A stretch of 32,477 nucleotides of DNA from an uncultured Oscillospiraceae bacterium (GTDB taxonomy: Bacteria; Bacillota; Clostridia; Oscillospirales; Oscillospiraceae). Positions 1 through 32,477 of this stretch are shown here, in pieces. The notes under the pieces are model-generated. The model did not search any database. It was not told the DNA's origin and was given only the letters and a program-made list of their open reading frames with translations. The stretch covers positions 1 through 32,477 of the forward strand of contig CALWXF010000021.1 of assembly GCA_944385445.1 (NCBI GenBank), in the 5' to 3' direction. A program made the position numbers and the translations under genes. The stretch's first letter is position 1, and each line of letters starts with the position of its first letter.

Positions 1-19
1 TATTGTCACGCTCGGATTG

Positions 20-128
20 GACGCATGGCCGGGCCACTAAGCCCGCCGACTCCGGGCAAACCCGGGGTGGTAAGTGCGCCACCCCTGGGCTTTGCCCATC
101 TGCTCTGGTCTTAGCGGCCCTATGCGTC
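20..128. repeat. Large nested hairpin downstream of the pgk remnant
   Basis: An imperfect inverted repeat spans about 109 bp. The outer arms are GACGCAT...CTAAG (20-41) and CTTAG...TATGCGTC (110-128). The inner arms are GGGCAAACCCGGGGTGG (54-70) and its near complement (79-97) with two bulged bases around an 8-nt loop. No protein reading is convincing. It could be a transcription-terminating structure, a degenerate MITE, or the outer hairpin of the element family seen at 215-361. The left context is cut by the window edge. Confidence 0.6.
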
Positions 129-148
129 TATCCTCAACGCTTCGTTAA

Positions 149-214
149 TTACTTGTCCAGCAGGCAAGCAACACCGGGCAGCTCCTTGCCTTCCAGGAAT
201 TCCAGGGAGGCGCC
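149..214 (-). pseudogene. Truncated second copy of the pgk 3' end
   Basis: Read on the minus strand, this segment encodes the last 21 residues of phosphoglycerate kinase ([21 protein letters not shown]) and a stop codon, the same peptide as the end of the intact pgk at 362-427. The two 66-bp copies differ at 5 positions, all synonymous third-codon positions. There is no start codon or upstream gene body, so it cannot make a protein by itself. It is either the displaced native end of pgk or a relic of a second pgk. Confidence 0.88.
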
Positions 215-361
215 CCCGGCGAAGCAGGCTTCGCCGGGAACCCGGGATGATTTCAATCCTCGGGCGAAGTGAATTCGCCCTGCGGCAAGGTTTGCTTCGC
301 AAACGCTTGGACGCACCTGTGGTGCGGCTCGCTTACGCTCGCGCGGCGGCGCAGTTGGATT
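215..361. mobile_element. Hairpin cassette between pgk and its displaced 3' end
   Basis: About 147 bp of non-coding DNA lies between the stop of intact pgk and the duplicated tail. It holds successive hairpins: CCCGGCGAAGC/GCTTCGCCGGG (215-238), an imperfect stem at 241-264, GGGCGAA-gtgaa-TTCGCCC (262-280), GTTTGC/GCAAAC near 290-304, and GCACC/GGTGC near 313-325. The gtgaa-loop hairpin recurs in the cassette after trmL. No ORF or transposase is present. Calling it a mobile element is inference from the flanking duplication. Confidence 0.5.
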
Positions 362-1555
362 TTACTTATCCAGCAGGCAAGCCACGCCGGGCAGCTCCTT
401 GCCCTCCAGGAACTCCAGGGAGGCGCCGCCGCCGGTGGAGATGTGGGTCATCTTGTCGGCGAAGCCCAGCTGAGCCACGGCAGCAGCGGAGTCACCGCCG
501 CCCACGATGGTGATGGCGTCGGTCTCGGCCAGAGCCTTGGCCAGAGCACGGGTGCCCTCAGCAAAGGCGGGGAACTCGAACACGCCCATGGGGCCGTTCC
601 AGATCACGGTGCCAGCGTCCTTCACGGCGTCGGAGAACAGAGCGATGGTCTTGGGGCCGATGTCCATGCCCATGCGGTCGTCGGGAATGGCCATGGTGTC
701 CACCAGCTCGGGAGTAGCGTCAGCGGAGAACTCAGCAGCGCACAGAGTGTCCACGGGCAGCAGGAACTTCACGCCCTTCTCCTGAGCCTTGGCCATCATC
801 TCCTTGCAGTAGTCCAGACGGTCCTCCTCCAGCAGGGAGGTGCCCACGGTGCCGCCCATGGCCTTGATGAAGGTGTAGGCCATGCCGCCGCCGATGATGA
901 TGGTGTCAGCGATGTCCAGCAGGTTGTTGATCACGCCGATCTTGGAAGAGACCTTGGCGCCGCCCAGAATGGCAACCAGGGGACGCTTGGGGTTGGCCAG
1001 AGCGCCGCCCATGATCTCCAGCTCCTTCTCGATCAGGAAGCCGGACACGGCGGGCAGGTAAGCGGCCACGCCAGCGGTGGAGGCGTGAGCACGGTGCACG
1101 GTGCCGAAAGCGTCGGAGACGTACACATCGGCCATATCAGCCAGAGCCTTGGCGAAGTCAGCGCCGTTCTTCTCCTCACGGATGTCGAAGCGGAGGTTCT
1201 CCAGCAGCATGATCTGGCCGGGCTGCAGAGCAGCGGCCTTGGCCTGGGCGTCCTCACCGATGGTGTCGGTGGCGAAAATGACCTCGCAGCCCAGCAGCTC
1301 GCTCAGGCGCTTGGCAACAGGAGCCAGAGTCAGGGACTCCTTCCGCTCGCCCTTGGGCTTGCCCAGGTGAGAGCAGGCGATGACAGCAGCGCCCTGCTCC
1401 AGCAGGTACTTCAGAGTGGGCAGAGCAGCCACGATACGCTTGTCGTCAGTAATGGCACCGGTGGCCTTGTCCTGGGGGACGTTGAAGTCGCAGCGGCACA
1501 GCACCTTTTTGCCCTTTACATCCAGATCCTTGACAGTCTTTTTGTTGTAGTTCAT
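362..1555 (-). CDS. pgk: Phosphoglycerate kinase
   Basis: This is a 397-residue cytosolic enzyme of glycolysis that moves a phosphate between 1,3-bisphosphoglycerate and ADP to give 3-phosphoglycerate and ATP. The length is normal for the family. Visible motifs are RCDFNVP near residue 21, SHLGKPKG near 62, GGAKVSSKI near 198, [24 protein letters not shown] and the C-terminal [14 protein letters not shown]. The ATG follows AAAGGAG. It reads toward the left window end, downstream of trmL, with two hairpins (1617-1659) between them. Its last 66 bp are duplicated at 149-214 with only synonymous differences, so the 3' end, or the whole gene, may have been acquired from a related lineage. Confidence 0.98.
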
Positions 1556-1616
1556 GTTCAGGCTCCTTTCAAAGTAACAGGGAAAATATTACCTTAATGG
1601 TATATAAAATTGGGTT

Positions 1617-1659
1617 GCAGGGTGGGGAACACCCTGCGCTTTCGCAATCCCATTGCGAA
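1617..1659 (-). terminator. Two adjacent hairpins between trmL remnant and pgk
   Basis: Two perfect inverted repeats stand side by side: GCAGGGTG-n5-CACCCTGC (1617-1637) and TTCGCAAT-n3-ATTGCGAA (1641-1659). On the minus strand they follow the trmL tail remnant and precede an AT-rich stretch and the pgk ribosome binding site. They may end or weaken read-through from trmL. A clean T-run is missing, so the terminator call is tentative. Confidence 0.45.
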
Positions 1660-1667
1660 CAAATCGT

Positions 1668-1727
1668 TTACTCCTCAGCCATACTGCCTGTCCCAGACAG
1701 ACCAGGGAAGCCCTGCTGTTTCAGGCC
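1668..1727 (-). pseudogene. Truncated second copy of the trmL 3' end
   Basis: On the minus strand this encodes GLKQQGFPGLSGTGSMAEE and a stop, matching the end of intact trmL (ALKQQGFPGLSGKGSMAKAE). I count 46 of 60 identical bases, one codon of length difference and mostly synonymous changes, including a two-class serine switch (TCG/AGT). It has no start or gene body. It is the second case in the window of a displaced, divergent gene tail lying downstream of its intact gene. Confidence 0.85.
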
Positions 1728-1836
1728 ACCCCCACAAAACCTGTTTTGTGGGGACCCCCGAGGATTTTATATGCGCAGGCCGGAAGTGAATTCCGTCCTG
1801 CTCCGCCGCACCAGCGGCGGCCCGCCGGGGGCGGGC
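1728..1836. mobile_element. Hairpin cassette between trmL and its displaced 3' end
   Basis: About 109 bp of non-coding DNA starts right after the trmL stop and ends at the duplicated tail. Hairpins are CCCCACAAAAC/GTTTTGTGGGG (1730-1753), GCAGG-CGGAA-gtgaa-TTCCG-CCTGC (1775-1801), CCGCCG/CGGCGG (1803-1820) and CCCGC/GCGGG (1821-1835). The gtgaa loop closed by GAA/TTC is identical to that in the pgk cassette at 262-280 while the outer stem differs. CCGAGGATT here also appears inverted in that cassette. Mobility is inferred only. Confidence 0.5.
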
Positions 1837-2325
1837 TTACTCGGCCTTGGCCATCGAGCCTTTCCCGGACAAGCCGGGAAAGCCTTGCTGTTTCAAGGCC
1901 TCGTAGGTGAGGATGGCCACCGAGTTGGACAGGTTCAGGCTTCTGGCATCCTCCCGCATGGGAATGCGGATGCAGCGGTCCCGGTAGCGCTCCCGCAGCC
2001 ACTGGGGCAGTCCGGCGGTTTCCTTGCCGAAAAACAGCCAACAACCGTCGGGAAAGGACACATCGGAGTAGTCCCGGGGCGCTTTTGTGGTGGCCAGCCA
2101 CAGCTCGGGCTGGGGATGTTGGGAGAAAAAGTCGTCCAAATCGCGGTATACCGTCAACTCCACCATAGGCCAGTAATCCAGTCCGGCCCGGCGTACGGCT
2201 TTTTCACTGATGTCGAATCCCAGAGGTTCGATCAAATGCAAATGGCAGCGGGTGGCTGCACAAGTGCGAGCGATATTTCCGCAATTCTGTGGAATTTCAG
2301 GTTCCACCAAAACAATATTGACCAT
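1837..2325 (-). CDS. trmL: tRNA (cytidine(34)-2'-O)-methyltransferase
   Basis: A SPOUT-superfamily methyltransferase of 162 residues that methylates the wobble ribose of tRNA-Leu species, using S-adenosylmethionine. Family signatures are the N-terminal VLVEPEIPQNCGNIARTCAAT, then GLDYW, LFFGKETAGLP and IRIPM...RSLNLSNSVAILTYEAL, which form the trefoil-knot cofactor site. I chose the ATG at 2325 rather than 2340 because AAGGAGGAG lies directly upstream of it and it gives the usual MVNIVLVEPEIP start. The 3' end contains an 8-bp inverted repeat (1861-1881), and a divergent copy of the tail lies downstream. It is transcribed toward pgk. Confidence 0.93.
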   Translation of the reverse strand: MVNIVLVEPEIPQNCGNIARTCAATRCHLHLIEPLGFDISEKAVRRAGLDYWPMVELTVYRDLDDFFSQHPQPELWLATTKAPRDYSDVSFPDGCWLFFGKETAGLPQWLRERYRDRCIRIPMREDARSLNLSNSVAILTYEALKQQGFPGLSGKGSMAKAE

Positions 2326-2340
2326 AATCTCCTCCTTCAA

Positions 2341-2672
2341 CCATGGACATTATATTCGTTTATGAACCAAATTACAAGAGAAAAAATGGGGAAAACAGCA
2401 AAAAAATAACTTTTTTTCGAGCCAAAGAAAAAATTATGAAAATCGCATAAAATAGTGGATTTTTTAACAATGCATATTTTAACTATTGATAAAATTTAAC
2501 AAAAATATAGATTTTACATTTTGCAAGATGTTTACTGAAAATGGAAAGTGAAAAATTTTGTGCAGATAGGGAACTTTTTGCCCCCCTCATGCGTCCAAGT
2601 GTACGGCGAGGACAGGGAGGCCTGACCCGCCAGAGAAATTTAGAAAACATATAAAGTAAGGAGAACTGCAAC
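2341..2672. promoter_or_regulatory. AT-rich intergenic region with ECF-sigma-like promoter
   Basis: This 330-bp stretch separates the divergent trmL and DUF4358 genes and is far more AT-rich than its surroundings. At 2570-2595 it has GGAACTTTTT, then CGTC after a 17-nt spacer from GGAAC. That arrangement is typical of extracytoplasmic-function sigma factor promoters (GGAAC...CGTC) and points at the lipoprotein gene about 75 bp downstream. Several A/T-rich segments (2400-2520) could hold housekeeping promoters for trmL. No ECF sigma gene is in the window. Confidence 0.5.
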
Positions 2673-3179
2673 ATGTTGAAGAAGATCGTGACGCTTGCCA
2701 TGGCCGCCATGATGGCCGTCGCCCTGGTTGCCTGCGGCAACACCGCCGCCCAGCCCACTGCCACTCCCACGCCCAAGCCTGTGGATCTGGCTGCCTTTGG
2801 CGAGAAGTACGTCACCGACCAGGTGATGCCCCCCCTGCTGGACACCAACGAGGACATGGGTAAGCAGATTCTGGACATGAACTATGCCGGCCTGAGCGAG
2901 ATGGAGCTGGAGCAGTGCCTGCCCTACGTGTCCATGATGAGCATCAACAACAGCGAGATGGTGCTGGTGCAGACCAAGAGTGCCGATGACGTTGCCAAGG
3001 TCAAGGAGATTTTCCAGGCTCGCATCGACAATATGCTCAACGGCGGTACTTTCTACCCCGAGACCATTGAGATCTGGCAGAACAACGCTGAGATCGTAGA
3101 GAATGGCAACTATGTGGCCCTGGTGGTGAGCACCGACAAGGACGCCATCGTGGAGGCTTACAACGCCCTGTTTGCCTAA
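2673..3179 (+). CDS. DUF4358-type lipoprotein
   Basis: A 168-residue predicted lipoprotein. A lipobox (VALVAC, cysteine at residue 21) follows a short hydrophobic signal, then a Pro/Thr linker (TATPTPKP) and a compact soluble domain with the pattern of DUF4358: an acidic 'LLDTNEDMGKQILDMNYAGLS' region, a central strand 'SEMVLVQTKSADDVAKVKEIF', and a final 'NGNYVALVVSTDKDAIVEAY'. AAGGAG lies 8 nt before the ATG. DUF4358 proteins often accompany MBOAT and DHHW genes, as here, so it probably assists acyl transfer at the outer membrane face. Its biochemical role is not known to me. A terminator-like hairpin separates it from the next gene. Confidence 0.85.
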   Translation: MLKKIVTLAMAAMMAVALVACGNTAAQPTATPTPKPVDLAAFGEKYVTDQVMPPLLDTNEDMGKQILDMNYAGLSEMELEQCLPYVSMMSINNSEMVLVQTKSADDVAKVKEIFQARIDNMLNGGTFYPETIEIWQNNAEIVENGNYVALVVSTDKDAIVEAYNALFA

Positions 3180-3248
3180 AAAATTTCTGGTGAATGGCCC
3201 GGTTGAGCCATCACAATTTGAGCAATCGGCTGAATTTTTGCCAGGCCC

Positions 3249-3281
3249 ACACGGGGTGTTGCATTTGGCAACACCCCGTGT
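3249..3281 (+). terminator. Terminator after the DUF4358 gene
   Basis: ACACGGGGTGTTGC pairs perfectly with its complement around a 5-nt loop and is followed by TACTTTATT. It would partly uncouple the lipoprotein transcript from the MBOAT gene that starts 40 bp downstream. Confidence 0.75.
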
Positions 3282-3320
3282 TACTTTATTAAGAGCAATT
3301 TGTCAACTGAGGTGACTGCC

Positions 3321-4721
3321 GTGGTATTCTCTACCCCTTATTTTTTGTTCTTATATTTGCCCATGGTGCTCCTTCTGTACTACATTTCTCCGCTGAAGTG
3401 GAGAAATCTGGTACTGATGGTGGTCAACCTGATTTTTTACGGCTGGGGCGAGCCGGTGTATATCATCCTCATGCTCATCTCCGTGGCCGCCAACCATGCC
3501 TTTGGCCTGGTGGTGAACCGATGCAAGCAAAAGGATAACCAACGGGGCGCCAAGGTTGTGGTGGCGCTGTCGGTGGTGTTCAACCTGGCCATGCTGGGCT
3601 TTTTCAAGTACTGGGACTTCCTGGCCAAGTCTTTGGCAGGGCTGGGGCTGAACATCATGCCCCAGTTCGGTCTGGAGCTGCCCATCGGCATTTCCTTCTA
3701 CACCTTCCAGACCATGAGCTACACCATTGACGTGTACCGGGGTGACACCCGGGTGCAGAAGAACATCATCACCTTCGGCACCTTCGTCACCCTCTTTCCC
3801 CAGCTCATTGCCGGCCCCATCCTTCAGTATAAGGACCTGGATGCCCAGCTGGAGCAGCGGGACCACACCGTGGAGCGGTTTGCCCTGGGTGTGCAGCGGT
3901 TTTGCGTGGGCCTGGCCAAGAAGGTGCTGCTGGCCAACAACCTGGGCAAGCTGTGGGACGTGTATCTGGCCACACCGGGGGCGGAGCTGACCACCCTGGG
4001 GGCATGGCTGGGCATTGTGGCCTTCTCCCTCCAGCTGTACTTTGACTTCTCCGGCTATTCGGACATGGCCATCGGCCTGGGCCGGATGCTGGGCTTTGAG
4101 TTCATGGAGAACTTCAACTACCCCTATATCTCCAAGTCCGCCACCGAATTCTGGCGGCGGTGGCACATCTCCCTGGGCAACTGGTTCCGAGATTACTTGT
4201 ATATCCCCCTTGGGGGAAGCCGGGTTGGGAAAGCCCGCCTGATCTTCAACACCCTGGTGGTGTGGGCTGCCACTGGCATCTGGCACGGGGCCAGCTGGAA
4301 CTTCCTCATCTGGGGCCTGTACTACTTCTGCTTCATCATGCTGGAAAAGCTGTGGCTGGGCAAATACCTGAAAAAGGCCCCTGCTGCCATCTCCCACCTC
4401 TATGGTATTTTTGTTGTGGTGGTGGGCTGGGCCATCTTCGCGGTAGAGGATTTCAATGCTATGGAACTCTACCTCAAGGCCATGTTTGGCATGGGGGCTG
4501 GCTTGGTGGACAGCTCGGCGCTGTACTACCTCTTCAACTACCTGCCTATGCTGGTGGTGGCTTGTGTGGCCGCCACCCCCTTGGCCGCCAAGGTGTGGCA
4601 CAAGATTCCCGCCAAGGTGTGGAAGCCTGCCTTGCCGGTACTGGTGTGTCTGGCCCTTGTGTTGGCCACCGCCTACCTGGTGGACGGCACCTACAACCCC
4701 TTCCTCTATTTCCGATTCTAA
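3321..4721 (+). CDS. MBOAT family O-acyltransferase (AlgI-like)
   Basis: A polytopic membrane protein of 466 residues that moves acyl, usually acetyl, groups across the membrane for O-acetylation of an extracellular polymer. The AlgI/DltB signature is clear: STPYFLFLYLP at the start, EFWRRWHISLGNWFRDYLYIPLGGSR around residue 282, and the catalytic histidine in GIWHGASWNF at 322. I chose the GTG at 3321, which has GAGGTG six bases upstream and gives the canonical VFSTP start; the TTG at 3300 has no good ribosome site. The DHHW gene follows after 14 nt. The acceptor could be a capsular or secondary wall polysaccharide, but nothing here identifies it. Confidence 0.93.
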   Translation: MVFSTPYFLFLYLPMVLLLYYISPLKWRNLVLMVVNLIFYGWGEPVYIILMLISVAANHAFGLVVNRCKQKDNQRGAKVVVALSVVFNLAMLGFFKYWDFLAKSLAGLGLNIMPQFGLELPIGISFYTFQTMSYTIDVYRGDTRVQKNIITFGTFVTLFPQLIAGPILQYKDLDAQLEQRDHTVERFALGVQRFCVGLAKKVLLANNLGKLWDVYLATPGAELTTLGAWLGIVAFSLQLYFDFSGYSDMAIGLGRMLGFEFMENFNYPYISKSATEFWRRWHISLGNWFRDYLYIPLGGSRVGKARLIFNTLVVWAATGIWHGASWNFLIWGLYYFCFIMLEKLWLGKYLKKAPAAISHLYGIFVVVVGWAIFAVEDFNAMELYLKAMFGMGAGLVDSSALYYLFNYLPMLVVACVAATPLAAKVWHKIPAKVWKPALPVLVCLALVLATAYLVDGTYNPFLYFRF

Positions 4722-4735
4722 GGAGGTGAACCGCT

Positions 4736-5854
4736 GTGAGTAAAAAGTATGCTGCATTCATTACCGCTCTCTTCTGCGTGTTCATCTTTGGCTTTGGCGC
4801 GGCGCTGCTGATTTCCCCCGACCGGGACTTCTCCCAGCAGGAGAACCGCTATCTGGCCAAGTTCGAGGCCCCCACGCTGTCCACCCTGAAGTCCGGCGAG
4901 TTTATGAAGGACTTTGAGCAGTACGTCATTGACCAGTTCCCCCTGCGGGACGGCTGGATTCAGCTCAAGGCCTGGTGTGAGCGGCTGGTGGGCAAGCAGG
5001 AGAACAACGGGGTCTACCTGGGCACCGACGACGGCCAGACCCTCTTTGCCCAGTACACCAAGCCCTCGGCGGAGGACCTTTCCAAGCGGGTGGGCTACGT
5101 CAACCAGTTGGGGGCCAATGTAGAGGTGCCCGTGTACTTCGCCCTCATCCCCGACAAGAGCTATGTGTGGGCCGACCGGCTGCCGGATCAGGCCCCCCTG
5201 GTGGACGACGGGTCCACCATCCAAGAGTCCATGGACCTCACCGGGGAGGACGTGACTTACATTGACCTGCGGGATGCCCTCAGCGGGGACGATGTGTTCT
5301 ACCGCACCGACCACCACTGGAGCCTCTTCGGAGCCTTCCAGAGCTATGAGGCCCTGACCCAGGCCATGGACGTGGAGACGGTGACCCCGGAAGGGGAGCC
5401 CACCCGAGTCAGCGACTCCTTCTACGGCACCACCTACTCCTCCAGCGGAGCGGGCTGGGTGCGCCCCGACGAGATCTACACCTGGGTCAGTGAAGAGGGC
5501 ATCACCGTGACGGCCTATCCAAAAGGCCAGCCCGAGCCCGGGGTGCTGTACGACAAGAGTTTTTTGGAGAAAAAGGACAAGTACTCCATGTTCCTGGGGG
5601 GCAACAAGCCGCTGGCCGTGTTGGAAAATCCCCAGGCAGAGGGCGGCAAGCTGCTGGTGATCCGGGACTCCTACTCCGACTCTCTGGCCCCCTTCCTGGC
5701 CCAGAGCTGGCAGGAGGTGCACCTGTTTGACGTGCGCTACAACCTCAACTCGGTGCAGCAGTACGTGGAGGAGAACCACATCGACCAGGTGTTGGTGCTC
5801 TTCTCCGCCTCCAACTTCTCCACTGAGTCCAACCTCTTTGTCATGAGCCGCTAA
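4736..5854 (+). CDS. DHHW family protein (AlgX/AlgJ-like, SGNH-type)
   Basis: A 372-residue exported or membrane-anchored protein with one N-terminal transmembrane segment (residues 7-26). The DHHW motif is at 192-195 (YRTDHHWSLF) and the serine-containing RDSYSDS block at 310-316, as in the acetyltransferase/esterase proteins that work with MBOAT partners. It probably takes the acetyl group delivered by the MBOAT protein and places it on an extracellular polymer. The GTG start has AGGAGGTG eight bases upstream. It is co-transcribed with the MBOAT gene and followed by a strong terminator. The family is well recognised; the substrate is unknown. Confidence 0.88.
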   Translation: MSKKYAAFITALFCVFIFGFGAALLISPDRDFSQQENRYLAKFEAPTLSTLKSGEFMKDFEQYVIDQFPLRDGWIQLKAWCERLVGKQENNGVYLGTDDGQTLFAQYTKPSAEDLSKRVGYVNQLGANVEVPVYFALIPDKSYVWADRLPDQAPLVDDGSTIQESMDLTGEDVTYIDLRDALSGDDVFYRTDHHWSLFGAFQSYEALTQAMDVETVTPEGEPTRVSDSFYGTTYSSSGAGWVRPDEIYTWVSEEGITVTAYPKGQPEPGVLYDKSFLEKKDKYSMFLGGNKPLAVLENPQAEGGKLLVIRDSYSDSLAPFLAQSWQEVHLFDVRYNLNSVQQYVEENHIDQVLVLFSASNFSTESNLFVMSR

Positions 5855-5872
5855 AAACCCCATACAATTGTC

Positions 5873-5906
5873 TGACGCACAGTCCGCCATTTTGGACTGT
5901 GCGTCA
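5873..5906 (+). terminator. Rho-independent terminator of the MBOAT/DHHW operon
   Basis: TGACGCACAGTCC forms a perfect 13-bp stem with its complement around an 8-nt loop and is followed by a T-rich tract. Confidence 0.9.
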
Positions 5907-5910
5907 GTGT

Positions 5911-6101
5911 TTTTGTATATGAGAGAACACCCCGGGCCGGGGCGGCGGTCACAGCGGGTGTTGGCACATCCGCAGCAGCTGCCACGGCATCACCGCTGTG
6001 CACGACCTTGGGATGATTGTGAGAAAAAGATATCATGTGCATCTGAAAACACCCTGAAAGCCTGGGCGTTTTAGGTGTAAAGGTTTTGTGAACATCCGCC
6101 C
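5911..6101. other. Intergenic region with a nested inverted repeat
   Basis: No gene is evident. The inverted repeat CACAGCGG (5950-5957)/CCGCTGTG (5993-6000) encloses TGGCA (5962-5966)/TGCCA (5980-5984), so the segment could fold as a two-tier hairpin. I do not recognise a riboswitch or known RNA family in it. It leads into the promoter at 6102. Confidence 0.35.
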
Positions 6102-6142
6102 TTTCAGCTACCTTTCAGGTTGGAGGAGTAGTATACTATAAT
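6102..6142 (+). promoter_or_regulatory. Direct-repeat operator and promoter of the two-component system
   Basis: Two TTTCAG half-sites (6102-6107 and 6113-6118) are spaced 11 bp apart, the usual helical phasing for an OmpR-family dimer, and are followed by TATACT/TATAAT (6132-6142). The same TTTCAGC..CCTTTCAG arrangement occurs upstream of the ABC operon at 8570. Autoregulation by the adjacent response regulator is the likeliest reading. Confidence 0.65.
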
Positions 6143-6149
6143 GCGTACG

Positions 6150-6387
6150 GAACAAAGCCGAACGCCTTGGAAGCTGTGGCTTACAAGGCCATTTGGCTTT
6201 GTTCAAGGTGCAAGGTTTTTGAACAAAGTTCTTCAAAAAACTTGCACCTTCCGCTGATGCGCTGAGGCGCACCAGCGGAAATACGCATTGTAGCAATGGC
6301 TGAATTCCGTAAAAGCGGCTCCTTTGAGCCGTTTTTACGGAATTGCGCGGCTGCTGCCGCGTGAATAAACCGATTTGCGGTTTATTC
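6150..6387 (+). repeat. Seven consecutive hairpins in the two-component leader
   Basis: Between the -10 element and the response regulator start, the leader contains seven back-to-back inverted repeats: 6150-6204 (GAACAAAGCC, GCCTTG and AAGC arms nested), 6205-6250 (AAGGTGCAAG arms with TTTTTGAA/TTCAAAAA), 6251-6278 (CCGCTG, TGCGC), 6286-6298, 6303-6344 (a 19-bp stem with one G-U), 6346-6361 and 6363-6387 (GAATAAACCG). No reading frame crosses it convincingly. It may be a cluster of inserted hairpin elements or a structured 5' leader. Confidence 0.75.
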
Positions 6388-6436
6388 AGCAGACATTACT
6401 ATAGAGACAGTGTAACAGGTATATGGAGGGGTATCC

Positions 6437-7111
6437 ATGAAGATTCTCATTGTGGAAGACGATGTGCTGCTGGCAAACTCCCTCAAAGAGCTGCTGGAGG
6501 GGCAGAGCTACCAGGTGGACACGGTATATGACGGGGAAATGGGGGCGGAGTATGCCCTGTTGGGCATTTACGACCCGCTGATTCTGGATGTGATGATGCC
6601 CAAGCTGGACGGCTTCCAGGTGGCCAGCCGGGTCCGGGCCCGCCACTTCGGCACCCCCATTTTGATGCTCACCGCCAAGTCCCAGTTGGACGACCGCATC
6701 CAGGGTTTGGACGCCGGGGCGGACTACTATCTCACCAAGCCCTTCGACAGCCGGGAGCTGCTGGCCTGCATCCACGCTCTGCTCCGCCGCCAGGGGGCCC
6801 AAGTGGACGAACTGACCTTCGGCAACACCGCCCTGGACCTGTCCACCTCCATGCTGGTGTGTAGGGACAAGCAGATCCGTCTGTACGCCAAGGAGTTTGA
6901 CATCATGCGCTACCTCCTCCAGTCCGGGGAGAAAAACCTGCCCAAGGAGACCATTCTGGCCCGGGTGTGGGGGTACGACTCGGATGCGGTGGAGAACCAT
7001 GTGGAGGTATATGTGGGCTTTTTGCGCAAGAAGCTCAGGAGCATTGGCTCCAATGTGCACATTCAGGCGGCCCGCCGCCTGGGCTATCATCTGGAGGTGA
7101 AGCAGCTGTGA
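6437..7111 (+). CDS. OmpR/PhoB-family response regulator
   Basis: A 224-residue two-domain regulator. The receiver domain (1-115) has the acidic pair ED at 7-8, the phospho-acceptor D51 in ILDVMMP and the conserved lysine in LTKPF. The C-terminal half is a winged helix of the PhoB type (LYAKEFDIMRYLL, RVWGYDSDAVENHVEVYVGFLRKKL). The partner kinase overlaps its stop by four bases. The direct-repeat operator upstream of its own promoter recurs before the ABC operon 1.5 kb downstream, so it probably controls both. The leader is unusually long and structured. The signal is unknown. Confidence 0.94.
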   Translation: MKILIVEDDVLLANSLKELLEGQSYQVDTVYDGEMGAEYALLGIYDPLILDVMMPKLDGFQVASRVRARHFGTPILMLTAKSQLDDRIQGLDAGADYYLTKPFDSRELLACIHALLRRQGAQVDELTFGNTALDLSTSMLVCRDKQIRLYAKEFDIMRYLLQSGEKNLPKETILARVWGYDSDAVENHVEVYVGFLRKKLRSIGSNVHIQAARRLGYHLEVKQL

Positions 7112-8331
7112 TTCAGGCGCTGCGGAGAAAGTTCGTCCTCATCAACATGACCATCGTCACCCTCATGCTCTGTGTCATCTTCTCCATGATGTATTACTTC
7201 ACCCAGGTGGATTTGGAGAACAAGAGCGTGGCCATGATGCGCTCCATTGCTGCCAATCCGGTGGGGCAGGGCAGCCCCACCGAGCTGGGGCACGAGGTAC
7301 GGCTGCCCTACTTCACCTTACAGCTGGGCCATGAAAAGGAGATCATCGCCACGGGAGGCGGGTATTACGACCTGTCCAACCAGCAGTTTTTGCAGCGTGT
7401 GGCCCAGGATGCCCTGCGCAGCTACGAGCCGGTGGGGGTGCTGGAGGAGTACGGCCTGCGCTACTGCCGGGTGGTGACCCCGGGCAATCAGCTGTTGGTG
7501 TTTGCGGACATGACCAGCGAGCAGGCCACCCTGCAAAACCTGGTGCGCAGCTGTGTACTGGTGGGGGTAATCAGCTTCCTCACCTTCTTAGGCCTGAGTG
7601 TGCTGCTGGCCAAGTGGGCGGTGCGCCCGGTGGAGCAGGCGTGGAAGGAGCAGAAACAATTTGTGGCCGACGCCTCCCACGAGCTGAAAACCCCTCTCAC
7701 CGTCATCACCACCAACGCCGAGCTGATGCAGCAGCAGGGGCTGGACGAGGAGAGCCGGGAGCGGCTGAGCGGCAACGTGCTGAGCATGGCCCGGCATATG
7801 CGTACCCTGCTGGAGCAGATGTTGGAGCTGGCCAAGGGGGACCACCAGGAGAGCCAGGGGCAGTATGAGGACGTGGACCTAGGCGAGCTGGTGGACCAGG
7901 AGACCATGAGCTATGAGGTGGTCTTTTTTGAACAGGGCTTGGCCCTGGACAGCCGGGGAGAGGAGCACGTCACCGTGCGGGGCAACCAGGTGGAGCTGCG
8001 CCAGGTGGTGGACATCCTCCTGGACAACGCCAGAAAATACTCCAATCCCGGGGGCAAGACGGTGGTGGAGCTGCGCCCCGCAGGGCGGCGTAAGTGCGTG
8101 TTGTCTGTGGCCAATCCCGGCCCCGAGATCCCGCCGGAGGATTTGGCCCACATCTTCCAGCGCTTCTACCGCTCTGACCGGGCCCGCACCCGCACCGGCA
8201 GCTTCGGCCTGGGACTGGCCATCGCCCAGAGCATTGTCCTGCGCCATCGGGGGCGCATTTGGGCCACCAGTAAGCAGGGGGTGAATACCTTCTCGGTGGA
8301 GCTGCCCTCGGTGGAGCTGCCCATGGTTTAG
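7108..8331 (+). CDS. Sensor histidine kinase
   Basis: A 407-residue inner-membrane kinase, partner of the regulator just upstream. I chose the GTG at 7108, which overlaps the regulator stop as GTGA and suggests translational coupling. Transmembrane segments lie at about 10-31 and 147-168 and flank a ~115-residue extracellular sensor region. The HisKA phospho-site is H191 in DASHELKTPL. The ATPase domain has LLDNARKYS near 304 and GSFGLGLAI near 364. There is no obvious HAMP domain; the second membrane segment runs almost directly into the dimerisation helix. The last residues repeat SVELP twice. Confidence 0.93.
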   Translation: MIQALRRKFVLINMTIVTLMLCVIFSMMYYFTQVDLENKSVAMMRSIAANPVGQGSPTELGHEVRLPYFTLQLGHEKEIIATGGGYYDLSNQQFLQRVAQDALRSYEPVGVLEEYGLRYCRVVTPGNQLLVFADMTSEQATLQNLVRSCVLVGVISFLTFLGLSVLLAKWAVRPVEQAWKEQKQFVADASHELKTPLTVITTNAELMQQQGLDEESRERLSGNVLSMARHMRTLLEQMLELAKGDHQESQGQYEDVDLGELVDQETMSYEVVFFEQGLALDSRGEEHVTVRGNQVELRQVVDILLDNARKYSNPGGKTVVELRPAGRRKCVLSVANPGPEIPPEDLAHIFQRFYRSDRARTRTGSFGLGLAIAQSIVLRHRGRIWATSKQGVNTFSVELPSVELPMV

Positions 8332-8386
8332 AAATGAAGAATGATAAATGAAAAATGAAGAATGCAGGTCCTCAAATTTTTGCCAG

Positions 8387-8524
8387 GCTAAGAGCCTCCC
8401 TTGTGTAAAGGGAGGTGGCACGGCGCAAGCCGTGACGGAGGGATTGTATGCCACCTGCTACCGTCAACCCCTCAGTCAGCCTGGCGGCTGACAGCTCCCC
8501 TTGCACAGGGGAGCCTTTGAGCCA
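8387..8524. mobile_element. MITE-like palindromic repeat
   Basis: About 138 bp with imperfect terminal inverted repeats (GGCTAAGAGCCTCCC on the left, complement of GGGAGCCTTTGAGCC on the right). Each half has the same order: CTCCCTTGTG..GGGAG hairpin, a GCACGGC/GCCGTG or TCAGCC/GGCTGA hairpin, then GAGGGATTG or GAGGGGTTG. The whole is thus two diverged inverted copies. It is non-coding and has no transposase. I recall similar repeats in many gut Firmicutes genomes, but could not check. An AATGAAGAATG-rich tract precedes it (8333-8370). Confidence 0.7.
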
Positions 8525-8535
8525 ATGCAAGATTG

Positions 8536-8568
8536 AAACAGCCTTTCTCACTTTGAGAAGGGCTGTTT
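8536..8568 (+). terminator. Terminator after the two-component system
   Basis: AAACAGCCTTTCTC pairs with GAGAAGGGCTGTTT (one G-U) across a 5-nt loop and runs into T8. The T-tract also supplies the first TTTCAG half-site of the next promoter. Confidence 0.85.
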
Positions 8569-8569
8569 T

Positions 8570-8638
8570 TTTCAGCATCCTTTCAGAGTGGTAGACTATA
8601 ATGCCCTGGTATGAAGGGATGGGCGGGCCCATCCCTAC
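8570..8638 (+). promoter_or_regulatory. Direct-repeat operator, promoter and leader hairpin of the ABC operon
   Basis: TTTCAG half-sites at 8570-8575 and 8581-8586 (11-bp phasing) are followed by GACTATAATG with TATAAT at 8597-8602. This closely matches the promoter at 6102-6142, except that about 8 bp between the operator and the -10 box are missing. Downstream, GGGATGGGC and GCCCATCCC form a perfect 9-bp stem with a 2-base loop (8618-8637) just before the ribosome binding site. Confidence 0.6.
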
Positions 8639-8654
8639 CATGAGGAGGTCTACT

Positions 8655-9671
8655 ATGATACAAGTGGAACACTTGACCAAGTGTTACGGTGACTTCATGG
8701 CGGTGCACGACCTGTCCTTTGAAATCGAAGAGGGACATGTATACGGATTCCTGGGCCCCAACGGGGCGGGCAAATCCACCACCATGAACATCATGACCGG
8801 GTGCCTGTCCGCCACCAGCGGCCGGGTGCTCATGGACGGCCACGATATTTTTGAAGAGCCAAAAGAGGCCAAGCGCCTGCTGGGCTATCTGCCGGAGCAG
8901 CCGCCGCTGTACCTCAATGAGTCCCCGGAAGAGTACCTCACCTTTGTGGGCCGGGCCAAGGGGCTGCGGGGCCAGGAACTCCGGGAGCAGGTGGCGGAGG
9001 TGATGACCCAGACCGGAATTGCGCCCGTGCGCAACCGCCGCATCTCCGATCTGTCCAAGGGCTACCGCCAGCGTGTGGGTATCGCCCAGGCTCTGCTGGG
9101 CAATCCCAAGGTCATCATTCTGGATGAGCCCACCGTGGGCCTGGACCCCATTCAGATCATTGAAATCCGGGACCTGATCCGGGAGTTGGGCCGCAGCCAT
9201 ACGGTGATTTTCAGCTCCCACATCCTCTCTGAGGTGCAGGCCATCTGTGACCGCATCCTCATCATCGCCCGGGGCCAGCTCATCGCCTTTGACCGGCCGG
9301 AGAACCTGGAGCGGCAGCTGCTGGGTCAGAATGAAATCACCCTCACCACCCGGGCCGGACAGGACGAGGTGCTGGATATCCTCTTCCCGCTGGCGCTGGG
9401 GGAGGAAGTGTCCTTCCAGGAAAAAGAGGATGGTCTCACCCAGGTGCACCTGAAAACCCCAGATCCGGACCCCTATGCCATGGGCGAGCAGCTGTTTTGG
9501 GCCTTTGCCGACAATGGGGTGGCTCTGCTGGAGATGTCCTTGAAGAAGGCCAGCCTGGAAGAGGTATTCCTGGAGCTCACCGAGGACAAGGAGAAGCCAG
9601 AGGAATCCCAGGAGCCGGAGGACGGCCAAGACCTGGATGACGGGGAAGAGCAGGAGGTGGACGAGGTATGA
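8655..9671 (+). CDS. ABC transporter ATP-binding protein (GldA-like)
   Basis: A 338-residue ATPase of an ABC-2/Gld-type exporter. Walker A is GPNGAGKST (34-42), the signature is LSKGYRQRVG (133-142), Walker B is VIILDEPT (153-160), and the switch histidine is in IFSSHILSE. After the nucleotide-binding domain comes a ~100-residue regulatory extension ending in a very acidic, Glu/Asp-rich tail. I chose the ATG at 8655, preceded by GAGGAGGT, over an in-frame ATG at 8601 that overlaps the -10 box. Its stop overlaps the permease start (ATGA). Confidence 0.93.
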   Translation: MIQVEHLTKCYGDFMAVHDLSFEIEEGHVYGFLGPNGAGKSTTMNIMTGCLSATSGRVLMDGHDIFEEPKEAKRLLGYLPEQPPLYLNESPEEYLTFVGRAKGLRGQELREQVAEVMTQTGIAPVRNRRISDLSKGYRQRVGIAQALLGNPKVIILDEPTVGLDPIQIIEIRDLIRELGRSHTVIFSSHILSEVQAICDRILIIARGQLIAFDRPENLERQLLGQNEITLTTRAGQDEVLDILFPLALGEEVSFQEKEDGLTQVHLKTPDPDPYAMGEQLFWAFADNGVALLEMSLKKASLEEVFLELTEDKEKPEESQEPEDGQDLDDGEEQEVDEV

Positions 9672-10393
9672 TTGCGGTTTTGCAACACGAACTGAAAAGC
9701 TATTTCCACACCCTCACGGCCTATGTGTTCGGGGCGTTCCTGCTGTGTTTTGTAGGCATTGGCGCCATGATGTACAACCTGAATGCGGCGGTGAGCAACT
9801 TCGAGTATGTTCTCAGCTTTGGCAGCATGGTGTTTGTGGTCATCGTGCCCATTCTCACCATGCGAGTGATCGCCGAGGAGCGCCGCCAAAAGACGGACCA
9901 GCTGCTCTACTCCCTGCCCATCTCCACCACCCAGGTGGTGCTGGGCAAGTACCTGGCTCTGCTGGCGGTGTACCTGGTGCCCCTGTGCATCATCTCCGTC
10001 TATCCCCTCATCTTCTCCCGGTACGGAGAGGTGTATCTGCCCACCTCTTACGGCTCCATCCTGGCCTTCTTTGTGCTGGGCGTGACCATCGACACCGGAA
10101 ACGATGGACAGATGGTGTGGTTCTCCTCCTCGAAGTTCCTGGAAGACGGCTACAACACCTACTCCTCGGGGGCCAATCTGGATTTGACCATGAACGCCCT
10201 GGCAGATCTCATTGGGGAGCGGGAGGCCATCGCCATCCGCAGCAAATCTCTGGACTACAACTTCCTCACCATCAGCGACTCGGTGGCCTCGCTCCTGAAG
10301 ACCCTGATGATCGGCGTGTTCCCCCTGGTGTATCTGGGTGTGGGCATTGTGGTGATGGTGAGAAGAAAGCAGGTGCAGCATGAAGCGGTATAA
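9668..10393 (+). CDS. Hybrid of ABC permease (GldF-like) and GldG-like C-terminus
   Basis: A 241-residue protein that reads as two family fragments joined in frame. Residues 1-139 are the first half of an ABC-2 permease (MIAVLQHELKSYFHTLTAYVFG, EERRQKTDQLLYSLPIS, several membrane helices). From about residue 140 it becomes the C-terminal ~100 residues of the GldG/ABC_transp_aux subunit (DGQMVWFSSSKFLED, YSSGANLDLTMNAL, IRSKSL, then a last helix and RRK tail). The second half of the permease and most of GldG are missing, as an internal deletion of roughly 1.5 kb would leave. It overlaps the ATPase by 4 nt and the DUF4340 gene by 14 nt. Whether it functions is doubtful. Confidence 0.82.
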   Translation: MIAVLQHELKSYFHTLTAYVFGAFLLCFVGIGAMMYNLNAAVSNFEYVLSFGSMVFVVIVPILTMRVIAEERRQKTDQLLYSLPISTTQVVLGKYLALLAVYLVPLCIISVYPLIFSRYGEVYLPTSYGSILAFFVLGVTIDTGNDGQMVWFSSSKFLEDGYNTYSSGANLDLTMNALADLIGEREAIAIRSKSLDYNFLTISDSVASLLKTLMIGVFPLVYLGVGIVVMVRRKQVQHEAV

Positions 10394-11870
10394 GAAGCTT
10401 GGCATCCTCCTGGTGGTGCTGGTGGTGGTCAGCGGCGTCACCTTCGGGGTGATGAAGTACCAGGAGGTCAAAGAGGACATCCGCAACAGCGACGAAATCA
10501 TATTGGAACTTGACCCCACCACCGTCCAGACCCTGTCCTGGACCTATGACTCCAACACCTTCTCCTTCCACCGGGACGGGGACTGGGTGTACGACGGGGA
10601 CGAGGCTTTCCCGGTGGATGAAAACCAGATGGAGCATCTGCTGGAGCCCTTCTCCGCTTTGGGGGTGTCCTTTGTCATTGAAAATGTGGAGGACTTTGGC
10701 CAGTACGGATTGGACGAACCGGTGTGCACCATCGACCTGACCACCGACACGGACCGCTACCAAATCACCGTGGGCAGCTACAGCACCATGGACGAGCAGC
10801 GGTACCTGTCCATCGGGGACGGGAATGTGTATCTGGTCGCCCAGGACCCCATGGAGGAGTACGACGCCCAGCTGTCCGACCTCATCCGCCACGATGATGT
10901 GCCCGACCTGGAGAGCGTGACCTCCATCCAGTTTGCCGGGGCTCAGGAGTACGAAATTACCTACAAGACGGACAGCGACAACACCTATTGCGCCGACGAC
11001 GTGTACTTTCTCCCCGACGGCGAGCTGCCCCTGGACACCACCCGGGTGGAGGGGTATCTGAACACCATACGCTTTTTGAACCTCAGTGACTACGTCAACT
11101 ACAAAGTCACCCAGGAGGAGCTGGCCAATTATGGCTTGGATGCCCCCGACCTCACCGTGACGGTGGACTACACTGTGGAGGATGACGAGGGCAATACCAC
11201 CCACGAGACCTTTACCCTCACCGTGGGCCGCAGCCAGGACCAGAAGGACCAGGCAGCCGACGGGGAAGAGGATGTGTCTGCCTATGTGCGGGTGGGGGAC
11301 TCCTCCATCATCTACCAGATCACCGGGGAGGACTATGAGGCCCTGCTGGAGGCCTCCTACAACGACCTGCGCCATCAGGAGGTGTACGCCGGGGACATCA
11401 AGCAAATCTACCAGGTGGACGTGACCCTGGACGGGGAGACCTACACCCTCACCGCCGACCAGGCGGAGGACAGCACGGTGTGGAGCTATGACGGCAGCGA
11501 GGTGGATGCCACGGAGTTTGAAACCGCCCTCACCGGCCTCACCGCCAGCAGCTTCACCGATCAGGAGTCGGAGGGGAGCGAGGAAGTGCGTTTGAAGCTC
11601 TACCTCACCGACGACAACTTCCCCACGGTGGACATCACCCTCTACCGCCAGGACGGCACCTACTGCCTGGCCCAGGTGGACGGACAGTCCGTGTGCCTGG
11701 TGGAGCGTTCCGCTGTGGTGGACCTCACCGAGGCCATCCGCGCCATTGTGTTGGGGTGGGAAAAAACCACATACAAAGCAACAGCACAGCATTCCAGGAT
11801 TGGAATGCTGTGCTGTGTTTTGTTTGGTGTTAACCGCCTAAGTAAGCCTTTTTCACCGACTCGTCGTTGA
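10380..11870 (+). CDS. DUF4340 domain protein with run-on C-terminus
   Basis: A 496-residue membrane-anchored protein that usually closes GldA-F-G type operons. One transmembrane helix is at 7-25, followed by acidic extracytoplasmic repeats of the DUF4340 kind (LSWTYDSNTFSFHRDGDWVYD; VTLDGETYTLTADQAEDSTVWSYDG). The family-like end is around VVDLTEAIRAIVLG (near 11752). No stop follows: the frame continues through the terminator hairpin and ends 41 bases inside the opposite-strand livF. The last ~38 residues are therefore probably not native and the original stop seems lost. Its role with the exporter is unknown. Confidence 0.85.
   Translation: MKRYKKLGILLVVLVVVSGVTFGVMKYQEVKEDIRNSDEIILELDPTTVQTLSWTYDSNTFSFHRDGDWVYDGDEAFPVDENQMEHLLEPFSALGVSFVIENVEDFGQYGLDEPVCTIDLTTDTDRYQITVGSYSTMDEQRYLSIGDGNVYLVAQDPMEEYDAQLSDLIRHDDVPDLESVTSIQFAGAQEYEITYKTDSDNTYCADDVYFLPDGELPLDTTRVEGYLNTIRFLNLSDYVNYKVTQEELANYGLDAPDLTVTVDYTVEDDEGNTTHETFTLTVGRSQDQKDQAADGEEDVSAYVRVGDSSIIYQITGEDYEALLEASYNDLRHQEVYAGDIKQIYQVDVTLDGETYTLTADQAEDSTVWSYDGSEVDATEFETALTGLTASSFTDQESEGSEEVRLKLYLTDDNFPTVDITLYRQDGTYCLAQVDGQSVCLVERSAVVDLTEAIRAIVLGWEKTTYKATAQHSRIGMLCCVLFGVNRLSKPFSPTRR
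11781..11816. terminator. Bidirectional terminator between ABC operon and livF
   Basis: ACAGCACAGCATTCC and its exact complement form a 15-bp stem with a 6-nt loop. T-rich tracts flank it on both strands (GTTTTGTTT to the right; GGTTTTTTCC on the minus strand to the left), so it can serve both convergent operons. It lies inside the DUF4340 reading frame. Confidence 0.88.
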
Positions 11871-12531
11871 GCAACTGGGCTCCCGTGCCGGTGGAGACGA
11901 TCTTGCCCGTCTCCAGCACATAGGCCCGATCGGCCACGGACAGGGCCATCTGGGCGTTCTGCTCCACCAGCAAAATGGTGGTGCCTGCCTTGTGGAGGGA
12001 GCGGATGATGTCAAAGATCTGTTCCACCAAGATGGGGGCCAGACCCATGGACGGCTCGTCCAGCATCAGCAGCTTGGGGTTGGACATGAGGGCTCGGCCC
12101 ATGGCCAGCATCTGCTGCTCGCCGCCGGAGAGGGTGCCCGCCACCTGGCGGCGGCGTTCACTCAGGCGGGGGAACAGCTCATAGGCCCGTTCCAGCCCGC
12201 CTGCCACCGAGGACTTGGGCTGGCTGTAAGCGCCCATCTCCAGGTTCTCCTCCACCGTCATCTGGAGGAAGACCCGCCGTCCCTCGGGGACCTGGGCCAG
12301 GCCTTTGCCCACCAGCTTGTGGGCGGGCTGACCCATGATGTTCTCCCCCATAAACTCAATGGAGCCGGTGCGGGAGTGGAGCAGACCGGAGACCGTCTGC
12401 AAGGTGGTGGTTTTTCCAGCGCCGTTGGCACCGATGAGGGTGACGATCTCTCCGTCGTTGACCTCGAAGGACACCCCCTTGATGGCGTGGATGGCGCCGT
12501 AATAGACGTTGATGTCGTTGACCTTCAGCAT
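11830..12531 (-). CDS. livF: Branched-chain amino acid ABC transporter ATPase LivF
   Basis: A 233-residue ATPase, the second nucleotide-binding subunit of the high-affinity Leu/Ile/Val importer. It starts MLKVNDINVYYG and shows Walker A GANGAGKTT, the LivF-typical QVPEGRRVF, the signature LSGGEQQML and Walker B LLMLDEPSMGL. The start at 12531 gives the canonical N-terminus; the longer in-frame opening to 12651 lies inside livG. It is separated from livG by 4 nt and is the last gene of the operon. Confidence 0.96.
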   Translation of the reverse strand: MLKVNDINVYYGAIHAIKGVSFEVNDGEIVTLIGANGAGKTTTLQTVSGLLHSRTGSIEFMGENIMGQPAHKLVGKGLAQVPEGRRVFLQMTVEENLEMGAYSQPKSSVAGGLERAYELFPRLSERRRQVAGTLSGGEQQMLAMGRALMSNPKLLMLDEPSMGLAPILVEQIFDIIRSLHKAGTTILLVEQNAQMALSVADRAYVLETGKIVSTGTGAQLLNDESVKKAYLGG

Positions 12532-12535
12532 GGTC

Positions 12536-13387
12536 TTAGCCCTCCTTCTGTTTGCCCAGATAGGCCTCGATGACCACCGGGTTGTTCTGAATCTCCTCGG
12601 CGGTGCCCTTGGCGATGATCTGGCCGAAGTTGAGCACGCAGATACCCTCACAGATGCCCATGACCAGGTTCATGTCGTGCTCAATGAGCATGATGGCGAT
12701 GTGGAAGGTGTCACGGATTTTCACGATGTTTTCCATCAGCTCCACCGTCTCGGAGGGGTTCATGCCCGCCGCCGGCTCGTCCAGCAGCAGCAGGGAGGGG
12801 TTGGTGGCCAGGGCCCGGACGATCTCCAGCCGCCGCTGGGCACCGTAGGGCAGGGAGCCCGCCTTGTGGCCTGCCAAGTCTTGCATGTCGAAGATGGACA
12901 GCAGCTCCATGGCGCTCTCGTGGGCCATTTTCTCCTGCTTCCAGTAGTTGGGCAGGCGGAGAATGCCAGACAGGGCATTGTACCGGGTCTGGTTGTGGAG
13001 GCCGATCTTCACGTTGTCCTCCACGGACAGGTTGTTGAACAGCCGGATGTTTTGGAAGGTACGGGCGATGCCCATGCGGTTGACCTGGGCGGGGGTCTTT
13101 CCGGCGGTGTCCATGCCGTCCACCAGGATGGTGCCCCGGGTGGGGTGGTAGACCTTGGTGAGCAGGTTGAACACAGTGGTCTTACCGGCGCCGTTGGGGC
13201 CGATGAGTCCGGCGATCTCGGTGCGGCCCACGGTGATGTTGAAGTCCTTCACCGCTGCCAGACCGCCAAAGTCGATGCCCAAGTGGCTGCACTCCAGAAT
13301 GGGGGACTTATAGAGGTCACGCTCTGGGATGATGGAGTGGCTGGGTACCGGGACCATCTTTCCCTTTTCAAACACTTTTTTAGCCAT
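12536..13387 (-). CDS. livG: Branched-chain amino acid ABC transporter ATPase LivG
   Basis: A 283-residue ATPase subunit of the importer. Walker A is GPNGAGKTT, the LivG-type Q-loop region is GIARTFQNIRLFNNLSVEDNV, the signature-like segment is LPYGAQRRLEI, Walker B is LLLLDEPAAGMNPSE, and the family's C-terminal IAKGTAEEIQNNPVVIEAYLG is present. The first ~28 residues extend beyond the usual start. Its ATG overlaps the livM stop by 8 bases. Confidence 0.96.
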   Translation of the reverse strand: MAKKVFEKGKMVPVPSHSIIPERDLYKSPILECSHLGIDFGGLAAVKDFNITVGRTEIAGLIGPNGAGKTTVFNLLTKVYHPTRGTILVDGMDTAGKTPAQVNRMGIARTFQNIRLFNNLSVEDNVKIGLHNQTRYNALSGILRLPNYWKQEKMAHESAMELLSIFDMQDLAGHKAGSLPYGAQRRLEIVRALATNPSLLLLDEPAAGMNPSETVELMENIVKIRDTFHIAIMLIEHDMNLVMGICEGICVLNFGQIIAKGTAEEIQNNPVVIEAYLGKQKEG

Positions 13388-14459
13388 TTGCGGCGGCCCC
13401 CTTTCTTCTCTTGGGAATCACACGGCTCAGAGCCGCCTTGAAGCACTCGTTGTTTGTAGCCAGCATCACCAGGATGAGCACTACGGCGTAGGCCAACATG
13501 CGGTAGTCGGAGAATTCACGCAGGGCCTCAGGCAGGACGTACAGCACCACCGTGGCGATGATGGAGCCCCAGATGTTGCCCAGGCCGCCCAGCACCACAT
13601 ATACCAGTACCAGGATGGAGGTGTTGAAGTCAAACTGGTCGGCGCTGACGCTGGAGTAGTTCAGGCCGAACAGAGCGCCGGAGGCGCCTGCCAGAGCTGC
13701 CGAGGTGACAAAGGCGATGAGCTTATACTTGGTGACGTTGATGCCCACGCTCTCGGCGGCGATTCGGTTGTCCCGGATGGCCATCACCGCCCGTCCGGTG
13801 CGGCTGCGCACCAGGTTGAGCACGATGATGAGGGTGATCATTACCAGAACAAATCCGGCGGTGAAGGTGGCAATGCGGTGGTTGCCGGCGGCACCCTGGG
13901 CACCTTTGATAATCTGGATGGAGTTCTCACCCAGGTGCAGGCTGTCCATGGTTTTGGTGCCGTCGATGTTCAGGGCAATGTGAAGCCCGTTTTCATCCCA
14001 GCCCACCAGCAGGCAGTTGATGATACCCTTGATGATTTCGCCGAAGGCCAGGGTGACGATGGCCAGATAGTCGCCCCGGAGACGCAGCACCGGGATACCC
14101 ACTACAAAGCCCACCACAGCGGCCAGAATAGCGCCCATCACCAGGGCCAGCACCAGCCGGACCAGCTCATTGGGGACGGAGCTCTGGAGGCTCATGGACA
14201 CGATGACGCCGGAGAAGGCGCCCACGCTCATAAAACCTGCATGGCCCAGGGACAGCTCGCCCAGAATGCCTACCGTGAGGTTCAGAGACACCGCCATACA
14301 GATGTAGCAGCAAATGGGGACCAGCATACCCGTCATGGAGCGGGTGAGCATTCCAGCGGACTGGAGCAGGGTCACGATGACAAAGGCGGCGATGACGCCC
14401 AAATAGGTGGCATAGTCCACCTTGGTGATGGTTTTCATGTTTTTGAAATAGTTTTTCAT
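13380..14459 (-). CDS. livM: Branched-chain amino acid ABC transporter permease LivM
   Basis: A 359-residue polytopic permease. Hallmarks are LNLTVGILGELSLGHAGFMSVGAF, the coupling-loop region LRLRGDYLAIVTLAFGEIIKG and RTGRAVMAIRDNRIAAESVGINV, and YVVLGGLGNIWGSIIG-like GGLGNIWGSI near the end. I chose the ATG at 14459 because GAGGTGG lies 5-6 bases upstream; an ATG at 14489 would overlap livH. It lies 10 nt after livH and overlaps livG. Confidence 0.95.
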   Translation of the reverse strand: MKNYFKNMKTITKVDYATYLGVIAAFVIVTLLQSAGMLTRSMTGMLVPICCYICMAVSLNLTVGILGELSLGHAGFMSVGAFSGVIVSMSLQSSVPNELVRLVLALVMGAILAAVVGFVVGIPVLRLRGDYLAIVTLAFGEIIKGIINCLLVGWDENGLHIALNIDGTKTMDSLHLGENSIQIIKGAQGAAGNHRIATFTAGFVLVMITLIIVLNLVRSRTGRAVMAIRDNRIAAESVGINVTKYKLIAFVTSAALAGASGALFGLNYSSVSADQFDFNTSILVLVYVVLGGLGNIWGSIIATVVLYVLPEALREFSDYRMLAYAVVLILVMLATNNECFKAALSRVIPKRRKGAAANG

Positions 14460-14469
14460 ATCCGCCACC

Positions 14470-15390
14470 TCACACTTTCTCAGGCACATACTTGCCCAGC
14501 AGGCCGGAGGGCTTCACCAGAAGCACCACAATGAGCACGGCGAAGAGGATGGCGTTGGACAGCTGGGTGGAGATATAGGCCTGGGCCATGGACTCGATGA
14601 TACCAAGCAGGATGCCGCCCAGGAAGGCGCCGGGAATGGAGCCGATGCCGCCAAACACGGCGGCGGTAAAGGCCTTGATGCCGGGCATGGAGCCGGTGGT
14701 GGGCAGCAGCACCGGGGAGTAGGAGCACAGAAGCACACCGGCGATGGCAGCCAGAGCCGAGCCGATGGCAAAGGTCATGGAGATGGTGCGGTTGACGTGG
14801 ATGCCCATGAGCTGAGCGGCGCCCTTGTCCTCGGAGCAGGCCCGCATGGCCTTACCCATTTTGCTGCGGCTGGTAAACAGGGTCAGACACACCATGATGA
14901 CGATACAGGCGGCCACGGTGAGCAGAGCCACATAGGAGATGCGCAGCTGGCCGCCGAACAGGGTCAGCTGTCCGCTGATGACGGGGGTGAAGTTCTTGGG
15001 GTTGGCCCCAAAGAGCAGCTGGGCGGCGTTTTGCAAAAAGTAGCTCACGCCGATGGCGGTGATGAGCACTGCCAGGCTCCCCGCCTCCCGCAGGGGGCGG
15101 TAGGCCAGGCCCTCGATGACGATGCCCAGCACGGTGCACACGGCCATGGCCAGCAGCACGCACACCAGCGTGGACAGCCCGGTGGCCACCGCTGAGGGAG
15201 AATCCCCCAACAGGGAGCCGCTGGCGTAGGTCATGGAGTAGAAGGCCACATAACCACCCACCATGATGACGTCGCCGTGGGCGAAGTTGAGCATCTTGGC
15301 GATGCCATACACCATGGTATAGCCCAGGGCGATGATGGCGTAGATGCTGCCTAAGCTGATACCGGTGATCAGGTATGATAGAAATTCCAT
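14470..15390 (-). CDS. livH: Branched-chain amino acid ABC transporter permease LivH
   Basis: A 306-residue permease with the classic LivH opening (GISLGSIYAIIALGYTMVYGIAKMLNFAHGDVIMVGGY), the coupling segment GKAMRACSEDKGAAQLMGIHVN, and AVFGGIGSIPGAFLGGILLGIIES near the C-terminus. It pairs with LivM to form the membrane channel. The 143-bp gap from livJ holds two stem-loops that may lower expression of the membrane and ATPase genes relative to the binding protein. Confidence 0.96.
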   Translation of the reverse strand: MEFLSYLITGISLGSIYAIIALGYTMVYGIAKMLNFAHGDVIMVGGYVAFYSMTYASGSLLGDSPSAVATGLSTLVCVLLAMAVCTVLGIVIEGLAYRPLREAGSLAVLITAIGVSYFLQNAAQLLFGANPKNFTPVISGQLTLFGGQLRISYVALLTVAACIVIMVCLTLFTSRSKMGKAMRACSEDKGAAQLMGIHVNRTISMTFAIGSALAAIAGVLLCSYSPVLLPTTGSMPGIKAFTAAVFGGIGSIPGAFLGGILLGIIESMAQAYISTQLSNAILFAVLIVVLLVKPSGLLGKYVPEKV

Positions 15391-15423
15391 AAGCTCTCGA
15401 TCCTCTCTTTTTCTTCTCTATTC

Positions 15424-15499
15424 CAGGAGCCAGAACGGAAGATGTTCCGTGCCGGCTTCTGGGATAGAAATACAGAGTGGCTGCCGGAGTCCGGCAGCC
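15424..15499 (-). terminator. Attenuating stem-loops between livJ and livH
   Basis: A perfect hairpin GGCTGCCGGA-g-TCCGGCAGCC (15479-15499) is followed on the minus strand by a longer imperfect one at about 15424-15461. Neither ends in a strong T-run. This is the usual place for a processing or partial-termination element that leaves the binding protein more abundant than the transporter. Confidence 0.6.
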
Positions 15500-15533
15500 T
15501 GCCCTGTTATTTTATTCGGATTGGATGGTTGCG

Positions 15534-16700
15534 TCAGGGAGTGATATAGGTGCCGTCCTTGATGATGACGGCGGCGGGGTCCTTGGACACGGCGCCGTTG
15601 TCGTCCCAAGTCATCTCAGACCCGGCGCTGGTCAGGCCCACCACAGACAGATCGCCCATGGCCTGGATGAGGCCGTCGCAGATTTCCTCATTGGACATGT
15701 CGGGGGTGACACCGGAGGCCTTAATGGCTTCGTAGAGGATGTACACGGCGTCATAGGCATCGGCTGCGAACTGGTTGGGAGTCTCGCCGTGGCGGTCCTT
15801 GTACTCGGTGACGAAGTTCTGAGTGGCTTCGTCCTCAGCGTCGGCGGAGAAGGGAGTGAGCAGATACACCCCCTCAGCCAGAGAGGCATCGAAGCCGTCA
15901 GCGGTCAAAATGCCGTCCATGCCGTCCACACCGAAGAAGGTGGGGGCGTAGCCCATGGCGTTGGCCTGGGTCAGAATGACGGAGGCGGGGGTGTAGTAGA
16001 TGGGCAGGAACAGCAGGTCGGCCCCAGCGGACTGAGCGCCGGTGAGCTGTACGTTGAAGTCGGTCTGGCTGGAGCTGTCGAAGGTGCCCTCATATACCAC
16101 GTCCATGCCGCGGGTCTTGGCCTCGGCGGCGAAGGTATCCCGGATGCCCTGGGAATAGGGATCGTCGTTTTTGTAGATGATGGCGATCTTGGCACCGTCA
16201 AAGTGCTCGTCGATGTACTGAGCGGAGCGGCTGCCCTGGTTGGAGTCGGTGAAGCACACCTGATAGGTGTTGTCGTTGCCCTCGATGACATCGTCACCGG
16301 AGGCGGAGGGGGTGAGGGTAAACACCCGGTCCTCATTGGCCAGAGGAGACACGGACAGGGCGGGCTTGGAGGTGACGGTACCCACCAGCAGCTGCAAGCC
16401 CTTGTCCATCAGCTTGTTGTAGGCGTTGACCGAGGTCTCGGGGTCGTTGACGTCGTCAGCGGAGATGAGCTTAAACTGGATGTCTCCACCCAGGGCGTTG
16501 ATCTCATCCACGGCAATCTGAGCGGCGTTGACCACGTTGGTGCCGTAAATAGCGGCGTCACCGGTGAGGGGGCCCACCACACCCACAGTGAATGCAGTGG
16601 CATCGCCGCTGCCTGTATTGTCCTTGTTGCCGCATCCGGCCAGCATACCCATACACATGGCGCCCGCCATGAGCATCGCTGCAATCTGCTTCTTTTTCAT
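15534..16700 (-). CDS. livJ: Branched-chain amino acid binding lipoprotein LivJ
   Basis: A 388-residue extracellular substrate-binding protein (periplasmic-binding type I, LivJ/LivK family). A lysine-rich signal peptide ends in the lipobox LAGC with cysteine 23. The mature domain shows VGVVGPLTGDAAIYGTNVVNAAQIAVDEIN, GTVTSKPALSVSPLA and DPYSQGIRDTFAAEAK. I chose the ATG at 16700 (GGGAGG upstream) rather than 16763, which lies at the -10 box. It is the first gene of a complete livJHMGF operon; the exact amino acid specificity cannot be read from sequence. Confidence 0.95.
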   Translation of the reverse strand: MKKKQIAAMLMAGAMCMGMLAGCGNKDNTGSGDATAFTVGVVGPLTGDAAIYGTNVVNAAQIAVDEINALGGDIQFKLISADDVNDPETSVNAYNKLMDKGLQLLVGTVTSKPALSVSPLANEDRVFTLTPSASGDDVIEGNDNTYQVCFTDSNQGSRSAQYIDEHFDGAKIAIIYKNDDPYSQGIRDTFAAEAKTRGMDVVYEGTFDSSSQTDFNVQLTGAQSAGADLLFLPIYYTPASVILTQANAMGYAPTFFGVDGMDGILTADGFDASLAEGVYLLTPFSADAEDEATQNFVTEYKDRHGETPNQFAADAYDAVYILYEAIKASGVTPDMSNEEICDGLIQAMGDLSVVGLTSAGSEMTWDDNGAVSKDPAAVIIKDGTYITP

Positions 16701-16755
16701 TATAACAACCTCCCATTTTACCGATTTAACACGCTGCAAGAGAATCGGTAAGATT

Positions 16756-16792
16756 GTTGACAATTATAGACCTGGCACAGAGAGTTGTCAAC
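16756..16792 (-). promoter_or_regulatory. Consensus promoter of the liv operon inside an inverted repeat
   Basis: On the minus strand TTGACA (16791-16786), a 17-nt spacer and TATAAT (16768-16763) form a perfect sigma-A promoter. An inverted repeat GTTGACAA/TTGTCAAC (16792-16785 and 16763-16756) brackets it, one arm covering the -35 box and the other starting at the last base of the -10 box, so a repressor could bind here. Confidence 0.8.
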
Positions 16793-16803
16793 CTATAAAA
16801 TGA

Positions 16804-16834
16804 ACAATGGCCGTCCACCAGGGACGGCCATTGT
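16804..16834 (-). terminator. Terminator of the short-chain dehydrogenase gene
   Basis: ACAATGGCCGTCC and its exact complement form a 13-bp stem with a 5-nt loop, followed on the minus strand by TTCATTTTAT. It insulates the liv promoter immediately beyond. Confidence 0.82.
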
Positions 16835-16858
16835 GTTGCATACTGACGACAGTCTACC

Positions 16859-17590
16859 TTAAATCACCAGTCCGCCGTTGGGAGCCAGCACCTGCCCGGT
16901 GACAAAAGAGGCCCCTTCCGAGGCCAAAAACAGGGCGCAGGCGGCGCATTCCTCCGGGGTTCCGATGCGGCCCAGGGGGGTCGCATCGGCCAGAGCGGCC
17001 AGGTCTTCGGAGGACAAATGGGCGTTCATCTCGGTGGCGATGACGCCGGGGGCGATGCAGTTGACTCGAATATTTGAGGGGCCAACTTCCTGAGCTAATG
17101 CCTTAGTATAGGCAATTACTGCACCTTTTGTGGCGGAATAGGCCACCTCACAGGATGCGCCTACCTGGCCCCACATGGAGGAAACCGTGATGATGCATCC
17201 CTCTTTGCGGTGGACCATGTGGGGCAGTACGGCCTGGCAGCAGTAGTGCATGCCGTCCACATTGACCCCGAAGAGGGTCCGCCACTGGTGGGGGTCAATG
17301 TCCGTCACCAGACCCACATGGGACAGGCCAGAGCAACAAACCAAAATGTCAAGTTGACAAAAATTTTCTAACACATTGTCAACCATATTTTTGGCCTGCA
17401 TGGGGTCTGAGAGGTCGGCGCATACCTCCAGCACGGGCACGGAGAGGTTGGAGAGTTCCTGGGCCAGGGCGTGGAGCTTGTCCACATTGCGGTGGGCGTG
17501 GATGGCCACGCCATACCCGGCCTGGGCGAAGGAGCGGGCAATGGCGGCGCCGATGCCGCCGGAGGCGCCGGTTATCAGAGCATATTTCAT
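16859..17590 (-). CDS. Short-chain dehydrogenase, likely EF-P 5-aminopentanone reductase (YmfI type)
   Basis: A 243-residue NAD(P)H-dependent reductase of the classical SDR fold. The cofactor motif is TGASGGIG (7-14). The catalytic tetrad N110, S138, Y151 and K155 is intact. The NNAG motif is replaced by CCSG. GASCEVAYSATKG, GVIATEMN and the ending TGQVLAPNGGLVI resemble the YmfI proteins that reduce the 5-aminopentanone on elongation factor P more than FabG. No efp or other modification gene is nearby, so a general 3-oxoacyl reductase role remains possible. GAGGTGAT precedes the ATG. It is a single-gene unit with its own terminator. Confidence 0.8.
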   Translation of the reverse strand: MKYALITGASGGIGAAIARSFAQAGYGVAIHAHRNVDKLHALAQELSNLSVPVLEVCADLSDPMQAKNMVDNVLENFCQLDILVCCSGLSHVGLVTDIDPHQWRTLFGVNVDGMHYCCQAVLPHMVHRKEGCIITVSSMWGQVGASCEVAYSATKGAVIAYTKALAQEVGPSNIRVNCIAPGVIATEMNAHLSSEDLAALADATPLGRIGTPEECAACALFLASEGASFVTGQVLAPNGGLVI

Positions 17591-17639
17591 GGGATCACCT
17601 CGGGATAGAATAAAAAAAGTATAACATGAAAAAAAGGTG

Positions 17640-17668
17640 TTGACAAGAAAGGGAGTATTATGTATAAT
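17640..17668 (+). promoter_or_regulatory. Consensus promoter of tRNA-Val
   Basis: TTGACA (17640-17645), a 17-nt spacer and TATAAT (17663-17668) form a perfect sigma-A promoter 22 bp upstream of the tRNA. Confidence 0.88.
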
Positions 17669-17690
17669 AGCATTCGTTCCGTGAGGAAAT

Positions 17691-17767
17691 GGACGATTAG
17701 CTCAGCTGGTATGAGCACCTGCTTGACGTGCAGGGGGTCACAGGTTCGAGTCCTGTATCGTCCACCA
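17691..17767 (+). tRNA. tRNA-Val (anticodon GAC)
   Basis: The acceptor stem GGACGAT/ATCGTCC closes the cloverleaf. The D-arm contains GCTCAGCTGGTATGAGC, the anticodon stem is CCTGC/GCAGG around the loop TTGACGT, and the T-arm is ACAGG-TTCGAGT-CCTGT. CCA is encoded. The anticodon GAC reads GUC and GUU valine codons. Confidence 0.96.
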
Positions 17768-17770
17768 TCA

Positions 17771-17802
17771 AAACCGCTGTTTTCGAGAGAAAACGGCGGT
17801 TT
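17771..17802 (+). terminator. Terminator of tRNA-Val
   Basis: AAACCGCTGTTTTC pairs with GAAAACGGCGGTTT (one wobble pair) around GAGA and is followed by CTTTATTTTT. Confidence 0.87.
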
Positions 17803-17862
17803 CTTTATTTTTGTGTCTCTCGCGGGGTAAGTCCTGACCACAGTTTCGTCACAGACAGGCCA

Positions 17863-17903
17863 AAAGCAGCCTTCCGGAAATCTTCCTTCCGGAGGGCTGC
17901 TTT
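17863..17903 (+). terminator. Second hairpin/terminator downstream of tRNA-Val
   Basis: AAAGCAGCC-TTCCGGAA pairs with TTCCGGA-GGGCTGCTTT and is followed by CTTCTTTT. It is either a backup terminator or the end of a short untranslated transcript. The following 17904-18092 holds no gene; I see no clear riboswitch in it, only the ktrB leader with AGAGAGGAG at its end. Confidence 0.7.
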
Positions 17904-18092
17904 CTTCTTTTAGACGGCTTCTGAACCGTAGCCTTCGCCCCAGCCTAAGTTCCCGCCACTCCCAAACGGCGCATCTTTATACCATCTTAATGTGCGGCTT
18001 TACATGTTAACACTCTCTTTAGACCGGATGTGGATAATGAGGGTATAAAGAAACAATAAAGACGTATTAAGACGGAGAAAGAGAGGAGACTT

Positions 18093-19427
18093 ATGTGGCG
18101 GCGGTTGCATAAAAACAATAAGTCCCCGTTTCGGGTTATCATTTTTGGATTTTTTCTGGTGATTTTGGCGGGAAGCATCCTTCTTATGCTTCCCATTTCC
18201 TCGCAACAGGGGGTGGTTACCCCGTTTTTGGACGCTCTGTTTACCTCCACATCTGCGGTGTGTGTCACGGGGCTGGTCATCCACGATACCGCCACCTACT
18301 GGTCCCAGTTCGGGCAGGTTATCATTATATTGCTGATCCAAATTGGAGGGCTGGGTGTGGTCACCGTGGCAGGGGCCTTTGCCATTCTCTCTGGGCGGAA
18401 AATCGGCCTGATGCAGCGCAGCACCATGCAGGAGGCCATTGCAGCTCCCAATGTAGGCGGCATTGTCCGCCTGACTGGCTTTATCTTGCGGACGGCGTTT
18501 GCCGTGGAGCTTTTGGGGGCCGCCCTGTTGTATTTGGTGTTCAGCCGGGAGTTTGGCTTGCTCCAAGGGGCGTGGTACGCCCTGTTTCACTCGATCTCGG
18601 CATTTTGCAATGCCGGGTTTGACCTGATGGGGGTAAAGGCCCCATTTTCCTCCTTGGTGGACTATGCAGGTCAGCCAGTGGTGTCCTTGGTGATTGCCCT
18701 GCTGATTGTGGTGGGCGGCATCGGCTTTTTGACGTGGGAGGACATCCGCACCAACCGCTGGCATGTTCATAAGTATCGGATGCAGAGCAAAGTGATCTTG
18801 ACGGTGACGGGAATGCTGATTTTGCTCCCCACCGTTTACTTTTTCTTCTTTGAATTTGCCGGAAAGCCGCTGGGCGAGCGGGTGCTCTTATCGGTGTTTC
18901 AGGCCATCACCCCCAGAACCGCCGGCTTCAACACCGCGGATCTGACCGCCATGAGCGAGACGGGGCAGTCCATGATTACCCTGTTAATGCTGATCGGAGG
19001 TTCCCCCGGGTCCACCGCAGGCGGCATGAAGACGACGACACTGGCGGTATTGTTGGCCGGTGCCATTGCTGTGTTTCGGCGCAGGGAGAATCCCCACTTT
19101 TTCAACCGGCGTGTGTCCCAGGAAACCGTGGTGCAGGCGTCAACGATTTTGATGATGTACCTGACCTTGTTTTTGACCGGAGGGCTCATCATCAGCAGGA
19201 TGGAAGGGTTGCCCATCCTCACTTGTCTGTTTGAGACAGCTTCCGCCATTGGAACGGTGGGGCTCTCCTTGGGCATTACGCCGCAACTGAGCTGGGGGTC
19301 CCATCTGATTCTCATTGCGCTGATGTTTTTTGGACGTGTGGGCGGGCTGACCCTGATTTTCGCCGCTCTGTCCCGGACCCAGGGGAACGTGGCCCGACTG
19401 CCCCAGGAACGAATTACCATAGGATAA
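18093..19427 (+). CDS. ktrB: Potassium transporter KtrB/TrkH family
   Basis: A 444-residue ion-conducting membrane subunit for K+ (possibly Na+-coupled) uptake. The four pore-loop repeats are visible: TSTSAVCVTGLV, HSISAFCNAGFDL, TPRTAGFNT and TASAIGTVGLSLG, each with the glycine that lines the selectivity filter. The short N-terminus and total length fit KtrB rather than the longer TrkH. GAGAGGAG lies upstream of the ATG. ktrA follows after 18 nt and kdpDE further down, so the group is a K+ homeostasis locus. Confidence 0.94.
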   Translation: MWRRLHKNNKSPFRVIIFGFFLVILAGSILLMLPISSQQGVVTPFLDALFTSTSAVCVTGLVIHDTATYWSQFGQVIIILLIQIGGLGVVTVAGAFAILSGRKIGLMQRSTMQEAIAAPNVGGIVRLTGFILRTAFAVELLGAALLYLVFSREFGLLQGAWYALFHSISAFCNAGFDLMGVKAPFSSLVDYAGQPVVSLVIALLIVVGGIGFLTWEDIRTNRWHVHKYRMQSKVILTVTGMLILLPTVYFFFFEFAGKPLGERVLLSVFQAITPRTAGFNTADLTAMSETGQSMITLLMLIGGSPGSTAGGMKTTTLAVLLAGAIAVFRRRENPHFFNRRVSQETVVQASTILMMYLTLFLTGGLIISRMEGLPILTCLFETASAIGTVGLSLGITPQLSWGSHLILIALMFFGRVGGLTLIFAALSRTQGNVARLPQERITIG

Positions 19428-19445
19428 AGAGATGAGGGAGAACAT

Positions 19446-20096
19446 ATGAAAACCGTTTTGTTAATTGGATTAGGCCGGTTCGGACGGCACATTGCCATGA
19501 AGCTCAACGAACTGAACCAGCAAGTTATGGCGGTGGACAAAGACGAAGAAAGGGTCAACGCCATTCTGCCCTTTGTGACCAACGCCCAGATTGGAGACAG
19601 CACCAGCGAAGACTTCCTGATCTCCCTTGGGGTGCGAAACTATGACCTGTGCATTGTAGCCATCGGGGACAACTTTCAAAGCTCTCTGGAAACGGCGTCT
19701 CTGCTCAAGGAGTTGGGGGCGAAAAAAGTGGTGGCCCGAGCAGGCCGGGACATTCAAGCTAAGTTCTTGCTGCGCAATGGCGCCGATGAGGTGGTGTATC
19801 CAGAGAAGCAGATGGCAAATTGGACCGCCATTCGGTATACCTCCGATCACATTGCCGATTACATCGCCCTGGGGGATGACCATGCCATTTTCGAAGTGGA
19901 AGTGCCCAATAGCTGGGTGGGGAAAACCATCGGCCAATTGGATGTGAGAAAACGCTACCATGTGAATATTATGGCCATCAAACAAAATGGAAAGTTTTCC
20001 ATGACCGTCATCACACCGGACATCAGCCTGCCTGTCAACAGTACCATTTTGGTTTTGGGAACCCAGCGGGATATCCAGAAGTGCTTTCACATTTAA
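19446..20096 (+). CDS. ktrA: Potassium transporter regulatory subunit KtrA/TrkA
   Basis: A 216-residue cytosolic RCK protein that forms the gating ring below KtrB. The RCK_N Rossmann fold starts MKTVLLIGLGRFGRH with GLGRFG for nucleotide binding and the acidic AVDKDEE at the end of the second strand. The RCK_C domain (about 135-216) is of the kind that can bind c-di-AMP. ATP/ADP control of gating is known for the family. It is immediately downstream of ktrB. Confidence 0.94.
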   Translation: MKTVLLIGLGRFGRHIAMKLNELNQQVMAVDKDEERVNAILPFVTNAQIGDSTSEDFLISLGVRNYDLCIVAIGDNFQSSLETASLLKELGAKKVVARAGRDIQAKFLLRNGADEVVYPEKQMANWTAIRYTSDHIADYIALGDDHAIFEVEVPNSWVGKTIGQLDVRKRYHVNIMAIKQNGKFSMTVITPDISLPVNSTILVLGTQRDIQKCFHI

Positions 20097-20141
20097 GGAG
20101 CGATACGTCGAGAAAGCCATAGGTCGAGAGGAGGGGAGAAG

Positions 20142-20264
20142 ATGAAAGAACTGCTTTTATTGGGTGTCATCCTTCTTTTTTGCGTGGGGGTGTATTTTGC
20201 CATCGGAGGATTGTACAAGTTCCTGGACAAAGTTCGCAAGGAAAAGATAAAGCGCATGGAATAA
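20142..20264 (+). CDS. Small single-pass membrane protein, 40 residues
   Basis: A short frame with a good ribosome site (GAGGGGAGA, 5-6 bases before the ATG) encodes one hydrophobic helix (residues 4-24) followed by a strongly basic tail (KFLDKVRKEKIKRME). It lies between ktrA and kdpD on the same strand. I do not recognise its family. The size and position recall the KdpF type of stabilising peptide, but there is no sequence basis for that name. It could be an accessory subunit of KtrAB or a link to KdpD. Confidence 0.7.
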   Translation: MKELLLLGVILLFCVGVYFAIGGLYKFLDKVRKEKIKRME

Positions 20265-20306
20265 AAGAGGCCGCCTTCTACAACTATGCCAACAACAGCA
20301 ATCGAT

Positions 20307-20318
20307 TTATGCTATAAT
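20307..20318 (+). promoter_or_regulatory. Extended -10 promoter for kdpD
   Basis: TTTATGCTATAAT contains a TGN extension and a perfect TATAAT (20313-20318), 27 bp before the kdpD start. There is no convincing -35 box, which an extended -10 can tolerate. kdpDE may therefore be expressed apart from ktrBA. Confidence 0.55.
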
Positions 20319-20344
20319 ACATCTGCTGGAAAGGAGGGAGTGCC

Positions 20345-22987
20345 ATGGATACGGTTGCGGCGGCGGGGCAGGCTATCGGAAGAAAACAAGGGAAACTCAC
20401 GATTTTTGCAAGCTATTTCTCCGGTGCTGGGAAGAGTTATGCCATGCTGGAATCCGCAAAAGAGGCCAAACAAGCAGGGCTGGACGTGGCCATTGGCATA
20501 CTCTCCGATACTAAGTGGCCCAAAACCACGGCATTGGCAGAGCAGTTTGAGATATTGCCATGTAAAAAAGTGGACAGGGATGGGCACATAGCGGATGAAA
20601 TTGACTTGGATGCCTGTCTCAAACGGCACCCTCAGCTGATTGTGATTGAGGATCTGTCTCACTGGAATGCGGATGCCTGCCGCCACATGAAGCGCTATCA
20701 GGACATTGAGGAGCTGCGGAAGGCGGGAATGGATGTCTATACGACCTTGGACATTCACCACATTGAGAGCATTCAGGACACGGTGTGTTCCATCCTGGGC
20801 ACTTCGGTACCTGAGCGCATTCCAGACCGGGTATTTGACCAGGCCCATCAGGTGGAGTTTATCGACCTGGAGCCCCAGCGGCTCCGACAGCGGCTGATGG
20901 ATGGACAGAAGGAGGAACTGCTGGAAGGCTGCTCCCTGTCACAGCTCAGCGCCCTGCGAGAGGTGGGCCTGCGCCGCTGTGCGGATCGGGCGGCTCTGTA
21001 CACCCAGGAGAAGATGCAAACGGAGTATCGGACCCATGAGCACATTCTGGTGTGCCTGTCTTCCGCCCCCTCCAATGAGAAAATCATACGCACGGCGGCC
21101 CGGATGGCAGGTGCGTTTCGGTGTGGATTTACCGCGTTGTTTGTGGAGACCAAGGCATTTCAGTGGATGAATGCGCGGGATAAGCAGCGCCTTCAGGGCA
21201 ATATGCGTCTGGCACAGCAATTGGGGGCCTCCATCGAGACGGTGTATGGCGATGATGTGGCCTATCAAATTGCGGAGTTTTCCCGCCTGTCTGGCGTGAC
21301 GAAAATTGTGCTGGGCCGTAGTGGGATACCCCGTCGGCTGTTGCTGAGAAAGACATCGCTGACGGAACGGCTCATTGAGCTGACGCCAGAACTGGACATC
21401 CATATCATCCCGGACAATGGGGCCAACCGCCTGCTGGAAACCAAACACCGGGAAGTTATGCATATGCCGACCATATCCGTGTTGGATCTTTTAAAAAGCG
21501 CAGGGATTTTGATCCTTGTCACACTTATTGGCCTTTTGTTTTATAACTTCGGCTTTACAGAGGCCAATATCATTACGCTGTATATTCTGGGGGTCATGTT
21601 GATCTCGGTCTGCACCAGAAGTTCCATTTGCAGCTTCGTTGCCTCCATTGCCGGTGTACTGACCTTTAACTTCTTTTTCACGGTGCCCAGATTTACCCTG
21701 CAGGCCTACGACAGCGAATACCCCATCACATTTCTCGTGATGTTTCTGGCCTCGCTGCTCACCGGTTCGTTGGCATCCAAGCTAAAGTCTCATGCCAAAC
21801 GATCGGCTCAAGTGGCGTGGCGTACCAAATTGTTGTTTGAGACCAGCCAAAATCTGCAACGAACCCACACACAAGAAGAAATTATTTCTGTGACCGCCAA
21901 ACAGTTGTTGAAAATCTTCCAGCGGGATATTGTGGTCTATCCCATGGATGAGAAAGGGCTGCTGGAGCCGGAAATCTTTCTGGTGGACGGGGCAGCATCT
22001 CCACAGCGCTACACCACCGCCAAGGAGCGGGAGGTGGCCCAGTGGGTGCTGTCCAACAACAAGCGGGCGGGAGCCGGGACAGAAACCCTTCCGGATGCCC
22101 GGTGCACCTATCTCTCCATCCGCACAGGGGAGCGGGTGTACGGCGTGGTGGGCATTGCCGCCTCGGAGAAGCCGCTGGATTCCTTTGAGACCAGCATTCT
22201 CCTCTCGGTTTTGGGAGAATGTGCCCTGGCTTTGGAAAACCAAAAAAACGTAGAGGAAAAGGAAGCCGCTGCCGTATTAGCCAAGAACGAGCAGCTGCGA
22301 GCCAATCTGCTCCGCTCCATTTCTCACGATTTGCGCACCCCACTGACCTCCATTTCGGGAAATGCCAGCAATCTGCTCTCCAATGGAACCCTATTTGACC
22401 CAGAGACTAAGGAGCAAATGTACGCCGATATCTATGATGATGCCATGTGGCTGATCAATTTGGTGGAAAATCTGCTCTCGGTCAGCCGGCTGGAACAGGG
22501 GCGGATGAACTTGCACCTAACCACCGAGCTCATCGACGAGGTGGTAGCAGAGGCGCTTCGGCACATCAATCGTAAGCGTGTGGAATACCACTTCCATGTG
22601 CAGAGCAGTGACGAGTATCTCCTGGCACAGATGGATGCAAAGCTGATTGTCCAGGTCCTCATTAATATCCTGGATAATGCCATGAAATACACCCCGCCCG
22701 GGTCGGATATCCACATTGGGTGGAAGCAAGAGGGAAAGTTTATTTATATCTCGGTGGCAGACAATGGCCCGGGCATTCCCGACCAGGCAAAGCCCCATAT
22801 TTTTGACATGTTTTACAGCGCATCTAATCAGATTGCCGACAGCCGCCGCAGTATGGGATTGGGTCTGGCGCTGTGCAAATCCATCGTGAATGCACATGGA
22901 GGAGAAATCGTGGTGAGCGATTATAAACCCCATGGCTCCATCTTTACATTTTCGATACCAGCCGGGGAGGTAGAACTACATGAATAA
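20345..22987 (+). CDS. kdpD: KdpD-type osmosensitive K+ sensor kinase
   Basis: An 880-residue full-length KdpD. Order: N-terminal KdpD domain with Walker A SGAGKS (26-31) and VYTTLDIHHIES; a universal-stress domain (about 232-360); four transmembrane helices (383-478); a GAF-like region (500-635); HisKA with H661 in SISHDLRTPLTS; and the ATPase domain (ILDNAMKYTPPG, MGLGLALC). In the N-terminal domain the usual VDELAHTN is IEDLSHWN and the glycine-rich region near 51 is changed. Start ATG follows AAAGGAGGG. Its stop overlaps kdpE by 8 nt. No kdpFABC is present; the nearest K+ transporter is ktrBA. Confidence 0.94.
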   Translation: MDTVAAAGQAIGRKQGKLTIFASYFSGAGKSYAMLESAKEAKQAGLDVAIGILSDTKWPKTTALAEQFEILPCKKVDRDGHIADEIDLDACLKRHPQLIVIEDLSHWNADACRHMKRYQDIEELRKAGMDVYTTLDIHHIESIQDTVCSILGTSVPERIPDRVFDQAHQVEFIDLEPQRLRQRLMDGQKEELLEGCSLSQLSALREVGLRRCADRAALYTQEKMQTEYRTHEHILVCLSSAPSNEKIIRTAARMAGAFRCGFTALFVETKAFQWMNARDKQRLQGNMRLAQQLGASIETVYGDDVAYQIAEFSRLSGVTKIVLGRSGIPRRLLLRKTSLTERLIELTPELDIHIIPDNGANRLLETKHREVMHMPTISVLDLLKSAGILILVTLIGLLFYNFGFTEANIITLYILGVMLISVCTRSSICSFVASIAGVLTFNFFFTVPRFTLQAYDSEYPITFLVMFLASLLTGSLASKLKSHAKRSAQVAWRTKLLFETSQNLQRTHTQEEIISVTAKQLLKIFQRDIVVYPMDEKGLLEPEIFLVDGAASPQRYTTAKEREVAQWVLSNNKRAGAGTETLPDARCTYLSIRTGERVYGVVGIAASEKPLDSFETSILLSVLGECALALENQKNVEEKEAAAVLAKNEQLRANLLRSISHDLRTPLTSISGNASNLLSNGTLFDPETKEQMYADIYDDAMWLINLVENLLSVSRLEQGRMNLHLTTELIDEVVAEALRHINRKRVEYHFHVQSSDEYLLAQMDAKLIVQVLINILDNAMKYTPPGSDIHIGWKQEGKFIYISVADNGPGIPDQAKPHIFDMFYSASNQIADSRRSMGLGLALCKSIVNAHGGEIVVSDYKPHGSIFTFSIPAGEVELHE

Positions 22988-23681
22988 ACCACTGATTCTG
23001 GTGGTGGAGGACGATACGCCGGTGCGTAACCTCATTACCACCACCTTGAGAGCCCATGACTATCGCTTTCTCACGGCGTCCAACGGAGAGGCAGCGATTT
23101 TGGAGGCATCCTCCCACAACCCTGAGATCATCCTGTTGGATTTGGGTCTGCCCGACATCGATGGGGTAGAGGTCATTCACAGAATTCGTTCCTGGTCCAA
23201 CGTGCCCATCATCGTCATCAGTGCCCGCAGCGAAGATACGGATAAGATTGATGCCCTGGATGCTGGTGCAGATGATTACCTGACCAAACCCTTTTCCGTG
23301 GAAGAACTGCTGGCCCGCCTACGGGTGACGCAGCGGCGGCTGGCTGCGCTGCAGCTGAGCGGCATGAATACCGAGGCGGTGTTCACCAATGGAAAGTTGA
23401 AAGTGGACTATGCTGCGGGCTGTGCATTTCTGGACGGCCAGGAGCTGCATTTGACCCCCAGCGAGTACAAACTCCTGTGTTTGCTGTGTAAAAACGTGGG
23501 AAAGGTGCTGACCCATACCTTTATCACCCAGCAGATTTGGGGTAGAAGCTGGGAGAACGACGTGGCCTCCCTGCGGGTGTTTATGGCCACTCTGCGCAAG
23601 AAGTTGGAAAAAGAGCCAGGCTCTCCCCAGTATATTCAAACCCACATTGGCGTGGGGTATCGCATGATGAAAGTGGAATAG
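22980..23681 (+). CDS. kdpE: KdpE-type response regulator
   Basis: A 233-residue OmpR-family regulator, cognate of KdpD. The receiver has the acidic pair at 11-12, phospho-acceptor D54 in ILLDLGLPDIDG and the lysine in LTKPFSVEE. The winged helix shows HLTPSEYKLLCLLCKNVGKVLTH and the KdpE-like QQIWGRSWENDVASLRVFMATLRKKLE. It overlaps the kdpD stop, so the two are coupled. It probably controls the upstream ktrBA genes or a Kdp system elsewhere. Confidence 0.94.
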   Translation: MNKPLILVVEDDTPVRNLITTTLRAHDYRFLTASNGEAAILEASSHNPEIILLDLGLPDIDGVEVIHRIRSWSNVPIIVISARSEDTDKIDALDAGADDYLTKPFSVEELLARLRVTQRRLAALQLSGMNTEAVFTNGKLKVDYAAGCAFLDGQELHLTPSEYKLLCLLCKNVGKVLTHTFITQQIWGRSWENDVASLRVFMATLRKKLEKEPGSPQYIQTHIGVGYRMMKVE

Positions 23682-23692
23682 TTGGTGCAGAA

Positions 23693-23728
23693 AGCCGCCC
23701 TCCAGAAGTGTTCTTCTGGAGGACGGCT
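23693..23728. terminator. Bidirectional terminator between kdpE and the 505-residue gene
   Basis: AGCCG-CCTCCAGAAG pairs with CTTCTGGAGG-CGGCT around TGTT and continues into CTTTTTCTT on the plus strand. The minus-strand gene at 23736 ends right beside it and probably uses it too. Confidence 0.85.
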
Positions 23729-23735
23729 CTTTTTC

Positions 23736-25253
23736 TTACGGTGAGGGCGGGGCCAGCAAATCCACCGTGAGGTCGGCATACTGCTTTTCGTAGAACACCA
23801 GACGCCACTCCACACGGTCCACAGGTTGGAAGTGGAGGGAGGAGCAAGCCACATGGAGAGGGCCCTGCTGGGTCTCTCCGAAGGCAATGGGGTCTATGGC
23901 CATCACCATGGCAGAATTTGTGGCCACGGGCTGTCCTGGAGCAGCGGGGGCCTGCCGGGGCGGATCACCGTTGTCGCAGGCCACCAGAGACCAGCTGCCA
24001 TCGGGCAGCTCCGGGGTGAGGGTATAGCTCATGGCGAGGTAGTGGTTGGGATACTCCACGCCGGCCTCAGCCAGGTGGCTCCAGTCCATAGCCTGGGCTT
24101 CGTATTCCTGGACGGTCAAGAGGTGCTCTTGTCCTCCATGGTGAAAGACTGCGGTGTCTCCCGGCCCGTGGACCTGGACATGGGGGCCGGGGATGGAGAC
24201 GGCATCGGCGGCCATGGTCACGGACAGGGTGCGGATGTTGGGCTTCCGTTTGGTGGCCCATGGGTAACAGGCCCGCAGAATGACCCAGCCAAAGTGGGGG
24301 TCCAGGCCGTAGTGCTCCATGGCCTGGGCGGCCTCCTCCCCGCAGGCGGAGTACTCCGGCCCCAGACAGGGGTTAAAGGAGGTTCCATAGCTGTGGGTGT
24401 TCTCCAGTCTTCTGCCGTTGAGATGTACGGTGGAGGAAAAATCCAGGCGCAGAGGGTTTTCCAGCTCCAGCTGCATCTGCTCCTGCTGGGAGAAGGAGTG
24501 CTGAGCCCCGTGTGCTGGGTGCAGGTCCCACTTGTCCAGAAAGGCATGGATGTGGGAGGGCTCCACCCGCATACAGAAATCAAGCACCAGTCCCTTGCTG
24601 CACAGGTAGAGGGAGGGGATGAGCCAGTGGTGTCCGGCCCAGTCAAATGCCTGACGGATGGGGACTTCCTGCCCTGGCCGCTCCCGGGTGTGACGGGCCC
24701 AGAATCCGCCTTCAAAGGTGACCTTCCATTCCGGCGCAGGCACAGGGGCCTCCGGGTTCAAATCCAAATCATAAAATTCCTTGGAATATGGGATTTTGCT
24801 GGCATCAAAGTCGGCTTGAAGCTGCTGGAGATAGTCCCAGGGGTGTTCCATGGGGAAAAGCTGGGTGTGCGCTGCCAGCTCTTCCAACACCTGTGCCTGC
24901 TCCCGGGTGGGGGGATGATGGACCAGAAAGTCGGAGAAGGCAGAGGCATCCCACTGCCACGCCTGATCCAATGGAGCCGTACTTCCGCAGGATAGCAGCA
25001 GGCGCAGAAAGTCGGAACAGCTCTGTGCCACCGGGTGCACATAGTGGGGGGCAGGCGCCATGGGAGTGACGGCAAATACCATGTCTCCGAAGCCACGAAT
25101 GGAGCAGTAGTGGATGCCATCCACACCGGCCCAGCCAATGATCGTTGCCCCTTTTGGGGTGCAGAAATAGGCTTCATCCAGATTTCGCTTCTCGAGTCCC
25201 AAGGGGGACAGGTCCAGATTCAACTGGGTAAGCTGACGTTTGGAAATCGGCAT
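23736..25253 (-). CDS. Unrecognised 505-residue cytosolic protein
   Basis: I do not recognise a family. The protein has no signal peptide or transmembrane helix, is rich in Trp, His and Pro, and shows an N-terminal 'GLEKRNLDEAYFCTPKG' block, a middle part with WKVTFEGGFWARHTR and SFNPCLGPEYSACGEEA, and a C-terminal 'VATNSAMVMAIDPIAFGETQ...LHFQPVDRVEWRLVFYEKQYADL' that could be a beta-rich domain. It looks like a well-preserved, expressed gene: AGAAGGAGATACCT precedes the ATG, the codon use matches neighbours and it sits 24 nt after the zinc peptidase. A structural search would be the way to a function. Confidence 0.8.
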   Translation of the reverse strand: MPISKRQLTQLNLDLSPLGLEKRNLDEAYFCTPKGATIIGWAGVDGIHYCSIRGFGDMVFAVTPMAPAPHYVHPVAQSCSDFLRLLLSCGSTAPLDQAWQWDASAFSDFLVHHPPTREQAQVLEELAAHTQLFPMEHPWDYLQQLQADFDASKIPYSKEFYDLDLNPEAPVPAPEWKVTFEGGFWARHTRERPGQEVPIRQAFDWAGHHWLIPSLYLCSKGLVLDFCMRVEPSHIHAFLDKWDLHPAHGAQHSFSQQEQMQLELENPLRLDFSSTVHLNGRRLENTHSYGTSFNPCLGPEYSACGEEAAQAMEHYGLDPHFGWVILRACYPWATKRKPNIRTLSVTMAADAVSIPGPHVQVHGPGDTAVFHHGGQEHLLTVQEYEAQAMDWSHLAEAGVEYPNHYLAMSYTLTPELPDGSWSLVACDNGDPPRQAPAAPGQPVATNSAMVMAIDPIAFGETQQGPLHVACSSLHFQPVDRVEWRLVFYEKQYADLTVDLLAPPSP

Positions 25254-25277
25254 AGGTATCTCCTTCTCTTATCGGGC

Positions 25278-25979
25278 TCAGTTATCTCTGCGCCGATTGC
25301 CCACGATGAGCAGCAGCCGCAGCAGCTGGGCCAGGGACACGGCCAGTGCGGCCACATAGGTCATAGCGGCAGCCCACAGGGTTTTTCTGGCCCCCTCCAT
25401 CTCGTCCTCCGCCAGCAAATGGCCTTGCTCCAGAGCGGCCAGGGCTCGACGGCTGGCGTTGAACTCGGTGGGCAGGGTCAGCAGCTGGAACACCGTAGAC
25501 AGACCGAAGCAGGCGATGCCTGCATAGGCCAGCTGTACCCCCAGATCGCCGGAGACAAACAGCAGGCCGATGAGAATCAGGGGCAGGGCCAGCTTGGAGC
25601 CAATGTTGGTGATGGGGATGATGGCGGCCCGCAGCTTGATGGGGACGTAGTGCACCGCATACTGGATGGCGTGGCCCGCCTCGTGGGCGGCCACACCGAT
25701 GGCGGCGGTGGAGGGGTTGTCATATACGGAGTCGGACAGGCGGATGACATTGGAGCGGGGGTCATAGTGATCGGTCAAATTGCCCGCCACCCGCTCGATG
25801 CGGACGTGGTGCAGCCCGTTGGCATCCAGCACCAGCCGGGCGGCGTCCGCCCCGGTGAGACGGCGGCGGGAGAGCTGCTGGGAATACTTGCGGAAGGTGC
25901 TGTTGACCCGGCTGCTGGCCCACATGGCCAGAATCACAGCGGGCAGTACCAGAACCAAGTAGTATACGTCGAAGAACAT
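25278..25979 (-). CDS. Membrane zinc metallopeptidase (YugP / Zn_peptidase_2 family)
   Basis: A 233-residue membrane peptidase with the zinc-binding HEAGH motif in GVAAHEAGHAIQYA, an N-terminal membrane helix (MFFDVYYLVLVLPAVILAMWA) followed by VNSTFRKYS, and further hydrophobic segments near 130-170 and at the end. These features match the YugP family. I chose the ATG at 25979 as it gives the family's start; the longer frame to 26081 runs back into the terminator region. The ribosome site AGAGTGG is weak. The 505-residue gene follows in the same transcript. Substrates are unknown. Confidence 0.9.
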   Translation of the reverse strand: MFFDVYYLVLVLPAVILAMWASSRVNSTFRKYSQQLSRRRLTGADAARLVLDANGLHHVRIERVAGNLTDHYDPRSNVIRLSDSVYDNPSTAAIGVAAHEAGHAIQYAVHYVPIKLRAAIIPITNIGSKLALPLILIGLLFVSGDLGVQLAYAGIACFGLSTVFQLLTLPTEFNASRRALAALEQGHLLAEDEMEGARKTLWAAAMTYVAALAVSLAQLLRLLLIVGNRRRDN

Positions 25980-26067
25980 GGCGACCACTCTTTCTGTGTT
26001 GAGATACCCTGTATTGTACCCCAAAATTGTGAACAAATCCACCTGGAACGCAAAGCCGGATAACAAG

Positions 26068-26093
26068 AAAAGGAGCCCCACAAGGCTCCTTTT
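26068..26093 (-). terminator. Terminator of the niaR end of the operon
   Basis: AAAAGGAGCC and GGCTCCTTTT form a perfect 10-bp stem with a 6-nt loop. On the minus strand it ends in TTTTCTTG, just after niaR. Confidence 0.85.
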
Positions 26094-26111
26094 TGATACT
26101 GGGTATGGAGT

Positions 26112-26624
26112 TTATTCTTCCACCAAAAATCCCGCTTCCCGCAGCGCCTCCACCAGGCGCTGGAACGCCTGCTCGTCCCGGCACTGCAAGGTGTGCAGGT
26201 GGATGCCGTCGGTGAGCTCGGACAGGGGGCGCATGTCATGGGCCTGGGCCTTCTGGATGAACTGGGATACATCATAGCGGGAGGACAGGTTCAGCTGCCC
26301 CACCAGCTGGCCGTACACCGGGTGTTCCACCACCACCGACTCCACGGTGCAGCCGTGGTCCACCATCAGGTTCAGCTCCTGCTCCATCTCGCTCTCACTG
26401 TGGCGGCAGGCCACCGTGTAGGTGCGCTCGGGGGTAGGGTGGTCCAGCACATACCCCCGGGGGGTGGCGATGATGTTGGCCCCCGAGGCCCGCAGCAGGG
26501 CCACGTCCCCCACGATGATCTGGCGGCTGACCTGGAGGGTGCGGGCCAGAGCGGTGGCGGACAGGGGGCCGTCGGCCTGGGTGAGATAGTCTAAGATGTG
26601 GGTGCGGCGCAGTTGGCTGTTCAT
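26112..26624 (-). CDS. niaR: NAD/niacin-responsive repressor NiaR (3H domain)
   Basis: A 170-residue regulator with an N-terminal winged helix (RRTHILDYLTQADGPLSATALARTLQVSRQIIVGDVALLRASG) and a C-terminal 3H domain whose conserved histidines are visible in ACRHS, VVEHPVYGQL and DGIHLHTL. NiaR proteins repress NAD synthesis or niacin uptake genes when nicotinic acid is bound. No such target is in the window. It is 15 nt downstream of birA in the same direction and is followed by a terminator. Confidence 0.92.
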   Translation of the reverse strand: MNSQLRRTHILDYLTQADGPLSATALARTLQVSRQIIVGDVALLRASGANIIATPRGYVLDHPTPERTYTVACRHSESEMEQELNLMVDHGCTVESVVVEHPVYGQLVGQLNLSSRYDVSQFIQKAQAHDMRPLSELTDGIHLHTLQCRDEQAFQRLVEALREAGFLVEE

Positions 26625-26638
26625 GGGAAATCCTCCTG

Positions 26639-27625
26639 TCAGGAATTGGCCCGGAGAAAGTGGGGGGTGACCCGGCCTGAGGACACCGGGTGGGTGAGGC
26701 CCTGCTGGTCGGTGACCTCCAGGGAGAAGTCGGGGAGAATGGCCTGGGCCATGGCCTGGTAGGTCTCTTTGCCCGTCTCCACCTCCACGGGCTGGTGGAG
26801 GGTGAGACAGTGGGAGCGGTACTGGTGCAGGTATTCCTCACGGTGGCCGGGGAAGCGCTGGGCCATGGTGTGGAGCTCTTGGAGCAGGGTGAGGGCCATG
26901 TGGTTGGGCTCCACCGGATAGCCCTCCAGAGCCAGGGAGGTGGCGATGCCATCCAACCCCAGGTCGTGGAAGGTCTGGGCGGTCTGGCTGAGGTTGATGC
27001 CAACTCCGATGACCACATAGTCCGGCTCACTGCTCTCTCCCAACAGAGACAGCTCGGTGAGGATGCCACACAGCTTGCGGTTGTTTAAGTAGATGTCGTT
27101 GAGCCACTTGATGCGGGCGGGTGCTCCGCAGGCGGTCTCCACCGCCTGGCGCACCGCCACCGCCACCCATCCGGTGAGGGAAAACAGCTCAGACAGCTGC
27201 ACCTGGGGGCGCAGCAGCACAGACAGGTACAGCCCGCCGGGGGGAGAGGCAAAGGTTCGGCCCCGGGTGCCCCGGCCGGAGGTCTGCTCCAGAGCGGCCA
27301 CCACGGTGCCGTGGGGGGCTCCTTGGGCGGCCATGGCCTTGAGCTGGGTGTTGGTGGAGTCCAGCCGATCAAAGACGTGGATGTGCCCCGAGGAGATGGT
27401 GCCGGACAGCCGCCCCTCCAGATAGGGGGCGGAGAGCTGAGGCGGCGGGCCGTCCAGGCGGTAGCCCAGGCGGGTGGAGGAGGAGATGGGCCAGCCCTGC
27501 TCCCGCAGCTGGGACAGCTCCTTCCAGATGGCGCCCCGGGTCACCCCCAGCGCCTGACTCATCTCCTGACCGGAGACATAGCCGGGACGTTGGGCCAGCA
27601 GGGCAATGAGATGATCTTGGTTCAT
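26639..27625 (-). CDS. birA: Biotin--[acetyl-CoA-carboxylase] ligase / biotin repressor BirA
   Basis: A 328-residue bifunctional protein. The N-terminal helix-turn-helix (QRPGYVSGQEMSQALGVTRGAIWKELSQLREQG) marks it as the repressor type. The ligase core shows STNTQLK, the biotinyl-AMP loop SGRGTRGRTF, GGLYLSVLL and IKWLNDIYLNNRKLCGIL. A C-terminal SH3-like domain follows. It activates biotin and attaches it to carboxylases. It lies between htrA and niaR with 14-nt gaps on each side, so all are probably one transcript. Confidence 0.95.
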   Translation of the reverse strand: MNQDHLIALLAQRPGYVSGQEMSQALGVTRGAIWKELSQLREQGWPISSSTRLGYRLDGPPPQLSAPYLEGRLSGTISSGHIHVFDRLDSTNTQLKAMAAQGAPHGTVVAALEQTSGRGTRGRTFASPPGGLYLSVLLRPQVQLSELFSLTGWVAVAVRQAVETACGAPARIKWLNDIYLNNRKLCGILTELSLLGESSEPDYVVIGVGINLSQTAQTFHDLGLDGIATSLALEGYPVEPNHMALTLLQELHTMAQRFPGHREEYLHQYRSHCLTLHQPVEVETGKETYQAMAQAILPDFSLEVTDQQGLTHPVSSGRVTPHFLRANS

Positions 27626-27639
27626 GGTTTGGCCTCCCG

Positions 27640-28878
27640 TCAGGACAGACGGTCGTAGAGGGTGATGGAAATGGGGAGTACCTCCCCGTCCCGTAGCACG
27701 GACAACTCCACAGTGTTACCAACCCCGGTGTCGTTGAGCACTCGGGTCAGGGCGTAGAGGGTGGGGGTGTCCACTCCGTTGGCGGAGAGAATGACGTCCC
27801 CCTCCAGCAGCGCCTCGTGGGCGGGGGTGTCTGCGGTGGTGCTTACCACATAGATGCCGGAGGTGTCGTCCATCTGGACTTCCCGGCACAGAATGCCCAG
27901 GGAAGGCCGGAAGCTCTGCCCGGTGTGAATCATCTGGTTGAGGAAGGGAATGGTGTCGTTGATGGGGATGACCAGGCCCAATCCCTCAATCACAGTGTCA
28001 TTTTCAACCCCGGTGATCTTGGCGGAGGTGATGCCAACCACCTGCCCGTAGGCGTTGGTCAGGGCTCCGCCGGAGTTGCCGGAGTTGAGGGCGGCACTGG
28101 TCTGCAAGAGGTTCATCTCCCTGCCGTCCACCCGAATGGAGCGGGTGGGGGAGGAGATGATGCCATCGGTCATGGTGCCGTGGAGGTAGCCCATGGGGTT
28201 GCCGATGGCGTACACCGAGTCACCCACCGCCAGCTGGTCCGAACTGCCCAGGCGGGCGGGGGTGAGGCCCTGGGCCTCCACCTTCAGCACTGCCAGATCC
28301 AGCTCCTCGTCGTAGCCCACCAGCTTAGCGTCATAGCTGGCCGAGCTGGAGAGCATGGAGACGTCCAGGGACACGCCGCCCTGGATGATGTGGAAATTGG
28401 TGACGATGTATCCAGACTGGGTGAGGACGACACCGGAGCCCACACTGGAGGTGCCGTCGCCCTGGTCGGCGGTGACGCATACCACCGAGGGGAGCACCTG
28501 GTCATAGATCTGGCTGCTGCTGAGGACCTTGGTGTCCTGCTCCTGAACGGAGATGGACACGTTGGGGTCGGGCTGGGCCCAGGGCAGGTCGGCGGGGTCC
28601 CAGTTGGCATTGACCTCCATATGGCGGGAGGGGCTGGGAGCAAAGGAGCCCCGCTGGGAGCTGGAAAGAGAGTTGACCAGATGGACCATACCCAGGTATC
28701 CGCCGAACACCAGGGCGGCAGCGGCCACCAGGCACAGGGACACCACCAACAGCGCCTTGCCCAGACGGCGAGGGCGGCGGTGGGGGGGATTGTTGTAGTG
28801 GATGGGACGGGGTTCCCCTTGGGGCCAGCGGTGTGAGAGATGGTTGGACACGGAAAACGCCTCCTGAATCAGAATCAT
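27640..28878 (-). CDS. HtrA/DegP-like trypsin-type serine protease with PDZ domain
   Basis: A 412-residue membrane-anchored protease of the S1C family. A basic cytosolic N-terminus (residues 1-41) leads to one transmembrane helix (42-67). The protease domain has the triad H163 (VTNFHII), D194 (LDLAVLKV) and S269 (NSGNSGGAL). One PDZ domain (about 325-408) completes it. Its ATG overlaps the kinase stop as ATGA, so the two are coupled. HtrA proteases handle misfolded exported proteins, which fits control by the adjacent two-component system. Confidence 0.93.
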   Translation of the reverse strand: MILIQEAFSVSNHLSHRWPQGEPRPIHYNNPPHRRPRRLGKALLVVSLCLVAAAALVFGGYLGMVHLVNSLSSSQRGSFAPSPSRHMEVNANWDPADLPWAQPDPNVSISVQEQDTKVLSSSQIYDQVLPSVVCVTADQGDGTSSVGSGVVLTQSGYIVTNFHIIQGGVSLDVSMLSSSASYDAKLVGYDEELDLAVLKVEAQGLTPARLGSSDQLAVGDSVYAIGNPMGYLHGTMTDGIISSPTRSIRVDGREMNLLQTSAALNSGNSGGALTNAYGQVVGITSAKITGVENDTVIEGLGLVIPINDTIPFLNQMIHTGQSFRPSLGILCREVQMDDTSGIYVVSTTADTPAHEALLEGDVILSANGVDTPTLYALTRVLNDTGVGNTVELSVLRDGEVLPISITLYDRLS

Positions 28879-30299
28879 GCCCGGGGCAGACTGAAGGTAA
28901 AGGTGGTCAGACCGTCCTGACTGGTGCAGGTGATGGTCTCCTTGTGGCTGTTGAGAATGGTTTTGACGATATACAGACCCAGCCCCACGCCGTCCCGGTT
29001 TTCACTGCGGGAGTGGTCGGCCTTGTGAAAGCGGTCGAAAATGAGGTCCAGCTCCTCCGGGGGGATGGTCTTGCCCTGGTTGCTCACCGACACCGTGGCC
29101 TTGGAGCCCTTGGGGACAATGGACAGGGACAGAGTGCCCTCCTCTTGGGAGAACTTGATGGCGTTGTCCAGCAGGTTGCAGCACACCTGGGTGATGGCGT
29201 CCTGATCGCCCCACACCATCACCGGCTCTTCCGGCAGATTGGTGGCCACCTCCAGGTGTTTTTGGTTGATTTTCCCCTCCAGACTTACCAGGGTGCGCAG
29301 CATGGTCTCGCCCAGGTCAAACTGCTGCTGGGGGGCCCGCTCATCAGACTGGAGCCGGGACAGGTCCAGCATGGACCGCACCAGCCGGGACAGCCGCCGG
29401 GTCTCGGAGGAGATGATGCTCAGATACTCCCGCTCCCGGTCCGGGGGGATGGTTCCGTCCAGAATGCCGTCGGCAAAGCCGGCAATGGTGGTCATGGGGG
29501 TTTTCAGCTCGTGGGAGACGTTGGCGATGAACTCGCTGCGCCGCTGTTCGCTTTTGGACAGGGACTCGGCCATGGCGTTGAAGGCCTCGGCCAGCTCTCC
29601 AATCTCGTCCCGGCGGTTGCCCACGTCCACCCGCACGTCCAGCTTGCCCAGCCCGAACTGACGGGCGGCGGCGGCGATCTCCTTCATGGGCTTGGACTGG
29701 TGCATACTGGTCACCGAGCTGAGGATGGCGGCCACCAGGATGACGGCGCAGGCCACCACAGCGAAGATGGCGGACAGGTCCCGCCACATGGCGGTGATGT
29801 CCGAGGTGTTGGTGGAGAAGAACACCAGGCCTTGCAAGTATCCGCTGGAGCTGGCGACGGGCAGGCCAACCATGAACCGGGCGTTGTCGTACATCCCGTC
29901 TAAGGTGGTCATCCCCTCATAGGCCTGATCGTGGATGACCGTGTTGACGATATCCCTGGGCATGTTCCGGGAGAGCATGTTGTACAGGATCCGTTTTCCG
30001 TCGGTGGCCAGGAGAATGGTGCCGTCGTTGGTGGCTACGATAATATGGGAGTCAGCCACCTGGGCCACCGTGGAAATGTACTGCTGAAACTCATCGGTGG
30101 TCCACACGGTGCTGCCGTTGTTGTTGGCGGCGTATGAAGTATATTCTGCAATGTACTTGGCATTGCGCATGAGGGTGTCCTGCTTTTCCTGTAAGGTATA
30201 CTGGTAGCTCAGGGCGGCGAAGGATGCGCCCAACAGGAGAAAGGACAGCAGGACCATTCCGGCCATGGTGGCAAATTGCCGTCCATACATGGATTTCAT
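28875..30299 (-). CDS. Sensor histidine kinase with HAMP domain
   Basis: A 474-residue membrane kinase. Two transmembrane helices (about 13-33 and 174-196) flank a ~140-residue extracellular sensor. HAMP (198-250) is followed by HisKA with H263 in NVSHELKTPMTT, and the ATPase domain with the N-box NLLDNAIKFS (375-384) and GVGLGLYIV (437-445). AGGAGGT lies 9 nt before the ATG. The response regulator is 27 nt upstream and htrA overlaps its stop. The layout resembles envelope-stress systems such as CssRS or VicRK-related pairs. Confidence 0.94.
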   Translation of the reverse strand: MKSMYGRQFATMAGMVLLSFLLLGASFAALSYQYTLQEKQDTLMRNAKYIAEYTSYAANNNGSTVWTTDEFQQYISTVAQVADSHIIVATNDGTILLATDGKRILYNMLSRNMPRDIVNTVIHDQAYEGMTTLDGMYDNARFMVGLPVASSSGYLQGLVFFSTNTSDITAMWRDLSAIFAVVACAVILVAAILSSVTSMHQSKPMKEIAAAARQFGLGKLDVRVDVGNRRDEIGELAEAFNAMAESLSKSEQRRSEFIANVSHELKTPMTTIAGFADGILDGTIPPDREREYLSIISSETRRLSRLVRSMLDLSRLQSDERAPQQQFDLGETMLRTLVSLEGKINQKHLEVATNLPEEPVMVWGDQDAITQVCCNLLDNAIKFSQEEGTLSLSIVPKGSKATVSVSNQGKTIPPEELDLIFDRFHKADHSRSENRDGVGLGLYIVKTILNSHKETITCTSQDGLTTFTFSLPRA

Positions 30300-30326
30300 G
30301 GATGAGGCACCTCCTGCTCTGTGGGG

Positions 30327-31010
30327 TTAGCCGTTGGATTCAAACTTGTAGCCCACGCCCCACACGGTTTTCAGGCTCCACTTGTCGCTGACCCCCTCCA
30401 GCTTCTCCCGCAGACGCTTGATGTGTACGTCCACGGTGCGGCTGTCGCCGAAGTAGTCAAAGCCCCACACCTCGTCCAGCAGCTGGTTGCGGGTGAATAC
30501 CCGGTTGGGGGAGGAGGCCAGATGGTAGAGAAGCTCCAGCTCTTTGGGTGGGGTGTCCACCCGCTTGCCGTCCACCAGCAGCTCGTAGGAGTCCAGGTTG
30601 ATGACCAGCTTGTCAAAGGCCAGCTTTTTCTCCTTCTGCTCCTCTTCGCCGTATCGGCGCAGTACGGCGTGGACCCGGGCCAGAACTTCCTTCATCTCAA
30701 AGGGCTTGGTGATGTAGTCGTCAGCGCCCAGTTCCAGGCCGTTGACCTTGTCCTCCAGCTCGCCCTTGGCGGTGAGCATGATGATGGGAACCTTGGAGGT
30801 CTCCCGGATTTTACGGCAGATGGACCAGCCGTCCATGCCGGGGAGCATGATGTCCAGCATCACCAGGTCGGGCTGGAACTGCTGGAACTTCTCCAGGCCC
30901 ACCAGTCCATCGTTGGCCACCTGACAGTCCATGGACTCCTTTTCCAGATACAGACGCATCAGGTCGGCAATGTTCTTATCATCTTCCACAATCAATACCT
31001 TACGGGGCAT
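30327..31010 (-). CDS. OmpR/PhoB-family response regulator
   Basis: A 227-residue regulator with acidic pair ED at 9-10, phospho-acceptor D53 in LVMLDIMLPGMDG, the lysine in YITKPFEMKEV, and a winged-helix DNA-binding half (PPKELELLYHLASSPNRVFTRNQLLDEVWGFDYFGDSRTVDVHIKRLREKL). The high identity to the YycF/PhoP type of core is evident. It is the first gene of the RR-HK-htrA-birA-niaR row. A TATAAT (31076-31071, minus strand) about 60 bp upstream is the likely -10 box; no clear -35 box is present. Confidence 0.94.
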   Translation of the reverse strand: MPRKVLIVEDDKNIADLMRLYLEKESMDCQVANDGLVGLEKFQQFQPDLVMLDIMLPGMDGWSICRKIRETSKVPIIMLTAKGELEDKVNGLELGADDYITKPFEMKEVLARVHAVLRRYGEEEQKEKKLAFDKLVINLDSYELLVDGKRVDTPPKELELLYHLASSPNRVFTRNQLLDEVWGFDYFGDSRTVDVHIKRLREKLEGVSDKWSLKTVWGVGYKFESNG

Positions 31011-31114
31011 AACTCGTCACCCTTTCTTTTTGTATGGAGAGGGGCTCTCCTGAAGTTCTGTGGTACTTGTATTATAGCCTGGGGTTTTGGTGAATTGGAG
31101 AAATTTTTGTAAAT

Positions 31115-32284
31115 TCACACCACATAAGAGCGGTCAATGTGAATGACAGCGTGATAATTGGAGTTTTCCGCCTGCAAAGCCTGAACCAGAGCGTCCTTTG
31201 CCTGAACCGGGGGCATGGTGACGCTGTAGGGCACCACCAGATCGAAGATCAGATTGGTGTACATAGGGCCCATGGTCATGCGGAAGTCGTGGATGGACAG
31301 GTCGGGGTGGATATTCCGGGCCAGCTGGGCGGTGAGGGCCCGCAGCTGCTCCACCTGGGGGTTGCCGGTCTGAACGGGGTCCATGTGGATGACGGCCTCG
31401 ATCTGGAACCGCTCCCCCAGCTCACGCTCGATGTGGTCGATGATATCGTGGGCCTCCATCACGTCGGTCTGATCGGACACCTCGGCGTGGACGCTCATCA
31501 TCCGCCGCCCGGGGCCGTAGTCATGGATGATGAGGTCGTGAATGCCCACCACCCGGGTGTGGCTCAGGATGACTTCCTGGATCTCCTTGACCATTTCCGG
31601 GTCGGGGGTGGTGCCCAGCAGGGGGTCGATGGTGTCCTTGGCGGCGGACCAGCCGGCCTTGAGGATGAACGCCGCCACCAGCAGACCCAGCCAGCCGTCC
31701 AGCTGCAAGCTGGTGACATGGGTGATGCCCAGACCCAGCAGCACGGTGGAGGTGGCCAGGGCATCGGAGCGGGAGTCAATGGCGGTGGCCCGGAGGGTCT
31801 CGGACTGGATGCGGTTGCCCAGCTTGCTGTTAAACCAGCTCATCCACAGCTTCACCAGAATGGAGACCACCAGAATGGTGCCGCTGAGGGCGGTGAGCTG
31901 GGTGACTTGGGGATGTAAGATCTTCTCAATGGAGCTCTTGCCCAGCTCCACGCCCACCAGGAGGATGAGCAGGGACACCAGCAGCCCGGAGAGATACTCC
32001 ATGCGGCCATGGCCGAAGGGGTGGTCGGCGTCCGGCTTTTGACCTGCCAGACGAAAGCCCACCAGGGTCACCACGGAGGAGGCGGCGTCGGAGAGGTTGT
32101 TGAAGGCGTCCGCGGTGACGGAGATGGCGCCGGTAATGAGGCCGGCGGTGAGTTTGCCCGCAAAGAGCAGCAGGTTTAAGAGAATACCCACTCCACCGGC
32201 AAAGACGCCGTATTGACGCCGCACCTCGGGATCACGGGTCTGGGTGTAGTTGGGAATGAAACGACGAAGGACGATGTCCAACAA
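31115..32284 (-). CDS. Cation diffusion facilitator, probably Mn2+ efflux
   Basis: A 389-residue CDF antiporter with about six transmembrane helices and a cytosolic C-terminal domain (from about 205) with histidines. The transport site reads N62-x3-D66 in helix 2 (ADAFNNLSDA) and D170-x3-D174 in helix 5 (IDSRSDALA). In the CDF family an N-D-D-D site marks manganese exporters such as MntE, whereas zinc and iron types have His or Asp there. DHPFGHGRMEY is conserved. The start is TTG at 32284, with GGGAGG 9 nt upstream; no ATG fits. A promoter TTGCCT-N17-TATAAT lies at 32349-32321. Confidence 0.9.
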   Translation of the reverse strand: MLDIVLRRFIPNYTQTRDPEVRRQYGVFAGGVGILLNLLLFAGKLTAGLITGAISVTADAFNNLSDAASSVVTLVGFRLAGQKPDADHPFGHGRMEYLSGLLVSLLILLVGVELGKSSIEKILHPQVTQLTALSGTILVVSILVKLWMSWFNSKLGNRIQSETLRATAIDSRSDALATSTVLLGLGITHVTSLQLDGWLGLLVAAFILKAGWSAAKDTIDPLLGTTPDPEMVKEIQEVILSHTRVVGIHDLIIHDYGPGRRMMSVHAEVSDQTDVMEAHDIIDHIERELGERFQIEAVIHMDPVQTGNPQVEQLRALTAQLARNIHPDLSIHDFRMTMGPMYTNLIFDLVVPYSVTMPPVQAKDALVQALQAENSNYHAVIHIDRSYVV

Positions 32285-32320
32285 TGGTAAGGACCTCCCT
32301 TATGAAATAGTTAGCATTTT

Positions 32321-32349
32321 ATTATACACAAATATGGAGGGAAAGGCAA
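32321..32349 (-). promoter_or_regulatory. Promoter of the CDF gene
   Basis: On the minus strand TTGCCT, a 17-nt spacer and TATAAT lie 37 bp upstream of the TTG start. Confidence 0.7.
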
Positions 32350-32369
32350 CGCAAACCAGGGACATAAAA

Positions 32370-32399
32370 AACACCCCTGAACCGAAGTTCAGGGGTGTT
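32370..32399 (-). terminator. Terminator for a minus-strand gene beyond the window
   Basis: AACACCCCTGAA and its exact complement form a 12-bp stem with a 6-nt loop, followed on the minus strand by TTTTTATG. It ends a transcript coming from the right of the window and shields the CDF promoter. Confidence 0.82.
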
Positions 32400-32411
32400 G
32401 CAGACTGTCGA

Positions 32412-32448
32412 AGAACCCCTGTTTTCATGAAGCAAAAACAGGGGTTCT
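32412..32448. repeat. Second hairpin at the right edge
   Basis: AGAACCCCTGTTTT pairs with AAAACAGGGGTTCT around a 9-nt loop. It stands 12 bp from the terminator at 32370-32399 and shares its CCCCTG stem core. It may be a further terminator stem of the gene beyond the window. Confidence 0.7.
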
Positions 32449-32477
32449 GGTCATATTTGGGGAAACAACGGCAAATA

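Follow-up and report, generated by a model that had tools for sequence, protein, structure and literature searches.

Introduction

Genomic islands that integrate into the 3′ ends of genes replace the tail of their target, such that the gene keeps a full end and the old end is displaced; such an island has one attachment gene and an integrase. Target-primed insertion, as of group II introns and LINEs, involves a structured body, possible base pairing to the target and a target duplication of variable length. As described in the parts of the literature drawn on here, bacterial small mobile repeats and MITEs (ERIC, Correia and others) are short, non-coding, interspersed units with target duplications and structured transcripts (PMC2229807), and the insertion sequences IS1634 and IS1549 produce long target duplications of variable length, for which, according to the 2008 paper, nobody had yet put forward a mechanistic model (PMC2266710).

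The stretch of DNA analysed here (the window) is the whole contig C21, 32,477 bp, of a 2.15-Mb genome labelled G000. A preliminary description of the window had noted that the end of its pgk gene recurs behind a small hairpin cassette, and had read this as the footprint of an insertion some 21 codons ahead of the stop by an element bringing its own replacement tail, in the manner of integrases though with none present. We find that the cassette belongs to a family of elements that are small (∼135 nt), non-coding and strongly structured. They occur within one bacterial family, the named carriers being Oscillospiraceae. The element family is probably mobile, and a limited literature search returned no description of such an element.

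The pgk locus

The pgk gene (397 aa) is an open reading frame on the minus strand at 362..1555. Its best NCBIfam match is to the kinase part of the bifunctional phosphoglycerate kinase/triosephosphate isomerase model (NF010569), at 629 bits, under the model cut-off of 883. The last 21 codons and stop form the main tail (T, the left copy of the duplication; 362..427, minus strand), which is 61/66 identical to a displaced tail (T′; 149..214, minus strand) that is in frame with a stop. Among the 21 sense codons there are five synonymous and no nonsynonymous differences, exactly as the preliminary description had it, and a blastn self-comparison places the repeat (149–221 versus 362–434) above chance, at E 7.7e-18.

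Between the two tails lies the hairpin-rich cassette, 147 bp at 215–361. It consists of a 9-nt spacer running from the pgk stop to the element (353..361, minus strand) and of the structured element itself (215..352, minus strand), a chain of hairpins with a UUCAC loop and a terminal hairpin that we call family A; the displaced tail begins right at its right end. Our covariance model R1 matches this copy at 123.7 bits (E 2.1e-30), the copy having belonged to the R1 training set. The first 10 positions of the model match overlap an arm, g (GCGCCGCCGC; 343..352, minus strand), found by a complementary-run scan to be complementary to pgk over the junction: it forms a perfect 10-nt run with 423..432 (minus strand), the 5′ arm of a target-specific stem that takes in 5 nt upstream of T and 5 nt within it. 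Folded as the minus strand, 149–440 scores z = −4.8 relative to 200 shuffles; pairing in which the two repeats take part contributes to this score.

Another intergenic repeat (GGATAGACGCATAGGG ... CATGCGTCCAATCCGAGCGTGACA, with inverted ends) follows the displaced pgk tail at 18–143 of the window; it is found also before gpmI on contig C35 (L003, around 905–1010) and as a tandem pair in genome G005. Strong self-complementary stretches at 6205–6250, 6292–6355 and 11765–11831 of the window carry no R1 model match.

Other copies in the same genome

The neighbouring gene, trmL (1837..2340, minus strand; an open reading frame matching TIGR00185 at 187.2 bits, slightly under the cut-off of 190.6), has a second, shortened copy of the element at 1730..1838 on the minus strand (R1 58.4 bits, E 3.4e-13; likewise in the training set). 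The main trmL tail, the left copy of its T, lies at 1845..1900 (minus strand) and matches the displaced tail at ∼1673..1727 (minus strand) with 77% identity by blastn self-comparison. Here the two tails differ in amino acids (KQQGFPGLSGKGSMAKAE versus KQQGFPGLSGTGSMAEE).

Gene tails were surveyed in the window and 20 G000 stretches (∼432 kb). In this first survey the shuffled null was high from low-complexity antisense frames, and the matches retained were those readable as gene ends. Convincing in-frame downstream copies were found for the tails of pgk, trmL, tsaD and lepA, each with a related cassette, and the nine-base motif AATTCACTT occurs five times in this sample, four of them inside these cassettes. 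Homology revealed further G000 copies at gpmI (with a 49-bp repeat), at the start of the sdaAB gene and, with no repeat, on contig C23.

Structure and distribution of the element family

R1, of 135 positions, was built from an alignment of nine copies. Over 98 distinct rows all 30 of its 30 modelled pairs show two-sided changes (20.1 in shuffles, 14–21 for slid structures), 98.3% of cells pair and two-sided changes occur in 573 cells (131 in shuffles), figures that come from an alignment fitted to the model and including its training copies, and that lean towards the model to that extent. The elements thus form a structured family with covariation. The idea of a pseudoknot joining the UUCAY loop to the A-rich linker was set aside, since on inspection the columns concerned looked too variable. 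No terminal inverted repeats were detected when the first 30 nt of 131 copies were compared with the reverse complement of the last 30 (mean 6.08, against 6.10 for swapped ends), and Rfam gave no match above gathering score at the elements of the window or at the lepA copy.

The model matches 37 of the 42 genomes of the genus, with 1–37 copies each (E up to 0.01). At the level of the family (E up to 0.001) it matches 59 of the 150 genomes sampled, which represent 48 of 106 genera. A search for the exact pattern in named genomes matched 17 stretches: four from three Pseudoflavonifractor isolates (An85, An44 and P. capillosus An386a), ten from metagenome assemblies of Oscillospiraceae or of unnamed or less exactly named bacteria, and three in unrelated phyla, which may be due to chance. 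Since isolates carry it too, it is unlikely to be an artefact confined to a single metagenome bin.

The lepA copy has no plasmid match. With one tsaD copy as query, a phage collection gave a single match, an unverified 4,960-bp ‘Bacteriophage sp.’ record (MT838705.1; L265) with two partial element copies at 1–235; we rejected it as a phage and read it as bacterial, because a release-factor-3-like GTPase is encoded beside the element copies. In G004 one element (L209) lies at the end of a phage terminase gene, such that copies exist also on prophage-like DNA.

Direct repeats at gene ends

Flanks were analysed for 129 copies with at least 40 nt on both sides, two of 131 having been excluded for short flanks. 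They comprise all 11 matches in G000, 34 of 38 in G016, 27 of 31 in G004 and 8 in G017 (three of the 38 in G016 and four of the 31 in G004 were left out as the weakest), plus selected copies elsewhere, which were picked by high score or tandem place and not randomly. A repeat was accepted when its right copy begins 0–6 nt past the right end of the element and its left copy ends at most 60 nt from the left end.

By this rule a direct repeat of variable length, 29–157 bp, is present in 87 of the 129 copies (7/11 in G000, 20/34 in G016 and 18/27 in G004), compared with 15 of 1000 pairs of swapped flanks. In most examined copies T′ adjoins the right end of the element. Four more copies are longer variants with ∼110 extra nt (L109, L093, L196 and the second copy of L122), in which the displaced copy begins 106–117 nt past the model end. 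The remaining 38 fail both repeat rules, at least three of them narrowly (L097, L120 and L224), and no convincing larger autonomous copy was found near these 38. One G016 locus with no abutting repeat (L193) has a 33/35 repeat 501 nt to the right of the element and is possibly a larger relative.

The preference for gene ends is clear. An open frame of 250 codons or more, with its stop ahead of the element, contains the junction in 51 of the 87 cases, while the same criterion holds for 80 of 1740 places drawn at random from these loci. A looser automatic gene assignment called 52 of the 87 ends, 26 starts and 9 neither; since it also called 797 of the 1740 random places starts (and 266 ends), its starts carry no evidence alone and the rule is usable for ends only. 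It mislabels as starts lepA in G001 and trmL in G000 and G017, all of which are ends. Six starts are backed by a family match from the protein N-terminus (sdaAB, typA, miaA, lepA, uvrC and a copper-type ATPase), and the lepA gene of G016 (L098) has the element at both its start and its end (1533–1666 and 3535–3674).

Proteins were scanned for 36 of the 43 neighbours listed for G000, G016 and G004, and 32 of the 36 gave a family match. The genes are mostly core: pgk, tsaD, lepA, trmL, gpmI, uvrB, uvrC, mutS, infB, aspS, ileS, secA, gyrB, enolase, glmS, serC, gdhA, trmFO, mnmG, ychF, miaA, typA, ruvX, yhbY and others, together with one phage terminase. A single element family is found beside ∼30 different named genes, each time with that gene's own sequence, and it accounts for gene fragments that lie between genes in these gut genomes.

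In several gap-free repeats T′ is followed by the start of a second element, forming tandem repeats of the T–g–E unit (E being the element). Tandem arrays of the T–element unit, with a period of ∼215–255 bp at one gene end, were seen at L110, L111, L112, L113, L114 and L115 and in other pairs. Base counts at the junctions show a mild G excess only. First junctions are unreadable at lepA, tsaD and pgk, because there the repeat terminates at the stop codon or very close to it (a few nt) and no relationship is seen between the flanking non-coding sequences.

Differences between the gene tails

Between main and displaced copies we counted 158 synonymous and 36 nonsynonymous differences (52 loci, 1012 codons), a count that favours synonymous change in that each multi-change codon was scored as one nonsynonymous difference and the rest synonymous. 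The expected synonymous share is 26% under random change and 42% if the gene copy alone is constrained, with nominal P of 6e-58 and 6e-30 for loci that are not independent. trmL stands outside this count because the assignment rule had called it a gene start. Row sums are 31:1 for five G000 loci (without trmL), 64:7 for 12 G016 loci and 23:18 for 14 G004 loci. The preliminary description had argued that a drifting copy should gain amino-acid changes as well; a synonymous excess is general over these loci, and the G000 trmL tails do carry amino-acid changes. The G004 tails are near what drift after duplication would give, and the ratios of G000 and G016 suggest that coding sequence already diverged was imported.

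At pgk the comparison can be made strain by strain. The closest match to the main tail of G000 is that of G017 (64/66); for the displaced tail it is the one tail present in G005, a genome without the cassette (64/66). Main and displaced tail agree with each other at 61/66. The two G000 tails thus probably come from different lineages, as had been proposed, on a handful of sites. At individual positions the main tail looks mosaic, again on few sites: its state is shared by G003 alone at −43 and by G017 and G001 alone at −7; the displaced tail is G005-like throughout, save for a private state (−52) and one common to G003 (−22). A reciprocal crossover within the pgk tail was considered and dropped, the displaced tail being simply G005-like. 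The sequence that follows the displaced tail downstream matches G003 (138/148) almost as well as G017 (137/148) and does not discriminate.

Strains of the kind that the preliminary description suggested looking for do exist: in G003, G001 and G005, all cassette-free, pgk runs straight into a similar tail and downstream sequence. Near-sister tails within one strain, which it had named as evidence against its model, also exist: in G017 the two pgk tails are 65/66 alike, and the cassette between them is 147/147 identical to that of G000, even though the pgk genes of the two genomes differ at 49/1194 sites (P about 0.002 if cassette and gene had diverged equally). Two full pgk genes in tandem, the other such sign, did not appear: the matches listed for 42 genomes include no further one of full length.

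A second match to the pgk tail within ∼250 bp was found in 8 of the 42 genomes, G000 among them. G020 and G041 have a related cassette at the same point of pgk, and their displaced tails, partly deleted in G020 and frameshifted in G041, otherwise match the main tail of their own host. The displaced copy therefore enjoys no protection, and exchange or renewal of copies takes place within lineages as well.

Inspection by eye turned up displaced pgk tails behind a different hairpin element, family B (GGGGTCCCC..GTGGGGAGAGGAGGAGC..GAGCTTTCGCC..GGCGGAAGCG..), in G016 (L041), G007 (L055) and G040 (L058), at other points of the pgk tail than family A; its arm in G016, CCGGGCAGCTCC, appears complementary to pgk, likewise by eye. 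In G035 and G036 the displaced pgk tail alone appears to have been kept (by eye).

The target-complementary arm

The order along the element is gene body (B), main end (T), arm (g), element (E), displaced end (T′) and native flank. The arm is the reverse complement of ∼2–8 nt of B and 5–16 nt of T, and sits between the main gene end and the element, often extending into the first bases of the latter. A perfect complementary run of at least 7 nt is present in 75 of the 87 repeats (swapped control, 379/1995), and in 55 of these the run crosses the B|T junction (swapped control, 85/1995). In 53 copies a gapped complementarity score averaged 12.9, against 6.8 when swapped, and 16 of the 53 reached the 99th percentile of the control. 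The arm matches the gene around the B|T junction. At lepA of G000 all 19 of 19 nt of the arm pair, the fold consisting of this stem and then six hairpins; at pgk the run is 10 nt in both G000 and G017.

Five loci are informative on where the arm comes from. In L222 the flank after T′ has in common with the arm only the first 5 nt, CGCCG; the other nine are present only beside the element, where they copy the opposite strand through the junction. The arm of L072 comprises 6 native and 7 new nt and that of L198 comprises 4 native and 7 new nt, the seven being found only beside the element in each case, and in L116 and L202 the arm begins exactly at the end of the sequence shared with T′. Extension of a free 3′ end that had folded back onto a short inverted match in the native sequence would leave such a trace. 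Of the 64 non-tandem copies that bear an arm, 26 have it begin inside the part shared with T′, and at L194, L213, L102 and L200 most of it is also present after T′; arms so placed agree as well with a target that already was an inverted repeat, or with an array whose second element was lost, as they do with fold-back.

Search for partner enzymes

DDE_Tnp_1 and TnpB-type domains were searched in nine genomes, and Y1_Tnp and RVT_1 in 42. RVT_1 had no match in G000, G004, G016 or G020, and was present in 25 of the 42 genus genomes, including copy-rich G015 and G038, and also G017 and G018. DDE_Tnp_1 (PF01609) had no match in those same four or in G018, and four in G015. None of six element-bearing genomes tried had a TnpB-type match over cut-off, those in G016 and G020 being weak. 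The Y1 transposase was not matched in G000, G004 or G020, was matched once weakly in G016 (E 5e-7) and once strongly in G015, and is present in four of the five element-free genomes of the genus. The RRXRR (IscB) search was silent in element genomes and equally in all controls. In the genomes searched, none of the reverse transcriptase, Y1, TnpB-type and DDE enzymes shows consistent co-occurrence with the element.

Proposed explanation and its rivals

We favour, with a probability of roughly two in three, an explanation in which insertion of a structured element is accompanied by duplication of its target, the arm arises by fold-back copying, and strains later exchange the products. Most likely the duplication arises with insertion: insertion would duplicate some 30–130 bp, and copies at gene ends would survive because the gene keeps a full end. 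The arm would be made at the same time by fold-back (snap-back) copying, in which the strand past the gene end would pair with itself through a few native complementary bases and copy back to just beyond the junction; E would then be joined and synthesis would resume at T′. The enzyme for insertion may be one not yet recognized, or none may be involved, with spread by ordinary homologous recombination, and fold-back is favoured in this form because RVT_1, DDE_Tnp_1, TnpB-type and Y1 matches are absent or weak in G000, G004, G016 and G020. It counts against fold-back that g takes in a few bases from upstream of the junction although these are missing before T′.

From the tail comparisons we infer that the foreign tail of G000 came from a later exchange between lineages, which paired tails of different origin. 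Either homologous recombination would carry the element-bearing end from strain to strain, or allelic exchange would replace the main end of the gene; such an exchange would have given G000 a G017-like main tail next to a native displaced tail.

More tentatively, insertion might write its own target address, each jump copying a short reverse complement of the target gene beside the structured body, a proposition that we regard as possible but doubtful. If it is true, g would act as a guide or hairpin substrate and return the element to the same gene in other strains, and gene ends would be swapped between species without an integrase or resident reverse transcriptase.

The strongest rivals are RNA-guided homing and insertion at a native hairpin. 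In the former, g would be the 5′ guide of an RNA g–E and pair with the target gene, and the opposite strand would be nicked a few nt from the scaffold end of the guide. The free 3′ end at T′ would prime copying of E, g and the upstream mRNA tail, and the end of the copy would recombine with the gene body, leaving the donor's tail as main T and the native tail as T′. Tails of different lineages, repeats that end at the stop, synonymous-only differences and an arm across the junction near a fixed offset are all predicted, and elements recur within ∼1 nt of one point in lepA and in pgk in several genomes. Homing is nonetheless unlikely given the silence of RVT_1 in four genomes, three of them the richest in copies, and of TnpB-type domains over cut-off in the six tried (weak matches in G016 and G020), and given tandem arrays and G004 drift that fit plain duplication.

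The other rival takes an inverted repeat across the gene end as the target: E would enter at the foot of this hairpin, the duplication would cover the hairpin, and g would be native. The 26 non-tandem arms that begin within sequence shared with T′, almost wholly so at L194, L213, L102 and L200, are what it expects. We nevertheless judge it quite unlikely, since in L222, L072, L198, L116 and L202 little or none of the arm is present in the flank that follows T′, where a native arm should be unless a later exchange had taken it away.

A simple origin of the G000 arrangement, in which the pgk end was duplicated locally and one copy then drifted, would suit the near-identical G017 tails, and the G004 copies and the G000 trmL copy resemble drift; it is made very unlikely by the five of five synonymous changes at G000 pgk, by the 31:1 ratio over five G000 loci and by the different nearest relatives of the two tails.

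Site-specific integration, the model of the preliminary description, in which E would carry an attachment site and a replacement gene tail as genomic islands do, has in its favour that the G000 tail beside the cassette is of other origin than the displaced one. As an origin it is largely refuted, and we hold it highly improbable: the same E is found at ∼30 different named genes, each with its own sequence, the 147-bp cassette is too small for an integrase gene, and the G017 tails are near-sister. Equally improbable is a miniature derivative of a DDE insertion sequence of the IS1634/IS1549 type, despite direct repeats of 8–514 bp reported for that type in the part of the paper used here (PMC2266710); G000, G004, G016, G020 and G018 have no DDE_Tnp_1 match (G015 has four), E has no terminal inverted repeats, and a target-specific arm is not predicted. 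Coding selection on the displaced copy, which might for instance serve as an alternative end of the gene, would account for the synonymous excess of 158:36 and is the most far-fetched proposal, given the frameshift in G041, the partial deletion in G020 and the main copy's own stop upstream.

Comparison with known systems

This is a widespread family of bacterial elements that duplicates the ends of conserved genes, with tails of probably different origin side by side and a target-complementary arm at most examined copies. With dozens of natural junctions available, fold-back copying can be told apart from guided insertion, from hairpin targets and from plain recombination. Like islands at gene 3′ ends, it leaves a full gene end and a displaced old end; unlike them, it is found at ∼30 genes and its element has no coding capacity. 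With group II introns and LINEs it shares a structured body, possible base pairing to the target and a target duplication of variable length; its body is too small by comparison, and four element-bearing genomes have no reverse transcriptase match.

The comparisons that follow extend to the parts of the cited papers drawn on here. The element family resembles MITEs in being short, non-coding, interspersed, duplicating and structured (PMC2229807), but differs from them in having no terminal inverted repeats, repeats of 29–157 bp instead of short fixed ones, and a target-complementary arm at most sites. It shares long, variable direct repeats with IS1634/IS1549, which however are DDE transposons of 1.5–2 kb (PMC2266710), against an element of ∼135 nt and genomes G000, G004, G016 and G020 with no DDE_Tnp_1 match. 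REP sequences with TnpA-REP are, like this element, hairpin elements dependent on single-strand structure (PMC8266576, PMC3733652). REPs are of 20–40 bp, with a GTAG end in one large group (PMC8266576), whereas the element model has 135 positions and a consensus without GTAG; of the Y1 transposase associated with REPs, G000, G004 and G020 have no match and G016 has a weak one. No such arm features in the accounts of small mobile elements compared here, as far as the parts used extend (PMC2229807, PMC2266710, PMC8266576). On these accounts the known small repeats, the REPs and the long-duplication insertion sequences each have one feature in common with the element and lack others.
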